Part shown: one piece after another, positions 1 through 64,000 of the stretch
Layout: each line of letters begins with the position of its first letter
How positions within the stretch are numbered: the first letter of the stretch is position 1
From: Gammaproteobacteria bacterium
GTDB taxonomy: Bacteria; Pseudomonadota; Gammaproteobacteria; Eutrophobiales; Eutrophobiaceae
Direction: 5' to 3'
Length of the DNA: 64,000 nucleotides
NCBI GenBank assembly: GCA_028279365.1
Contig: JANQNX010000015.1
Span: 1-64,000 of the forward strand
Translations under genes and position numbers: made by a program
Notes under the pieces: generated by a model
Seen by the model: the letters and a program-made list of their open reading frames with translations, nothing else
Told to the model about the DNA's origin: nothing
The model's database searches: none

Positions 1-60
1 GTTCAGGTTCAGGTTCAGGTTCAGGTTCAGGTTCAGGTTCAGGTTCAGGTTCAGGTTCAG
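1..60. repeat. GTTCAG hexamer tandem array
   Basis: Ten perfect copies of GTTCAG fill the first 60 bases and reach the window edge, so the true copy number is unknown. On the minus strand the unit reads CTGAAC. In one frame that would encode Leu-Asn, in another Glu-Pro, and in the third it contains TGA stops. It lies downstream of the minus-strand pepA-holC-hypothetical run. No gene in the window can be tied to it, and such arrays are prone to slipped-strand length change. Confidence 0.95.
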
Positions 61-125
61 GGCGGGCTATTGTCCACATCATTGATATTCAGGGCAATCA
101 AAGAATCCTGAATGATGGGTAATGA

Positions 126-500
126 TTATTCAGTTTTGGTTTTATTCTCGGTCAACTCTTTTAGCAAACGTATTTTCACCTCATCGATGATGCTGTCTTT
201 CAACAGGACAATCAGTTCATCCAGATCCTGGCTGATTTCTTTATCGACTTTATCAATAATCTCATTAACCAGGGCATCATTTTGTTTGGCTGATTCGGCC
301 CCAACTTGCGTGGTTATGTCTTGATTGGTTTCATCGACCGTTTCCATCAATACCGGTATGCCATCTGTACCGACCTTGAGTCGTGGTGAATTGGTATTAG
401 TCGATTCCGATTTTTTTTGAGCGAGTAAATTTTCCAGCTCATCAATTCGATTGATTAATGCCTCACGTTTTTGAGGGTTATCGTCATCCAGATCAGCCAT
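126..500 (-). CDS. Hypothetical acidic coiled-coil protein downstream of holC
   Basis: A 124-residue acidic protein with no signal peptide or membrane segment. Residues 10-30 and roughly 75-115 are rich in Leu, Glu, Asp and Lys with heptad-like spacing, so a coiled coil or helical bundle is likely. Its start overlaps the end of holC by 8 bp, which implies translation coupled to pepA-holC. I do not recognise a named family. Small uncharacterised proteins are common at this place after holC in gammaproteobacteria, usually before valS, which would lie beyond the window edge. The function is unknown. Confidence 0.7.
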   Translation of the reverse strand: MADLDDDNPQKREALINRIDELENLLAQKKSESTNTNSPRLKVGTDGIPVLMETVDETNQDITTQVGAESAKQNDALVNEIIDKVDKEISQDLDELIVLLKDSIIDEVKIRLLKELTENKTKTE

Positions 501-939
501 GAGACTGGCTAAACTCTATCTTGTGATCGTGAATGTCATAGTCCTGCTCTCGATATTCTTTATAACGTTGTCTGGCGAATTGTTTATTGATGTCATTACC
601 ACCCACAATCTCCACAATACGTTCAAACCGATTAACAAATTCAGGAATGGTCTGACCGAAGTTCAATAACACCTGCTTATCTTCTGGACAGCTATCGCCA
701 TAACCGATCGAGATAGGTGCTGTTGTTCCGTTACCGTTGTCTGACACCTCATGCGGGATAAAGCTGATATCGCGGAATATCCATAGCAAATCATCGATAT
801 GATTTGCTAGCTGTTCATCATGAGTATGCACGTGTACTCGATTACCGCTATGCCATATCTTTGAGATCAGACTACAGGCGAAGCGTTCCGGGTTGTCTCG
901 ATCTGACAGAATATAGAAATCAACCCGTGCCATATTCAA
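493..939 (-). CDS. holC: DNA polymerase III chi subunit
   Basis: The 148-residue protein has the size and opening of the chi family (ARVDFYIL start, then a conserved stretch containing HTHDEQLANHIDDLLW). Chi belongs to the clamp-loader complex of the replicative polymerase and links it to single-strand binding protein through psi. It lies 3 bp after pepA on the same strand, the usual pepA-holC arrangement. The first Met (939) and the third codon (933) are both possible starts. The hypothetical gene that follows overlaps it. Confidence 0.92.
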   Translation of the reverse strand: MNMARVDFYILSDRDNPERFACSLISKIWHSGNRVHVHTHDEQLANHIDDLLWIFRDISFIPHEVSDNGNGTTAPISIGYGDSCPEDKQVLLNFGQTIPEFVNRFERIVEIVGGNDINKQFARQRYKEYREQDYDIHDHKIEFSQSHG

Positions 940-942
940 TCC

Positions 943-2433
943 TTAGTCAAGCTGGTTAAGGATATATTGTGTCAGTAGCGGTACCGGTCTGCCGGTTGCA
1001 CCTTTCTTGCCGCCAGACAGCCAGGCTGTGCCGGCGATATCCAGATGTGCCCAGTTAAATTTCTCCGCAAAGCGCGATAAAAAGCAGGCGGCGGTAATGG
1101 TACCGGCTTCGCGCCCACCAATATTTGCCATGTCGGCAAACGGGCTATTCAACTGTTGTTGATATTCATCCCATAGTGGTAATTGCCAGGCACGATCACC
1201 CGCTTCGTCACCGGCATTGAGTAAATCACGCGCTAGTGGATTATGGTTGCTTAACAAACCACTGGCATGTTTGCCCAATGCGATAACACAAGCCCCGGTT
1301 AATGTTGCAATATCAATGACCACTTCCGGATTATATTTTTCGGCGTAAGTCATTGCATCGCATAGTATGAGTCTACCCTCTGCATCGGTATTCAGCACTT
1401 CGACGGTTTGTCCTGACATGCTGGTAAACACATCGCCGGGTTTGGTCGCGGTACTGCTGGGCATATTTTCTGTCGCCGGAATGATGCCTACCACATTAAT
1501 AGGTAGCTTCATTTCAGCCACGCTGGATAAGGTGCCGAATACTGATGCTGCGCCACACATGTCAAATTTCATTTCATCCATTGCTGCGGCAGGTTTGATG
1601 GAAATACCACCGGTATCAAATGTGACGCCTTTGCCGACCAGCACAATTGGTTTGCTGGCTTTCTTGGTACCTTTGTATTCGATAGTGATCAATTTTGCCG
1701 GTTGTTTGGAACCTTGTGAAACAGACAGCAGCGATCCCATTCCCAGCTTTTTCATGTCGGCTTCTTCAAGGACGTCTATCGTCAGAGAGCGGTAACTTTT
1801 ACCTAATTCAACTGCCTGTTTGGCGAGATAAGTCGGTGTACAAATATTTGCAGGCAGGTTACCCAGTCTGCGCGTTAGTTTAATACCATTGCCTATCGCG
1901 CGACCCTGATTTAAGGCTGATTCACCCTGCGGTAATTCTCGTCGAGTGGGAACGGTGAACGTGATTTTTCTGAGCGGTCGGCGTTTTTCTTTCTTTTTTG
2001 ATTTTAATTCATCAAATTGATAAAGAGTATGTTCGGCAGTCATGACCGCTTGCCTGATTTTCCAGTTATGGTCTCTCCCTTTGATCGTTAGTTCTGTAAG
2101 GTAGTTAACCCCTTCCAGTGAACCAGTGTCATTTAATGCGCGGACACTGTTGGCGATGACGGCTCGATAAGCACGATCATCCAGCTCTCTTTCTTTGCCG
2201 CAGCCGATCAACATGACACGGTCAGAAATCATGCCAGGGACATTATGCAGGAGCAGCATCTGGCCACGTTTGCCATCCATGTCACCACGACGAATTAAAT
2301 TTGAGAGATATTTGTTGCTGACAGCGTCAATCGCTTTGGCCGGTTCAGACAAACGGCGTGACTCAAAAATGCCGACGACGACACAGGCAGTTCTTTGCTT
2401 TTCCGGATCGCCACTTTTAATATTGAAATCCAT
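943..2433 (-). CDS. pepA: Cytosol leucyl aminopeptidase (M17)
   Basis: A 496-residue protein of full family length. The M17 signature NTDAEGRL is present, as is the metal-site segment with [16 protein letters not shown]. The enzyme is a di-metal aminopeptidase that removes N-terminal residues from peptides in the cytosol. In some bacteria PepA also binds DNA (XerCD site architecture, carAB regulation); this is family knowledge, not visible here. A purine-rich ribosome-binding stretch (CTGGAGAAAG) stands just before the ATG. It is the first gene of the pepA-holC minus-strand run and is divergent from lptF, with 187 bp between them for both promoters. Confidence 0.96.
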
Positions 2434-2620
2434 ACTTTCTCCAGAGTTTTAGCTTGTGAGCTAGGTAATTGTTGTTATTTGAATATTTATCGATACGATG
2501 TCATGTTAACTGACGACTTTTTTGTGAAAAAACCACAAAACACGACAAATTCAGATATTTTTACAAGTTTATTCATTTATCTCCGACTAAGCAAAGAACA
2601 AATAGGTACGAATTGAAATT

Positions 2621-3727
2621 TTGATTATTCAGCGTTATATATTTCGCGAGTTACTACTTAAGCTGGTGTGGATACTCGGATTACTGGTATTAGTATTTAC
2701 CAGTAATCGCTTTGTCGGGTTTCTGGCAGATGCGGCTGAAGGCAGTTTGCCGGGAGATATGGTGTTTTTGATGCTGGCTTATAAAATGTTGGCAACACTG
2801 CCGAAGATATTTCCCGTCGCGGTGTTAGTGGCGATGCTGCTGGCCTTTGCCAGATTAGCCAACGATAGGGAATTGGTCGTGTTGCACGCAGCAGGGGTCA
2901 GTCGCTTTTTTCAGTTGCAATTGGTAACGCGCTTCGCCGTTTTTTTCTGTGTATTTGTTGCAGCAATAACTCTGTTTGTCGCACCTTGGGCAGAGCAGAA
3001 TATCGAAGATTTAAAGGAGCTAGCTAAACAGCGTTCGGATATTGCCGGCATCAAACCTGGTCAGTTTAAAGAATTCAGCAAGGGTAACCGGGTGGTGTAT
3101 GTGCAAAATCCGTCAGTCGATAAACTGGCGATGGAGGATGTGTTTCTGCACGTAAAGCAGGAAACCAAGCGCGGCTTGCTAACTGCAGACAGCGCCCGCT
3201 TCAAAAACGACGAACAATCGGGAAATAAATATATCGAATTCAGCGATGGGCGTCGCTATGTCGTCGAGCCTGGGCATGTCGATTACAGAATTACCGAGTT
3301 TGAACGCTACTCAGTGTTGACTGAGGTGGCAAATCCAGAAGTCGCGAGAATCAAGACTGCTGCGTTATCAACCAAAGATATTTTTCGTTCTGATAACAGT
3401 GTCCATCGGGCTGAGTTTCAATGGCGTATTTCACTTGTCATCTCTTGTCTGATACTGCCACTACTGGCTGTTCTGTTAATTCAAATGCATACCCGAGAAG
3501 AACGTCGTTATGGGCCGTTCGTGATCGCGATTTCAATTTATTTGATCTATAGCAACCTGCTAGGTATTGCCCAGACACTCATTAAACGTGAAGCGATCCC
3601 GGCTATTATTGGCTTGTGGTGGGTACATTTGTTACTCATTGCTGTGATAGCGACGCTGTACTATTTCCCAGAATATAAACGTAAGCAGCTTGGCGATGAT
3701 GAGCAGCAATTTATCCCGGCTGAATGA
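2621..3727 (+). CDS. lptF: LPS export ABC transporter permease LptF
   Basis: A 368-residue permease of the YjgP/YjgQ family. Membrane segments lie near residues 12-30, 55-80 and 98-120, a large periplasmic jellyroll-like domain occupies about 130-270, and three more segments follow from about 275 to 355. LptF pairs with LptG and the ATPase LptB to drive lipopolysaccharide from the inner membrane onto the LptC-A-D bridge. The start chosen is TTG, giving MIIQRYIFREL, which matches the family N-terminus; no ATG gives a better one. lptG follows after 16 bp. Confidence 0.95.
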   Translation: MIIQRYIFRELLLKLVWILGLLVLVFTSNRFVGFLADAAEGSLPGDMVFLMLAYKMLATLPKIFPVAVLVAMLLAFARLANDRELVVLHAAGVSRFFQLQLVTRFAVFFCVFVAAITLFVAPWAEQNIEDLKELAKQRSDIAGIKPGQFKEFSKGNRVVYVQNPSVDKLAMEDVFLHVKQETKRGLLTADSARFKNDEQSGNKYIEFSDGRRYVVEPGHVDYRITEFERYSVLTEVANPEVARIKTAALSTKDIFRSDNSVHRAEFQWRISLVISCLILPLLAVLLIQMHTREERRYGPFVIAISIYLIYSNLLGIAQTLIKREAIPAIIGLWWVHLLLIAVIATLYYFPEYKRKQLGDDEQQFIPAE

Positions 3728-3743
3728 TGCAGGATATTAACCG

Positions 3744-4805
3744 ATGATACTGGATCGTTATTTAGGCCGGAGTTTGATAGCAACCAGTTTGATGGCGCTG
3801 TTTGTTTTAGTGGCTATCTTTTCTTTTTTCTCTTTTGTTGATCAGCTTGATGATACTGGTGTCGGTAGTTATGGTGTTTTTCAAGCAGTTCAATATGTTG
3901 CGCTGACTGTGCCGCGACTTTGTTTTGAGTTGTTTCCGATTGCTACCGTTATTGGCAGTATGGCGGCCTTGGGAATGTTAGCCAACTCGAGTGAATTGGC
4001 TGTCATCAGGACATCAGGTGTTTCCCGGTTTCAACTCGCTGTTTCACTGCTTAAATCTGGAACGATCATTATTTTAGTGAGCATCCTGATTGGTGAGCTG
4101 ATTGCGCCACACAGCGAACGGGCTGCGCGACAGTTACGGTCAGTCGCAACAACCCAGCAAATTTCGTTAAAGACCAAACACGGCTTTTGGTCTCGTGATG
4201 GAAATAACTATATTAATATTCAAAAGATATTGCCTGGAGAGAAGTTGGAGAATATTAATATATTTGAATTTGATGAAAATAAATTATTACGTTCTACAAT
4301 CCATGCGAATAACGCCGAATACGATAAAGATAAATGGATCCTGGAAGATATTACTCAGACTACGATTAACGAGTCAGAGATCACTACGGTTCAATACGAA
4401 GCTGCAGAATGGGAAGTGCTACTAAAGCCGGAAGTGATTAATATGGCTACGGTCAAGCCACATCGTTTATCGCTATATGGTTTATATAGCTACATTCATT
4501 ACTTGCGCGCGAATAATCAAAGCAGTGGTTTATATGTCCAGGCGTTTTGGGCAAAAATCATCAATCCCTTTACCATCATGGCGATGATTCTATTGTCTAT
4601 CTGTGTGGTTAAATGCGAGGGAAGGCCGGTTGGATTAGGGCAACGCGTTTTTATTGGTGCCTTAATCGGTATTCTTTTTCATTTGATGAACCAGGTTAGT
4701 GGTCATCTTGGTATTGTTTATAATATCCCGGCGTTTATCAGTGTCAGTTTGCCCACGCTACTGGTATTGGGTTACGTATATTATGAGTTAAAACAACAGG
4801 GTTAA
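3744..4805 (+). CDS. lptG: LPS export ABC transporter permease LptG
   Basis: A 353-residue paralogue of LptF with the same layout: two to three N-terminal membrane segments, a periplasmic domain at about 125-265, and three C-terminal segments. The opening MILDRYLGRSL is typical of LptG. It forms the second half of the LptBFG extractor. It is co-transcribed with lptF. Its stop codon abuts, with no gap, the stop codon of the convergent RDD gene. Confidence 0.95.
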   Translation: MILDRYLGRSLIATSLMALFVLVAIFSFFSFVDQLDDTGVGSYGVFQAVQYVALTVPRLCFELFPIATVIGSMAALGMLANSSELAVIRTSGVSRFQLAVSLLKSGTIIILVSILIGELIAPHSERAARQLRSVATTQQISLKTKHGFWSRDGNNYINIQKILPGEKLENINIFEFDENKLLRSTIHANNAEYDKDKWILEDITQTTINESEITTVQYEAAEWEVLLKPEVINMATVKPHRLSLYGLYSYIHYLRANNQSSGLYVQAFWAKIINPFTIMAMILLSICVVKCEGRPVGLGQRVFIGALIGILFHLMNQVSGHLGIVYNIPAFISVSLPTLLVLGYVYYELKQQG

Positions 4806-5219
4806 TTAATGGCTGTCGACCAGTTGCGTTTTCGAGAGCAAATCATGCAATGTTTTATGTTGTTTATTGAATAAGCCGATTAAAAAGCCTAGGCCGAATA
4901 ACGCGCATGAAATGAGACTGGCAAGAAATCTAATCGATGCCCGTTTCCAGTTTAGTTTTTGTTGCTGTTCATTGACGACGATCAGTTTCCAGCTTTTCAT
5001 GCCTAGCGTCTGACCTCCAGTAACCCACTGCCAGCAAAAATAAAAATAACTTATGATTAGAAGGAAAAGTGTATATATTGGGTTGCCACTCTCAATTGCG
5101 CCAGTGCCTATAAGTGGTAGCAGAAGAAACGTGGCAATAAACAATACCGAGAAAAGTAACATCCCGTCGTACAAAAGTGAGCCTATATACCTAAAGAAAA
5201 ATCGATCGGGATATATCAT
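4806..5219 (-). CDS. RDD family membrane protein
   Basis: A 137-residue protein with three or four hydrophobic segments. The Arg near the N-terminus and the Asp in the first helix (FRYIGSLLYDGMLLF) together with a later GMKSWKLIVV stretch fit the RDD family. Members are small inner-membrane proteins of mostly unknown function, and some have been linked to ion exchange or stress tolerance. RDD genes often sit beside lptFG or pepA in gammaproteobacteria. It is convergent with lptG, with no intergenic base between the two stops. Confidence 0.8.
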   Translation of the reverse strand: MIYPDRFFFRYIGSLLYDGMLLFSVLFIATFLLLPLIGTGAIESGNPIYTLFLLIISYFYFCWQWVTGGQTLGMKSWKLIVVNEQQQKLNWKRASIRFLASLISCALFGLGFLIGLFNKQHKTLHDLLSKTQLVDSH

Positions 5220-5246
5220 GGTTAGAAAATAAGCAGATTAAGCTAA

Positions 5247-6713
5247 TTAATTGACCTGATTTAATTTCCATAGCCGCCACAAACTCGCGCGTGACGTCCA
5301 GTTATTGATATTAATTAGTTGTAGCCAGCCTGGTGTGATCTCGCATTCCAGTGAATAGTTCAGTCCAGACTCAGCTAATGCCTTTGCCTGTTTTCCCCGT
5401 CGGGTGGCGATATAAATATCTTGTTCATCCGATTCGGATATTCTCTGTTTTAGCATATCGATGTCTGATACCGCGACTAGTGCCAAGTTATTCACATTAT
5501 AAAAATCAGCCTTTAATTCATCCTGGTCAAACGCAAAAATAATCTGGTTTGACTGGGGTTGGAATGATGATAAACATGTCTGCCACATGGCAACCTCTTT
5601 ACTCGCGGGCAATGTTGCAACCAGTAGCAATAATAATGCATTCAAACCGATTGAAAGATACACAACATAACGAAAAGTATTAAACAGTTTAGGTTTGTTA
5701 AACAAACTAAATTGGCCTAGCTTTTCCAGTGACATCGTCAGGATTACAGGGACAAACGGCAGCATAGGGAACAGAAAGCGCATTTCCTTATGCCCGAGGT
5801 AATTGTGAAACAACACAAACGGCACGGTAATCCAGGTAATCGGATGGCTGCGGAGCAGTATCCAGAATAGGATTAGCAACAACGGATACAACAAAGTAAT
5901 GGGCGGAATGACCTGCACTGCTGAGTAATAAAAATAAAACCACCAGGGTTCGTGTGTGAACGCCTCAACCCGACCCTGGATCAGGTTAGTGTGGAGATAA
6001 TTCCAGGTAGTCAAGACGGGTTCGTTATACAACCACCAATCGATGAAAAAACCACAGATTAAAACAATCGCACTTCCTGCCAGCATGATTCCGATCACAG
6101 ACAGTTTTTCTTTATAGATAAACAACATCCATAGCCCAAATCCAAGCAGCATGAGTCCGACTTGATAACGAGATAAAAATGAGACACCGAATAAAATGCC
6201 GGTAAGAAATAACAGATGTTTATGTTTTGACGGGTTAAGACGATAAACAGAGAAGCCCATTAAAAATAACGACGCGGCCCAGCCTTCAGAAGAAAAACGA
6301 ATATTTAAAAAAACTTGCAGCCACAAAAACAATAAAAAGAAAGCGGTAAAATTGAATACTGTTTTGTTAGCAAATTCATTTTTCAATGATTGTATGAACA
6401 AACAAATAGCGATAAGCGATAGGCAAGCAGATAATAGACGTAAGATAAAAGCATGGATAAAAGGGGATTCTATACTCAACCACTGTAGTGGTTGTTTGGT
6501 AACAACTGCGATAAATGGTTGTAAGCCGCTGCGCAGTTGATCCTGATATTCCCAACGTAATGTCTCAGTATCGGTTGTGCCGAGTTTAGCAGCGGCGAAA
6601 TTCAGGATTTGATGGTATTCGTCATCGTGGTAATGACCAACGCTGTACCAGGCTGCGATCAAGTGAATCAATATCGCGCTGATGATCCATTTTTTGTTAA
6701 TGGCAGATATCAA
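5247..6713 (-). CDS. GT22 (Alg9/PIG-B-like) mannosyltransferase family membrane protein
   Basis: A 488-residue polytopic protein with about ten membrane segments and a short soluble tail. An acidic first loop (GHYHDDEYHQIL) and a later HKEMRFLFPMLP motif are hallmarks of the GT22 branch of the GT-C glycosyltransferases, which use polyprenyl-phosphate sugars. The acceptor is unknown. The neighbouring gene on the same strand encodes a GT2-GtrA protein that would make a polyprenyl-linked sugar, so the two probably form a donor-making and transfer pair for an envelope glycan. The gap between them is 29 bp. Confidence 0.8.
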   Translation of the reverse strand: MISAINKKWIISAILIHLIAAWYSVGHYHDDEYHQILNFAAAKLGTTDTETLRWEYQDQLRSGLQPFIAVVTKQPLQWLSIESPFIHAFILRLLSACLSLIAICLFIQSLKNEFANKTVFNFTAFFLLFLWLQVFLNIRFSSEGWAASLFLMGFSVYRLNPSKHKHLLFLTGILFGVSFLSRYQVGLMLLGFGLWMLFIYKEKLSVIGIMLAGSAIVLICGFFIDWWLYNEPVLTTWNYLHTNLIQGRVEAFTHEPWWFYFYYSAVQVIPPITLLYPLLLILFWILLRSHPITWITVPFVLFHNYLGHKEMRFLFPMLPFVPVILTMSLEKLGQFSLFNKPKLFNTFRYVVYLSIGLNALLLLLVATLPASKEVAMWQTCLSSFQPQSNQIIFAFDQDELKADFYNVNNLALVAVSDIDMLKQRISESDEQDIYIATRRGKQAKALAESGLNYSLECEITPGWLQLININNWTSRASLWRLWKLNQVN

Positions 6714-6742
6714 AACAGGTTCTTTGTTTTAGCGATGGGCGT

Positions 6743-7840
6743 TTAGCTATCATTCCTGCTTGGTTTCCAGGTATAGGTGCTGGAAAGCGCAAAGTTCCAG
6801 ACGGCACCAACTGCTGCGCCAAAAATGCCGGCTAACCACCAGCTGACACCGTGGTTAAATGCCATGCTAGCGACGGCAATGTTAATCAGCGCACCTAGAG
6901 AGCAGGTAATATAAAAACTAAATAAGCCCGCAATCATTTTTTTGCCTTTATGCTGACTATCATTAAACGTCAGTAAATTATTAAGAAAATAATTTGAAGT
7001 CATTGCAATTAGTGTTGCCAGGCTCTGAGCAATTAAAAATTCGACCTGCATGGTTTTATGCAAAATAAACAATGTCAGGGTATGGACGCCGACGCCGCTG
7101 AGTCCAACAGTGATGAACATGATAAAACGCAAAGGTAAATACTTGCCAAACAGTTTGTTTGCCAACAGGGTAAAAAACTCCCACACGACAATGGCGGATA
7201 GCTTACTGTCGCCAAACTCACGTTTTTTCATATGGTAGGGTAATTCATCAATTCGTGTAGACTTGGGTGCGCTGGCGACAATATCCACTAATATCTTAAA
7301 GCCCTTGCCCGAGAGTGAAGGCAGTACCGACTCGAACAACTCACGGCGTAACATAAAGAAACCGCTCATTGGGTCAGATATAGGGTGTTCCAGGACGATG
7401 TTGCCGATTAAGGTTGCCGCACGACTGATTTTTACTCGGTGTTCAGGCATGGTGCCGGTGCTGGCATTTTCAATGTATCTGCTACCTATGACTAAATCAT
7501 GTCCTTGTTTAAGTTGAGTTAGCATGGCAGATAACAGTGTTTCATCATGCTGCATATCTGCGTCAATGACCGCCATAAAGGGCGTGGAAGTAGAAAGCAT
7601 GCCTTCTATGACCGCTGAGGATAAGCCGCGACGACCTATCCGTTGTATGCAGCGTACTCGAGGGTTTTCCTGAGATAATTCCCTGACTATTCCACTTGTC
7701 TGGTCAGGCGAATTATCATCCACGAATATGACCTCCCAACCGATTCCATCCAGCGTGTTTGCCAGTAGATCAACCAGTGGCTGAATATTTTCTGCTTCAT
7801 TGTAAGTTGGGACAATGATTGAGAGTTCGTTGCTGGACAT
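6743..7840 (-). CDS. Polyprenyl-phosphate glycosyltransferase, GT2-GtrA fusion
   Basis: An N-terminal GT2 domain (about residues 1-235) opens with IIVPTYNEAENI, carries DDNSPD and the DAD-like metal motif in VIDADMQHD, and resembles dolichol-phosphate mannose synthase. A C-terminal GtrA-like block of four membrane helices follows (about 245-360). The likely reaction is transfer of a sugar from a nucleotide sugar to polyprenyl phosphate, with GtrA flipping or anchoring the product. The open frame extends 42 codons further upstream, but the family starts at the Met before SSNELSIIVP, so I place the start at 7840. That also clears the promoter region of the divergent pcnB. Confidence 0.85.
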   Translation of the reverse strand: MSSNELSIIVPTYNEAENIQPLVDLLANTLDGIGWEVIFVDDNSPDQTSGIVRELSQENPRVRCIQRIGRRGLSSAVIEGMLSTSTPFMAVIDADMQHDETLLSAMLTQLKQGHDLVIGSRYIENASTGTMPEHRVKISRAATLIGNIVLEHPISDPMSGFFMLRRELFESVLPSLSGKGFKILVDIVASAPKSTRIDELPYHMKKREFGDSKLSAIVVWEFFTLLANKLFGKYLPLRFIMFITVGLSGVGVHTLTLFILHKTMQVEFLIAQSLATLIAMTSNYFLNNLLTFNDSQHKGKKMIAGLFSFYITCSLGALINIAVASMAFNHGVSWWLAGIFGAAVGAVWNFALSSTYTWKPSRNDS

Positions 7841-8024
7841 AACGGATTGAGTTAATGGGTGCGTTTTATTTTTGCGTGGATAATACCGTAAATTCGTCGA
7901 TGAAACATAAAACGGGAAAAACCTGTTGAGTGAAACCGTAGATAGTGAATCATTGCGCAATAGCAAATGGCATAATCAACAGCTTAGGATAGAATGCGCG
8001 TCTTTACATGTAATAACAAACCTT

Positions 8025-9344
8025 ATGACCCACAAAAAGCAAACTGACAATGTCTCACGACTGAAACCCGCGCCGCGAATTTTGTCGCGCGATCAGCACA
8101 ATGTGTCCCGGGATTTGATCAGTGACAACGCGTTAAAGGTCTTGTATCGATTGAAGAATGCTGGCTACAAATCTTATTTGGTTGGTGGCGGCGTGCGTGA
8201 CATTTTACTGGGTCGCGAACCTAAGGACTTTGATGTAGTGACGGATGCCAAACCGGAGCAAATCCGCGAATTGTTCCGTAATTGTCGTTTAATCGGGCGC
8301 AGGTTTCGACTTGCACATGTCAGGTTTGGTGACGAGTTGATCGAAGTCTCGACGTTTCGTGCGCCTCATCATGTTTCTGATCAGGCTGATGGCGTGGTTG
8401 AGGATGGTCGTATTATTCGTGATAACGTCTATGGTGATATCGACGATGATGTATGGCGACGTGATTTCACCGTTAACGCACTGTTTTACAATATCGAGGA
8501 TTTTTCGATCGTAGATTATGTTGGCGGTGTCAAAGATCTGGAAGAAGGGCAACTGCGACTGATCGGCGATCCTACGCAACGTTACACAGAAGACCCGGTA
8601 AGAATGTTACGCGCGGTCAGGTTTGCGACAAAGCTGGGGTTGCGTATCCATGCTGATGCCGAGACACCTATCTTCAAACTGGCTGCATTGTTAGAAGATA
8701 TTCCTCCTGCACGTTTGTTTGAAGAGATGTTAAAGCTGGTGATGGGCGGCAGTGCATTACAAACGTTTGAATCACTGCGGCACTACGGATTGTTTTATTA
8801 CTTGTTTCCTCAGACAGATAAGATCCTCGATACTACTGAACGGGATTATCCTCATACTTTTATCATGCATGCACTACGTAATACCGATCAGCGTCTAGCT
8901 GAGGGAAATTCAGTCACGCCTGGGTTTTTACTCGCAGCGTTTTTATGGGAGCCAATGCGTGTGATTGCAGATAATCATATTGAACACGGTTTATCTGAAA
9001 TGGAAGCCGTGCAATTAGCCGGTGATACCGTTATCTCAAGACAAATATCCAGCACTGCTATGCCAAGACGGTTTTCTCAAATGGCGAGAGATATCTGGTC
9101 GCTGCAGGTTAGGTTGAAACGAATTAAAAAACGTTCACTGCGCGTGTTGATGCATCCGCGTTTTCGAGCGGCCTATGATTTTCTGCTATTACGTGCACAG
9201 GCTGGCGAAACCATTAATGACCTGGTTGAATATTGGACAGAGGAACAGTTATCGGAACCACTGCTCGATCCGAAACGAAAGCGTATGAAAAATAAATCAT
9301 CGCGTCGAAGACGTCGCCCTGCTAATAGTCGAAATAAACACTGA
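8025..9344 (+). CDS. pcnB: Poly(A) polymerase I
   Basis: A class II nucleotidyltransferase of about 439 residues. It has the YLVGGGVRDILLG loop, the catalytic DFDVVTDA motif and the RRDFTVNALFY segment. The C-terminus is a basic Arg/Lys-rich tail, as in bacterial poly(A) polymerase rather than CCA-adding enzyme. The product adds 3' poly(A) tails that promote RNA decay. The frame is open 33 codons further upstream, but family starts agree better with the ATG at 8025 (MTHKKQ). folK follows after 2 bp and the genes continue as one operon. Confidence 0.92.
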   Translation: MTHKKQTDNVSRLKPAPRILSRDQHNVSRDLISDNALKVLYRLKNAGYKSYLVGGGVRDILLGREPKDFDVVTDAKPEQIRELFRNCRLIGRRFRLAHVRFGDELIEVSTFRAPHHVSDQADGVVEDGRIIRDNVYGDIDDDVWRRDFTVNALFYNIEDFSIVDYVGGVKDLEEGQLRLIGDPTQRYTEDPVRMLRAVRFATKLGLRIHADAETPIFKLAALLEDIPPARLFEEMLKLVMGGSALQTFESLRHYGLFYYLFPQTDKILDTTERDYPHTFIMHALRNTDQRLAEGNSVTPGFLLAAFLWEPMRVIADNHIEHGLSEMEAVQLAGDTVISRQISSTAMPRRFSQMARDIWSLQVRLKRIKKRSLRVLMHPRFRAAYDFLLLRAQAGETINDLVEYWTEEQLSEPLLDPKRKRMKNKSSRRRRRPANSRNKH

Positions 9345-9346
9345 CT

Positions 9347-9826
9347 ATGGCAGTTGCTTACATAGGGCTGGGTAGCAATATGCATGAACCTTTGCGACAA
9401 GTTCGGACAGCGATGTCAGAGTTGGATGCCATCAAGTTGACCACAATAGTGAAAACGTCATCGCTGTATAAAAGCCAGCCGGTCGGGCCTCAGGACCAGG
9501 ATGATTTTATCAATGCCGTCGCGATGCTGGAGACAGATTTATCTCCAGAAGCATTATTAGATCAGTTGCAAGCGATTGAAAACCAGCATCAGCGTGTGCG
9601 CGACCGTCACTGGGGGCCAAGAACTCTGGATCTGGATATTTTGCTTTATGATAGGAATCAGATGAATAACGAACGCTTAACTATTCCACATAAAGAGATT
9701 GCTAATCGCGCTTTTGTTCTGTTGCCATTATTTGAGTTGGCACCTGATCTGGCGATACCGGGTATCGGCAATATCACGCAACTCATCGACAAGCTGGATG
9801 AACAGCGTCTGGAAAAACTCGAATGA
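9347..9826 (+). CDS. folK: 6-hydroxymethyl-7,8-dihydropterin pyrophosphokinase
   Basis: A 159-residue protein of full HPPK length. YIGLGSNM at the N-terminus and the signature around RHWGPRTLDLDILLYD (about residues 86-101) are diagnostic. It transfers pyrophosphate from ATP to hydroxymethyl-dihydropterin in folate synthesis. pcnB-folK linkage is standard in gammaproteobacteria. It overlaps the next gene by 4 bp. Confidence 0.95.
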   Translation: MAVAYIGLGSNMHEPLRQVRTAMSELDAIKLTTIVKTSSLYKSQPVGPQDQDDFINAVAMLETDLSPEALLDQLQAIENQHQRVRDRHWGPRTLDLDILLYDRNQMNNERLTIPHKEIANRAFVLLPLFELAPDLAIPGIGNITQLIDKLDEQRLEKLE

Positions 9827-10464
9827 AGGATAGTCCCGATTACATCGTTGTTGAAGGCCCAATAGGTGTCGGTAAAACGACACTGGCAACCAAACTGGCT
9901 AAAACATTTAAGACCGAGTTAATGCTGGAACTCGCTGATGAGAATCCGTTTCTTACCCGTTTTTATACCGATCCCAAATCCGTTGCACTACCAACCCAGC
10001 TATTCTTTTTATTCCAACGGGCGAAACAGCTGGAAGAACTCAGGCAAACCGATATGTTTAAACCGGTACAGGTATCGGACTTTTTAATTGAAAAAGATAA
10101 AATGTTTGCCTCTATCAACCTAGATGATGATGAATTGGCTTTATATCATCAGGTCTATGAAAGATTAACGCTGGACGTGCCAGTGCCTGACCTGGTGATC
10201 TATTTGCAAGCACCAGTCGACGTGTTAATGCGACGTATTCGTGAACGAGGACGGGCGTTTGAAAGCCCGGTTACCCGAAGCTACCTAAAAAAAATATCTG
10301 ACGCTTATATTGAATTTTTTTACCATTACAGTATGTCGCCATTACTGATTGTGAATACGCAGGACTTTGATTTATCCGATAATGAAAAGGATTATGATTT
10401 ATTACTTGAGCATATTCGCAAGTTACAACCGGGCAGACATTACTTTAATCCGATAGAGCTATGA
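9823..10464 (+). CDS. Deoxynucleoside kinase family protein
   Basis: A 213-residue P-loop kinase. The Walker A VEGPIGVGKTTLA begins at about residue 9, and the RIRERGRAFE lid segment and the spacing of the family are visible. The family phosphorylates deoxyadenosine, deoxyguanosine or deoxycytidine; the exact substrate cannot be told from the sequence. It overlaps folK and panB by 4 bp each, so the folK-kinase-panB-panC chain is translationally coupled. This placement between folK and panB recurs in many gammaproteobacteria. Confidence 0.85.
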   Translation: MKDSPDYIVVEGPIGVGKTTLATKLAKTFKTELMLELADENPFLTRFYTDPKSVALPTQLFFLFQRAKQLEELRQTDMFKPVQVSDFLIEKDKMFASINLDDDELALYHQVYERLTLDVPVPDLVIYLQAPVDVLMRRIRERGRAFESPVTRSYLKKISDAYIEFFYHYSMSPLLIVNTQDFDLSDNEKDYDLLLEHIRKLQPGRHYFNPIEL

Positions 10465-11255
10465 GCAAAGCGATCACAATCAGCGATCTGAATAAAATGA
10501 AACAAGCGGGTGAAAAGATTGCTTGCTTAACATCTTATGATGCCTGTTTCGCCAAGCTGCAGGAGAAAGCCGGCGTTGATGTATTATTGGTTGGCGACTC
10601 GTTAGGTATGGTATTACATGGTCAAGAGACCACAGTCTCTGTGACGATGAGTGACATGATTTATCATACGCGTCTGGTTAGTCAAAATTGCACCAGACCG
10701 CTGGTCATGAGCGACATGCCATTTATGAGTTACGGTTCGCCAGCGCAGGCATTAGGTAACGCATCTCGTTTAATTGCAGAGGCTGGTGCCAAGATGGTCA
10801 AGCTGGAGGGCGGCGCCATGTTTGCTGACACAATTAGTTTGTTATCTGATCACGGTATTGCGGTCTGTGCGCATTTGGGTCTTACCCCTCAATCGGTACA
10901 TAAAATAGGCGGTTACTTTGTACAGGGTCGTGACGAGGAATCAGCAAAACAATTAACCGACGATGCCTTGTTATTGGAAAAAGCCGGGGCAGAGTGTCTG
11001 CTGCTAGAATGTGTTCCCGCAACTGTCGCTGCCGACATAACAGCTGAGATTAATATACCTGTGATTGGTATTGGTGCAGGTCTGGATTGCGATGCTCAGG
11101 TACTGGTCGCGCATGACATGTTAGGCATGAGTGCTTATCAACCCAAGTTCTCAAGAAATTTTTTGCAGGAAACTGATTCTATCGAGTCGGCATTCAGGAA
11201 CTATGTGACTGCAGTCAAAAGTCAGGTTTTTCCCGACGCCGCACATATTTTTTAG
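10461..11255 (+). CDS. panB: 3-methyl-2-oxobutanoate hydroxymethyltransferase
   Basis: The 264-residue protein carries family motifs LTSYDACFA, VGDSLGMVLHG and VKLEGG, and the GIGAGLDCDAQVLV stretch near residue 200. It adds a hydroxymethyl group from methylene-tetrahydrofolate to ketoisovalerate, giving ketopantoate, the first committed step to pantothenate and CoA. It overlaps both the upstream kinase (4 bp) and panC (1 bp). Confidence 0.96.
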   Translation: MSKAITISDLNKMKQAGEKIACLTSYDACFAKLQEKAGVDVLLVGDSLGMVLHGQETTVSVTMSDMIYHTRLVSQNCTRPLVMSDMPFMSYGSPAQALGNASRLIAEAGAKMVKLEGGAMFADTISLLSDHGIAVCAHLGLTPQSVHKIGGYFVQGRDEESAKQLTDDALLLEKAGAECLLLECVPATVAADITAEINIPVIGIGAGLDCDAQVLVAHDMLGMSAYQPKFSRNFLQETDSIESAFRNYVTAVKSQVFPDAAHIF

Positions 11256-12100
11256 TGATGCTCAAGGTCGATACAGTTGCATTTGTAAGAGAAACATTAG
11301 GCAAATTTCGCAAGCAAGACAAAACAATTGCGCTGGTGCCTACCATGGGCAATTTACATGAAGGACATTTGTCCCTGGTCCGAGAAGTGCAAAAGCTCTC
11401 AGATGTTTGTGTCGTTAGTATTTTTGTGAATCCTACCCAGTTTGTCGAGGGCGAAGATTTCGATTCCTATCCCCGGACAATGGAACAGGATCTAAGATTA
11501 CTCGAATCATTAAATGTCGATGTGGTATTTACGCCTGATACTGAGCAGCTTTATGCTGATGACACTGCTGCTGAAGTGACGGTACCTGCATTGGAAAATA
11601 TTTACTGTGGCGAGTATCGACCAGGACATTTTCGTGGCGTGGCGACGGTCGTCACCAAGCTGTTCAATATTGTGCAACCGGATGTCGCAATTTTTGGGCG
11701 AAAAGATTACCAGCAACTACTGGTTATCAAATCATTGGTGAATGCATTGAATATATCGGTAGAAATTATCAGTGCTGAGACTATGCGCGAACAGGATGGT
11801 CTGGCCATGAGTTCTCGTAATCAATATTTGAGCGATGCAGAACGCAACATTGCGCCGCGCTTATTTGCCTGTTTAACCGAGCTTGCCAATGCATTGCAGG
11901 CAGGCAACAGGAATTTTGCAGAATTAGAGACAAACGCGAGCGCCGAATTGACCCGTTTTGGGTTTAAGCCTGAGTATGTCAGCATTTGTGACGCAGCCAC
12001 ATTAGCATCGCCGAAAAATAATAATCTTGTTATCATCGCTGCTGCCTGGTTGGGGCAGGCACGTTTAATTGACAATGTTGCGGTGCAAACCTATGATTGA
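11255..12100 (+). CDS. panC: Pantothenate synthetase
   Basis: The 281-residue protein has the ATP-site motif VPTMGNLHEGHLSLV, the FVNPTQF motif and the GRKDYQQL segment of pantoate-beta-alanine ligase. It joins pantoate to beta-alanine with ATP. Two adjacent starts are possible: GTG at 11255, overlapping the panB stop by one base, or ATG at 11258. Either gives coupled translation with panB. panD, which makes the beta-alanine, follows 52 bp later. Confidence 0.96.
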   Translation: MMLKVDTVAFVRETLGKFRKQDKTIALVPTMGNLHEGHLSLVREVQKLSDVCVVSIFVNPTQFVEGEDFDSYPRTMEQDLRLLESLNVDVVFTPDTEQLYADDTAAEVTVPALENIYCGEYRPGHFRGVATVVTKLFNIVQPDVAIFGRKDYQQLLVIKSLVNALNISVEIISAETMREQDGLAMSSRNQYLSDAERNIAPRLFACLTELANALQAGNRNFAELETNASAELTRFGFKPEYVSICDAATLASPKNNNLVIIAAAWLGQARLIDNVAVQTYD

Positions 12101-12152
12101 TTACATTGCATTGCTCGCGACAAATTTTTAAAAGCCAAGTTATTGAATAATA

Positions 12153-12533
12153 ATGAAAATTACAGTTCTTAAAGCCAAGCTGCACCAAGCTTACGTCACC
12201 CATTCCAAGCTGGAATACGACGGATCGTGTGCTATTGATGGTGCCTTGTTGGACAAGGCAGGTATCCACGAATACGAGCAGATTCAGATCTACAACATCA
12301 ATAATGGCGAAAGGTTTACCACCTATGCGATTCGCGCTGAAGATAATTCACGTGTCATATCAGTCAATGGTGCGGCGGCTCATAAGGCAAACCCGGGTGA
12401 TCGCGTCATCATTTGTGCTTACGGGCGTGTCGATGAAAATGAGATGGGTAGTTTCAAACCGACCTTAATTTACTTGGACGAAAATAACGACATCACTCGC
12501 ATCAAGGATCATATCCCGGTCCAGGCAGCTTAA
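12153..12533 (+). CDS. panD: Aspartate 1-decarboxylase proenzyme
   Basis: The 126-residue proenzyme shows the self-cleavage site Gly24-Ser25 in YDGSCAID, which generates the pyruvoyl cofactor. [20 protein letters not shown] is the conserved C-terminal half. It supplies beta-alanine for PanC. It is the last gene of the pantothenate group; the 52-bp gap from panC may hold its own ribosome-binding site but no clear promoter. It converges on the response regulator gene, with 13 bp between stops. Confidence 0.96.
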
Positions 12534-12546
12534 ACTCAGGCCAGTT

Positions 12547-13065
12547 TTACTCAGATACAGTATTTGAATTACGTTTTAATTTTCGTTGCAGTGTGCGCCT
12601 GTGCATCCCGAGTTTTTTTGCAGCTTGACTAATATTGCCACCACAAGCGTTTAATACTTCCTGAATATGTTCCATCTCTACTTGTTGTAATGGTTTGGCT
12701 TTTTCTTCTGTTGCAGGTTCTTCTTCCTTGAACATGGCGATGATTTGGTTTGCATCTGCGGGTTTGGTCAGATAATTAATCGCGCCCAATTTAATCGCTT
12801 CTACAGCGGTATTGATGCTGGCATAGCCAGTAAGTACAACAATCCGAATACCGGGACACAGATTGCAGAGCTTGGGGATCACACTGAGACCCGATTCGCC
12901 CGGCATTTTTAAATCAACTATCGCGAGTTCCGGTTTATCTTTTTCAGCAATTGTTTCTGCTTCAATTGCACTTCCTGCTACGCTGACACGATAGCCTCGT
13001 TTATCAAGTGCATTAGCTAGCACTGTTCTAAATGCATCATCATCATCAACGATGAGTATTCTCAT
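12547..13065 (-). CDS. regA: Response regulator, RegA/PrrA/ActR family
   Basis: A 172-residue regulator. The receiver domain (1-105) has the acidic pocket VDDDD at 7-10, phospho-acceptor Asp51 in IVDLKMPG, and Lys101 in LTKPADA. The C-terminal Fis-type helix-turn-helix (about 135-165) contains GGNISQAAKKLGMHRRTLQRKL, typical of RegA/PrrA. The family controls respiration, carbon fixation and redox genes. The sensor kinase gene lies immediately upstream with 1 bp between the frames, so the two are one operon. The cytochrome c gene further upstream is a plausible target by inference. Confidence 0.88.
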   Translation of the reverse strand: MRILIVDDDDAFRTVLANALDKRGYRVSVAGSAIEAETIAEKDKPELAIVDLKMPGESGLSVIPKLCNLCPGIRIVVLTGYASINTAVEAIKLGAINYLTKPADANQIIAMFKEEEPATEEKAKPLQQVEMEHIQEVLNACGGNISQAAKKLGMHRRTLQRKLKRNSNTVSE

Positions 13066-13066
13066 C

Positions 13067-14311
13067 CTAGCTTACCGTTAAAAGAGGGCACAGTGGAATG
13101 CATATACTCACGCACGTACCCTTATTATTACTGCTAATAAATAAATCGCCGCCAAACCGATTGATGGTCGTCTTGGCTAGAAACAAACCAATACCCATGC
13201 CGTTCTCTATACCCGAGCCCGATACAATATTGTTACCAATCTTTGTTAACACGGCCGGTTCAATACCTTCTCCATTATCTTTAATTACAATAGTGAATGT
13301 GTTGTCATCCCAGTCTATTTCTATTGCTACTTTTGATTTAGTCGCCTCGCCACTGTTCTTTAGGATATTGATAAAGGCATAGCTTAGGCTTTGATCCATG
13401 ACGATGTCCGGGCCTTGTTCGTGACGCATGTATTTTTTGCTCACATCAATATCAGTTAATCCGCTTGCCCAATTATCAATGAGTTCATCAAGATAATGCT
13501 TTAGTGCTATTTTCTCGCCTGACTCTGCTCGTAACTCTCCTGCATCCTCTGCCATTTTTGCAATAATCGATTTGCAGCGATCAATCTGGCTCCTAAGTAA
13601 TGATAGATCTTTAACTAACATCTCATCTTTATTTGAATAATCATTTTCCAGCTCATTCGTGAGAATCGCCATTGTGGATAACGGTGTACCCAGTTCATGA
13701 GCAGTATTTGCCGCCAGTGTGCCAAGCGCTATCACTTGCTCGTCTCTTAATGTAGATTCTCTCGCCAGCGCAAGCAGATGTTCCTGTTTACGCAGGTTGT
13801 ATGAAATACGGGAAACAAAATACGCAATCAGGACGACGCTAAGAATAAAGCCATACCACATTCCCCACAAATGCAGATTCACAGCTTCATCATGGTGATG
13901 ATTATCACCCAGAGGCACCTGAAAAAACATCAGTCCGGTATAACAGCCGATAGTAATAACAGCTAGTGCCCAGGTATATCGACGCGTAAGGCTGGCAGCG
14001 GAAAAGATAACCGGAATAATAAACAACGAGATAAGTGGGTTGGCCGAACCGCCAGAGAAATAAATCAGGAGTGAAAGGCCAATAATATCGATTAGCAGCT
14101 GTAAGAAAAAAACTGTCTTGGAAATGGTTTTCTCTTTTCGTAGTTTAAGCCACGACCAGATAGTCGCCAGCAGTATGATGGAGATAACAATTCCGATAGG
14201 AATCAGGGGTAATGAACTTGAGGTAAGGAAATCGATATAAATAAAAACAGCGACGATGCCTGCCAGACTAAACAGTCTTATCAATAACAAATAGCTAAAG
14301 TTCTTAAGCAT
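13067..14311 (-). CDS. regB: Sensor histidine kinase, RegB/PrrB family
   Basis: A 414-residue kinase. Six membrane segments lie within residues 5-170 and include GGSANPL near 87-93, which matches the quinone-sensing loop of RegB. The H-box is AHELGTPLS with His205, and an ATPase domain follows with NGEGIEP and GMGIGLFLA. I see no cysteine between the last membrane segment and the H-box, where RegB of purple bacteria has its redox-box cysteine, so signalling here may rest on the quinone site. It is co-transcribed with the regulator gene. An upstream terminator separates it from the cytochrome gene. Confidence 0.88.
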   Translation of the reverse strand: MLKNFSYLLLIRLFSLAGIVAVFIYIDFLTSSSLPLIPIGIVISIILLATIWSWLKLRKEKTISKTVFFLQLLIDIIGLSLLIYFSGGSANPLISLFIIPVIFSAASLTRRYTWALAVITIGCYTGLMFFQVPLGDNHHHDEAVNLHLWGMWYGFILSVVLIAYFVSRISYNLRKQEHLLALARESTLRDEQVIALGTLAANTAHELGTPLSTMAILTNELENDYSNKDEMLVKDLSLLRSQIDRCKSIIAKMAEDAGELRAESGEKIALKHYLDELIDNWASGLTDIDVSKKYMRHEQGPDIVMDQSLSYAFINILKNSGEATKSKVAIEIDWDDNTFTIVIKDNGEGIEPAVLTKIGNNIVSGSGIENGMGIGLFLAKTTINRFGGDLFISSNNKGTCVSICIPLCPLLTVS

Positions 14312-14350
14312 CGTAAAGATCTTGAGTTATTAGTGGAGCTTGTACTGTTG

Positions 14351-14393
14351 GAAAAAATAAAAACCAGCTGTACTTAAGATTAAGTACAGCTGG
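14351..14393 (-). terminator. Rho-independent terminator of the cytochrome c gene
   Basis: A perfect inverted repeat of 14 bp (CCAGCTGTACTTAA at 14364-14377 and its complement at 14380-14393) is followed, on the minus strand, by TTTTTATTTTTT. It lies between the cytochrome c gene and the sensor kinase gene, both on the minus strand. It should end the cytochrome transcript and isolate the kinase-regulator operon. Confidence 0.9.
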
Positions 14394-14472
14394 ATGTTAC
14401 ATCAAAAAATATGATTGTCGGAGATAATATTTATGCGATGTAACGTTAAGGGGTGAATTTAGAAAAGAAGTG

Positions 14473-14886
14473 TTATTTTTCCTTACCCATCGGTAATTTA
14501 ATCAGGTTACCAGGACCGAGTACGTCATCGCCTCTCGCAACCAGATAGGCGTATAAATTATCCAGGTTGTCCATCACACGCTTATTAGTTTTATGCGGTC
14601 GCATCATGGTTCCTGAACGTCCGTTAGTCACAATGTCAACAAACTGTTCCTTGGTTAATACCTGAGTAACACTATTGGCAAGATTGGGCCCGACAGCACC
14701 GACTCCACCTTTACCATGACATGCACCGCAGCCACCGCCATTATAGGTTCTCCAGCCTTCCATTGCGTTTTCACTAATCTTGCCATCAGCCGTTATTTCA
14801 TAGGGTTTTTCATCTGCCGCAAGTGCAGCCGTTGACAAGGCCCATGTCGCTGAGAGTGCGACGATTAAATGTAAATATTTTTTCAC
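14473..14886 (-). CDS. Periplasmic c-type cytochrome
   Basis: A 137-residue protein with a signal peptide (residues 1-23, cleavage near ALA-ADE). A single heme site, CGACH, lies at 53-57, and a candidate axial Met is in TMMRPHK (94-95). The length and the C-terminal YAYLVARGDDVLGPG stretch recall small cytochromes that serve PQQ alcohol or methanol dehydrogenases, such as the PedF/c550 type; that role is inference. It has its own terminator and stands alone upstream of the redox two-component genes, whose regulator may control it. Confidence 0.85.
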   Translation of the reverse strand: MKKYLHLIVALSATWALSTAALAADEKPYEITADGKISENAMEGWRTYNGGGCGACHGKGGVGAVGPNLANSVTQVLTKEQFVDIVTNGRSGTMMRPHKTNKRVMDNLDNLYAYLVARGDDVLGPGNLIKLPMGKEK

Positions 14887-15020
14887 TACATAATCCTCTT
14901 GTTATTAATTTATAACTCCGCAGTTAAAGAGTCTTTGTCTCTTTATTTTTACTCGTTTATTTAAGACAGCTGATAGCCATGTTTGTTTCAAGCGCTGATA
15001 GAATACCGAAAAAAGTTAGC

Positions 15021-15049
15021 TTGACAATGTGGCAAAATGTCGCATTAAA
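15021..15049 (+). promoter_or_regulatory. Promoter-like region with RegA-like or sigma54-like dyad
   Basis: TTGACA at 15021-15026 is followed 17 bases later by ATTAAA, a possible sigma70 promoter for the downstream plus-strand gene. Inside the spacer, GTGGC-N5-GTCGC (15029-15043) resembles the G-rich dyad bound by RegA/PrrA regulators. The same bases, TGGCA-N7-GCA, also resemble a -24/-12 sigma54 site. The sequence cannot separate the two readings. The site lies between the divergent cytochrome c and CinA-like genes. Confidence 0.35.
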
Positions 15050-15094
15050 CGTTTAAGATAACGATAACTTTGGTTAGAAGGTTTAAAGCGAAAC

Positions 15095-15844
15095 ATGGAT
15101 ACAAAAATAGCGGGCGCGATCATTATCGGCAACGAAGTCTTGTCTGGTAGAACACAAGAAGCAAACCTTGCGTATATTGGTCAGGAACTCGATAAGCTGG
15201 GAATTAAACTAACGCAAGCGACAGTGATTCCGGATATTGAAACCACCATTATTGACACCGTGCAGATTTATTCAAAAGAGTTTGATTATGTATTTACTAC
15301 CGGTGGGATCGGTCCGACTCATGATGACATCACCTCGGGGAGCGTTGCCAAGGCGTTCAATAAAAAACTGATTAGGCATCCTGATGCTGTGATTGCAATG
15401 GAGCGCTATTATGAACCGGGACAATTAACTGACGCACGTTTAAAAATGGCGGATGTCCCGGAAGATGCCGAGTTGTTAACAAACCCGGTAAGCGGTGCAC
15501 CAGGGTTTCAATTACAGAACGTGTTTGTGTTGGCGGGCGTACCAAATATTATGCGAGCGATGTTTGATTTATTGGTGCCCAGGTTGATAGGTGGTGCGCC
15601 GATTTTGTCCGCGTCCGTTTCGACCAATCTTGGTGAAAGTCAGTTGGCTGATGGGCTTGGTAAGATCCAGGCAAAAAATGTAAACGTCGATATTGGCAGC
15701 TATCCTTATTTCAAAAAAGGCAAGTTGGGCGTAAATCTTGTGCTTCGCTCAACTGATAGAGAGCAAGTAAAACAACAGTTTGATCTAGTCAAACAGTTGA
15801 TCTCTGACTGCGGCGGCATAATTCAGGATGAGTTTGAACCCTAG
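15095..15844 (+). CDS. Molybdopterin-binding domain protein (CinA N-terminal-like)
   Basis: A 249-residue protein of the MoCF/CinA-N family. It has GNEVLSGRTQEAN near the N-terminus and the motif TTGGIGPTHDDIT at about residues 69-81. It lacks the CinA C-terminal nicotinamide-nucleotide deamidase domain, so it is a stand-alone N-terminal form. The family includes molybdopterin adenylyltransferases and ADP-ribose pyrophosphatases; the true substrate cannot be told here. It is preceded by the promoter-like dyad at 15021 and is monocistronic. Confidence 0.85.
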   Translation: MDTKIAGAIIIGNEVLSGRTQEANLAYIGQELDKLGIKLTQATVIPDIETTIIDTVQIYSKEFDYVFTTGGIGPTHDDITSGSVAKAFNKKLIRHPDAVIAMERYYEPGQLTDARLKMADVPEDAELLTNPVSGAPGFQLQNVFVLAGVPNIMRAMFDLLVPRLIGGAPILSASVSTNLGESQLADGLGKIQAKNVNVDIGSYPYFKKGKLGVNLVLRSTDREQVKQQFDLVKQLISDCGGIIQDEFEP

Positions 15845-15987
15845 ATGATAGTTTGTCCTTGACTAACTTTTTAATCAGTTCATTCAGATAAACTATTTAC
15901 ATCGAGCTATTTCTAAAATTCTATCCTGCGTATGGAATAAGACATGTAAGTATTAGTCTCCGAATACAACATGCGTCAATGCAGGCT

Positions 15988-16031
15988 GCCTCGACTTGGT
16001 TCGCTGTCAACTCCCCAGCACAAGTCGAGGC
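15988..16031. repeat. 11-bp inverted repeat in intergenic space
   Basis: GCCTCGACTTG at 15988-15998 and its exact complement at 16021-16031 are separated by 22 bases. It lies between the convergent CinA-like and alcohol dehydrogenase genes, so it may act as a two-way transcription block, but no T-run follows. A remnant of a dispersed repeat is the alternative. Confidence 0.6.
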
Positions 16032-16067
16032 TTCAATTCGAATATAAACAATCTCTAAAGATGATAT

Positions 16068-17147
16068 TTATGGGGTGATTGCTATCTTGAGTACACCATC
16101 ACGTTGATTCGCGAAAAGTTCGTAGGCTTCCTCAATATTTTCCAACTTGTAACGATGTGTCACTAGCGGATTCAAATCAACCAGACCGGATGCGATGACA
16201 TTCATTAGTCGACGCATGCGTTCCTTTCCACCAGGACAAAGTGAGGTAACAATTTTATTGTCACCCAAACCCGCATGAAACGCTGCTAACGGAATTGTTA
16301 GATCGTCAGAGTAAACACCTAAACTCGATAATGTGCCGCCCGGTTTGAGTACTTTGAAACAACTTTCAAAAGTTTGCTGTATGCCCAATGCCTCAATAGC
16401 AACATCAACACCGCGGCCTTCAGTTAGTCGCATGATTTCATCAACCGGATCGACTTTTTCAAAATCAATCACTACATCGGCACCCATACGCTTGGCTATT
16501 TTGATACGTTCAGGCACGGATTCAACAGCAAATACTGTTGTTGCGCCTTTGAGTTTTGCCCCAGCAGTTGCACAAAGTCCAATAGGGCCTTGAGCAAACA
16601 CGGCCACCGTATCACCAATCTTGATGTTTGCTGCTTCTGCGCCGGAAAATCCGGTTGACATAATATCCGGACACATTAGAACTTGTTCATCAGTTAACTC
16701 GTCGGGCACGGGCGCCAGGTTTGCCATCGCGTCAGGCACCAATACATATTCTGCTTGCGTACCATCAATGGTATTACCAAAACGCCATCCTCCCATTGGC
16801 TTCAAACCGTGTGCGCCACTTTGACCATCCTGAGCGCAGAGTCCGTCGAGACAGGCATTAGAATAACCCGACGGGCAGATAGCACCGGCGATAACTCGTT
16901 GCCCTTCTTCATAACCGTGAACATTTGAGCCAAGTTTTTCAATAACACCGACCGGTTCATGACCGACAGTCAGACCTTTTTCAACAGGGTATTCGCCTTT
17001 GAGTATATGCACATCAGTACCACAAATTGTGGTGGTGGTAATGCGAACAAGAGCGTCGTTTGAACTGATGTCAGGAATGGGTTTGTCATCCAGGGCAATG
17101 CGGCCTGGTTCGACAAATGTTGCTGCTTTCATCATTTGGGACATCAT
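16068..17147 (-). CDS. Zinc-dependent alcohol dehydrogenase
   Basis: A medium-chain dehydrogenase of about 359 residues. The catalytic zinc site is formed by TTICGTDVH and GHEPVGVIE. The NAD(P)-binding fold holds the glycine motif in FAQGPIGLCA. The structural-zinc segment is reduced (CPSG...CLDGLCAQ), as in the isopropanol/secondary alcohol dehydrogenase branch, so that is the best guess at substrate class. The start is set at the ATG at 17147, which follows GGAGG by nine bases; the frame opens nine codons earlier. It is the last chromosomal gene before the island. Confidence 0.88.
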   Translation of the reverse strand: MMSQMMKAATFVEPGRIALDDKPIPDISSNDALVRITTTTICGTDVHILKGEYPVEKGLTVGHEPVGVIEKLGSNVHGYEEGQRVIAGAICPSGYSNACLDGLCAQDGQSGAHGLKPMGGWRFGNTIDGTQAEYVLVPDAMANLAPVPDELTDEQVLMCPDIMSTGFSGAEAANIKIGDTVAVFAQGPIGLCATAGAKLKGATTVFAVESVPERIKIAKRMGADVVIDFEKVDPVDEIMRLTEGRGVDVAIEALGIQQTFESCFKVLKPGGTLSSLGVYSDDLTIPLAAFHAGLGDNKIVTSLCPGGKERMRRLMNVIASGLVDLNPLVTHRYKLENIEEAYELFANQRDGVLKIAITP

Positions 17148-17291
17148 CGTTTCTATCCTCCATACATATTCCAACTACGGGATAAAAAGTATTATTAATA
17201 TGCTATTGCAAATGACGGGTGTAGTCATTGATCTATGTCATCAAATTAAGTGGTAATTCGATTAAATAATTCAAATAGTCACTATCTAGAA

Positions 17292-17346
17292 TGGTGCCGA
17301 GGGCGAGAATCGAACTCGCACTTCCGAAGAAACCGGATTTTGAATC
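17292..17346 (-). pseudogene. 3' half of split tRNA-Leu(CAA) (attL)
   Basis: On the minus strand this piece supplies the 3' anticodon arm, the long variable arm, the T arm and the CCA-ending acceptor strand of a class II leucine tRNA. It breaks off in the anticodon loop at 17336-17346. Joined to 56361-56401 it forms an intact 85-nt tRNA whose acceptor stem pairs fully (one G-U pair) and whose anticodon is CAA. The two halves are 39 kb apart, so the host gene is inactive as it stands. Confidence 0.88.
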
Positions 17347-17406
17347 TAATGAGTATAGTTGTAAGTAGTTGATAATATTAAATATAATATATATTTAATA
17401 TTTAGT

Positions 17407-17425
17407 GTGTAACAGAATGTGTAAG
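17407..17425 (+). repeat. Left GTGTAA repeats, candidate integrase arm sites
   Basis: GTGTAAC (17407-17413) and GTGTAAG (17419-17425) lie 60-80 bp inside the left junction. The same pair, in the same orientation and nearly the same spacing, recurs at 56268-56285 inside the right junction. Arm-type binding sites of tyrosine integrases have this arrangement. The remaining bases to 17675 hold a weak AAAGCC/GGCTTT hairpin (17462-17481) and a TATAAT box (17566-17571) that may serve the next gene. Confidence 0.6.
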
Positions 17426-17675
17426 TTTTAGGGTCTATTTACTCTTAAAAATTGCCTTTTTAAAGCCCATATAGAGGCTTTTCTATTTAACTTAGTAAAT
17501 AATCAATCAAATGGTTATATAGAGGTGTATGGCTCTAAAATGGGCTACATAAGATGTTTTTGATATATAATGCATACAAGTCGAATTCCTGTTGGATAAT
17601 AGTGTTTTAAGTTGATTCACGTTAATGAGCGTTTGTACTTAAGCAAGTCATACATTTTCAAAGGAGTGAAGGTTA

Positions 17676-19151
17676 ATGTTAAAAGTTCAGTTCCCAGCCT
17701 TGTTTTTAGCAGCATCTCTTACTGGTTGTGCTGTAGTTAAAACCTATGATGCATCAGACAGTGATAATCTTGATGGGCTCGTCTATTTTTTGCCAAATAT
17801 CTATGCCAAATTAGTTTATACGAGGACGAAAGTACCTTCAGAAAACATTAAAGCAACAAAAGCAGCATTAGAAAAAGCTGAAGCAGAGCTTAAAGCTGCG
17901 AATAGTCATCATGCTGTTATTAAGGCAGCTACTGAATTAGCCAAGAAGGAATTTGAAGCTGCTATAGATGGAACAACTGCACAAGCAGAATTAAAGAAAA
18001 AGTATGAGTCTTTGCAAGCCAGTTTAGTTGTCGCATCTGAAAATAAAAAGAAAAAAACTGAAGCTCGTGATAAAGCAAAATTGAATGCTGAAGCATCGGC
18101 AGCAACAAAAGTAGGTATAAAATTCAAAGATGCGATTACAGTGACACTTTTACCTGCTACCCCGGATACACGTAAGCCATTATTGGCTAAGCTTGAGCAT
18201 AAATGGAATCGCTCTGATGATCTAAAAATAACTACGACAAGCTCCGGGTTATTGCAAAGTGCAAATTTATCTTCTGAAGATAAAACAGGCGAAATATTAG
18301 TTACCTTAGCGAAGCTTGTAGTTGCAGGGTTTAAAGTATCCTCAGTTCCGCTTTCTCCTTCTACTACTGATACAGGGAAACAGTCTGACAGCACTGAAAG
18401 AGATGATAAATTATGTTTAGTTAGAGGATCAAAGTATATAAAAGGGATCGAAAAAGAAGCATTCACTCATGAAAAAGTGTTTGATCCTAGCGATCCTGTC
18501 CAAGTGGTGTCAGTGAATCAATGGCTATGTAACGTCGGTGCTCCCTTTGAACTAAAAATAAATGAGTCACATGAGGAAGATGTTGCATTGCTTTTTAGCA
18601 CTGAAGAGGCTTTAAAAGAAAATTATAATCAAATGATTGAAACTATAAAAAATAATAGACTAAAAAGGGATGAAGAATTCCTTAAAAATAAAGATCCTGA
18701 AGCGGGTCTCTTATATAGAAGACCACTTGTATATACTGTCGATTTATATAAGAAAATATTCTATAACGATAAAAATGAGCCAGTATCTAATATGAGTGAT
18801 GCTGAGTTATATCGGGCATTTCCAACACATTCTAATCAGGTGTCTTTACCAAATCGTGGAACTATAGGCCTAGTTAATATGGAGGCTGGTGCTTTTGTTA
18901 AAACTGAACATAGTGTGGTATTTAAAGATGGAATGTTAGTAGAAAATAAGCAAGTTAAGCCTAGTGAAATGCTTGGTTTTGTAAAGATACCACTAGATAT
19001 ACTTAATGAACTTATTAAATTACCAACAGAGATTTTGCAATTAAAGTTTGATGTATCATCAAAAGAAGCTGAATTAATGAAAAAGGAAATTGAAATATTA
19101 AAAACACGAGAAGAGTTAAAAGAGGTGCTAGAAGCTAACCAAACCCAATAA
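17676..19151 (+). CDS. Putative outer-membrane or periplasmic lipoprotein
   Basis: A 491-residue protein with a lipoprotein signal: hydrophobic residues 5-16 and lipobox LTGC with Cys18. Residues about 58-130 are Ala/Lys/Glu-rich and predicted to form a coiled coil, and the last 40 residues are again helical and charged. No known enzymatic motif is visible. AAAGGAG precedes the ATG by 9 bases. The astacin protease gene follows 31 bp later on the same strand, so the two are probably co-expressed cargo exported together. I do not recognise the family. Confidence 0.75.
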   Translation: MLKVQFPALFLAASLTGCAVVKTYDASDSDNLDGLVYFLPNIYAKLVYTRTKVPSENIKATKAALEKAEAELKAANSHHAVIKAATELAKKEFEAAIDGTTAQAELKKKYESLQASLVVASENKKKKTEARDKAKLNAEASAATKVGIKFKDAITVTLLPATPDTRKPLLAKLEHKWNRSDDLKITTTSSGLLQSANLSSEDKTGEILVTLAKLVVAGFKVSSVPLSPSTTDTGKQSDSTERDDKLCLVRGSKYIKGIEKEAFTHEKVFDPSDPVQVVSVNQWLCNVGAPFELKINESHEEDVALLFSTEEALKENYNQMIETIKNNRLKRDEEFLKNKDPEAGLLYRRPLVYTVDLYKKIFYNDKNEPVSNMSDAELYRAFPTHSNQVSLPNRGTIGLVNMEAGAFVKTEHSVVFKDGMLVENKQVKPSEMLGFVKIPLDILNELIKLPTEILQLKFDVSSKEAELMKKEIEILKTREELKEVLEANQTQ

Positions 19152-19182
19152 CTTTATATTTATTTTACGTATATTTGTATAA

Positions 19183-20073
19183 ATGAAAAAGCTAGCAAAG
19201 TTTATAATAGTAGCCATAACACAATTTTCTTTTGTTGCTAATGTGAGTAGTGAAGAATTATTTGAAAGTCAAAATGAGTATAATAAATCTCATTTAACAG
19301 GAAGTGGTTTTATTACTGCTCATGAGCTAAAAAATAAATATGTTGAGTTTACAGTAATAGATAAACGCGCAATATTTGAGGGGGATATCATTCTTTCGGG
19401 CGTTTCGAAGTTCAACATGCAATTTGAGATTTATAAGCTCAAGTCGAGCAGTAGTGATTATGAGACAAAAGGGATCGCTATCACGGGTTCAAAATATCGA
19501 TGGAAAAACAATACGCTACCATATCAAATCAATGAAAATATCGGCACAGAATTAAAATTGAAAATTCTTGATGCTATTGAGCATTGGAAATTAAATACTA
19601 ATATTGAATTAGTTGAAAGAACTGATAAGAATTCGAAACTTTATAATGATTATGTTGAATTCCTATATTGGTCCGAAGGGTGTGCAGCAGATGTAGGGAG
19701 AAAGTCAGGCAGGCAAGAAATATTACTGAAAAATGCATGTTCAACTGGAAATATTATTCATGAGATCGGACATGCACTAGGTTTATGGCACGAACAGAGT
19801 CGCAGTGATCGTGACCAATATGTTGAAATAATCAATAAAAATATTGAGCCTTGGTCTAAGCATAATTTTGAACAGCGTATCACTGATGGAGATGATATAG
19901 GTGAATATGACTGTGCATCTATTATGCATTATGGTTCTAGAGCATTTTCTATAAACAATGCCCCTACTATAAGGCCTAAAGACAGTGATTGTGTTATTGG
20001 ACAACGCCAAGGCCTAAGTCAAAATGATATAGCAACTATTAACTATCTGTATCCAAAAATAGAAATAGAATAA
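19183..20073 (+). CDS. Secreted astacin-family (M12A) metalloprotease
   Basis: A 296-residue protein with a signal peptide (1-23). The zinc site HEIGHALGLWHEQ spans 193-205, with ligands His193, His197 and His203 and catalytic Glu194. The Met-turn SIMHY lies at 246-250. These two motifs define astacins. Residues 24-105 form a short prodomain-like region, and the catalytic domain begins near YRWKNNTLPY. Astacins are uncommon in gammaproteobacterial islands. Co-directional with the preceding lipoprotein gene (31 bp) and the following large gene (53 bp); its target is unknown. Confidence 0.9.
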   Translation: MKKLAKFIIVAITQFSFVANVSSEELFESQNEYNKSHLTGSGFITAHELKNKYVEFTVIDKRAIFEGDIILSGVSKFNMQFEIYKLKSSSSDYETKGIAITGSKYRWKNNTLPYQINENIGTELKLKILDAIEHWKLNTNIELVERTDKNSKLYNDYVEFLYWSEGCAADVGRKSGRQEILLKNACSTGNIIHEIGHALGLWHEQSRSDRDQYVEIINKNIEPWSKHNFEQRITDGDDIGEYDCASIMHYGSRAFSINNAPTIRPKDSDCVIGQRQGLSQNDIATINYLYPKIEIE

Positions 20074-20126
20074 CTAATTTCTATATATAAAAATAACTTA
20101 CTTACGAGTAATAGAATCAATTCGAT

Positions 20127-23100
20127 ATGAGCGGCCTACGAGATATATTTCTAAAGCAATTTGAAGATAAATGGAGAACTCCTCTACTAGATTTTAGCAG
20201 GAGAATATCTGAGTCTGAATCTGATGTATTAATATTCATGGCCAGAAAAGCAGCTTGCTTATATCACTGTCTAGAAGATTTAAAAATTACGCATTCAAGT
20301 GCAATTTGTACTACAGATTTATCACTAGATGGAGATCTTAGTTGGCTAATAGGTAAGAATGTAGAGTTAGTTGACGACACACTTATCACAGGCACCACCT
20401 TATGTCGAACTATTCAAAAACTTAAAGATACAAATATTTCATCTTTAAAAACGACGGTTTTTTGTGTTGATAGAATAAATTGGTGTAAGGAACTTGTTGA
20501 ACCTAATCAGCCATTTATTCTTGCAGAGCCTCATGAAGTTACTAGCTTTTCGGCTCAGACAGTCCGAGCTATTGGAGTCGTACCTAGGCCATATCTTATA
20601 GATTATCCTTTGTTTAATGGAATAAGAATCTCAAGCGATAGCCTTGACCCAATACTGAATATTACAGGTTGGTATGTTAACGAACTGACTTCTGAAGCTC
20701 AGAGTAAAACTGGTGCTGTAGTGATAACTATGACACCTTCAAATAGCACAACTAAATTATTTAATGAACATTTGGGTTGGCCTTGTTCGGAAATATCCCA
20801 ATTGTTAAAAATTAGATTGTATTCGCGATTACGTCATGGCAATAGGCCTGTATATTTTTGTAGGGCAATGCCAATAGTTGCATTTGATCCAATGACTACT
20901 GCACAGCTAAATCTTATCTGGGAATCATTAGAGCAAACATATGGGGAAGTAATTAAAGAATTAGGAGCTAAACTTAAAACTCAAAAAGAACGGTTGCGAG
21001 TCATTCAGTATATTTGTGGCAAGTTTCTTTTCGATATTTGGTTATCCGATATAAGATTGGCATGCTCTCCTTCCCGAGTTGAGTTTGACATTGATTTTAG
21101 GCAGATAGATTTCACTTTTCCACCTAACGTTAGAAATCATATCGTAGATATATTGCATAGTGATTTGACTTGTCCCTTAGCAAAAGCACCACAGATAATT
21201 GAACATCCTATTCCGAAAAGAGCGTCTAATGTGATAGAAAGTCGTTTTGAAGGTGGAGATCTGCCAAGCATTCAAGCGAAACTAGTCGAACCTTTCGAGA
21301 ATTTATTTGCAGATAAGGAAATCCCTGCAAGAAAACTAGTAAAAGAGCACGGCATTAATGTTTTTGAACTAAAAGAGTATCGCGAAATTATAGATCGTTT
21401 ATCTTATGGGATATCACTACCCGAATTACGCAAATCATTAGATCATATAAATAATCCAGAAGCGGCTAAAGTGATCATACCCATGTTCATTGATGAAGCA
21501 ATAGATAGGGGGATAGCCGTACCAATAATAGTCGATGATGGACAAAATATATATCGTGCCTATCGACATGGCGAAGATGTGAAATTTACCGATGTTGAAG
21601 CAAGATTATCCTGCATAATGATGCAAGAGGTTTGTAAAGTACTAGGATTAAAAACATTACCAAAACTCGTGGTAGAAAAGCTAATCGTTATATTCATAAA
21701 ATGTGGAATATCATTGGGTTTTATTGACCACTGGACTGGTTCACTCGGAGACAGGAGAGTTGTTGGTATTCGCTATTATTTGCAAGGTGCAATAGCACAA
21801 AAATCGCCTGATAAATACCCTTATCATTATTCTCCTGGTGATTCACTATCATCTGTTTTTAAAAGCTGGGGGTATCTTAAAGGTGAAGGGAAGCATGGCT
21901 ACACTATCGCTGAAATTCCAAAAGGAACTCCAACTACAAAAGCATCTGAAAAAACTACTAAAGCATTAGGGGCTACTATTGGATTGGCATTAAAAGAAGT
22001 GCCTAAAAATAAAAGAGACGATGAATTAACTCTAATTTCCACCTGCTTTGGTCCAATGGAAACAGTATCAGCCTTAGCAGCAGAAATTTACTATTTTGAA
22101 AAACATTGGACTGCTCTCTCTAATGTAATATTAGGGAAAAATATAAGTAATAAGTCTGAAAAAATATTGCGTAGTCATGATGTATATCGCGCGGTAAATA
22201 GCGGAATATGGAAATGGAGGAACTATATAAATAATAATACGGAAAATATAATTAATGTTTGGAGACAAAGGTTAGATAATGATTCTGGTGCTGTTTTTAC
22301 TGATGCAATGCTTGAGTCAGCTTTTTCATTGTCTGATACTCAGATTGAGTCTGCTGAGTTAAACAATCTGATAGAAATATGTGGGGTTTGGCTTATTGAA
22401 GCAAATATAGCGTTAAGAAAGCTTAGAATTTGTTTGCTCAAGGAATCAAATCAAAGTTCCGTCAAAGAGCTAAGTTCTCAAGTTGAGACGTTATATAATG
22501 AAAGAGAAAATTATATTTCTTCAATCAAAGACAATTCTTCTCTAGAAGCCCTTGAGTTTCATAATTTAAAGAATGATGAGCTAGCAGATATTAGCGAAGG
22601 TAATTTGCTCGATTCATTATCATTGTCTGCTAATATGATATTAGACAAAGTTGATGCTATGGTTGTCCCTTTTGGAAGACCGAGAAATATTTATAACTAT
22701 CGTCATGTTCTAACAGTTACCTTTTCTCCTAATAAAAATTTAGATGACCTTTACTCACAGGATATATTGAATGAAATAAAAAGTTTAATCAAGGATGCAC
22801 AGAAAAGTAATTTAAATTCTGGATTACATGTCCTTACGCAGCCAAGAGATTTATGGCATGCAGATTATGCAATTGCTTCAACTGGCCAGTATGGTAGAGA
22901 GTTATTAATAAAAGTTATAAAAATATTATTAGACTCTATACATCAAGATGTGAAGTGTCGGTTTTGCTTTTGGGCTGAATTAGAAGCAGATGAACGAGTG
23001 ATAAGAGCTGAAAATTCAAGTGATGTTACTGCTAGAAATTTATTACTTCGAATTGAAGAAGTAAATGAAAAATTGCCTGAAAACATAGCTGAGAATCATG

Positions 23101-24083
23101 TAATTATTTTTTCTAGTAGGAATGATCGCTCACTTAACTCAGTGATAGATGACTTACATAAGCATGTCAAACAAAACTTAAGAAGTATATCTCAAGATGA
23201 CTTGATAATTGATAACCCAATTTCTAGAAAATACAAATTAAACACAATATCACTAGAAAGAGAGGAAAATAGTAAATTAAAAAAATCAGATTTTGATATT
23301 GGGATTATTACAGTTGTCTCTGAGGAAATGAATGCTGTTATTAATTTATTAAAAACGGGTAAAAATTTTAACAAAATACGAGATAATAATTTTGTTTATT
23401 ATAAAGCTGAGTTGCCATCAGAAGGAGATGAGCCTCATAATATTATTGCGACTCAGCAAGTAGAGCAAGGCAATCGTTCGGTTATGACAGCTTACGAAAG
23501 ACTGTGTCAAAATTACAATCCTTCCATGATAATACTTCTAGGTATTGGTGGCTCCATTGATCCAGATATTGAGCTGTGTGATGTTGTCATTGCCGATCAA
23601 GTGATATGGTATGAACAAGCTACTGAGGCAGAATCGGAAATTAAACGTAAGGGAGAATCAACAAAATTAGTAAGCTGGTTAAAAGTCTTATTAAATGAAT
23701 TCTTTTCTGAAAATGGCTACCCATTTGTAATTAATAAAGAAAAACAAAATAGAAAAGTATATTTAGCGCCAATAGGAACAGGCGAAAAAGTAATTAGATA
23801 TCGAGATTCTGAAACAAGGAAATGGTTAAAGTCTTTTAATTATAAATGTATGGCATTGGAAACTGAAGCAGGAGGTATTGCACAAGCATTTTACGAAAAT
23901 GAGAATCGGATGGAAAATGGTATCAAGGGGTATATGATTATTAGAGGAATATCTGATCATGCTGATAAAGATAAAGATGATTCATGCCGATCTTTAGCAT
24001 CTATTAATGCATGTTATATCTTAGAAAAATTCTTGAGTTCAATTCCATCAATTAAAACTTATTTGAACCAGTCAAAAAATTGA
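20127..24083 (+). CDS. Large fusion: PRTase-like N-terminus, nucleoside phosphorylase-like C-terminus
   Basis: A 1318-residue soluble protein. Residues about 30-140 carry a type I phosphoribosyltransferase PRPP loop, VDDTLITGTT (82-91). Residues about 1055-1310 match the PNP/MTA-SAH nucleosidase fold: FDIGIITVVSEEMNAV, ILLGIGGSIDP, ALETEAGG and RGISDHAD. The roughly 900 residues between hold no motif I can name; 780-830 looks coiled-coil. Related PRTase and phosphorylase modules have been described as effector or nucleotide-sensing parts of bacterial conflict systems, so an antiviral role in nucleotide metabolism is plausible but inferred. No predicted partner overlaps it. The gene is AT-rich and stands in island cargo. 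Confidence 0.75.
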   Translation: MSGLRDIFLKQFEDKWRTPLLDFSRRISESESDVLIFMARKAACLYHCLEDLKITHSSAICTTDLSLDGDLSWLIGKNVELVDDTLITGTTLCRTIQKLKDTNISSLKTTVFCVDRINWCKELVEPNQPFILAEPHEVTSFSAQTVRAIGVVPRPYLIDYPLFNGIRISSDSLDPILNITGWYVNELTSEAQSKTGAVVITMTPSNSTTKLFNEHLGWPCSEISQLLKIRLYSRLRHGNRPVYFCRAMPIVAFDPMTTAQLNLIWESLEQTYGEVIKELGAKLKTQKERLRVIQYICGKFLFDIWLSDIRLACSPSRVEFDIDFRQIDFTFPPNVRNHIVDILHSDLTCPLAKAPQIIEHPIPKRASNVIESRFEGGDLPSIQAKLVEPFENLFADKEIPARKLVKEHGINVFELKEYREIIDRLSYGISLPELRKSLDHINNPEAAKVIIPMFIDEAIDRGIAVPIIVDDGQNIYRAYRHGEDVKFTDVEARLSCIMMQEVCKVLGLKTLPKLVVEKLIVIFIKCGISLGFIDHWTGSLGDRRVVGIRYYLQGAIAQKSPDKYPYHYSPGDSLSSVFKSWGYLKGEGKHGYTIAEIPKGTPTTKASEKTTKALGATIGLALKEVPKNKRDDELTLISTCFGPMETVSALAAEIYYFEKHWTALSNVILGKNISNKSEKILRSHDVYRAVNSGIWKWRNYINNNTENIINVWRQRLDNDSGAVFTDAMLESAFSLSDTQIESAELNNLIEICGVWLIEANIALRKLRICLLKESNQSSVKELSSQVETLYNERENYISSIKDNSSLEALEFHNLKNDELADISEGNLLDSLSLSANMILDKVDAMVVPFGRPRNIYNYRHVLTVTFSPNKNLDDLYSQDILNEIKSLIKDAQKSNLNSGLHVLTQPRDLWHADYAIASTGQYGRELLIKVIKILLDSIHQDVKCRFCFWAELEADERVIRAENSSDVTARNLLLRIEEVNEKLPENIAENHVIIFSSRNDRSLNSVIDDLHKHVKQNLRSISQDDLIIDNPISRKYKLNTISLEREENSKLKKSDFDIGIITVVSEEMNAVINLLKTGKNFNKIRDNNFVYYKAELPSEGDEPHNIIATQQVEQGNRSVMTAYERLCQNYNPSMIILLGIGGSIDPDIELCDVVIADQVIWYEQATEAESEIKRKGESTKLVSWLKVLLNEFFSENGYPFVINKEKQNRKVYLAPIGTGEKVIRYRDSETRKWLKSFNYKCMALETEAGGIAQAFYENENRMENGIKGYMIIRGISDHADKDKDDSCRSLASINACYILEKFLSSIPSIKTYLNQSKN

Positions 24084-24110
24084 TCTCATAATCTATTATT
24101 AGAAGTTTTC

Positions 24111-24437
24111 TTAAGAGTTACAATGACGATCAATTAAAATGACAATGACGGAAGCAACAGGAAAATCTTTATCTTTGACTTGATGTATGGCGCTCATAAG
24201 TTCTTTATTTGCTTCTTCTGCATGGCCTGCAAACCAGTCTTTAATGCAATCAGATTTTTCGGGACTTCCTAGTCGTTGGTGCATAACCATTGCTGTTTCC
24301 AGTGCGCCGTAAAGATAAGCGTATTTTTCGCTGTTAGTACGTTCTTCAAGAAAAACTCTAGGTGTTTCTGCAAAGGTCGGTACAGAGATCAATAAGGTAA
24401 ATGTTAAAGTGATAAGTGCTGTAGCTAGAGATTTCAT
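24111..24437 (-). CDS. Small secreted protein, unknown function
   Basis: About 108 residues with a signal peptide (1-23, cleavage near TFA-ETP). The mature part has two cysteines, one in KSDCIKDW and one near the end (RHCNS), which may form a disulfide. The frame is open 34 codons further upstream, but the ATG at 24437 follows AGGAGC by eight bases and begins a clean signal peptide, so it is chosen. It converges on the large fusion gene and lies downstream of a plasmid-type hypothetical gene. Confidence 0.65.
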   Translation of the reverse strand: MKSLATALITLTFTLLISVPTFAETPRVFLEERTNSEKYAYLYGALETAMVMHQRLGSPEKSDCIKDWFAGHAEEANKELMSAIHQVKDKDFPVASVIVILIDRHCNS

Positions 24438-24474
24438 AAGCTTTGCTCCTGTAGTTTTGAAAAATTCTTCACAA

Positions 24475-25146
24475 CTACATTGTGAATTTTGAAAAATCTG
24501 CGGGGGTGCTTGGTGTGTTGAGTGGATCAGTAGGTTCACTCTCAGACATGCCTTGACCAGATGCGGCCTTTTGAAATGACAAATTCATATCAGACAGATC
24601 GTCTAAATGCGTATTGTCTACACTTGCAGCAAAAGATGAAGCAGATAAGCTTTCTAGACTTGCTAGCTCTGATTGACTTATTGCTGGTGAGGTAAAATCA
24701 TCAGGCAAATGCGCTTTTACTGTTTCAGGCATAGTTCGCATTTTTTCTTGATGTGCCTGTTCTAAGTCTTCTTGCGTTAACGTATCAGCTTCACGTTTTT
24801 GTTCTATATTTTGATCAACTTCTTCGACGAACGATTGATACTCAAGAATTGCTTCACGTTCTTCTGCTGTGCTGGCATCGGCTAATGCCATATCAATCGC
24901 ATAGTTAATTTGTTGTGCTTGTTTCCTATATTCTTGATGGATGCGTTCTTGTTCAGAGATTTGTTGTAAGACATTAAGAGCCATGTCATTACGTTCATTA
25001 TCTTTCTTGGTCTCAATGTCTGCGGGCTTCTTATGGGCGATATTCACAGCATCATTCCCTTTGGCAGCAAGATTAGATAGTTCTAATTGCAACTCTTGAG
25101 AAGGCGTGGCTACAACTTTAAATGTATCGCTAACTGTTGTTGTCAA
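24475..25146 (-). CDS. Hypothetical glutamate/glutamine-rich protein
   Basis: A 223-residue acidic protein with no signal or membrane segment and long helical stretches (residues 60-150, rich in Gln, Glu, Ala and Arg), suggesting a coiled coil. The last 70 residues are Ser/Asp-rich and probably disordered. The start is TTG, preceded by GGGGA; an internal ATG at codon 52 is the alternative. The family is not recognised. Confidence 0.6.
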   Translation of the reverse strand: MTTTVSDTFKVVATPSQELQLELSNLAAKGNDAVNIAHKKPADIETKKDNERNDMALNVLQQISEQERIHQEYRKQAQQINYAIDMALADASTAEEREAILEYQSFVEEVDQNIEQKREADTLTQEDLEQAHQEKMRTMPETVKAHLPDDFTSPAISQSELASLESLSASSFAASVDNTHLDDLSDMNLSFQKAASGQGMSESEPTDPLNTPSTPADFSKFTM

Positions 25147-25290
25147 TTTATATCCCCAATAAATTAGTCATTTTTTCCATAATAAGTGGTCGTGTTTAAC
25201 AATCCGTTAATCGCTGCTAATAAAATGGGTAAATCGAAGATATTAAAAAAGGTCAAAAGCCTTGATCCTATTGACATAAGGCGCTGCTAT

Positions 25291-25449
25291 ACTAACTTTT
25301 CTATATTTCTTAATGAGCCCTTATAAACTCTACGTTTCAAGGCTGTTCCATGAGTGTTTATCATCAATAACATCCCGCTTAATATTTAGGTATTCAAAGA
25401 CTTAAAGAGATTGACTAACTTTTATAGAAAAGTTAATGAAAGTTAGTTC
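25291..25449. repeat. ACTAACTTTT repeats and nested palindrome upstream of recombinase
   Basis: ACTAACTTTT occurs at 25291-25300 and again at 25414-25423. The second copy begins a nested palindrome: ACTAACTTT (25414-25422) pairs with AAAGTTAGT (25439-25447), and inside it TAACTTTT (25416-25423) pairs with AAAAGTTA (25428-25435). It ends 25 bp before the start of the small tyrosine recombinase gene, so it may be an operator or a crossover site for that enzyme. The rest of the 320-bp gap from 25147 shows no gene. Confidence 0.55.
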
Positions 25450-25473
25450 AATGAAAAACTGTTAAGGATGACA

Positions 25474-26100
25474 ATGAGTTTTAAAAAGGGGCAGAACCCC
25501 AATCACCCCAAGAAAGGCGCAGCCATAAAGGTTGAACCGATACGAGATCTGAATGCGATAGCGCGTATTAAAAAACATTTATTAAAAAATAATAACATCA
25601 GAGATCATTGTTTGTTTACTTTGGGTATCAATACTGCATGGCGTGCAAATGAATTACTTTCAATCAAAGTAGGTGATGTTCGTTATTTAAAAGAAAAAGA
25701 CGCACTTGAATTAAAGCAGTCCAAGAATAAGAAATACCGTACAACATTAATCAATCAATCCGCCTTACAAGCTATCCAGCTTTTGCTTGTAGATTACAAG
25801 CTGGCCGCGAATAATGACGCACCATTATTCTTGTCAAAACACAGTAAAAGAATCAGCCGGTCTATCACCGTACCAACCCTAACAAATTTAGTTAAGGGTT
25901 GGTGTAAGGAAGCAGGGTTACACGGAAATTATGGTAGTCATACGTTACGCAAAACCTGGGGTTATCATCAACGCATTACATACGGTGTTCCTACTGTCTT
26001 ATTAATGAAAGCCTTCGGTCACGCAACGGAACGCCAAACACTAGAGTATTTAGGCATCATGGCGCATGAAATAAGTGATCTGTATTCAAATCAGTTATAA
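25474..26100 (+). CDS. Small tyrosine recombinase (catalytic domain only)
   Basis: About 208 residues, the length of FimB/FimE-type recombinases and lacking the usual core-binding N-terminal domain. Catalytic residues are visible: Arg in TAWRANELL, Lys in KQSKNKKYR, HTLRKTW, GHAT and the nucleophile in LEYLGI. AAGGA lies five bases before the ATG at 25474; an ATG two codons earlier also exists. It may invert or resolve a DNA segment in the island, or resolve multimers of the excised circle. It is separate from the integrase at the right end. Confidence 0.88.
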   Translation: MSFKKGQNPNHPKKGAAIKVEPIRDLNAIARIKKHLLKNNNIRDHCLFTLGINTAWRANELLSIKVGDVRYLKEKDALELKQSKNKKYRTTLINQSALQAIQLLLVDYKLAANNDAPLFLSKHSKRISRSITVPTLTNLVKGWCKEAGLHGNYGSHTLRKTWGYHQRITYGVPTVLLMKAFGHATERQTLEYLGIMAHEISDLYSNQL

Positions 26101-26191
26101 CAATCGAAAATATATAACTTAAAGAGTTTTTTAATATTAATAACGTATATGTAAGGGAGAAGTTTTAAAAAAAACCTAAAGGAATAGGGTA

Positions 26192-26746
26192 ATGAAACAT
26201 ATAGGACGAATATTTGACAAGGTCAGTGGTCATCTTTTTAAAAGAAATAAACATACAAAAGAAGATCATCCAGACACAGAGAGCTTGTCGGATGAAGCTC
26301 TGAATGAAAGTGTTGCGGATAATAAAGAACCTGAAGAAGATACAAAAAATAATCGTTTTGAAGGTAAAGCTAAAATTCAGGAAATGAAAAACATGCAGGG
26401 ATCTTGGGGCGAAGATGATGATGGCCTTGACCCAAGAGTAAAAAAGATAAGTTTTTTTGAAGAAGAACAGGAAAGATTGAGACTTGAAAGAGAAGAGGAA
26501 GAAAGATTAAGGCAGGGATTAACAGACTTGCAAAAGCCTAAATATTTACTGTTTCTCGAAGCAATACAGGCCGATAAGGAATTGGATGAAATATGCCGAA
26601 AAGATAGAGAAATGCGATTTTTAAGAGACGCTAGAGAAGAAAGAAGAAAAGAACGCTTCGATGAAGCACTTGGAAAAATCAAGGCGCAAGAGGAATGTGA
26701 AAAAGAAAATGAAAAGCACAATCCTGGTCACGGATTTGAGAGGTAG
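26192..26746 (+). CDS. Hypothetical charged coiled-coil protein (paralogue of the one at 34359)
   Basis: A 184-residue protein dominated by Glu, Arg and Lys, with a predicted coiled coil over residues 85-165. Residues 143-163 (from FLRDAREER) share 11 of 21 positions with residues 129-149 of the protein encoded at 34359-34850, and both end in Glu-Arg after a polar tail. One copy lies beside the relaxase side of the mobilization region and the other beside the coupling-protein gene. An accessory role in DNA processing is therefore possible, but inferred. Transcription converges with the 107-residue gene. Confidence 0.65.
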   Translation: MKHIGRIFDKVSGHLFKRNKHTKEDHPDTESLSDEALNESVADNKEPEEDTKNNRFEGKAKIQEMKNMQGSWGEDDDGLDPRVKKISFFEEEQERLRLEREEEERLRQGLTDLQKPKYLLFLEAIQADKELDEICRKDREMRFLRDAREERRKERFDEALGKIKAQEECEKENEKHNPGHGFER

Positions 26747-26760
26747 CAGTTAAAGTGTTA

Positions 26761-27084
26761 CTACAAATTATATTCACTACCTAAACTTCGATAAGCTTGT
26801 GCACTACAAGAACGAAGGGCACGCCCATTGTCATCACGTAAAAACACGGTTTCACCATTTTGATTAACAAGACGCAAATACAATTTTGGGTTTTCGACCC
26901 AGTTGATGCCTTGCTCTTGTATATCTTCCATAATCTCAAATATAGATTGTCTGAATTCGGCTATGCAAATTACGCCCGGACAATCAATCTTAGTGGTGTC
27001 TGAGTTCTCTTTTTTTCGAGCATGATTATTATAAGTATTGGTGTTTTCACCTTTAGAATTGTATTTATCGCTAAATAACATCAT
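26761..27084 (-). CDS. Hypothetical 107-residue protein
   Basis: A soluble protein whose N-terminal 35 residues are polar and probably disordered. Residues 36-107 look like a compact domain with PGVICIAEF and KLYLRLVNQNGETVFLRD, which reads as alternating strands. No known family is recognised. It lies 80 bp downstream of the relaxase gene on the same strand and could be the last gene of the mobilization operon. Confidence 0.6.
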   Translation of the reverse strand: MMLFSDKYNSKGENTNTYNNHARKKENSDTTKIDCPGVICIAEFRQSIFEIMEDIQEQGINWVENPKLYLRLVNQNGETVFLRDDNGRALRSCSAQAYRSLGSEYNL

Positions 27085-27164
27085 GTGTTGTCCTCCTTTT
27101 CCATCCCTTTACTAATATACCGCCTTAAGTATTAAGAAATAGTAACTATGATCCAGCATCAGGT

Positions 27165-28571
27165 TTAACGACCACCACGTTCATTATCGCGTTTTTGTTG
27201 TTCTGTCATTTTTTTGATTTTGTTTAAATTCTTTTTCAAACGTAAATCACGTTCATCATCACCTTTGGAAGGTTGCGTATACAAACGTTCGCGTTCCAGT
27301 CGGCGCAGTTTTGCATTAAGTGAGCGAGTTTCTTTTTGATTGACTAGCTCGTTGCTTTCTTGTCGGCGTTGAAAATCAATTAATTCTGCGCGGTGTCGTG
27401 CGTTTAGTGCAGCCCGGTCATGTGTTTGGCTGCGTTTCTGATGTTCTTTTATTTTCTTATCTGCAAATCGTGCGATGGCATGCATACCTGTCACACGATA
27501 TAACGTCGCTGCTATTCCCGGTGGTTGTCGTAAAATGCGTTTTAGTAATGACGATTGGTTTTGTGATTGTTGATGCACGATTTTTAATGCATTTTTTTCT
27601 TCTTTATGCCGGGCTTTTATTTTTGCTAGTTCTTCATTCAGTATTTTTTGACGATTAACCTGAATAACTTTTAAGTCATGTGCCCACTTGTCTGATGCTA
27701 TCTTGAAATCTTCTTTTAATTTAGCGGAAATATTATCCTTTTTTAATTCGATATATTTTCTGGTTTGTTCAATCGAGCGTAATTTATCGACGGGATAGGC
27801 TTTATTCAGAAAAGCATCGACAGTTTTTTTATTCACGCTTTTATCATTAATCATGCGCGGTAAACTCCGCATGATTTCACCAAAACGGTCGAGTAATACG
27901 TAACGGTTCTTGTCACCCTGACATAAGTAATAGCCTGATGCTTCTAGCCCTTCATAAAATGCTTTTGGACTATCGCTACCACGCCATACTTCAGTAATGG
28001 CCGCCATGTGTTGTGCTTTCGAGATCCCGGTTCTGTCTTGTTGTTGTTTTTCATTTGCATCAGGTTGCTTGTCTTTATTCTTAAAACGGTCTTTGCGGTT
28101 GTTGTTTTTTAGGCCGTCTGGTAATTCCAGGTTATGGTCTTTGGCAAATTCTTGGACAAGTGTGCGTAGGTTTTGGTGGTCATAAGACATTGGTACAGCA
28201 ATCATCTTATCCACGTCGATACGCGACCATGCAACATGACAATGTTCACGGCCTTCTTTGACATGAAACACAATTGCTCTTGGTTGTTTTTGCAGTTTCA
28301 GTCTTTCTTCGGTGCGTTCAATGAACTCTAGATATTGTTCGCGGCTAAGAGGGCCGTTTGTCTCTAACCAAGGATTGATAGAGAGGGAGTAAAGATACTG
28401 AGTGCATTGTGTCCCTTCCGAAACACATTGCCACTCAGCAAACGCACCGTGCAGGTCTTTGGCAACTGTGCCACGCACATCATGGACTTCGACTTTTTCA
28501 TTGTCGAATTCATTCAGTAAATGTGTGGCGAGTTGTTGCCCACCTGCGCGCTGATTACCCTTGGTAATCAC
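27165..28571 (-). CDS. Relaxase / mobilization nuclease (MOBP-like)
   Basis: A 468-residue protein. The N-terminal 170 residues form a relaxase domain: ITKGNQRAGGQQLATHLL, a CTQYLYSLSINP strand, and the three-histidine metal motif with His103, His110 and His112 in EHCHVAWSRID. A Lys/Arg/Glu-rich helical C-terminal half follows. It would nick oriT on one strand and pilot the DNA to a conjugation channel. No tyrosine lies in the motif I segment, where many relatives have one, so the catalytic Tyr is unassigned. It overlaps the MobC-like gene by 4 bp, and a predicted oriT lies upstream of that gene. Confidence 0.88.
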   Translation of the reverse strand: MITKGNQRAGGQQLATHLLNEFDNEKVEVHDVRGTVAKDLHGAFAEWQCVSEGTQCTQYLYSLSINPWLETNGPLSREQYLEFIERTEERLKLQKQPRAIVFHVKEGREHCHVAWSRIDVDKMIAVPMSYDHQNLRTLVQEFAKDHNLELPDGLKNNNRKDRFKNKDKQPDANEKQQQDRTGISKAQHMAAITEVWRGSDSPKAFYEGLEASGYYLCQGDKNRYVLLDRFGEIMRSLPRMINDKSVNKKTVDAFLNKAYPVDKLRSIEQTRKYIELKKDNISAKLKEDFKIASDKWAHDLKVIQVNRQKILNEELAKIKARHKEEKNALKIVHQQSQNQSSLLKRILRQPPGIAATLYRVTGMHAIARFADKKIKEHQKRSQTHDRAALNARHRAELIDFQRRQESNELVNQKETRSLNAKLRRLERERLYTQPSKGDDERDLRLKKNLNKIKKMTEQQKRDNERGGR

Positions 28572-28927
28572 GGTTTCTTGCCGTGCGTTTCAAACCAGAT
28601 AACTCGCATCTCCATGATGTCGATGGCGGCGGCCTCAATCATGCCCTCAAGCGTTTTTCCAAGATTGGCGGCATGGGCGATCTGGTTAATATTACTGCCT
28701 ATCTTGCCAAGCTGTCCCAATAGCTGGCAAGCGAGTTTTCTGTCGAAAGGGGCAACCCGTGCCTTGCGAGGTGGCGGCATATCCAGACATTGTGAACGTA
28801 CTAAATCGGCCACGTTCATACCTGCGCGATTTGCTCGGTTTTGCATTTCCGCCCACTCGTCTTCCGAGAAACGGAACGACTTCGCCAGAGTGCGTTTTCG
28901 GGTGTTGCTGCCGCTTCGTGATGCCAT
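28568..28927 (-). CDS. mobC: MobC-like mobilization accessory protein
   Basis: About 119 residues. An N-terminal ribbon-helix-helix-like segment (TLAKSFRFSEDEWAEM) is followed by the MobC signature LLGQLGKIGSNINQIA. Such proteins bind oriT and help the relaxase open the strands. The frame is open 35 codons upstream into the repeat region, but the ATG at 28927 follows GGAGG by ten bases and starts a typical MASRSGS N-terminus. Its stop overlaps the relaxase start (ATGA). Confidence 0.85.
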   Translation of the reverse strand: MASRSGSNTRKRTLAKSFRFSEDEWAEMQNRANRAGMNVADLVRSQCLDMPPPRKARVAPFDRKLACQLLGQLGKIGSNINQIAHAANLGKTLEGMIEAAAIDIMEMRVIWFETHGKKP

Positions 28928-28953
28928 AAAACTCAATCCTCCAATCAGTGCGT

Positions 28954-29170
28954 CCAGGGACAGTTCCTGGTCGGGATACAACGTCGAAACGTTGGCCCAA
29001 GGTTTGGTCCAGGTGGAGAGGGGCTTCTCCAAACCCTGGTCGATGTGTTTCTAAAGAGAGAGCGAAATCTCTCTATAGTCGGAATCCAATGCCGAGACAT
29101 TGGCCCTGGTTTAGTCCAGATGGAGTGGGTAACTCCAAACTCTGGTCGTGCTGCAACATCGACATGTTGC
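28954..29170. repeat. Imperfect repeats forming covarying stem-loops upstream of mobC
   Basis: Two related units start at 28970 (GTCGGG) and 29078 (GTCGGA). Each has a small hairpin (CAACGT/ACGTTG at 28979-28994; CCAATG/CATTGG at 29086-29103) and a larger one (CCAGG..CCTGG with GGAGA/TCTCC at 29009-29039; CCAGA..TCTGG with GGAGT/ACTCC at 29116-29145). The stems differ in sequence but still pair. Extra hairpins lie at 28954-28970, 29055-29074 (7-bp stem) and 29153-29170 (7-bp stem, CGAC loop). It may be protein-binding DNA of the oriT region or a structured RNA leader. Confidence 0.75.
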
Positions 29171-29234
29171 ACGGTGTGTGAGGCTTGATGCCAACACGCA
29201 CCGTAATCGTTACTTGCCCATTTATTGGCTTAGT

Positions 29235-29310
29235 GACGCCCCGAGGGGGTTGCGGGCAGGGACTGCCACAACAAGAATGCGCGGTATAACAGCGCACATC
29301 CTGCGAGCCT
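29235..29310 (+). other. Predicted origin of transfer (oriT) with IncP-like nic motif
   Basis: CATCCTG at 29297-29303 matches the nic core of IncP-type origins (ATCCTG, cut after the G). It is immediately preceded by an inverted repeat, TGCGC (29278-29282) and GCGCA (29292-29296), as in that group. The relaxase and MobC genes lie to the left on the minus strand, the same relative layout as in RP4. The predicted nick is between 29303 and 29304 on the plus strand. The remaining sequence to 29519 is AT-rich and shows no gene. Confidence 0.65.
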
Positions 29311-29519
29311 ACATAATAGGCGATGTTATACACTGAGAATAGAGTAAAAATATCAGTATTTCCATTAAATAATCACTAAAAGACATAAGCCAATATCTCT
29401 ATAAAGCTAGATATTATCGTAATAATATTTAAATAGAGTACCTGCAAGAAAAAAGGGATAATCTGAATTAATACAGTAGTTGTCGTATAAAGCACATATC
29501 AATTAATGGAGAAAATGTT

Positions 29520-30362
29520 ATGGCTAAATTTTCGTTTTTGTCATGGAATATACGTCACTTCAAAGGTTCTGCTGCTCGCTTGAGAGAAGTAGATCAATTC
29601 ATCACACAACTTAATCCCGATGTATTTGGACTGATTGAATATCAGGGAAAATCCAGTATTCGTGAATTAATGGTTGACCATTTTCCCGAATACGATTTTG
29701 CTGTCACTGACAGTACCGGCAATCTTGAACTGGTTATCGCAACACGACGTGGCAAGTTTGATCAGGTGGTTTGGACGCAAAAACGAACCTTCAATGATCG
29801 TGGCCGGAAGCTTCGTCCCGGCGCATTGATTTCATTACGTTTAAATAATGAATTTTATAATTTGCTTTTCCTGCACACGGATTCTGGTACGACCGAAACG
29901 GATTACAATAATAGACAGAAGGTCTTTAAAAAGATTTGGAAACTTGAAAAAGCGTTAGCAAAACGCGCAAGCTCTGGCAGAGCAAATCTGATTGTGCTCG
30001 GCGATCTCAATACAATGGGTAAAGGCAGAACCATTACAGGAAAAGCTGAAATCAGTAAATTAAGTAGAGCCGCAAATAGAAACGGAATGCGTATACTTAG
30101 CAAAGATTATGACGCAACGTGGAGCCAATGGGGAAAAGGTCCGCGTGGTAATCGACGAAAACTAAGAGTTTCAGAGTTAGAGGGCTTATTAACATCTGAT
30201 CTTGATCATGTGATTGCTTCAAACGCATTAAATTTTGAGCCTGTAGGTGATAATAATGAAGATGTTGCAGTAAAGGGTTGGCAACAACTTTCGGGAAGTG
30301 ATAAGACAAGCTTTCTTTGGGATTTGTCAGATCATTGTGGCTTATTTGGTAAAGTGAAATAG
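29520..30362 (+). CDS. Endonuclease/exonuclease/phosphatase family protein
   Basis: A 280-residue protein with the ordered EEP motifs: SWNIRHF (about 8-14), Glu in FGLIEYQ, HTDSG, GDLNTMG, LDHVI and SDHCGLF at the C-terminus. No signal peptide is seen, so it is probably cytosolic. EEP enzymes cleave phosphodiester bonds in DNA, RNA, nucleotides or phospholipids; the substrate cannot be told here. It stands alone on the plus strand beside the mobilization region. It could be a nuclease of DNA transfer, or defence cargo. Confidence 0.85.
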   Translation: MAKFSFLSWNIRHFKGSAARLREVDQFITQLNPDVFGLIEYQGKSSIRELMVDHFPEYDFAVTDSTGNLELVIATRRGKFDQVVWTQKRTFNDRGRKLRPGALISLRLNNEFYNLLFLHTDSGTTETDYNNRQKVFKKIWKLEKALAKRASSGRANLIVLGDLNTMGKGRTITGKAEISKLSRAANRNGMRILSKDYDATWSQWGKGPRGNRRKLRVSELEGLLTSDLDHVIASNALNFEPVGDNNEDVAVKGWQQLSGSDKTSFLWDLSDHCGLFGKVK

Positions 30363-30370
30363 CAATTCGT

Positions 30371-30769
30371 TTATATACTACTTTTCCACTTTTGTTGTTT
30401 AATGGTTTCGTGCATTTGTTCTAATGTAAGCGTATTAAAAGAAGTTTTTCCTGAAAAAAAGCCCCAAACTTTTTCTTCTATCTTATCTAACATTTGTAAC
30501 ACTCGAATTTTGTTTTTACTTTTGGAACCGTGTTTTGATAAATAACAATGCATTGCAGAAGATGCCTCGCTAGGGAAATAGTTATTAAATTCGAGTTCAG
30601 AAAAATCAACATTAAATTTTTTAGAAAAAGCATCCAAAAATTCTTCTGCATCATCACCGACAATTAATAGGTCTTCACCAATTCGAGTGCTTTCTTTTAA
30701 ATCATGTTTATCTATAGATAAATATTCAGATATGAATTCGCACATATCATCGAATAAAATAGTAGTCAT
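30371..30769 (-). CDS. DUF1493 family protein, ACP-like fold
   Basis: A 132-residue acidic protein. GDDAEEFLDAFSKKFNVDF followed by NNYFPSE matches DUF1493, a family thought to share the acyl-carrier-protein fold. The serine that would carry phosphopantetheine is replaced (GDDAE in place of DSL), so it is unlikely to be an acyl carrier. It is coupled to the upstream 88-residue gene by a TAATG overlap. The pair lies downstream of an RHS-tip protein and a membrane protein, which makes a toxin-immunity or accessory role possible by inference. Confidence 0.75.
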   Translation of the reverse strand: MTTILFDDMCEFISEYLSIDKHDLKESTRIGEDLLIVGDDAEEFLDAFSKKFNVDFSELEFNNYFPSEASSAMHCYLSKHGSKSKNKIRVLQMLDKIEEKVWGFFSGKTSFNTLTLEQMHETIKQQKWKSSI

Positions 30770-31035
30770 TAATGTCTGCGTTTTGATTTAATTATTAGGG
30801 CTTCTATTTCTTCAATTGAATTAACTTTTGACCATTCTTTTACAGGAATTTTCAATGAAAAATGATTTTCTATTGCGGGTATAACCAAAAAACTCCAATC
30901 ATCCGTATCTACATTTAATTTAGAAAGTTCATAAATATTTGATACTTCTTTTAATGAAATGGCTAATTCAGACTCAATTATATTTCTAAGTATAAACTTT
31001 ATGTTTTCAACTTCTTGAGAACCAGAATTATTCAT
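30769..31035 (-). CDS. Small ACP-like acidic protein
   Basis: An 88-residue protein whose pattern (VDTDDWSFLVIPAIENHF, then an I-P-x-x-x-W segment and SIEEIEALI) follows the acyl-carrier-protein helices, again without the carrier serine. It probably belongs to the same family as the following gene, with which it shares one base (TAATG), so both are translated together. The function is unknown. Confidence 0.65.
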   Translation of the reverse strand: MNNSGSQEVENIKFILRNIIESELAISLKEVSNIYELSKLNVDTDDWSFLVIPAIENHFSLKIPVKEWSKVNSIEEIEALIIKSKRRH

Positions 31036-31123
31036 TTTTCACTCTAAAGCTTCATCTTCACATTCTTTGAAACAGGAAGATATTTTATTTTATGTAGATC
31101 AACAAAATAACATATGTAATAAA

Positions 31124-31621
31124 TTATTTAGAGTGTAATAGAAAAAAATTTTCTGAATAGGATTGTAATATTTTTATTAGAAGTATTGAGATCATTCCAA
31201 ATAACCAGCCACCTAAAAAGATAGAGCGCCAGCCAGAACCAATAAAAATCACAATAAATGTAGTGATAATACCAAAGTTATTAATCGAATTTGCTAGTCT
31301 ATCTAACGGATTATCAAAGTACATATTAGTAACAATAACTAAAGCTGCCATTGAAATAATTTGACCCGCAACTATTCCTATAATTATTTGCTTTTTTCTA
31401 GACCAATTAGCAAGACGTGAATAACAAGCAAAAAGAAAACACCATAAGAGAATAAAGTAGAGAAAAAAATAATTATTACCATTTGCTGGTCGTGTAAACC
31501 CTTGAGGCCAAGCTTTCATAAGGCTATCTATCACAACGGAGACAAACAATAATAACAATATTGTAGTCAAAGATATTATAATGCTTATGGCAAACTTATT
31601 TACATTGAGCATTTGATGCAT
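31124..31621 (-). CDS. Four-helix membrane protein, possible immunity protein
   Basis: A 165-residue protein with four hydrophobic segments (about residues 10-32, 48-66, 80-100 and 118-155) and little soluble sequence. It overlaps the end of the RHS-tip gene by 26 bp on the same strand. In polymorphic toxin loci the gene directly after the toxin usually encodes immunity, and membrane proteins are common in that place, so this is the likely role by position only. Starts at 31621 or three codons later are both possible. Confidence 0.6.
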   Translation of the reverse strand: MHQMLNVNKFAISIIISLTTILLLLFVSVVIDSLMKAWPQGFTRPANGNNYFFLYFILLWCFLFACYSRLANWSRKKQIIIGIVAGQIISMAALVIVTNMYFDNPLDRLANSINNFGIITTFIVIFIGSGWRSIFLGGWLFGMISILLIKILQSYSENFFLLHSK

Positions 31622-32177
31622 CGTCAGCTAGGCCACCTGGGAAAAATGAAATACCGATGTCACATACCCCGCCTAGTGCAGATGAAGCATTAAAAGTGCA
31701 AGCGAAAGGAGAGCTACCACCAATTTGGTCTGCTCGTCTCGCAATTTCTCTTTCTTGTTCTGGCGTTGTTGGCAGTGTAGTTGTTTCGACTTCACTACCT
31801 CTTTGTTCATGGTAACGTCTATAATCATCTAAATTGGCGTTTTGGCCATGGTGCATATCTCCCGAACCTGGAGGAATGCCACTTGGAGGTAAGTAGCTAC
31901 CGGCTGGATCGTATAGTGATGGGGAGCCGCTTGGACCATTGTCTACATGTACGGCTGAATGTGTGCCTATTCCGTGATCTCGAACCGTAATAACCGTTGT
32001 TTCTAGACCAAAGCGGTCTATATAACGTATTGAGTTAGCATGTGCGTAAAGGTAAGTATTCGGCCCTGCGCTAATACCTATTGGGTCACTGGTAAGATAT
32101 CGAGCCGATACAGGAAGAGACACGCCAAAAAGGACGCTAAACAGTAATAAAGTTGTTGTTTTATTGGCCTGCATCAT
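31596..32177 (-). CDS. Orphan RHS tip with signal peptide and C-terminal toxin-like domain
   Basis: A 193-residue protein. Residues 1-25 are a signal peptide ending PVSA. The conserved end of an RHS core follows at once (RYLTSDPIGIS, NTYLYAHANS, YIDRFGL), without the long RHS repeat body. The C-terminal 135 residues hold THSAVHVDN and later FACTFNASSALGG. A His followed by a Cys fits a circularly permuted papain-like (LRAT/NlpC-type) hydrolase, but that is inference. AGGAG before the ATG shows the start is real. The overlapping membrane protein may be its immunity partner. Confidence 0.7.
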   Translation of the reverse strand: MMQANKTTTLLLFSVLFGVSLPVSARYLTSDPIGISAGPNTYLYAHANSIRYIDRFGLETTVITVRDHGIGTHSAVHVDNGPSGSPSLYDPAGSYLPPSGIPPGSGDMHHGQNANLDDYRRYHEQRGSEVETTTLPTTPEQEREIARRADQIGGSSPFACTFNASSALGGVCDIGISFFPGGLADDASNAQCK

Positions 32178-32288
32178 GGCACTCCTGTTACCCGTATGAC
32201 TGAGTATTGATTATCCTTAATAGTTATTCAAATTACAATATCATCCAATTGTGTACACGTTGTTGTATGTGCGACCGTAATACCTTGT

Positions 32289-33647
32289 TTAGGGTAGAGA
32301 TTTAGCATCTTGGCTCACCATATCGAGGTAACGCTGGTCAAATTCCTCAGAGGGCTGAACCCATCCAAGGGATTCCGCCCTCTGAAACCACATATGGTTA
32401 TTTCGTGATAGGTACTTATAATATCCACGCTGATTTACTGGAACGTCAGCAAGTGTCGGGTATTTTTTTAAAAATAGTTTGTCTGCCAAGAGATGATATG
32501 CATTACCTAGTTTAAGCATGGCATAAATAAAATTTGGATAGTATTGCAAGCTTAACTCTGCTATTGCTATGGCTTTTTCGTATTCTCCAATCTCTAAGTA
32601 ATATTCACTCAAAATAACCGCCATTACCGCGACAGTTTGCTTCTTTGACAATGTTGCTAGATAAGCGCCGTTCCTGATGGCCTTATCAGTAATTTGAAAT
32701 TGCTCTTGATACCATGTGTCCCGACTAGGGTTCGCACCACTGGTCGTTTCCAAACTGATAGTTCGGTTATTTATATCATCAGTAAATTTAACAAACACAT
32801 GAAGTGGTGCAGTTGAGCCAGTTAATGGCAAAGCCAATCTTTCACCCAACGCGATAAACAAAAACGGCATCGAGATACAATTACCTCTTTTAGAACTAAT
32901 ATAGTTCATTAATAGTTTGTTGCTGAGCTTGGTGCCTAATGGATCGCTGAAGTCATATTGGTATGGACTGTAACTATTCCAACTACCACTGTCATAAAGA
33001 TAACGTGTTAATGCAATTAACTTATCATAATAAGTAGGGTTGGAAGGCAGCATCATTTTGATATCGTTGACAATGTAACTTAGTTGTTTTTCTCCCTGCG
33101 AAACATCTAGTGTAGGGTCAACGAGACTATCTATCTTTAACTTTGCGCGACCCAAATCAATTTCATCTTCCGGTAATGCAAAAATCGTTTTTAATATTGA
33201 TAAGGCTTCAAATTCAACAGGTTTATGTTTTGCCGGCATCTTTTGTGCTTGATAGTTTCTTTTTTCTGTTAACGTCAGTTTGACTTCGGTGTTGTCTAAA
33301 ACTTCTTGAGACGCGCCGACCATTTCAACAACTGCGGTTTGCACACTGATAATATCCGGCGCAAGTGGTGTAAATGGTTTATTCGATTGCCCGGAGGTTA
33401 AAAACAAAGTCCGTTGATATCTTCTTTCTTTTGTATGGACGAAATAAGTCGCCCGCTTATTTTGTGGTGAGCCATCGGGATAACTATAGGTTACTTCTAA
33501 TTTGTATTTGCCAGGAGTTTGAATTTCAAATTCCCATTTCCGGCTTTCCGGCGAAGCGATGGCTGCTGAAACAAAGCAAATGTTTAACAGTATTACAGTT
33601 AATGAAGCGTTTGAACGATATAAGCCTTTAATGATATCCATTTCCAA
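32289..33647 (-). CDS. Exported transglutaminase-like protein with TPR-like C-terminus
   Basis: A 452-residue protein with a signal peptide (about 1-31). Residues 33-130 look like a beta-rich domain. The transglutaminase-like triad is visible: Cys257 in KRGNCISM, His283 in PLHVFV and Glu300 in SLETTSG. Residues 335-400 form TPR-like helices (EYYLEIGEYEKAIAIAELSLQYYP). The layout recalls the SirB1/transglutaminase-TPR family. Its place just upstream of the RHS-tip gene on the same strand (111 bp gap) suggests shared control. The substrate is unknown; a protease or cross-linking role is possible. Confidence 0.78.
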   Translation of the reverse strand: MEMDIIKGLYRSNASLTVILLNICFVSAAIASPESRKWEFEIQTPGKYKLEVTYSYPDGSPQNKRATYFVHTKERRYQRTLFLTSGQSNKPFTPLAPDIISVQTAVVEMVGASQEVLDNTEVKLTLTEKRNYQAQKMPAKHKPVEFEALSILKTIFALPEDEIDLGRAKLKIDSLVDPTLDVSQGEKQLSYIVNDIKMMLPSNPTYYDKLIALTRYLYDSGSWNSYSPYQYDFSDPLGTKLSNKLLMNYISSKRGNCISMPFLFIALGERLALPLTGSTAPLHVFVKFTDDINNRTISLETTSGANPSRDTWYQEQFQITDKAIRNGAYLATLSKKQTVAVMAVILSEYYLEIGEYEKAIAIAELSLQYYPNFIYAMLKLGNAYHLLADKLFLKKYPTLADVPVNQRGYYKYLSRNNHMWFQRAESLGWVQPSEEFDQRYLDMVSQDAKSLP

Positions 33648-33700
33648 CAGTGCTCTTATATGGAAGCCTGAATAATAGGCTAAAAAGAATTTTTTTTCAT

Positions 33701-33732
33701 AAAAGAAAAGCGCGACCTGTATAGGCCGCGCT
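33701..33732 (-). terminator. Rho-independent terminator
   Basis: AGCGCG (33709-33714) pairs with CGCGCT (33727-33732), extended by CC/GG inside, and on the minus strand is followed by TTTTCTTTT. It lies 21 bp after the stop of the 62-residue gene and separates it from the transglutaminase-like gene. Confidence 0.85.
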
Positions 33733-33752
33733 GTATTTTCTTGAATTATTTA

Positions 33753-33941
33753 CTATTTATCTTCTTTTTCTTGGTAAGGGAAAAGAACAATTCTGCCATT
33801 GGCTGGGAAAGCTTCTAGGTTTCCACCAAAGCCGCCTGTTTTATTTTTCCAAACGGCACCGATCTTTGTGTAGTGTGTTTTATCACCATTCTCGGTTGTC
33901 ATGAATACGTTAAAATCTGGTGTTTTCTTTGTCTCGCTCAT
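33753..33941 (-). CDS. Small conserved mobile-element protein, unknown function
   Basis: A 62-residue soluble protein. The pattern THYTKIGAVWKNKTGGF then LEAFPANGRIVLFP resembles small proteins encoded on many plasmids and integrative elements. It probably folds as a small beta barrel with the Trp and Phe exposed, but no activity is known. AAGGAGAT precedes the ATG, and a strong terminator follows. Confidence 0.75.
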   Translation of the reverse strand: MSETKKTPDFNVFMTTENGDKTHYTKIGAVWKNKTGGFGGNLEAFPANGRIVLFPYQEKEDK

Positions 33942-34358
33942 TTTAATCTCCTTTGTTAGTTGTTAACGAATGAACAAGACCTGAAAAACCGATAGCATTT
34001 TTATTATCCAATCTGGTCTAGCGACTGGCGCGGCCCGCAGCTTGCGAGGACACGGGAGCGTAAGACCACTCGCCTTGGATTTGATAATTCAAATGTTCTC
34101 GGTAAGGTCAATGATTCTATGAGTACAACTAATTAAGGTTGATTAAGTCTTATTGAGTGACGCTAAGGGAACAACAGGGAGGATGAGTGCGTTACATGAC
34201 TGGAATGGGCTGCTGAATATTTTCTACACTATCGGGTGAATGCTGTTTGTAAAAACAGAGGATCGGGTAGTTTGAAGTTTTTTATTTCATAGACAATGGT
34301 ATTAATAGGATTATTTTCCTTTACCTATAAATTAAATTATTCAAGAAATTGACGAGAC
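33942..34358. other. Gene-free stretch with a GC-rich patch
   Basis: No open frame is convincing here. Positions about 34018-34076 are unusually GC-rich for the island (GCGACTGGCGCGGCCCGC and following). A small hairpin, CTGTTT/AAACAG, lies near 34243-34257. It could hold a structured RNA or a promoter region, but nothing is decisive. Confidence 0.4.
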
Positions 34359-34850
34359 CTAACGTTCAATATCGTTATCTTTTGTATTTCCGTTTTGTTC
34401 AGCGATTTTGTTAAATGCTTTTTGGAAATGTTCTTTTTTTCTCTGTTTTCTCGCAGAGTGTAAAAAAGTCATTTCTTCCTCTTTATGCTGTTTGTCTAAA
34501 GCCTGTTGTTCATTCAAGTCTTTTTGTAACGCATCGTTTCTTCCTGCTTTGCGAATTTCATTTTCTGATAACGGTGCATTTATTTTGCCGCCAGGGTGAT
34601 TGCTTGGGCGTAAATAAGTCTTTTGTCCGACTATTCTGTTTTTGTTCGTTTCGGTTTCAACATTTTCTTTCCATTTATCGTGTTGGTCTTTCTTGAGTTG
34701 TTGTTTTTCAGTTTCTTGTCTGTCCAGTAATTCAGCATATTCCTGCTGCTGCGGTTCGGTTAATGCTGCAATGAGGTGTTGACGTTCACCTTCCTCGGAA
34801 TTGGCAGGATCTTCAAATTCTTTATGCAATCTATCGATATCTTTAGACAT
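34359..34850 (-). CDS. Hypothetical charged coiled-coil protein (paralogue of the one at 26192)
   Basis: A 163-residue, highly charged protein rich in Glu, Lys and Gln. Residues 129-149 (from FLHSARKQR) share 11 of 21 positions with residues 143-163 of the protein at 26192-26746. The middle contains KTYLRPSNHPGG, not found in the paralogue. It is divergent from the coupling-protein gene, with 137 bp between starts, so the two may share a control region. A relaxosome or coupling accessory role is inferred from position only. Confidence 0.65.
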   Translation of the reverse strand: MSKDIDRLHKEFEDPANSEEGERQHLIAALTEPQQQEYAELLDRQETEKQQLKKDQHDKWKENVETETNKNRIVGQKTYLRPSNHPGGKINAPLSENEIRKAGRNDALQKDLNEQQALDKQHKEEEMTFLHSARKQRKKEHFQKAFNKIAEQNGNTKDNDIER

Positions 34851-34987
34851 TAAGGCTGAACCTGTTGCTAAAAGGCATGGTTTTTATGTTAAATGTTGAT
34901 TTTAGCGGTTTATTTATGCGGAAACATCATTGATTCAGTCATACAATGCTGTCATCGCTATCCATGTTCAGATATTGAGGCTTCAAT

Positions 34988-36547
34988 ATGGAAAAAATCT
35001 TTGAAGATTTACCGCGTGGGGTGCCCGGACGCACGCTTGATGAGTACAAATCACCGAAGGCATGTTGGAAAGATATTATTGAAGTCAGCAAGCACCCCAG
35101 CTATCAATACAGCAATGACAAGTTATTTATCGGACAAGCGAAAGGTCAGTTGCTCGGTATCGATGATGATAGACATGCCATGCTTGTATCCGGTTCGCGT
35201 GGCGGAAAAGGCCGTTCTGTTATCACCCCTAATCTTCTGGAATATAAAGGTTCAGTGCTTGCAATTGATCCGAAAGGCGAACTGGCAAACATCACAGCGC
35301 GGCGACGTGGCAAAGGTGGGAAGGCGATTAACGGCGACTATGATATTGAAGGTTTAGGACAACGTGTCGTTGTGCTTGATCCCTTTCATCGTACTGCACC
35401 TTGGCTGAAAGAGTATCAAGCTGCGTACAATCCTTTGAGCATACTACGTCTTGATAGCGAAACTCTTGTAGAAGATGCCGGATTAATTGGCGATGCCATT
35501 GTCGTATCAAGTAATGATAAAGATCCGCATTGGGATGATAGCGCTCGAAACTTTATCGAAGGTGTCATTCTACATGTCGCGACATATGATAAGTATAAAG
35601 ACCGCCGTCATTTAGTGACTGTATGGGAACTATTGAGTAAAGGGGCAGAATATGATGGTGATGATGAAAGTTTAAGTGATGAAAATATAAACGGCATGAA
35701 CATCTTGTATGCGGAGATGTTCGATAACGTTCATGAGTTACAGCAAAAGGGTTATGAACATATTTCCATTACTATAGAGGGTGCTGCTGAAGATTTTTTT
35801 ACGAAACCAGATAAAGAAAGACTATCTGTTCTTTCAACCGTACGTCGTCATATCAAATTTCTTGGTTATCCCATGTTAAAAGAAGTGCTGACAGGTCATG
35901 ACTTTGATTTAACCGATTTAAAAAATGAACCGAACGGGATGACAATTTATTTATGTTTACCTGCGGGACGAATGGGCACCTGTAATAGATGGTTACGGCT
36001 CTTTATTAACCTTGCGCTCGAAGCAATGGAGCGTGAAGAACGTAAAGCTAAGCCTCCTGTTTTATTATGCCTTGATGAGTTTCCAGTATTGGGTCACATG
36101 AAACAAATTGAAGATGCCGCCGGACAAATAGCCGGGTTTGGTGTAAAGCTTTGGCCGATTGTACAAGATTTAACACAACTGAAAGCGTTATATAAGGATA
36201 GATGGGAAACGTTCATGGGTAATGCCGGAATCACACAGTTTTTTAGTAACAGTGATGCGACAACGCTTGAGTGGATATCAAAGCGAGTGGGTAAAACATC
36301 CATCGTTGTGGGTAGCGGTAATCAAGTGACTAAAGATCAATCGACAGGCGGAGCAACCGGGGCGAGCTGGAAGTTGGAAGTGCAAGACTTACTCACGGCT
36401 GATGAAGCGGCCCGGTATTTCAGGCGAAATGATGAATACGCTAGACAACTTGTTATCTATGCAGATGATGAACCCCTTATTATTGAAAGAGTAAAATATG
36501 ATAAGCACCCTTTCTTTAAGAATAAATTTGATCCTGATACCCGATAA
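34988..36547 (+). CDS. VirD4/TraG-type coupling ATPase lacking membrane segments
   Basis: A 519-residue protein. Walker A GSRGGKGRS lies at about residue 68, Walker B LLCLDEFPVLG at about 358, and the VQDLTQL and TTLEWISKRVG segments complete the TraG/VirD4 signature. It would pump the relaxase-DNA complex into a conjugation channel. The family usually starts with two membrane helices, but this protein starts directly at the ATPase domain. The two downstream genes encode membrane proteins, which may anchor it. No other type IV secretion gene is present. Confidence 0.9.
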   Translation: MEKIFEDLPRGVPGRTLDEYKSPKACWKDIIEVSKHPSYQYSNDKLFIGQAKGQLLGIDDDRHAMLVSGSRGGKGRSVITPNLLEYKGSVLAIDPKGELANITARRRGKGGKAINGDYDIEGLGQRVVVLDPFHRTAPWLKEYQAAYNPLSILRLDSETLVEDAGLIGDAIVVSSNDKDPHWDDSARNFIEGVILHVATYDKYKDRRHLVTVWELLSKGAEYDGDDESLSDENINGMNILYAEMFDNVHELQQKGYEHISITIEGAAEDFFTKPDKERLSVLSTVRRHIKFLGYPMLKEVLTGHDFDLTDLKNEPNGMTIYLCLPAGRMGTCNRWLRLFINLALEAMEREERKAKPPVLLCLDEFPVLGHMKQIEDAAGQIAGFGVKLWPIVQDLTQLKALYKDRWETFMGNAGITQFFSNSDATTLEWISKRVGKTSIVVGSGNQVTKDQSTGGATGASWKLEVQDLLTADEAARYFRRNDEYARQLVIYADDEPLIIERVKYDKHPFFKNKFDPDTR

Positions 36548-36569
36548 ATAAATCTTCCAGGGTATTCAA

Positions 36570-37250
36570 GTGAACAAGCAAGATAAACAGCGTGCAGAGA
36601 ACATTATAGAAAAACTTCAACGTGCAGGCGGTGCATGGCCGCGAGTTGAGGCATTGGATAATGAATTTGGTTTTAGGGTATATGGTTATAGCCGTGCACC
36701 GGAACGGGTATGGCTTTGGTTTTTGATACATATGTTTATTATTAGTATTGCTCTCTGGTTTGGTTGGCAACAGGGCAGCAAGGTAGGAGAGCCGCTTTTA
36801 GATATACCGTTTACAGTTACCATTGGTCAGTGTGTGTTTAGTTTAATTTTTATAGCGGGCGGTGTCGTATTTGTGCGAACGGTTGCATTACGCTTTCTTG
36901 AACGATTAGTCGAAAAACGGTTTGAAATTATTCTTACACGAGAGGCGATCAAGCTGGGCGGTTGGTTCGGTGTAAAACCTTTTGATAGAGATGATTGCAA
37001 ATTTGGTTTTTCCATCGAAAGGCATGGCGAAAGCGAGGATGAAGCGAGAGATGTCAGTATGCGCGGACATCAACCTGATCACGGACGCTATGCAAATACT
37101 GAAGAAGTTGTGTTTTATTACTTGGGACAACGTGTTGTCATTACATCGATTTGCCGAGATAAAAAAGGCACACTTGCATTACACAATCGGTTGCAGGCAC
37201 TGGATTTGGAATTCATTAATCTGGATGGACGGCCTGGTACAAGTATATGA
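36570..37250 (+). CDS. Two-helix membrane protein linked to the coupling protein
   Basis: A 226-residue protein with two membrane segments (about residues 47-66 and 88-110) and a soluble C-terminal domain of about 110 residues. It lies 22 bp after the coupling ATPase gene and overlaps the next gene by 4 bp, so the three are an operon. Because the ATPase lacks membrane helices, this protein may supply its membrane anchor; that is inference. The family is not recognised. Confidence 0.7.
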   Translation: MNKQDKQRAENIIEKLQRAGGAWPRVEALDNEFGFRVYGYSRAPERVWLWFLIHMFIISIALWFGWQQGSKVGEPLLDIPFTVTIGQCVFSLIFIAGGVVFVRTVALRFLERLVEKRFEIILTREAIKLGGWFGVKPFDRDDCKFGFSIERHGESEDEARDVSMRGHQPDHGRYANTEEVVFYYLGQRVVITSICRDKKGTLALHNRLQALDLEFINLDGRPGTSI

Positions 37251-37915
37251 GTGAGGATATCAACAATAATGAAACGGCAACGGAGCGTCGCCAGCGTGAG
37301 GAATATGAAAGAGCGCAGTTAGAAAAGCAAGGGACAGGGGCTACGCAGACTGTTTCAGCTGAACAGCGGCAACATGAAGAATGGGAGCGCGCACAAAAAC
37401 AAAGAGATACGCACGATGACCAGCATCAATATGAATATGAAGAGGTAATAACTGCTGGAAAGAGTATCAACGTAAAAGTAGTTTCACAGTATTGGTTAGA
37501 TGGATTACTTCGCATTATTTCACTCTTAGTATTATTTGTGATTTTAACTGCTACTATCAAGACAGAGTTTTGGTCATATTCACCACTTAAGACTGAACGC
37601 GCAGAAAACATTATCGTGTGTTGGCCGATACATACTTTCTATATAAATGATGACTATCCTGGTTATGACGGTCGGTTTTCTTATCTTCAAAAGGAAAGCT
37701 TACCGCCGAACATCGTTAAAGATTACGATGTGATAAACAAAAACGTGATGAGAGTTATTAATGACAAACAAAGTGAATTGTATGTAAAAATAAAATGGGG
37801 AGCATATCCGGTTATTAATGCCTTCGAAAAGATGGAGATTAAATTTATGGCCAGCAACAAAGAGCAAGTTTGTCATCGCGACTATCTTGAAGCGCAAACA
37901 ATTCCACTTGAGTAA
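37247..37915 (+). CDS. Single-helix membrane protein with repeated Glu/Arg motif
   Basis: A 222-residue protein. The cytosolic N-terminus has a duplicated motif, RRQREEYERAQ (about 14-24) and QRQHEEWERAQ (about 41-51). One membrane segment follows (about 84-103) and then a C-terminal periplasmic domain of 115 residues with two cysteines. It overlaps the previous gene by 4 bp, closing the coupling-protein operon. The function is unknown. Confidence 0.7.
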   Translation: MSEDINNNETATERRQREEYERAQLEKQGTGATQTVSAEQRQHEEWERAQKQRDTHDDQHQYEYEEVITAGKSINVKVVSQYWLDGLLRIISLLVLFVILTATIKTEFWSYSPLKTERAENIIVCWPIHTFYINDDYPGYDGRFSYLQKESLPPNIVKDYDVINKNVMRVINDKQSELYVKIKWGAYPVINAFEKMEIKFMASNKEQVCHRDYLEAQTIPLE

Positions 37916-38077
37916 GACTAAAGTATGGCAAGATAGATTACTGAGACGAATGTTGTTGCTGTTAGGTTATCACTGCATTTCGCGGTATAACCAAAATTTA
38001 TCTATTTTCGTCCAACCCGCTTCTATTAGGTTATTGATTAGTCTTTCACGGCGCTCAGGTTCAACTTCTAATTTTAA

Positions 38078-38518
38078 CTAACCTATTTCTTGCCAAGGTT
38101 CAGAAACACGATAGTCATGCTCCCAACCTTCTTTCGTTAAACAACTGGCAGATAGTTTACAATCACATATACGTTTACTGAAAATTCCTCCAGGCTTGAC
38201 TTCATCCCATTCAAGGAGGATACGGCAAAACTCTAGGTTAGTATTTTCAGTTTCTTCGTCAACTGTGCGATAAATAGCATCAGTATCGCCACAGGTTTGC
38301 CAACCATTATTTGATAAATAGTTATCTAACATAATCTTCCTTAGTTCAGTAGGCTTTGGAAGGCTTTCAATATTTTGATAGGTGTTAGGTTCGCTAGCGG
38401 CAATTTCTACTAGACCCTGACGGGTCAGTTGCTTGGCATAAATTACATTTTCAAGCTTACCAGCTTTTTTACCTGCCTCCGTCTGACTGCTTTCAATGAT
38501 ACCAAGTTCTATATTCAT
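38078..38518 (-). CDS. Hypothetical protein, possibly truncated by an in-frame TAG
   Basis: A 146-residue soluble protein without recognised motifs. After the TAG stop (38078-38080) the same frame continues for 35 codons to a TGA at 37970. The continuation (PERRERLINNLIEAGW, then a W-L-Y-R end) looks protein-like and resembles an internal stretch around DNYLSNNGW and AIYR. The gene may therefore have been about 182 residues and been cut by a nonsense change, or be read through. No start codon in that frame could make the tail a separate gene. Confidence 0.6.
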   Translation of the reverse strand: MNIELGIIESSQTEAGKKAGKLENVIYAKQLTRQGLVEIAASEPNTYQNIESLPKPTELRKIMLDNYLSNNGWQTCGDTDAIYRTVDEETENTNLEFCRILLEWDEVKPGGIFSKRICDCKLSASCLTKEGWEHDYRVSEPWQEIG

Positions 38519-38561
38519 CTAAGTTCCTAGATAATGTTAAGTTAATTATAAAAGAATAATT

Positions 38562-38951
38562 TTAGGTTACTATGAGATAGATTAAAGAGAGCAAAGCAAT
38601 CATCATCATTGATATAGCTATTGGTCCAGTTGAAGGGACAACCGGGGGTACAGCGAGAAGAAAACCAAAGGAAGGACGAGATGAAGGCTTTACAAAGGTA
38701 TTTAATGCAGATTGGATAATACGAAAGAGCAATAAACCTGCAATTAATACGACAAAAAAAGTGATAACCCCCGTGAATTGAGTGCCAGCGTTAACCTTTG
38801 CAACACGCTCTGATAAATTGAAAATATTTATCATTCCCCAATAGGAAATTTGAGGGTGGTAGAAAAAGGTAATGTATGCCGCTAATACGACATAGCCTAC
38901 CCTGAGTAAGTTAAGTATCGCTTGCATCGATAGTTCTCCGAGTGCATTCAT
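38562..38951 (-). CDS. Small membrane protein, unknown function
   Basis: A 129-residue protein with three hydrophobic segments (about residues 13-30, 58-80 and 104-127). No family is recognised. AAGG lies a few bases before the ATG at 38951; a second ATG eight codons later is possible. It lies 36 bp downstream of the RadC-like gene on the same strand. Confidence 0.65.
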   Translation of the reverse strand: MNALGELSMQAILNLLRVGYVVLAAYITFFYHPQISYWGMINIFNLSERVAKVNAGTQFTGVITFFVVLIAGLLLFRIIQSALNTFVKPSSRPSFGFLLAVPPVVPSTGPIAISMMMIALLSLIYLIVT

Positions 38952-38987
38952 TTTGCCTTGATGTCATGCTGAATGCCAGCCTGATAG

Positions 38988-39488
38988 TTAAATCAGGCCG
39001 TGCTCAGCAAATGAATAAGCATTTTCGCCAATAACGATATGATCAAGAACACGAATGTCAATCAATGATAGCGTATCGATAATCTTTTTCGTAATAGTGC
39101 GATCAGCTTGTGAGGGATCGCAAACGCCGGAAGGATGATTGTGTGCAATGATACAGGCAGCGGCGTTATGGGTTAAGGCAGATTTTACGACTTCACGAGT
39201 ATAAATACTTGCGCCATCAATGGTGCCGCGAAACAGTTCTTCAAATGCAATGACTCGATGACGATTGTCAAGCCAAAGCACAGCGAATATTTCGTGCTCA
39301 AGATGTGATAGTTTTAATTTCATAAAGTCGATGCTATCAGCAGGTGATGTCAGTGCTTTACCGCGACGAAAGCGACGACTGATAGCAGTCTGTGCGGCAT
39401 GGATGATTTCATCAGGTGAAGCAGGACGGTATGCACCGTTACGCTCTTGTACATTAAGCGTGATACTGGTTTTGCCTTTTGTTGTCAT
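38988..39488 (-). CDS. RadC-like JAB/MPN+ domain protein
   Basis: About 166 residues. The JAMM metal motif is complete: Glu in FEELFRGT, HNHPSG and the Asp in DPSQAD. The C-terminus has LDHIVIG and a final AEHGLI typical of RadC. The helix-hairpin-helix part of chromosomal RadC is missing, as in most island and plasmid copies. The ATG at 39488 follows AAAGGAGC; the frame is open 49 codons further but without a ribosome-binding site. Such genes are frequent markers of integrative elements; the reaction is not settled. Confidence 0.88.
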   Translation of the reverse strand: MTTKGKTSITLNVQERNGAYRPASPDEIIHAAQTAISRRFRRGKALTSPADSIDFMKLKLSHLEHEIFAVLWLDNRHRVIAFEELFRGTIDGASIYTREVVKSALTHNAAACIIAHNHPSGVCDPSQADRTITKKIIDTLSLIDIRVLDHIVIGENAYSFAEHGLI

Positions 39489-39938
39489 TGCTACGCTCCT
39501 TTGTTTACGCGAATTGCGCAAACGGCAGCAGCAAACTAGACAGGCCATAACCACCCTGAAGGCCAACAGGCGCGGGCAGGAGAGGATCGACAACACGGGT
39601 GCCGACGAAACCTTTAGGGAAGGGTGGTATGACATGGCGTGATGCTAGAGTGTTAAGGCAATGAAAGCGTCAAAGAGCGGGATGACGGCAATAAACCAAT
39701 GTATTATGTTTCGTGTATAGACATAATTAATAAATAACAGACTGTTTTACCCTTCATAAATTTAGGCAGACAGTTCTATCACCGTTCAATCACGTTTTTC
39801 ACATCCCCAACTTTAAAACTGAAAACGCAAGCATTCCTACTCTTATCGTTTCGGCCCTACGGATGCAGTTCAATTATGGTGCTGTAATACGTGAAGGCAT
39901 GAAAGGCTCAGCACTGAGCAAAAATTAAGGAGGAAAAA

Positions 39939-40097
39939 ATGCAGTCAATTACACATCAATTCAATGCCAGAACAACACAATTTAATTCAGCTTGGCTAGC
40001 CGTTTTTTCGCTTTGGCTTATTTCTGATGTTGAACAATCAACGAAAGAAAAAAAGTATGTGGTACAAAGAATTGGAACAATGCCAAAACCATATTAA
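39939..40097 (+). CDS. Small 52-residue protein
   Basis: This short frame has one of the strongest ribosome-binding sites in the island, TTAAGGAGG five bases before the ATG. The product starts MQSITHQFNAR, has a hydrophobic patch (SAWLAVFSLWLI) and a Lys-rich end. A GCTCAG/CTGAGC hairpin lies about 20 bp upstream (39907-39920). The gap from 39489 to 39938 shows no other gene. A role is unknown; a small membrane or regulatory peptide is possible. Confidence 0.55.
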   Translation: MQSITHQFNARTTQFNSAWLAVFSLWLISDVEQSTKEKKYVVQRIGTMPKPY

Positions 40098-40103
40098 ATA
40101 AAG

Positions 40104-40313
40104 TTATTTAGGCATTAGTTCATTATGCGCAGTTATGGATTTTAATGATAAACTCCTATTATCGTTATTTACGGAGGTGGAGAAAGGCTGAGTGTAAGAT
40201 GACGTTGGTTCATCTTGATAGCCTGATTTTTTATCCTGATTGTCTATGATTGTTGAAGTAATTATCGAACCAACAATACAGCCAAATAGTAAATATAGAG
40301 ATTCCTTTTTCAA
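40104..40313 (-). CDS. Small protein with N-terminal membrane helix
   Basis: A 69-residue protein with one hydrophobic segment (about 5-22) and a polar Ser/Asn-rich tail, either membrane-anchored or exported. The start is TTG, supported by AAAGGAGTG eight bases before it. It converges on the 52-residue gene, with 6 bp between the stops. No family is recognised. Confidence 0.55.
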   Translation of the reverse strand: MKKESLYLLFGCIVGSIITSTIIDNQDKKSGYQDEPTSSYTQPFSTSVNNDNRSLSLKSITAHNELMPK

Positions 40314-40390
40314 AACACACTCCTTTAAAAGTTATTTCTATATTCTTTTTTGCATATTGTTTACATGATTTGCAAGTATTTTAAATAACA

Positions 40391-41113
40391 ATGTCTATTT
40401 TAATAGATTTCATCAGTTTAAATATGGAAGGTATTATAGGTTCTGTTGTTGGGGGTGCTATCCTGATTTTTATTCTATGGCTATGGCAGAATTTTCTTCG
40501 ATTTTTTAACCCAAAACATTTTAATAAATTAAAAGGCGAAGCCGTTCGTATTTATTCACTTCAAGGCAAAAAAACAATAGAAGTCCCTAACTTCAGTGCC
40601 CCCCTTAGACCTCTGTCAAAGACGGGGAATATGATGAGTATGCAGTCTCAAGAGATAGATGCGGATCTTGCTGAAAACTTTCCCCCTCCAAAACCTGAAG
40701 ATGTACAGATGTATAAATTAGAAAAGGTTACTTTATCAGTAAATCGTAAAGAGAAAGCACGGCTTAAAGGATTAATGAAATATTCCAATAAAGATAAAAA
40801 TAGAGATAGTATTAATAAAATAGCTGAAATTGAGGGCATTGGAGATTTTATTTATTCTGATAAAGAGAACTTTAGAGGCACAGTATCATTATACTGCAAG
40901 ATGGTAGAGAAAGATGCGAATAAAAAAATAAAGTCTGTTTGGACAGTGTCCTGTTTTTTAAAAGGAGATGCAGGTAGGCAAGAGTGGAGTGGGTTTTGGT
41001 TATTGTTTGATCGTGAAAAGCCTTCTATATTAAATTTTGGAGAAATTAAACTTGAGGGTGATGAAAGGCCAAGTATTTCGGAAATATTGATGAAAAAAAT
41101 TCGTAGCTCTTAA
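40391..41113 (+). CDS. Membrane-anchored protein, unknown function
   Basis: A 240-residue protein with one membrane helix (about residues 12-34) and a cytosolic domain of about 200 residues. The end of the domain, with SVWTVSCFLKGDAG and WSGFWLLFDRE, looks like a beta sheet. No known motif. The 237 bp after it hold only a possible 45-residue minus-strand frame. Confidence 0.6.
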   Translation: MSILIDFISLNMEGIIGSVVGGAILIFILWLWQNFLRFFNPKHFNKLKGEAVRIYSLQGKKTIEVPNFSAPLRPLSKTGNMMSMQSQEIDADLAENFPPPKPEDVQMYKLEKVTLSVNRKEKARLKGLMKYSNKDKNRDSINKIAEIEGIGDFIYSDKENFRGTVSLYCKMVEKDANKKIKSVWTVSCFLKGDAGRQEWSGFWLLFDREKPSILNFGEIKLEGDERPSISEILMKKIRSS

Positions 41114-41120
41114 TACAGAA

Positions 41121-41258
41121 CTAGATCTTATGATTCCAAAATATATGAACTTCTTTGTAATCAAATTCGATTGTAAATATTTTGCCTGCTAATTCTATAT
41201 GTCTTGCCATAGCTTCATAATCGATATAAAAAGGTGAGATTTTAGGAGCATTCAACAT
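41121..41258 (-). CDS. Possible 45-residue protein or gene remnant
   Basis: The frame starts MLNAPKISPFYIDYEAM and ends IFWNHKI, a composition that looks protein-like. There is no clear ribosome-binding site, so it may be the tail of a degraded gene. The function is unknown. Confidence 0.3.
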   Translation of the reverse strand: MLNAPKISPFYIDYEAMARHIELAGKIFTIEFDYKEVHIFWNHKI

Positions 41259-41350
41259 AAGAAGAAAAGAACCGCATGCAAATCACTAATAAAAATATTT
41301 TGCCAAGACCTTGGTAGTTATTGTTAACTCGCAGCTCTCAGGAAATTAAT

Positions 41351-41716
41351 TTAATAATCCGTCACTATATAACCATTTAACTGTGCTATTTCTTCATGTT
41401 CTTTTAATGTCTTTTTAATGGGTACACATGGCACACATTTCAAAACATGATTTGATTTTTCTAATAGAGATACAAGTTCAGTAAAATCAACATACCCCTT
41501 AAAAGGTTTGATTGTTCCAAAGTCATGTAAACCATAAATCATATTAGGATTTACAGGATTAATATCTGAAAGTAACCAGGTGCCGTAACAGGTTTCAGGA
41601 CAAACTTCGGCAACAGGATAGAAGTCGGGTTCTGGACGACCTCTATCTTTAAGGTTTTTTCTGATTAAACCATTTTTCAGTAATTGATCATGAATTTCTT
41701 TAGTGAATAAATCCAT
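41351..41716 (-). CDS. DUF2958 family protein
   Basis: A 121-residue protein. TWLLSDINPVNPNMIYGLHDFG followed by GYVDFTEL matches the DUF2958 pattern (T-W-L-L-x-x-x-P, then G-L-x-D-x-G and G-Y-V). Members occur mainly on plasmids and integrative conjugative elements, and their role is unknown. GGAGG lies before the ATG. It stands alone at the left side of a 775-bp gene-poor stretch. Confidence 0.78.
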   Translation of the reverse strand: MDLFTKEIHDQLLKNGLIRKNLKDRGRPEPDFYPVAEVCPETCYGTWLLSDINPVNPNMIYGLHDFGTIKPFKGYVDFTELVSLLEKSNHVLKCVPCVPIKKTLKEHEEIAQLNGYIVTDY

Positions 41717-41924
41717 TTAATTTCCTCCTTCAGAATAATGTATTGCTCAACATAGGTACAAAATTCCGGGCACGTATGAAATGTCAATGGCTTGCCCATT
41801 TACATGAGGTAGTGCTCGAATAAAATTTATACCGTTGAGCAATTTATACAAGGTGGAAAATTAAATGAGACTGGATATGTTTAATATGAATAATTTGATG
41901 TGCGCAGTGTGTTAGGCCGCACAT

Positions 41925-42017
41925 CCGTGATACTAAGGGTATCAGACGGGCTTACATCAAGTAGGAGTAATAGATTACTATTTTATTGACAGACTGTTAA
42001 TAAATACTCTATATAAT
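41925..42017 (+). promoter_or_regulatory. Stem-loop and sigma70-like promoter in gene-free stretch
   Basis: A stem-loop, CCGT-GATAC with GTATC-ag-ACGG, lies at 41925-41949. TTGACA (41986-41991) and TATATAAT (42010-42017) follow, with 18 bases from -35 to the start of TATATA. No open frame of note follows before the terminator at 42068, which points to a short RNA rather than an mRNA. The rest of the stretch to 42491 holds a GGTAGG/CCTACC hairpin near 42160-42178 and no convincing gene. Confidence 0.45.
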
Positions 42018-42023
42018 AAATGA

Positions 42024-42095
42024 AGGTGGCGATTGTCGCTTTTAATTAACGATTATTTATCTAGAAGCGCTCGGATAAGTCTGAGCGTTTCTTTT
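42024..42095 (+). ncRNA. Candidate small RNA of about 70 nt
   Basis: Transcription from the promoter at 41986-42017 would begin near 42024 and stop at the terminator CGCTCGGA-taag-TCTGAGCG plus TTTCTTTT (42068-42095). The interval also has a GCGA/TCGC hairpin and only a nine-codon frame. No similarity to a known RNA is recognised. The evidence is promoter plus terminator only. Confidence 0.4.
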
Positions 42096-42491
42096 ATGTG
42101 ATAAAACAACCGTATAAACAACGATAAAATATACATCGTTATTTCCTTTCCGATTATTGGTAGGTTAAAGCCTACCTCTCAAATACAACCAAGATAGTTG
42201 TAAATTACGTGCTAACAGCTAACAAAGCAGTGCATGTGTGAATATCAGAAAGTGCGACAACCGCCACTTATATGAGTGCATGATTCAGCATGTGAATACA
42301 AGACTAAATTCATAATGTGACAAATAACGAACAAAAAAACATGACATTTATCGATCAAAGTTACAGTAGGCAAAATAGCGCAAAAGAAAGTGGGCAATTT
42401 AGAACCGAAGATTACACAATAAGCGGTAATCAATGTTGATAGATGCGTGATAATTTTCATTATGGTAAACAGCAAACCGCTTTATTTTTTA

Positions 42492-42767
42492 TTAATAAAT
42501 AGAATTCCACTCCTCAACGGTTAGTAATTCATGTTTCTTTAAAGAATGTAGATATAATCTTCCGTGTGGTTTTTTGGAAACTTTTACATTTATTTTAAAA
42601 ACTGTACCGATAGGATGAGCTTCTCTTACTTTCTTTGAGCACTCAATGAATAAACCTTCTGATACTGCCTGATTTTCTAATGTGATTACGCGCAATCTGT
42701 TTGTATCAGGATCTATGATAAGCTTGCCAAGCACGCCATAAAATTCCTGACCAACTTCAAGTTCCAT
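42492..42767 (-). CDS. Small protein downstream of the SIR2/Argonaute pair
   Basis: A 91-residue soluble protein. Alternating hydrophobic residues (FYGVLGKLIIDPDTNRLRVITLE, in part) suggest a small beta-barrel domain. It lies 35 bp after the Argonaute gene on the same strand, so it is probably transcribed with it. It could be an accessory of that defence system or an unrelated passenger. No family is recognised. Confidence 0.6.
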   Translation of the reverse strand: MELEVGQEFYGVLGKLIIDPDTNRLRVITLENQAVSEGLFIECSKKVREAHPIGTVFKINVKVSKKPHGRLYLHSLKKHELLTVEEWNSIY

Positions 42768-42802
42768 GTTTTATTCTAAACGTTGTAAGTTCATGAAATA
42801 AC

Positions 42803-44215
42803 TTACATGAAGTTTCTGAAATCATAGATACTGTCTACCATATCAGGATTTTGCTGGATTATGTCAGCAAAGCTTTTTGAATAGACAAGTGTCACGGGTA
42901 ACTTCTTATAGAGAGTATTATTGTTCCAGTCCATTTTTGTAAGGCTTAAAATGGCTGAACATGTATCATGCCATCCGCCATTTCCGGTAAATCTTCGAAT
43001 AAGAACTGGTGATGGCGTGGGCTTTAAAGCCCCTTCTTTATAAATACTATAATTTGGTTTTGTTAAATGAACTCCCTGTACACTCCCTTGCGTCCAAAGT
43101 AATGCTTCATTTTTATCAATTGGTAAATAGATTCCACGTTCTATTGGGTAGTTAAATGGTTTTGGTGGTGATTTATAATCAAACCTTATTGCCTTCCAGT
43201 TAGTCCCCTTTACTATTTGCACAAGTTCAATTTCTGTACTGTCACGAAAACTATCTAGCGCACCCAGTATTTCTTCTTCTTTGAATTGAGTGTTTTTATG
43301 AATTGTTATTTTGCGAGGCACTCTTCCAAAGTGTCCACTTTGATATATTTCAAGACTTCGAGATAAAACAGATTGCATCTCATAATAGGTAAGATATGGG
43401 TTCTTTTGGTTGTCCTGAATAAATTCTTTTGCATCATAAGCAACAAACCGAAAACCTGTGCCATCAGGATCAAATACCTGACTGCAACATGTAGTATATG
43501 AATTGCCATCCCCATCATGTTTCATGGCATAGCTTATACCGATAAATGCTTCATCATTGCTAAGTCCAGTTAACTTCCATGGAATACCGCCCGCTTTAGA
43601 ATATATTGCAACACTTAAACCCCACATTACATTTGCGCGGCAATTACGTTCTAAACTTGCTTGGCGAATAATCTGTATTGGTATATTAGAAGGGGCACAA
43701 TAGGCTTTTAAATAATCATGAAAGTTAAAATCGTCTACCTCAAAACATGAAGCCCAGGTAGGAGGAAGATATATAAGTGCTACGTCAAAACTACTTCTGA
43801 GTGCTTTTAATGAACCTATGTTTTGAAATAATCCTCGTGCTAATTCAACTTTTTGTTCTGGATTAGCGAACTCATCAAGATTATCTGGCAGAGTTATTAC
43901 AAGATTTGGATCTTGTTCTTCTATTGGAATTCGAAAAACACTATTAAACCCAGGGTATTTAGGGTAGTAATTTGGTATCTCTTTTGCGGAAGCTGGTTTT
44001 TTTAATTCTTCTACTAATTTCGTTAATTTAGGTAGGTCACTTTGTCTGGCAAGCAATGCAAAACGGATTTTATTTGGATAATCAAATTTTTCGCTATAAG
44101 GGCCATGTTCGATTAATCCTGACAAGGGGTGTCTATGGGTTTTCCTGTTGTTAAATAGGAGATCTGGTTCTGTTATTTTTGAATAGCCACCAAGCTCAGC
44201 AGATATACTGTTCAT
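42803..44215 (-). CDS. Short prokaryotic Argonaute (MID-PIWI)
   Basis: A 470-residue protein with the size and layout of short pAgo: a MID domain in the middle (around [12 protein letters not shown]) and a PIWI domain to the end ([28 protein letters not shown]). N and PAZ domains are absent and the catalytic DEDX tetrad is not visible, as expected for short, inactive pAgos. With guide RNA, such proteins sense foreign DNA and switch on the partner effector. The start overlaps the SIR2-APAZ gene by 4 bp (ATGA). Confidence 0.85.
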
Positions 44216-45975
44216 GAGTTCGCCCCCCTTGAAAAAGCAGTTCTACTGCCTATTTCAAATTTAGGGTTCTCAATATCTGTTCCATCATCAAATGCAGTAA
44301 CAGTTACAGTCGTATTACGTTCCTCTGTACCTATTATGATTTTCACCCAAGCATCCAGAATTTCATTATATTTATTATTAAAACGATCAGAGCGTCGTTT
44401 ATCTATGAAGTCTCTTGCTAATTTTCGAGCTTGGGGAGGCCATATCCAAAGATCAGGTTCTAAAAGAAGCCAATACTTTCCATCTTTTTGATCAATAGAA
44501 ATACGCACAGACTCTGCCCAGCCTACCTGCTGTTCGTCAGCATCCGGCGTTGTTTGAAAAATTAAATCCTTCAGCTCACCGTCTGTATTTTCTGTAACGT
44601 CAGATAGGGGTTCAATATTACCTATGTCAATCGCATGTGGATCAATAATTAAATAAGATTTTTTATATCTCGTTCTTGATAATAGTGGTTTGTCTCTTGC
44701 AAGAGCAACACAAAGTGCTTCTTCAAGAAAACCTTTGACGAATAGGTTATTTGGAGCCTGAATATTAGTAGGAATATCTCTGCTATCAATAGAAGTTAAT
44801 TCTCCATTAAAAGTAGTTTTTAAATAATCTTCCTTACCCCAACACCAAACGGTATCTGATTTTGTAAATATAAGGTTATGTTCTGTATCAAAACTTGCTT
44901 TTCTTAAATCACCCCATTCTTTTGGCTGCTTAAAACCTAATGATTGACACTTTTCAGGTATAGATAAAATAGGCAATGCATTAAGTCTTATAAGAGGTTT
45001 TCTATTGCCAGCAGATGACATTTCAATGTTCACAGATGTTAATTGAGATTTGCGTACTTTTTTGTCCAGTTCTTCTGGCTTGCTTTCTATGTTGCGCCAA
45101 AGCCTTAGCATTAATGCATCAAAAGTTTCTATCTCTACATATTCAGCATTAATATTTTTTTCGTGTGCTTTAGAAAGGAGATCGTCAACGAGTGGATTAA
45201 TTTCAGAACCTTTTATCCCTGTCCAATAAAGACCATGTGGAAAAGGATTTTCGGTATCAAGAACACGGTGAAATAATTGCATCACGCTCTTATCTCGACC
45301 GCTATAGCCGGTCACAATAAAACCGTATCGATTGGCCGCATTGACAAGACACTTTGAAAGTTCCTCATTTTGAGTTGCTAAGTCGGTCGAGAGATTTTTT
45401 AAACTGTCATAACGAAAGTCTCCGTGAAGTTTGCAATATAGAGGAAATTCTTCGTTATTTAGTGCTTGATTTGCGGCATGAGAACCTTCCAAGTGATAAG
45501 CAGAAATAGATTGATCCCCTACTTCAGCCAATGCTTTTTCAATTACACTATCAAAGTTCGTTGTAAATATTACACGGCTAAGCTCAGAAGATAATAAAGC
45601 ACCAAGAACACGATTACCTACTGATAGTGATAAGCGTTCTTCAGATAGGAATGCTTTTAAATAATTACGTTGCCGTTCTTTATCATCACCAAAGATTTTT
45701 TCAAAATAGGTGGAATATTCTTCCTCTGCCCATAATGGGGGAAACCCTTTTGCATCCATAAAGCTTTGAATACGAGCTTTAACAGCTTCATTTTGAATGT
45801 CTTGTCGAGAGATATCCTGATTTTCTTGTTGGCAGTAATATCGCCTTTTTAGATCCCAGATAACATCAGTTGCAGTTGGCAAGCCAGAAGATCTTGATGT
45901 TCCTGCACCAAGAAACCAAGCAAAGTTATTTGGTTTTTCTGTGAATATACTGGTTAACTGAATTTGATTAATCAA
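44212..45975 (-). CDS. SIR2-APAZ NADase effector of a SPARSA defence system
   Basis: A 587-residue protein. The SIR2 domain (about 1-290) has the NAD loop [11 protein letters not shown] (21-31), TTNFD (Asn140) and LHGDFRYD (His184). The C-terminal half (about 320-580) fits the APAZ domain that binds short Argonautes. In characterised SIR2-APAZ/pAgo systems, sensing of invading DNA causes NAD depletion and death or growth arrest of the infected cell. The gene is first in the operon and is divergent from the HTH gene across a 177-bp promoter region. Confidence 0.9.
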
Positions 45976-46152
45976 AGCATCCTCTAAATATCATCACACG
46001 TACATTCCTAGTAACTGTTTTCTATAAATGAATCAAATAGTAAGGTAACACGCATTCACTATTCTAATGGACTTTCTTTGAAACTCTTAGAACTTGTAAT
46101 TTGGACAATTTTACCCTATTTTCTCAATCATTGTTAATTTATAGGCTATTCC

Positions 46153-46335
46153 ATGACAGATGAAATTCTAACTCTCAAAGAGGTTGCTGAGTACCTGAAG
46201 TTAGCTGAAAAAACGGCCTACCGCCTTGCCGCAGAAGGCAAGCTGCCTGGATTTAAAGTCGGTGGAAGCTGGCGATTTAAACAGCAAGATGTAGCAGCCT
46301 GGATTGAAGATCAGAAACACGCACAAAGAGCATAA
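46153..46335 (+). CDS. Excisionase/MerR-like helix-turn-helix protein
   Basis: A 60-residue protein consisting of one winged helix-turn-helix of the excisionase type: LTLKEVAEYLKL, EKTAYRLAAEGKLPG, KVGGSWRF and VAAWI. It lies 18 bp before the methyltransferase gene on the same strand and is probably the regulator or DNA-binding part of that cluster rather than the excisionase of the island, which is 10 kb away from the integrase. Confidence 0.85.
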   Translation: MTDEILTLKEVAEYLKLAEKTAYRLAAEGKLPGFKVGGSWRFKQQDVAAWIEDQKHAQRA

Positions 46336-46353
46336 TAGACAGGGAAGAATCTT

Positions 46354-46776
46354 TTGAATGCCGTAGAAATTGAAGAAGCAATTTCCAATTTAGCTGAACA
46401 AGAATTTGATTCAGCTAATTTTGCGTTTGCCTTCCTTGAGGCATTTGGCAATAAAGAGATAACTATTAAAAGACTGAAGAGTGAAAAGAAAGACTGCACC
46501 AATGCATCTGATTTAAAAGCAGAAGGCGGCGTTCTTCAACGTTACAACATTCATATCCTCGTTTCTCCAAAAGGAGAAACCGCAAATACTTTAACCAAGC
46601 TTAAAAATAGTGCTTCAACTGAGAAGGCCAAGGTAAAGTTTGTTCTAGCTACTGATGGGAAATACTTTGAAGCTGAAGACTTATCCAGCGGTGAAACTGT
46701 TGCTTGTAACTATAAAGATTTTCCTGATCACTTCGGTTTTTTCTTACCGTTGGCTGGGATTACAACAGTAAAATAA
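46354..46776 (+). CDS. N-terminal part of interrupted DNA methyltransferase gene
   Basis: A 140-codon frame starting MNAVEIEEAISNLAEQ, the normal beginning of a large adenine-specific methyltransferase family. It ends at a TAA (46774-46776) after GITTVK. The same frame then continues without a break (IRDSSFDIRATSRLN, RRHDMNHFMA) into the large downstream frame. Reading CAA (Gln) for TAA would give one protein of about 921 residues. So this is the first piece of one gene cut by a single nonsense codon, or read through at some level. Confidence 0.8.
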   Translation: MNAVEIEEAISNLAEQEFDSANFAFAFLEAFGNKEITIKRLKSEKKDCTNASDLKAEGGVLQRYNIHILVSPKGETANTLTKLKNSASTEKAKVKFVLATDGKYFEAEDLSSGETVACNYKDFPDHFGFFLPLAGITTVK

Positions 46777-46884
46777 ATTCGCGATAGCTCTTTTGATATT
46801 AGAGCGACCAGTAGGTTAAACAAACTATATGTAGAGCTATTAAGAAATAACCCTGATTGGGATACTTCTGCACGTCGCCATGAT

Positions 46885-49119
46885 ATGAATCATTTTATGG
46901 CGCGGCTAATTTTTTGTTTTTTTGCTGAAGATACTGATATTTTCAATGAAAAGGATTTGTTTACAAACACTGTTGCCCAGATGAGTGAAAGCAATTCATC
47001 TAATACTCATGAGATTGTCAGTGAAATTTTCTGCGCTATGAACACTAAGCAGGAAAAACGAAAAAAAGAAGGTGTTCGTAATTGGGTGGATAAGTTTCCT
47101 TACGTAAATGGTGGTTTATTTTCAGGTAGTACAGAAGTTCCAGTTTTTACCAAAATTGCTCGTTCCTATCTACTTCATGTCGGTAGTTTGGATTGGACGC
47201 AGATTAACCCGGATATTTTCGGTTCAATGATACAAGCTGTCGCCGATGATGAAGAGCGCGGTAGTTTGGGAATGCATTACACCAGTGTGCCTAATATATT
47301 GAAAGTGCTTAATCCACTTTTTTTGAATGACCTCCGTCATCAACTAGAGAAAGCAGGTAACAATGGGAGGAAGTTATTAAACCTCAGAAAGCGAATGTCT
47401 AATATCCGTGTTTTTGATCCTGCGTGTGGGTCAGGTAATTTTCTCGTTATTGCTTATAAGCAGATGCGCGAGATCGAAAGCGAAATAAATATTCGTCGTG
47501 GAGAAGCTAAAAGAATGAGCGATATTCCTTTAACAAATTTTCGAGGTATAGAAATTCGTGATTTCCCAGCTGAAATAGCACGTTTGGCTTTAATAATTGC
47601 AGAGTACCAATGCGATTTGCATTATCGTGATCAAAAATTGGCACTTGCAGAGTTTTTACCGTTAGACACAGAAAATTGGATTACCAGTGGGAATGCCCTG
47701 AAGTTAGATTGGCTTTCGATATGTCCACCTACTGGGACATCTGTAAAGATGGTGGCCGATGATCTTTTTGAGACACCATTAGAACAGGCAGAAATAGATT
47801 TTGAAAACGAAGGTGGTGAAACATATATTTGTGGTAATCCACCATATCTTGGTGGAAAAGGACAATCAAAGGAGCAAAAGGACGAGCTTACGATTGTTTT
47901 TGATGGTCAAAAGAAAATTGGAGAGCTAGATTATGTCTCTGGTTGGCTGGTAAAAGCAGCCAAATATGCATTGGAAAGTAAATCAAAATCTGCTTTTGTT
48001 TGTACTAGCTCAGTAAATCAGGGTGCCCAAGTACATCAGCTTTGGCCAAAAATTTATAATTTAGGTTGTGAAATTAAATTCGCAGATCGTTCATTTAAAT
48101 GGTCTAACAATGCAGCCAATAATGCAGCAGTCATTTGCTCTATAATTGGGTTAGGAATAAAAAGTAATGATGAAAAATTTTTATATACTGATGAAATAGT
48201 CCAAAAAGTGAATCTGATTGGGCCATATTTAATACCAAATACTGAAGTTATAGTTTATCAATCTTTATCTCCTTTAAGTAATTTACCCAAAATCCTAACT
48301 GGGAATAGTCCGTATGATGGAGGAAACTTGTTGCTTTCAAGTGAAGATAGTAAAAGTCTTCTTGAAGAATATCCAAAGGCTAAGAAATTTGTAAAAAAGA
48401 TTTTTGGATCACAAAATTTTATTAATGGAGAGCAAAGGTATTGTTTATGGATTAAGGATGAAGAACTATCTTTAGCAAATCAAATTCCCCCCATTCTAGA
48501 AAGAATAGGTAAGGTCAAAGAAAGTAGGGAGTCAGGAGGTGAGGTTGCTAAAACACTTGCAAAATCACCCCATAAGTTCCGATATACTCATCAAGCAAAA
48601 CAGTTGTCTATCATTATACCAAGAGTATCTTCAGAGCGTAGGGAGTACATACCATTTGGAGTCTTGGACAATAATTGTATTATCTCGGACTCTGCCCAGG
48701 CAGTTTATGATCCAGAGTTATGGGTGATTTCAATTTTACTCAGTAAAATGCATATGAGTTGGGTTAAGATCATTTCTGGGAAATTGAAAAATGATATTAG
48801 ATACTCATCAGCTCTTTGCTATAACACCTTTCCAATACCGAAACTAACAGAAAAAAACATTAAAGATTTAACAAATTCTGCGGAAGCGTTGCTTCTTGCA
48901 AGAGAATCCCATTTTCCAGACACACTAGCAGAACTCTATGATCCTGAGAATATGCCTGAAGATTTACGTAGAGCACATGAACGCAATGATGAAGTTTTAG
49001 AAAGAATCTATATTGGTCGTCGCTTTAAAAATGATACAGAGCGATTGGAAAAATTGTTTGATCTTTATACACAGATGACTAGCAAAAGTTCATCTGAGAA
49101 GGAAAAAGTGGTGAACTAA
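46885..49119 (+). CDS. Class I SAM-dependent DNA methyltransferase, main part
   Basis: A 744-residue frame in phase with the N-terminal piece. The SAM-binding motif DPACGSGNFL lies at about residue 176, and the catalytic NPPY at about 317 (CGNPPYLGG) marks an N6-adenine methyltransferase of the MmeI/YeeA type. A target-recognition-like region follows (about 430-650). No ribosome-binding site precedes the ATG at 46885, so restart of translation is doubtful and the methylase may be inactive. The helicase gene starts 1 bp after its stop. With the nuclease gene behind, a modification-restriction type defence is likely. Confidence 0.85.
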   Translation: MNHFMARLIFCFFAEDTDIFNEKDLFTNTVAQMSESNSSNTHEIVSEIFCAMNTKQEKRKKEGVRNWVDKFPYVNGGLFSGSTEVPVFTKIARSYLLHVGSLDWTQINPDIFGSMIQAVADDEERGSLGMHYTSVPNILKVLNPLFLNDLRHQLEKAGNNGRKLLNLRKRMSNIRVFDPACGSGNFLVIAYKQMREIESEINIRRGEAKRMSDIPLTNFRGIEIRDFPAEIARLALIIAEYQCDLHYRDQKLALAEFLPLDTENWITSGNALKLDWLSICPPTGTSVKMVADDLFETPLEQAEIDFENEGGETYICGNPPYLGGKGQSKEQKDELTIVFDGQKKIGELDYVSGWLVKAAKYALESKSKSAFVCTSSVNQGAQVHQLWPKIYNLGCEIKFADRSFKWSNNAANNAAVICSIIGLGIKSNDEKFLYTDEIVQKVNLIGPYLIPNTEVIVYQSLSPLSNLPKILTGNSPYDGGNLLLSSEDSKSLLEEYPKAKKFVKKIFGSQNFINGEQRYCLWIKDEELSLANQIPPILERIGKVKESRESGGEVAKTLAKSPHKFRYTHQAKQLSIIIPRVSSERREYIPFGVLDNNCIISDSAQAVYDPELWVISILLSKMHMSWVKIISGKLKNDIRYSSALCYNTFPIPKLTEKNIKDLTNSAEALLLARESHFPDTLAELYDPENMPEDLRRAHERNDEVLERIYIGRRFKNDTERLEKLFDLYTQMTSKSSSEKEKVVN

Positions 49120-49120
49120 C

Positions 49121-51163
49121 ATGGAACATAAATCTATACCCTCGGTATCCGTCAATTACGCTTGTACTGGCAGCTCAAAAAAATCTAATGAGTTGGGTAT
49201 GCGGGTTATGCAAGAGCGAGCGTATGAAAAACGTGGTGAGCAATATCTACTGATTAAGTCCCCTCCTGCTTCGGGTAAAAGTCGAGCTTTGATGTTTGTT
49301 GCTTTGGATAAACTAAACAATCAAGGCATTGATAAAGCACTGATTGTCGTACCCGAAAAGTCCATTGGTGCCAGCTTTAATAATGAACCGTTAACTGACC
49401 ATGGTTTTTATTGGGACTGGAGTGTAGAGCCAAAGTGGAATTTGTGTAATGCCCCCGGTGAGGATGGCGGCAAGGTTAATTCTGTAAAGTCATTTCTTGA
49501 AAGTGAAGATAGAATTTTAGTTTGCACTCATGCCACATTTCGTTTTGCAGTTGAGCGTTATGGTTATGAAATATTTGATAACTGTCTTATTGCAGTTGAT
49601 GAGTTTCATCATGTCAGTGCCAATCCAGATAATATTCTGGGAAACCAGTTAGCTCAGTTTATTGCCAGAGATAAAGTCCATCTCATTGCAATGACCGGCT
49701 CATACTTTCGGGGTGATGCTGAAGCAGTATTGACACCAGAAGATGAAGCTAACTTTGACACTGTTACTTACACTTACTACGAGCAACTAAACGGTTACGA
49801 ATATCTGAAAACGTTAGATATTGGTTATTACTTTTATTCAGGTGCTTATTCGGATGAAATTTTGAGTGTATTAAACCCGAATGAAAAAACAATAATTCAT
49901 ATCCCTAATGTTAATTCAAGGGAAAGCACAAAGGATAAGCACAAAGAAGTAGAACATATTCTGCACGAGTTAGGGGAATGGCAAGGCACAGACCCAGATA
50001 CTGGTTTTCATTTGGTTAAAACCAGTGAAGATCGAATTCTGAAAATAGCTGACTTGGTAGATGATGATGCTAAGCGTGATGTTGTATCCGCTGCACTCAA
50101 AGACCCTGAGCAAAAAAATAACAGGGATCATGTCGATATTATTATCGCTCTGGGCATGGCTAAAGAAGGCTTTGACTGGATATGGTGCGAACACGCCCTA
50201 ACAGTTGGCTACCGTTCTAGCCTAACAGAGATTATCCAGATCATAGGACGGGCAACTCGTGATGCGGAAGGTAAAACCCATGCGCGATTTACGAACCTGA
50301 TTGCTGAACCTGATGCAGAGGAAGACGCGGTTGTTGATGCAGTCAATGACACGCTTAAAGCAATTGCTGCCAGCCTTCTTATGGAACAGGTACTTGCGCC
50401 CAAGTTTAATTTTACGCCAAAGAGATCAACAAACACCGCAATTGAAGGCTATGATTATGGAGAAGAAGGTTATAAACCAGATCAAACAAACATAGGTTTT
50501 AATGAAAGCACGGGTCAATTCCAAATAGAGATTGATGGTTTAGTAGAGCCTAAAACTGAAAACGCACAGCGCATATGTAATGAAGATCTTAATGAAGTCA
50601 TCACCGCATTTGTTCAGGATAAAACTTCTTTAGAACGAGGTTTGTTTGATGAAGAAACTGTGCCTGAAGAATTAACACAGGTACGCATGGGCAAAATTAT
50701 AAAAGATAAATATCCAGAGCTTGATGAAGAAGATCAGGAAGCTGTAAGGCAACATGCTATTGCTGCGCTGAATCTTACGCAGAAAGCTAAAGAAATAATT
50801 ACATCAGATGAAAATATTGAGGCTGGTAATACCGCATTGATTGATGGTGTTAGAAAGTTTGCAATGGATGTGCGCGACCTGGAAATTGATCTTATTGATA
50901 GCATCAATCCATTTAACGAGGCCTACTCTATCCTTGCTAAGTCAATGAGTGAGGAAAGTCTTAAGCAAGTTGCTGCTGTTATTGCTTCAAAGAAAATTAG
51001 CTTGACACACGAAGAAGCAAGAGAGCTTGCAAAACGAGCAATAAAATTTAAAGAAGAGCGTGGGCGCTTACCTGACATTACCTCAGCTGATCCTTGGGAA
51101 AGGCGAATGGCTGAAGGTATAGCCTTCTTGCAAAATAAGACAACGGAGGATACCGGTGGCTGA
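49121..51163 (+). CDS. SF2 DEAD/DEAH-type helicase
   Basis: A 680-residue protein. Walker A SPPASGKSR lies at about residue 47, the Walker B box is VDEFHH at about 158, MTGSYFRGD follows as motif III-like, and the second RecA domain ends with GRATRD (motif VI) near residue 385. The C-terminal 250 residues are helical and charged. It would move along DNA with ATP and deliver it to the methylase or nuclease of the same cluster. It overlaps the GIY-YIG gene by 8 bp. Confidence 0.88.
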   Translation: MEHKSIPSVSVNYACTGSSKKSNELGMRVMQERAYEKRGEQYLLIKSPPASGKSRALMFVALDKLNNQGIDKALIVVPEKSIGASFNNEPLTDHGFYWDWSVEPKWNLCNAPGEDGGKVNSVKSFLESEDRILVCTHATFRFAVERYGYEIFDNCLIAVDEFHHVSANPDNILGNQLAQFIARDKVHLIAMTGSYFRGDAEAVLTPEDEANFDTVTYTYYEQLNGYEYLKTLDIGYYFYSGAYSDEILSVLNPNEKTIIHIPNVNSRESTKDKHKEVEHILHELGEWQGTDPDTGFHLVKTSEDRILKIADLVDDDAKRDVVSAALKDPEQKNNRDHVDIIIALGMAKEGFDWIWCEHALTVGYRSSLTEIIQIIGRATRDAEGKTHARFTNLIAEPDAEEDAVVDAVNDTLKAIAASLLMEQVLAPKFNFTPKRSTNTAIEGYDYGEEGYKPDQTNIGFNESTGQFQIEIDGLVEPKTENAQRICNEDLNEVITAFVQDKTSLERGLFDEETVPEELTQVRMGKIIKDKYPELDEEDQEAVRQHAIAALNLTQKAKEIITSDENIEAGNTALIDGVRKFAMDVRDLEIDLIDSINPFNEAYSILAKSMSEESLKQVAAVIASKKISLTHEEARELAKRAIKFKEERGRLPDITSADPWERRMAEGIAFLQNKTTEDTGG

Positions 51164-52334
51164 ATTATCAGACCTTGAGCTTCTTGATGCTCTGGGTGTC
51201 GAAGCAAAAGCCAAGAAGAAAGCAAAGCTTACTCCGAAACAGGAGCGCATTATTGCTGGCTTTGAAGAAATTCAACGCTTTGTTGAAGAGCATGGTCATT
51301 CGCCGAGGCATGGCGAAGATAAAGATATATTTGAAAGGCTTTACGCCACTCGCTTAGGACAAATTAAACGTCAGAAGGAATGTATTGAGCTGTTATGTGA
51401 TTTGGATCATCAAGGGTTATTAGCTAATGCAAACAAAATAGAAGAGCCAAATGCCGAATATAAAACAGACGAAGAACTACTAAAAGAATTAGGTGTTGAA
51501 CCAAAAGATAATGATATTACCGAGTTGAAACACGTTAAAACTCGTACTGAAAAACAAGCTGCTGAAGACATCGCCGACAGAACACCTTGTGAAGATTTTG
51601 ATTCTTTTAAGCCGTTATTTGAATTAGCAAAACAAGAGTTGGATGACGGTGCTAGAAAGTCTTTACGATACGGAAAAGACACTTCTATAGAAGTAGGAAA
51701 TTTCTTCATCTTAGGTGGTCAAATAGTTTATGTGGCTGAAATTGGTGACGAGTTTAAAGCCCCCAATGGAGAGAAAGATGCAAGATTAAGGGCTATCTAT
51801 TCTAATGGAACGGAAAGCAATATCTTGCGCCGATCATTACAAAGAGCCTTGTATAAGGATGAAGCTGGACGGAGGCTAACCGACCCTGATATGGGGCCAT
51901 TGTTCTCAGGAGAAATGGACGAAGGAGATTTAGCCAGTGGAACAATTTATGTCTTGCGCAGCAAATTGGATCATCCTGTAGTAAATAAAAGTCGAGATGT
52001 TATTCACAAAATCGGAGTGACTGGTGGTGATGTTAAATCACGGATTGGAAATCCAAAAACAGACCCAACCTATCTTATGGCTGATGTTGAAATTGTAGCT
52101 ACATACGAGCTATTCAATATAAACCGTAAGAAGCTGGAAGCTTTAATTCATAAGTTCTTTAGCAATGCCAGGCTAGATATTCAAATCGAAGACAGGTTTG
52201 GAAATCCAGTTGTGCCAAGAGAATGGTTTTTAGTTCCTCTATTTGTAATAGATGAAGTGGTTGAGAGAGTCAAGGATGGAACGTTAGGCAACTATAAATA
52301 TGATATTGAAAATGCCTGCTTGATAAAAATTTGA
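51156..52334 (+). CDS. GIY-YIG nuclease family protein (T5orf172-like)
   Basis: A 392-residue protein. The C-terminal nuclease domain starts at GTIYVLRS (about 261), continues with HKIGVTGGDVKSRI and LEALIHKFF, and ends with PREWFLVP, the pattern of the T5orf172 branch. The N-terminal 200 residues are charged helices, probably for contact with DNA or with the helicase. It overlaps the helicase gene, and so HTH, methylase, helicase and nuclease form one operon. I know of no established name for this combination. Confidence 0.82.
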   Translation: MAELSDLELLDALGVEAKAKKKAKLTPKQERIIAGFEEIQRFVEEHGHSPRHGEDKDIFERLYATRLGQIKRQKECIELLCDLDHQGLLANANKIEEPNAEYKTDEELLKELGVEPKDNDITELKHVKTRTEKQAAEDIADRTPCEDFDSFKPLFELAKQELDDGARKSLRYGKDTSIEVGNFFILGGQIVYVAEIGDEFKAPNGEKDARLRAIYSNGTESNILRRSLQRALYKDEAGRRLTDPDMGPLFSGEMDEGDLASGTIYVLRSKLDHPVVNKSRDVIHKIGVTGGDVKSRIGNPKTDPTYLMADVEIVATYELFNINRKKLEALIHKFFSNARLDIQIEDRFGNPVVPREWFLVPLFVIDEVVERVKDGTLGNYKYDIENACLIKI

Positions 52335-52508
52335 TCGTATTAATTATGCTATTCCATGAAAGGTTTTTGATAAGTACGATATTTTTCAAAAAGGAAATTC
52401 TACAGGTAATTTATTTACATAAAAATTAGCTCTCGCCCGCCAAGCAATATACATAACTAAATTAACTTCTCAGTTATGGCTAATTTCACTGATATGTAAA
52501 ATAAATAA

Positions 52509-53258
52509 CTATATAGGCTTTAAGTTTTTATCATCAAAAAGTGGAATAGTTTTCATAAGAGACTTAAAAACACCGTCCATACATTTTACAGCCCATTCAT
52601 GTCGGGATGTTATTCTAAAGTTATCCCCGTTATTAATAATAAAACTATATTTGTGTGACTTTTTTGTCGCCCCTGGTTTTGATAGCTTTTGCGGCCACTT
52701 ATCTTTATGGTGCTTTGTGAATAGCTGCTTTTGTAAATGTATAATAAGACCGATACACATCCGCGTTTGCTGGCCGTATACAACGTCTATACGTATGTAT
52801 CCTTCCCTTTCCAGGTTGCTAAGATAACGCTGTATTGTTCTTCTACAGCGATCTAAAGCCTTCATTAAATATGTGACGGTAATATCAAGAGAGCGCCCTA
52901 CTCGGTTTCTACGGTAGGTTAATTCAGCGATCTTACGAGCGCAGCGTCTTGCTCCGTCTGTAATGTTATTATCATTTTCTAATCTGGCAGATAACTCTGG
53001 CACATAAGCATGGTTATCCACAGGAGGATTTTTTCTTGGCCGATCATTTAATGAATAATAATGACACCTCTTTAATGATCGTTTACGACGTTCATCCTTT
53101 TTAAATTCTTCTAGTGTTACATTATATTCTTTAAATATACGCGAAAGCGTTAAGTTTGGTATGGTGGTTACACTGCTTTTAGACCTTGTTTTTTTATGAA
53201 GCAGTATAGATGCATCTTGAAGAAGTGTTTCTTCAGATGGTTTATAAAAACTATACAT
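52509..53258 (-). CDS. Winged-helix protein, probable replication initiator
   Basis: A 249-residue basic protein. The centre (about residues 100-165) holds a helix-turn-helix with LDITVTYLMKALDRCRRTIQRYL followed by EREGYIRI as the wing. Replication-associated proteins of small plasmids and IMEs share this layout. It faces away from ParA across a 690-bp AT-rich stretch full of repeats, as an initiator gene next to its origin would. Control of replication or of copy number is inferred. Confidence 0.65.
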   Translation of the reverse strand: MYSFYKPSEETLLQDASILLHKKTRSKSSVTTIPNLTLSRIFKEYNVTLEEFKKDERRKRSLKRCHYYSLNDRPRKNPPVDNHAYVPELSARLENDNNITDGARRCARKIAELTYRRNRVGRSLDITVTYLMKALDRCRRTIQRYLSNLEREGYIRIDVVYGQQTRMCIGLIIHLQKQLFTKHHKDKWPQKLSKPGATKKSHKYSFIINNGDNFRITSRHEWAVKCMDGVFKSLMKTIPLFDDKNLKPI

Positions 53259-53404
53259 AGTGAGTTCTCCCTATTTTGAGGTTAGAGAAAACCCGCCTGA
53301 AATTTGGACGCAAAAATTTATTGCAAGAATCGACTTGCACCGAATCAAAATTACTGAGATATTGAAATTGCAACTACCAAATTATCACAATAATTTTTAT
53401 GAGG

Positions 53405-53430
53405 CCCGCTTCCGAGCGGGTTTCTTTTTT
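53405..53430 (+). terminator. Terminator-like hairpin without an upstream gene
   Basis: CCCGCT (53405-53410) pairs with AGCGGG (53415-53420) and is followed by TTTCTTTTTT on the plus strand. No plus-strand gene lies within 1 kb upstream. It may end a short antisense RNA to the leader of the initiator-like gene, which would fit copy-number control. A GCAAG/CTTGC hairpin lies about 70 bp before it. Confidence 0.6.
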
Positions 53431-53439
53431 TAAATCATT

Positions 53440-53735
53440 AACACTCCCTGTCATTGATTAATTTGAATATGGATAAGATATGGAATCATTCCCATATCTT
53501 ATTAAGTATGACTCCTTAATCTTATAGTTCAACGGTTTACTGATCTTATATGACTGAAAATGTCTATAACATTTCTTATTAATGTAATTTATAAGAAATG
53601 AATATTTCTCTAAAACGTAGCTTTTTAAATGAGTCGGGCTTTTTAAAGAAATAAAAAACACTCTTCCCCTGTCTCGCTTATGTAATTGTGGATAACACAC
53701 ATATATATGATGTTTAACCATTTAAGAACTTTATA
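53440..53735. repeat. Inverted repeats, candidate replication origin
   Basis: ATAAGATATGG (53473-53483) pairs perfectly with CCATATCTTAT (53492-53502). Near 53568-53598 ATTTCTTAT pairs with ATAAGAAAT. CTTAT or ATAAG recurs at least six times here. The region is very AT-rich, lies between an initiator-like gene and parA, and holds only an 87-codon frame of poor quality. This is the layout of a plasmid-type origin, but no known iteron is recognised. Confidence 0.45.
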
Positions 53736-53936
53736 TTTAAAGTTATAAATATACAAAGAACTTCATTATAAAAGCTCTTTAAAGTTGAAACCTTAAAGAA
53801 CATCAAAAACAAAAAACTTTAAGATTAAAGAATTGAGGAATTCAAGAGATTAGGTGTTGAAGAACTTAACTATTAAAGTTTTAAAGTAACAAAGAACTTT
53901 AATGTAGAAAGATTAAAGAATTTAAAAGTTAAAGGA
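53736..53936 (+). repeat. TTAAAG repeat cluster upstream of parA
   Basis: TTAAAG occurs eight times in about 200 bp and its complement at least three times. The 12-mer GATTAAAGAATT is exact at 53823-53834 and 53911-53922. The cluster ends just before parA. Short direct repeats in this place are typical of a centromere (parS-like) or of the operator bound by the small partner protein. Confidence 0.55.
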
Positions 53937-53951
53937 TTGAAAGATTTTAAA

Positions 53952-54626
53952 ATGAAAATAATCTCTCTTATTACACAAAAAGGTGGCAGTGGAAAGTCAA
54001 CGCTTGCAGAATGTCTTGCTGTAGCGGCAACGTTGGATAACAAAGCTGTTGCCATACTTGATATGGACCCACAGGGTTCAGCGATTAGCTGGAAACAACG
54101 CCGGGGCAGCTCTGATCCGGCAGTGTTACCTGTAACAATGACCAATCTTTCAGAAGAAATAGAACGTGTTAGAACGAGTGGTGCTGATTATGTGTTTATT
54201 GATACGCCTGCCCGACTTTCTGATTGGGCAATGGCAGCAGCGAAAGTTTCTGACCTTGTAATTATACCTTCTAGGCCAACGATTAAAGATTTAGAGAGAG
54301 TGGAAGCTTCTATTAAACTTTCAACGTTAGACAATATAAGGCCCGTGCTTGTCGTGCTCAATCAAGTACGGTCGAGAGGAAACCGAGACGAGCAAGCTGA
54401 AAACTATATCAAGTCTAAAAACTTTCCAGTATGCCCAGGCAGAATAGGGAACCGTGTTATGTTTGAAGATGCTGATACGTTTGGATTAACCCCTCAAGAA
54501 GTTGACCAAGAAGGTAAGGCTGCAATAGAAATCAAACATGTATACAAATATATAAGTCATCTCTTAGACCAGATAAAAAATGAACCCGTAAGTGAACAAA
54601 CAAGCAAAGTAGTAAATTATGAATAA
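53952..54626 (+). CDS. parA: ParA-family partition ATPase
   Basis: About 224 residues. The deviant Walker A is TQKGGSGKST near the N-terminus, with DMDPQGSA and FIDTPAR as the further ATP motifs, so it is a small type Ib ParA without an N-terminal DNA-binding domain. It moves DNA copies apart and stabilises the element when excised. The ATG at 53952 gives the canonical MKIISLITQKGG start; a TTG five codons before is less likely. It overlaps the next gene by 8 bp. Confidence 0.92.
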   Translation: MKIISLITQKGGSGKSTLAECLAVAATLDNKAVAILDMDPQGSAISWKQRRGSSDPAVLPVTMTNLSEEIERVRTSGADYVFIDTPARLSDWAMAAAKVSDLVIIPSRPTIKDLERVEASIKLSTLDNIRPVLVVLNQVRSRGNRDEQAENYIKSKNFPVCPGRIGNRVMFEDADTFGLTPQEVDQEGKAAIEIKHVYKYISHLLDQIKNEPVSEQTSKVVNYE

Positions 54627-54936
54627 GAAACCAAATTTAACAAAAGCGCTAGCTAACATAGAACCTGCAAATTCAACCGAAACCGTTATGGAAAAAGTTG
54701 AGGTAAAAAAGCCTGTAAAAAAGAAACTTCCAGAGCCTCAGGCGGAACAATCAAATATTACAGGATACTTTGATAAAGTTGTTAAATGGGAATTACAAGA
54801 CTTAGCAACGGAACGCAGTCGTGTTTTGGGTAAAAAAGTTACCTTGCGGGATTTACTAGGCGAAGCCATTAATGATTTGTTTAAAAAATACGGTAAAGCG
54901 GAAGTTGTAACAACTCATAACAAAGATAGTTTGTAG
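54619..54936 (+). CDS. Small partition partner, ribbon-helix-helix-like
   Basis: A 105-residue protein. The first 50 residues are basic and probably disordered. The C-terminal part, with LQDLATERSRVLGKKVTLRDLLGEAINDLF, has the pattern of a ribbon-helix-helix dimer domain found in ParA partners. It would bind the TTAAAG repeats and stimulate ParA; that part is inference. It overlaps parA by 8 bp. Confidence 0.75.
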   Translation: MNKKPNLTKALANIEPANSTETVMEKVEVKKPVKKKLPEPQAEQSNITGYFDKVVKWELQDLATERSRVLGKKVTLRDLLGEAINDLFKKYGKAEVVTTHNKDSL

Positions 54937-54943
54937 AAATGAA

Positions 54944-55028
54944 TGGTGCGGGTGGAGAGAATCGAACTCTCACTTCCGAAGAAACGGGATTTTGAATCCC
55001 GCGCGTCTACCAATTCCGCCACACCCGC
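54944..55028 (-). tRNA. tRNA-Leu(CAA), complete copy carried by the island
   Basis: A full 85-nt class II tRNA with CCA encoded. The acceptor strands GCGGGTG and CACCCGC pair perfectly. The anticodon arm is CGGGA-TTCAAAA-TCCCG, giving anticodon CAA, and the T arm closes GAGAG/CTCTC. The variable arm equals that of the split host gene, but the acceptor stem differs, so it is a separate gene and not a restored host copy. It reads UUG codons and could replace the disrupted host tRNA. The GATTTTGAATC core is present at 54988-54998. Confidence 0.95.
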
Positions 55029-55045
55029 AAAGCGTAGCATTATAA

Positions 55046-56233
55046 CTATTTTCTTTTTGTTGTTTTAGTTTTTTTCTTAGCCTTCTTTTTGGAGGGACGT
55101 TTCCGCATTTTGTTAATTTCAGCAGTATCAATTGTGTTCTTTAAATGCACGGCATAATATTTTTCAATCATTTCAACACTGGTACGACAATTTTTTGCAA
55201 CTTGATAAATATCTACGCCTTCTAGTAGCCTTAAACATATATAAGTATGTCTTAGGCTATAAGCGGTACGTCTATGACCGTCTCGGTCAAATTTTAGTTT
55301 TGTTTCATCGAGAATGTTATTAAGAAGTTCACGGTGCGTGATAGGAAATAACCGTTCGGTTTTATCTTTGGGCTTATTTCGTTCGATAAGCCTTTTAAAA
55401 GGGAGCACTGCGCCGGGCATGCTTTTACAAAAACCAACACCGCGTTTCCCTCTAACTTCAATCTCTAGTATTTCATCATCAATGGCATCATCATGAACGA
55501 TGTCTACATCGCGAAACTCAAGCCTTGCTGATTCATCTGGTCTAAGGCCAGTATTAGCCATAAATAAAACATAGTCGTGTAGTTGTTCACAACTCCATTG
55601 CCAGCGTTTACCTTTTGATTGCAATGCACGTTTTCGTGTAGCTGTATAAAGCGTTTTATATTCTTTGGGCGAAAACCATGCACGATGCGAAATTTTACCT
55701 GACGTTTTATAGGGCGCAGAAAGGTCGGGCAGGGATGATAACCAGCCATGTCGAACTGCTGTTTTTAATACTTGGCGTAAAGCGACAATCTCTTGATGCA
55801 TTGTACTATGAGCAGGGGGCTTGCCTGTTCTAGAGTTTTCTCGTCTGAAAATACGATAGTCTTGTACTTTACCTGATGTGATTTCAGATAAACCCATTTT
55901 TCCGAAGTAGGGTAGTAGATGAACACGCAATCGATCTTTTGTTGTTTGAATATACTTTGGGTTTCGTTCACCTTCAGTAAGAATTTCAAACTCATGTTCA
56001 AATTGTTTAGCTGCATCTTTAAAAGTCTTTTCAGATTTGAGTATGCCAGCACGGTTCTTTCCTCGTAGCTCTATATACCATTCTTCTGCAAAGTCTTTCG
56101 CTTTAAACAAACTTGTTTCTTTTGTACTGGTGCGACGGTTTTTCCCAGCAAGATATGTAGCGCATTGCCAGTAAGGACTTCTATCGCGTTTGTAGAGGTT
56201 AACTTTACCTCCCATTATTGTGTGAGCAGTCAT
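55046..56233 (-). CDS. Tyrosine integrase of the island
   Basis: A 395-residue recombinase. The N-terminal 60 residues form an arm-binding domain, about 75-170 a SAM-like core-binding domain, and the rest the catalytic domain: Arg in NTGLRPDESARLEF, Lys in EVRGKRG, YSLRHTY (Tyr in the first position of box II) and the nucleophile in EKYYAVH. The C-terminus is a Lys-rich tail. It lies between the rescue tRNA and the right junction, with its 5' end towards the attachment site. It should catalyse insertion at the anticodon loop of tRNA-Leu(CAA). Confidence 0.93.
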   Translation of the reverse strand: MTAHTIMGGKVNLYKRDRSPYWQCATYLAGKNRRTSTKETSLFKAKDFAEEWYIELRGKNRAGILKSEKTFKDAAKQFEHEFEILTEGERNPKYIQTTKDRLRVHLLPYFGKMGLSEITSGKVQDYRIFRRENSRTGKPPAHSTMHQEIVALRQVLKTAVRHGWLSSLPDLSAPYKTSGKISHRAWFSPKEYKTLYTATRKRALQSKGKRWQWSCEQLHDYVLFMANTGLRPDESARLEFRDVDIVHDDAIDDEILEIEVRGKRGVGFCKSMPGAVLPFKRLIERNKPKDKTERLFPITHRELLNNILDETKLKFDRDGHRRTAYSLRHTYICLRLLEGVDIYQVAKNCRTSVEMIEKYYAVHLKNTIDTAEINKMRKRPSKKKAKKKTKTTKRK

Positions 56234-56259
56234 GTTTTTACCTGATTGTGCGTAAAAAT

Positions 56260-56285
56260 GTGTAAGTGTGTAACAATTGTGTAAG
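56260..56285 (+). repeat. Right GTGTAA repeats, candidate integrase arm sites
   Basis: GTGTAAG (56260-56266), GTGTAAC (56268-56274) and GTGTAAG (56279-56285) lie upstream of the integrase gene and about 75-100 bp from the right core. The pair at 56268/56279 matches the pair at the left end. In the excised circle both groups would flank the core in one attP. Confidence 0.65.
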
Positions 56286-56360
56286 ACTGATTTATGGGAA
56301 GTAATTATATTAAATTACTGAAAATAAACAATAAAAATTGAATATTTTTATAAATTAAAT

Positions 56361-56401
56361 GATTTTGAATCCGGCGCGTCTACCAATTCCGCCACCCCGG
56401 C
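56361..56401 (-). pseudogene. 5' half of split tRNA-Leu(CAA) (attR)
   Basis: On the minus strand, from 56401, the acceptor strand GCCGGGG, D arm and 5' anticodon arm are present and end in the GATTTTGAATC core at 56361-56371. The sequence after it on the element side is unrelated to tRNA. It completes the 3' half at 17292-17346. Confidence 0.88.
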
Positions 56402-56500
56402 ACAGAGGTAAAACAAGCAGGCGAGCAAGTATAAGCAAAGCCAGCGGCAGGTCAAACTCAATCAGCGATAGCCTGCGATTTTCTGGTAACATCGCGCGCC

Positions 56501-58625
<2,125 letters not shown>

Positions 58626-58672
58626 ATCTCTATGGCATAATACCGCGCCTTTTAATACCGAGTAGCAATCAA

Positions 58673-58999
58673 ATGTTGGATTTTTTCATTAACAATGCCT
58701 GGGCGGCACCAGAACCTCAGCCGGGTGGGCTGATGAGTTTTTTACCGCTGATTATCCTGTTTGCGGTTTTTTACTTTATGTTGATTCGACCGCAGTTGAA
58801 GCAGGCCAAACAGCATAAGCAACTGGTTTCGGGCTTAGGCAAGGGCGATGAAATTGTCACTAACGGTGGTTTGCTCGGCAAGATAAAAGAAGTCGGCGAC
58901 AATTTTATTGTGGTTGAAATTGCAAAAGAAACCGACGTAAAAATTCAAAAGCAGTCTGTCGCTGCGGTTATGCCTAAAGGCACCATTAAAACTCTCTAA
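58673..58999 (+). CDS. yajC: Preprotein translocase subunit YajC
   Basis: A 108-residue protein with one membrane helix (FLPLIILFAVFYFMLIRP, about 24-41) and a small cytosolic domain containing LGKGDEIVTNGGLLGKI. YajC associates with SecDF at the translocon. It leads the yajC-secD-secF genes, with 27 bp to secD. Confidence 0.95.
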   Translation: MLDFFINNAWAAPEPQPGGLMSFLPLIILFAVFYFMLIRPQLKQAKQHKQLVSGLGKGDEIVTNGGLLGKIKEVGDNFIVVEIAKETDVKIQKQSVAAVMPKGTIKTL

Positions 59000-59026
59000 G
59001 CTTTATTACTTTATCTGGTTAAGATC

Positions 59027-60886
59027 ATGAATCGTTATCCTCTCTGGAAATATATTCTCATCGTTTTATTGATTGGTATTGGTGTGATCTACGCACTACC
59101 TAATCTTTATGGCAAGGACCCGGCGCTACAGATATCTGCGACCCGATCAGCCGAGGTCAGTGAGTTAACAGAATTTCAGGTCAGTAATGCACTGGAAGAG
59201 GCAGGCATTAAATATAAGACAATGGATCTGGGCGTGGAGAGTCTGACAATTCGATTTGATAATGAAGAGGTTCAGCTCAAAGCGCAGTCTGTAGTGAAAG
59301 AGTCCCTGGGTAGAAGCTATGTGGTTGCATTGAATCTGGCACCGTCAACGCCAGAGTGGCTTCGTGGTCTCGGTGCCGAGCCTATGTTTCTTGGTTTAGA
59401 CCTGCGCGGTGGCGTGCACTTCTTAATGGAAGTCGATATGGAAGCTGCGATTGCCAAGGCTGAAGAGCGCTACATTTCTGACCTGCGTAGTGACCTGCGG
59501 GAAAATAAAATTCGTTATAAGACCATTACCAACGCAAAAGAGGGTGGCTTATTGTTGCGCTTTCGCGATGCTAACGAACGAGATAATGGTCAGCAGTTAA
59601 TCAAAGACAATTTTGCCGATTTGAATGTTGCTGTGCCGGATAACGAAAGCGGCGAACCACAATTAACAGCAACAATTAAGGAAGAGGTATTAGTTGAAAC
59701 ACAGCGCCTCGCCCTACAACAAAACATCACGACCTTACGTAAACGTGTCAATGAACTGGGTGTGGCTGAGCCGGTAATTCAGCAACAGGGTTTGAATCGT
59801 ATCGTGGTGCAACTGCCGGGTGTGCAGGACACTGCGCGGGCGAAAGAGATCTTGGGTGCCACTGCGACACTGGAATTTCGACTGGTTGATGAAAAACACA
59901 GCCCACAGGATGCACTCGATGGAAGAGTACCTGCCGGTTCTAAATTGTATTATGAAAGAACCGGGCAACCAATATTATTAAAGAAACAAATTCTGTTAAC
60001 CGGTGATGCGATTATTAATGCCGCATCGGGCTTTGATTCCTTAAGCGGTAGTCCCAACGTGAGTATCACGCTGGATGGTAAAGGGGCAAAACGAATGAGT
60101 CATGGTACGCGTGACAATGTCGGTAAACGTCTGGCGGTAGTGTTTATTGAAAACAAGGTCGAGTATGTGGAAGAAAACGGCGAACTGGTTGAGAAGAAGG
60201 AAACCATTGAAGAAGTGATCAATGCCGCAACGATACGTGAGCAGTTGAGCAAGCGTTTTCAAATTACCGGCTTGGACTCAACCCAGGAAGCGCGCACGCT
60301 GGCATTATTACTTCGCGCTGGTGCACTCGCTGCACCGATCTATATTGTTGAAGAACGTACTGTTGGCCCTAGCCTGGGGCAGGATAATATCGATCAGGGT
60401 TTTGATTCTGTGCTTATCGGTTTTATCCTGGTTCTGTTATTTATGGCGGTTTACTACAAGGTATTTGGCTTGGTAGCCAATGTGGCGCTGGCGTTGAACC
60501 TGGTATTAATTGTTGCCATGCTTTCTATTCTACAAGCTACACTGACCTTGCCCGGTATCGCCGGTATTGTATTAACTGTGGGTATGGCGGTGGATGCTAA
60601 CGTACTCATTTTTGAAAGAATCCGTGAAGAGATCCGCAACGGTAATTCGCCTCAAGCCAGTATTTATTCCGGTTATGAAAAAGCGTTTTCGACTATTGCC
60701 GATGCCAACATTACAACGCTGATCGCAGCTTTGGTGTTATTCAGTTTTGGGACCGGGCCAATTAAAGGGTTTGCCGTTACCTTATCTTTGGGCATCATCT
60801 CATCCATGTTCACTGCCATTATGGTTTCACGTGGTTTGGTGAACCTGATCTACGGTAACAGACGCCTACAGAAACTAACCATATAG
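59027..60886 (+). CDS. secD: Protein translocase subunit SecD
   Basis: A 619-residue protein. An N-terminal helix, a large periplasmic P1 domain (about 35-430) and five helices in the C-terminal part are seen. FLGLDLRGGVHFLMEVD is the D1-type motif and AVDANVLIFERIREE the D4 motif that carries protons. It pulls exported proteins across with the proton gradient. secF follows after 26 bp. Confidence 0.96.
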   Translation: MNRYPLWKYILIVLLIGIGVIYALPNLYGKDPALQISATRSAEVSELTEFQVSNALEEAGIKYKTMDLGVESLTIRFDNEEVQLKAQSVVKESLGRSYVVALNLAPSTPEWLRGLGAEPMFLGLDLRGGVHFLMEVDMEAAIAKAEERYISDLRSDLRENKIRYKTITNAKEGGLLLRFRDANERDNGQQLIKDNFADLNVAVPDNESGEPQLTATIKEEVLVETQRLALQQNITTLRKRVNELGVAEPVIQQQGLNRIVVQLPGVQDTARAKEILGATATLEFRLVDEKHSPQDALDGRVPAGSKLYYERTGQPILLKKQILLTGDAIINAASGFDSLSGSPNVSITLDGKGAKRMSHGTRDNVGKRLAVVFIENKVEYVEENGELVEKKETIEEVINAATIREQLSKRFQITGLDSTQEARTLALLLRAGALAAPIYIVEERTVGPSLGQDNIDQGFDSVLIGFILVLLFMAVYYKVFGLVANVALALNLVLIVAMLSILQATLTLPGIAGIVLTVGMAVDANVLIFERIREEIRNGNSPQASIYSGYEKAFSTIADANITTLIAALVLFSFGTGPIKGFAVTLSLGIISSMFTAIMVSRGLVNLIYGNRRLQKLTI

Positions 60887-60912
60887 TCTAAGAAACTATC
60901 GAGCTATTAATT

Positions 60913-61848
60913 ATGGAAATGCAAAAGACACGGTTTAACATTGATTTTATGGGCAAACGCAAGATCACGTCTGTGATCTCGAGTCTACTGATTATTATCT
61001 CAATCGGATCATTGTTAACACAAGGCCTGAATCTGGGTATCGACTTTACTGGCGGTACTTTAATAGAAGTCGGTTATGAAGAAGCTGCCAAACTGGATGA
61101 GATACGGAGTGTATTAGGTGAGTCTGATTTCAATGACGCCATTGTTCAATATTTTGGTACGGCTAATGATGTGTTGATCCGTATTCCTCCGCGTGAGGGA
61201 CTGAATAGTGCAGCAGTCAGTAATCAAACCTTACAGTTACTCGAAAAAAATGGACTGAAGGCAGAGATGCGTCGCGTCGAGTTTGTCGGGCCGCAGGTTG
61301 GCGAGGAACTGAAAAACGATGGCGGACTGGCGATGCTTTATGCCTTAATGGGCATCTTTATCTATGTCGCGTTCCGATTCCAGCGTCGTTTTTCGGTCGG
61401 TGCGATTACCGCATTGATTCATGATGTATTGATTACGCTCGGTATTTTCTCTATTACCCGTTTCGATTTTGATCTATCAGTATTGGCAGCGCTGCTGGCA
61501 GTCATCGGGTATTCATTGAACGATACCATTGTTGTCTTCGACCGCGTGCGTGAGAACTTTCGCAAACTGCGTGAGGCTGAACCAGTTGAGGTATTTAACT
61601 ACTCGATTAATCAAATGTTAAGCAGAACCCTGATTACCTCATTGACGACCTTGCTGGTATTGATTGCATTGTTTATCTTCGGTGGAGAAATCATTCACAG
61701 TTTTGCGACCGCATTAATCGTCGGTGTCCTTGTTGGTACCTATTCCTCAATATACGTTGCCAGTCCGGTGACGTTGGTATTGGGTATTACCAAAGAAGAT
61801 TTAATGCCGGTTGAAAAGGAAGGCGCTGAACTCGACAGCATGCCCTGA
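60913..61848 (+). CDS. secF: Protein translocase subunit SecF
   Basis: A 311-residue protein with six membrane helices. GIDFTGGTLIEV in the periplasmic part and GYSLNDTIVVFDRVREN in helix 4 are the SecF signatures. It forms the SecDF-YajC complex with the preceding gene products. The stop is followed by pdxB within 25 bp. Confidence 0.96.
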   Translation: MEMQKTRFNIDFMGKRKITSVISSLLIIISIGSLLTQGLNLGIDFTGGTLIEVGYEEAAKLDEIRSVLGESDFNDAIVQYFGTANDVLIRIPPREGLNSAAVSNQTLQLLEKNGLKAEMRRVEFVGPQVGEELKNDGGLAMLYALMGIFIYVAFRFQRRFSVGAITALIHDVLITLGIFSITRFDFDLSVLAALLAVIGYSLNDTIVVFDRVRENFRKLREAEPVEVFNYSINQMLSRTLITSLTTLLVLIALFIFGGEIIHSFATALIVGVLVGTYSSIYVASPVTLVLGITKEDLMPVEKEGAELDSMP

Positions 61849-61871
61849 GCTTGTCTCGGGGCTGCAAGATA

Positions 61872-63002
61872 ATGACTGACTCATTATCCATTGTTGCCGA
61901 CAAACAGATTACTGAGGCACAGGCATATTTCTCCCGTTTTGGTCAGGTCGCTCTGACGGATGGCCGCTCACTATCATCGGAACAACTCAGTGATGTTGAT
62001 GTCCTGTTGGTTCGTTCTGTGACTGAAGTGAACGCGGAATTATTAGCCGACAGTCAGCTCAAGTTTGTCGGTTCTGCAACCAGTGGTATCGACCACATTG
62101 ACCTGGATTACCTGAGGCAACAGCAAATCCCCTTTTACTATGCGCCGGGAAGTAATGCGCGTTCCGTCGCTGAGTATGTCATCAGTAGTTTATTGCTGCT
62201 CGCTAAACGCCGAGGTTTTGAACTGGCTGATAAAACATTGGGTATTGTCGGCTGCGGTCATGTTGGTTCAATGGTAAAACAGTTTGCAGAGATATTTGGT
62301 ATGCGTTGCCTGTTAAATGACCCACCAAGAGCACTGCATGACCAGGGTGAAGACTGGTGCTCGATCGAGGATATTACAAAGGCAGATATCATCAGCTTTC
62401 ATGTACCGTTGGCCGTGGAAGGAAAATACCCGACATTGCAAATGATTGATGGCGATTTTTTAAACCGTCTGAAGTCTGATGTCATTCTTGTTAATACTGC
62501 CAGAGGCAGCATAGTTGATGAGACAGCATTGATACGTTTTAAGCAGGATAAGCCTGACAGCCAGCTTATTTTTGACGTATGGCCAAACGAGCCAACGCTG
62601 AATATGCTGTTGCTGGATTTGGCTGATATTGCGACACCGCATATTGCCGGGTACAGTTATGACGGAAAACTAAGAGCAACCGAGATGTTGGCTATGGCAT
62701 TAGCAAAAACATTTCGTGATAGCACGGATATTAAAAATTATAACCAGCAGGAACAAACTGAAACGCTTGCGATAAACCAGATTAGCGATGCCATTCATCA
62801 TGCTTATGATCCCGGTTTCGATGCAAAAAATTTGAAGCGGATGGGCGAACTACAAGCGGATTTGCGTCCGGTCTATTTCGATGAGCTTCGTAAGCAGTAT
62901 CGTATTCGACGTGAGTTCACTTATTACGAGCTGAATGCTGAACAGCTGCATGAGTATCAGAAACAATTATTACAAAATCTGGGTTTCGCCCTCGTATCAT
63001 GA
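61872..63002 (+). CDS. pdxB: Erythronate-4-phosphate dehydrogenase
   Basis: About 376 residues of the D-2-hydroxyacid dehydrogenase family. The nucleotide-binding loop GIVGCGHVGS, the VNTARGSIVDE segment and the catalytic His in TPHIAGYSYDGK are present, and the C-terminal PdxB domain is complete. It performs the second step of the DXP-dependent pyridoxal phosphate pathway. A TTG at 61851 is in frame, but the ATG at 61872 (MTDSLSIVADK) fits the family better. It overlaps purN by 4 bp. Confidence 0.93.
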   Translation: MTDSLSIVADKQITEAQAYFSRFGQVALTDGRSLSSEQLSDVDVLLVRSVTEVNAELLADSQLKFVGSATSGIDHIDLDYLRQQQIPFYYAPGSNARSVAEYVISSLLLLAKRRGFELADKTLGIVGCGHVGSMVKQFAEIFGMRCLLNDPPRALHDQGEDWCSIEDITKADIISFHVPLAVEGKYPTLQMIDGDFLNRLKSDVILVNTARGSIVDETALIRFKQDKPDSQLIFDVWPNEPTLNMLLLDLADIATPHIAGYSYDGKLRATEMLAMALAKTFRDSTDIKNYNQQEQTETLAINQISDAIHHAYDPGFDAKNLKRMGELQADLRPVYFDELRKQYRIRREFTYYELNAEQLHEYQKQLLQNLGFALVS

Positions 63003-63604
63003 TGACTAGATTGGCAATCCTTGTTTCGGGACGTGGCAGTAATTTGCGCGCCATCATGCGTGCCTGTAGCGAGGGTACGTTGCGGGCCGAGGTTGCGTTG
63101 GTGATTAGTAATAATGCCGATTCAATGGCACTGGAAACAGCCCGAACGGCCGGAATCAATACTGCGCATCTTAGTCGACAACAATTCTCCGATGAGGCTG
63201 AGCTGGATCAGGCGATGTTACATGCGATTGAAGAGGCAAACGTAAACTATGTTTTGCTGGCGGGGTTTATGAAAAAAATAGGCCCGCGAGTATTGGCTGC
63301 TTACAAAGGCCGGATTATCAATATTCATCCATCGCTATTGCCCAGCTTTGGTGGCAAAGGGATGTTTGGCCTGAATGTCCATAAAGCGGTGATCAAAGCG
63401 GGAGAAACACAAACCGGGGTGACCATCCACCTGGTGGACGAGGAATATGATCAAGGCCAGATCCTCGCCCAGCGGACAGTTGAGGTAAAAACCGATGATA
63501 CGCCGGAGTCCCTAGCCGCAAGGGTGCTAATTGAAGAACACCAGATTTTTGCAGAAACGATACAAAAAATCATAGATGGCAGTATTATACTGCCCGGGCA
63601 ATAA
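62999..63604 (+). CDS. purN: Phosphoribosylglycinamide formyltransferase
   Basis: A 201-residue GART enzyme. VSGRGSNLRAI binds the phosphate, and the catalytic NIHPSLLPSF and the Asp in HLVDEEYDQG are intact. It transfers formyl from formyl-tetrahydrofolate to GAR in purine synthesis. Its ATG overlaps the pdxB stop (ATGA); a second ATG follows at once. Linkage to pdxB rather than purM is a less common order. Confidence 0.94.
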   Translation: MMTRLAILVSGRGSNLRAIMRACSEGTLRAEVALVISNNADSMALETARTAGINTAHLSRQQFSDEAELDQAMLHAIEEANVNYVLLAGFMKKIGPRVLAAYKGRIINIHPSLLPSFGGKGMFGLNVHKAVIKAGETQTGVTIHLVDEEYDQGQILAQRTVEVKTDDTPESLAARVLIEEHQIFAETIQKIIDGSIILPGQ

Positions 63605-63660
63605 AGATACTCAGCTATCTTTGGCCCAACCTACTCAGACAATAATAAAGAATTATATTT

Positions 63661-64000
63661 GTGACTTCGCTGATTAACAGGACATATAACCTGCTTGTAC
63701 TCAAACAACCTTTGTTTGCTGTGTTGTTGATGTTCGTCATCCTCGGTTATTTTTCTACCGGTATTCCTGACTTTAAGCTTGATGCCTCAGCTGATTCACT
63801 GCTACTGGATGACGATAAAGACCTCAAGCTGTTTCGCGAACTGGCACAGCGCTATACCACCAAAGAGTTCTTGTTTGTGACGTTCTCTCCGGAAGCTGAG
63901 TTATTCTCCGCAGAGAGTTTTGCTGTGATTCAGCAATTGCGAGATGAACTTGTTCAATTGCCGCAGGTTGAATCCGTGATATCGATGATAGATGTACCGC
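63661..64000 (+). CDS. RND/MMPL-superfamily exporter, 5' part
   Basis: A frame open from GTG at 63661 to the window end (113 codons). The first membrane helix (about residues 18-36, FAVLLMFVILGYFSTG) is followed by a periplasmic segment with LDASADSLLLDDD and RELAQRYTTKEFLFV, typical of the hydrophobe/amphiphile exporter branch often annotated as MMPL family. The rest lies outside the window. The ribosome-binding site is weak (AAAGAA). Confidence 0.75.
   Translation, partial: MTSLINRTYNLLVLKQPLFAVLLMFVILGYFSTGIPDFKLDASADSLLLDDDKDLKLFRELAQRYTTKEFLFVTFSPEAELFSAESFAVIQQLRDELVQLPQVESVISMIDVP

Follow-up and report, generated by a model that had tools for sequence, protein, structure and literature searches.

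A conserved array of hairpins on the predicted nicked strand of a MOBP-type oriT, a candidate single-strand initiation site

Several structured sequences described near the transfer and maintenance functions of mobile elements come close to the locus reported here. The traJ-II RNA motif (RF01760) is structured and precedes a gene whose product binds oriT. Folded sso sites, such as sso1 of ICEBs1 and the sso of pBAA1, occur in RCR plasmids and in ICEs; structure matters more than sequence in them, and they stay functional when their sequence is altered with the structure preserved (PMC4595007). Frpo sites lie in the leading region and hold paired sequences resembling -35 and -10 elements (PMC11541004). 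STAXI (RF01728) consists of tandem structured repeats with UUCG-type loops on one strand, and is suspected to work as ssDNA in mobile DNA (PMC2864571). Finally, the Salmonella genomic island 1 (SGI1) encodes, between oriT and a mobilisation gene, the sgm-sRNA, which is needed for transfer (PMC9299015). For hairpin arrays at oriT we found no description in the open-access literature. Here, we describe such an array from the window, by which we mean the whole 64,000-nucleotide stretch of gammaproteobacterial DNA that was analysed.

The array resembles each of these systems in part. Like the sso sites, it is built of strand-specific stem-loops that depend on structure, tolerate sequence change and would lie on the single-stranded DNA of the element (PMC4595007); however, ICEBs1 sso1 and the pBAA1 sso belong to Gram-positive systems and comprise three stem-loops, whereas the arrays described here lie beside nic, have a fixed hexaloop and reach about ten modules. 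With the Frpo/ssi ssDNA promoters it would share folded T-strand DNA near the oriT of a conjugative element, but it is situated on the trailing side and has no -35/-10-like pairs. STAXI likewise combines tandem structured repeats, strand-specific UUCG-type loops and residence in mobile DNA, yet it is a pseudoknot repeat found near ssb and antirestriction genes, and the array has no Rfam match. The sgm-sRNA occupies a comparable position from oriT to the mobilisation gene, but it is a demonstrated RNA with its own promoter, in an unrelated system whose relaxase is of the tyrosine-recombinase type. The traJ-II model matched neither the window nor the related loci L004-L008; the only Rfam family to reach its gathering score in the window was tRNA, and the remaining matches were unrelated and sub-threshold. 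A model of the array module (R2, see below) matched neither the F-G intergenic stretch of phiX174 nor ColE1, and by this measure the array is unlike the known primosome assembly sites of the phiX174/ColE1 type, although the same function achieved through a different structure is conceivable.

The mobilisation module and the parts of the array are listed below, each with its evidence; coordinates are those of the window.

27165-28571, - strand: MOBP-type relaxase gene (Pfam PF03432, E 3.6e-12; HxKxGRxHxH motif conserved in relaxase alignment A2)
28568-28927, - strand: mobC, NikA-like/MobC accessory protein (Pfam PF21983, E 1.5e-16; PF05713, E 3.6e-7)
28954-29272, + strand: hairpin array next to oriT, lying between mobC and the nic inverted repeat on the predicted nicked (T) strand (folds against shuffles)
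28954-28970, + strand: hairpin CCAGG-GACAGTT-CCTGG (sequence, fold)
28968-29044, + strand: unit 1, two stem-loops (sequence, alignment to unit 2, covariation)
28979-28994, + strand: unit 1 stem-loop CAACGT-CGAA-ACGTTG
29009-29039, + strand: unit 1 stem-loop CCAGG-T-GGAGA-loop-TCTCC-A-AAC-CCTGG
29051-29078, + strand: hairpin CTAAAGAGAGA-GCGAAA-TCTCTCTATAG, a typical array module (model R2)
29076-29150, + strand: unit 2, two stem-loops (sequence, alignment to unit 1, covariation)
29086-29103, + strand: unit 2 stem-loop CCAATG-CCGAGA-CATTGG
29116-29145, + strand: unit 2 stem-loop CCAGA-T-GGAGT-loop-ACTCC-A-AAC-TCTGG
29152-29171, + strand: hairpin TGCAACAT-CGAC-ATGTTGCA (sequence, fold)
29172-29203, + strand: hairpin CGGTGTGTG/CACGCACCG with AGGCTTGATGCC inside, comparable to hairpins with GGYTCGATRCC in relatives (sequence, relatives)
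29249-29272, + strand: nic-proximal hairpin GTTGCGGGCAG-GGA-CTGCCACAAC (sequence; relatives have GGGGGATGCAACGGGGGC..GCCCCCTTGC at the same place)
29272-29304, + strand: nic inverted repeat TGCGC-N9-GCGCA, followed by the predicted nic CACATCCTG↓C at 29303/29304 (sequence; same element across 33 loci)

As in other MOBP origins, a relaxase gene of the MobA/VirD2 family (PF03432) adjoins an accessory gene with NikA-like/MobC domains, an inverted repeat adjoins a predicted nic of the YATCCTG↓Y type, and relatives are arranged alike. We placed the predicted nic by this MOBP consensus, which we take to give the + strand as the one that is nicked and transferred rightwards; the non-coding gap of about 375 bp from mobC to the predicted nic would thus form the trailing end of the T-strand. 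The mobilisation module is flanked by two coiled-coil-like ORFs (26192-26746, + strand; 34359-34850, - strand) that resemble each other at their C-terminal ends and have no Pfam match, and the GGYTCGATRCC hairpin of the relatives' arrays resembles a tRNA T-arm.

A preliminary description had reported two units about 108 bp apart whose stems are preserved by paired changes, amid further hairpins with CGA-type loops, and had concluded that the structure itself is selected. The units are indeed spaced 108 bp from start to start and share ~75 alignable columns, and the compensatory changes are as described: CCAGG/CCTGG is matched by CCAGA/TCTGG, GGAGA/TCTCC by GGAGT/ACTCC, and CAACGT/ACGTTG by CCAATG/CATTGG. 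Additional CGA-loop hairpins lie nearby, at 29051-29078 (GCGAAA) and 29152-29171 (CGAC). Against dinucleotide shuffles, the stretch from 28950 to 29330 folds with z scores of -4.6 to -6.8 on both strands, by RNA and DNA parameters, and the array holds six hairpins of at least 6 bp where 0.57 are expected. When 11 related copies were aligned with MAFFT, 89.8% of cells were paired and the covariation held: both sides had changed in 9 of 17 pairs (shuffle mean, 4.3), with a covariation score of 0.332 against a shuffle mean of 0.193 and slid controls of 0.04-0.14. The loss of covariation on adding homologues, which the preliminary description had named as its refutation, thus did not occur. A second test selected no stems and scored every NCGANA motif for perfectly complementary 5-bp arms. 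Within the array, such arms flank 33 of the 58 nicked-strand motifs, in 16 different arm sequences, but none of the 10 motifs on the opposite strand; nor do they flank any of the 169 motifs found in relaxase genes. This result also supports covariation, and with it the claim of selected structure. In unit 1, 29001-29007 could instead pair with 29029-29035 in a 7-bp helix, GGTTTGG/CCAAACC, which is incompatible with part of the main fold and of which unit 2 retains only a part; a pseudoknot or alternative fold of this kind is possible, but by eye the helix is lost in relatives.

Relatives were found through the relaxase. Alignment A2 matched 80 loci in bacterial genomes and 4 in viral contigs, whereas a single-sequence query gave no match in either scan. 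At the DNA level the window resembled no plasmid searched, no homologue of the window DNA was present in 53 genomes of its own family, and no homologue of the relaxase was found within its own order; the sole match among the own-family genomes (L003) falls inside an apparent trxB gene and was discarded as chance. Distant plasmid-borne relatives of the relaxase have, by eye, hairpin-rich stretches in the same position. A covariance search of related mobile elements, which the preliminary description had advised, was carried out with model R1, built from the two window units only: it matched the nicked strand of the same nic-mobC interval at ~28 of the relaxase-relative loci (best E 2e-8), spanning Alpha- and Gammaproteobacteria.

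Thirty-three loci, including the window, have the nic inverted repeat in common (pattern CAAGRTGTGCGY..RCGC..CTTG). Their intervals from nic repeat to mobC contain 133 hairpins of at least 6 bp, compared with 18 expected from dinucleotide shuffles, a density of 14 per kb. Densities elsewhere were 3.2 per kb on the far side of nic, 2.4 within the relaxase genes and, upstream of the 57 relaxase homologues that lack the nic repeat, again 3.2. The loops are strictly polar: the NCGANA hexaloop occurs on the nicked strand only, and CGAA is found there (TTCG on the mobC strand) 40 times and never in reverse. On the nicked strand, the module consensus reads ATGGGT-TCCAAAGGGAGA-NCGANA-TCTCCCTTTTGG-TCG-ATGGGT; stems vary freely, while the NCGANA loop, a mismatch or bulge within many stems and the GGTCGATGGGT-like linkers are kept. 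Individual loci carry from one or two hairpins (L008, L040, L041, L017) up to about ten (L015, the module of pcai42B). In the relaxase tree the array and the nic repeat travel together, and both are absent from a well-supported clade of 58 members. This clade (most of L048-L100) comprises mostly genome contigs, and its relaxase-like genes possibly encode relaxases serving another role.

Module model R2 was run on 15 whole genomes, 14 of carriers and the window's own, and on 5 plasmid records. Matches with E<0.02 lay in oriT-mobC intervals only, among the first-look candidates, at most 150 per genome, that were scored, a procedure that weak copies elsewhere could escape; weaker matches outside these intervals look like chance. 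In the window's own genome the best match was the hairpin at 29051-29078, at an E of 9e-6 for a copy that is itself part of the model. The preliminary description had left the choice between an oriT-associated structure and an RNA regulator. The former is supported, since the array is found nowhere but beside the nic inverted repeat and is missing where the repeat is missing; the latter is not favoured, the mobC strand being depleted of G-U pairs and the nicked-strand sense having no promoter signal, as detailed below.

These features are best explained by a structured ssDNA element in the trailing part of the T-strand, most likely either a single-strand initiation site or an array that recruits the relaxosome. 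Tentatively, we favour the former as the likeliest single reading, in which the two units are modules of a conserved nicked-strand hairpin array acting as an sso/ssi site. The array sits just 5' of nic and would therefore be displaced and transferred after the rest of the T-strand. Its hairpins would form once the nicked strand becomes single-stranded; stems are free to vary as long as pairing is kept, with loop, mismatch or bulge and linkers retained, as recognition of folded single-stranded DNA by proteins would predict. On becoming exposed close to the T-strand 3' end, the array could recruit a priming factor, and synthesis of the complementary strand would start there and run towards mobC, relaxase and the remainder of the element. 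Strand-specific, conserved secondary structure, evident from loop polarity and covariation, is characteristic of sso/ssi sites, and the array, locked to one strand and situated where the T-strand trails, agrees with a single-strand origin in both place and polarity. We infer that the array works as ssDNA in the cell, and that it recruits a priming activity and not one of relaxosome assembly or termination. Several points count against such a role: nic is placed by consensus, arrays of up to about ten modules exceed known sso/ssi sites, some relatives have only one or two hairpins, a -35/-10-like ssDNA promoter is lacking, and R2 has no match in the phiX174 stretch or ColE1. If the proposal is correct, widespread mobile elements of Alpha- and Gammaproteobacteria possess a conserved, structure-defined oriT part, short portable DNA modules would make it directly testable how these elements begin second-strand synthesis once transferred, and the modules would offer a covariance-model handle for finding oriTs. 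It is also possible, though less likely than not, that the array represents an undescribed class of oriT component, namely a strand-locked set of interchangeable ssDNA hairpin modules at the T-strand trailing end, read by protein through NCGANA and serving a conjugation step beyond those of the known sso, Frpo and relaxosome sites.

The nearest rival to priming is relaxosome docking or termination. Here the folded nicked strand would be a platform for relaxase, MobC and coupling protein, with a role in docking, pausing or the termination of transfer. The array abuts the nic repeat directly, is tied to a relaxase lineage and varies in module number as would a cooperative binding array, all of which suit a platform. 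MobC/NikA-type proteins, however, bind duplex DNA next to nic, whereas selection here, judged from sequence, appears to act on folded single strands, and we regard this explanation as somewhat unlikely.

Priming DNA must also be weighed against structured RNA, and here the wobble pairs are informative. With a consensus built from Watson-Crick pairs only, G.T was enriched on the nicked strand (49 columns vs 27 on the mobC strand, p=0.015). For calibration, RNase P RNAs were passed through the same pipeline as disjoint triples: the array gave 47 wobbles on the nicked strand (G.T) and 31 on the mobC strand (equivalent to A.C on the nicked strand), and the control split 111:35 towards the RNA strand, so that, within a test that draws on related sequences, a simple null and one control family, RNA of the mobC strand is rejected (p=1e-7) and RNA of the nicked strand is disfavoured (p=0.02), its wobble direction being right but its bias weaker. 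An early mismatch count (19 A.C vs 2 G.T on the mobC strand) was dropped for this test because many of its cases represent one conserved mismatch position.

A structured RNA with the sense of the nicked strand, and hence antisense to the leader of mobC, might aid transfer or control mobC from a position like that of the SGI1 sgm-sRNA. The G.T enrichment has the direction that such an RNA requires, and SGI1 sets the precedent of an RNA between oriT and a mobilisation gene that is required for transfer (PMC9299015). Against it stand the shortfall of wobble pairs relative to a real RNA family, the failure of Rfam to match and the lack of any sigma-70-like signal from mobC towards nic (z 0.14, SE 0.2), and we consider it unlikely. 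Folded single-stranded T-strand DNA fits best; the assignment to the nicked strand is fairly well supported, and the preference for DNA over RNA of that strand depends on the p value of 0.02.

More doubtful still is that the array functions as the 5' leader of the mobC-relaxase mRNA, controlling expression through RNA structure from a promoter beyond nic. Sigma-70-like sequences beyond nic (mean z 0.94, SE 0.19), in most loci 25-37 nt past the nic repeat, do point towards mobC, so that transcripts would cross nic and the array, and the resulting RNA would have UNUCGN loops; no promoter signal was detected inside the array in either direction, and the scan of the window found none above chance. 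A functional leader predicts enrichment of G-U on the mobC strand, and the depletion observed (31 vs 47) leads us to reject it; transcription probably includes the array in a mobC leader, but selection acts on the opposite strand. Ordinary REP-like repeats or terminators, or functionless products of drifting decay, are highly improbable, for although intergenic DNA often holds GC-rich hairpins, a general consideration that drew no support from the tools used, such repeats fit neither the strict 40:0 loop bias, nor the compensatory changes, nor the restriction of the modules to oriT loci and their conservation across families.

The window has other features of mobile and defence DNA. A tRNA-Leu adjoins an integrase gene (54944-56233), and a search of the window for an exact repeat of its 3' end, which could mark the ends of the element, gave none. 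At 46885-51163, an MmeI-type restriction-methylase-like protein, whose profile match begins only at position 189, is followed by a DEAD/ResIII helicase-like gene, and at 20127-24083 a 1318-aa protein matches at its C terminus the PADLOC 'Effector, PN-superfamily' and PDC-M60C models. A short pAgo (PADLOC pAgo_I, E 1e-192) adjoins a SIR2-domain partner (E 5e-201) at 42803-45975, and together they form a pAgo/SIR2 defence pair.
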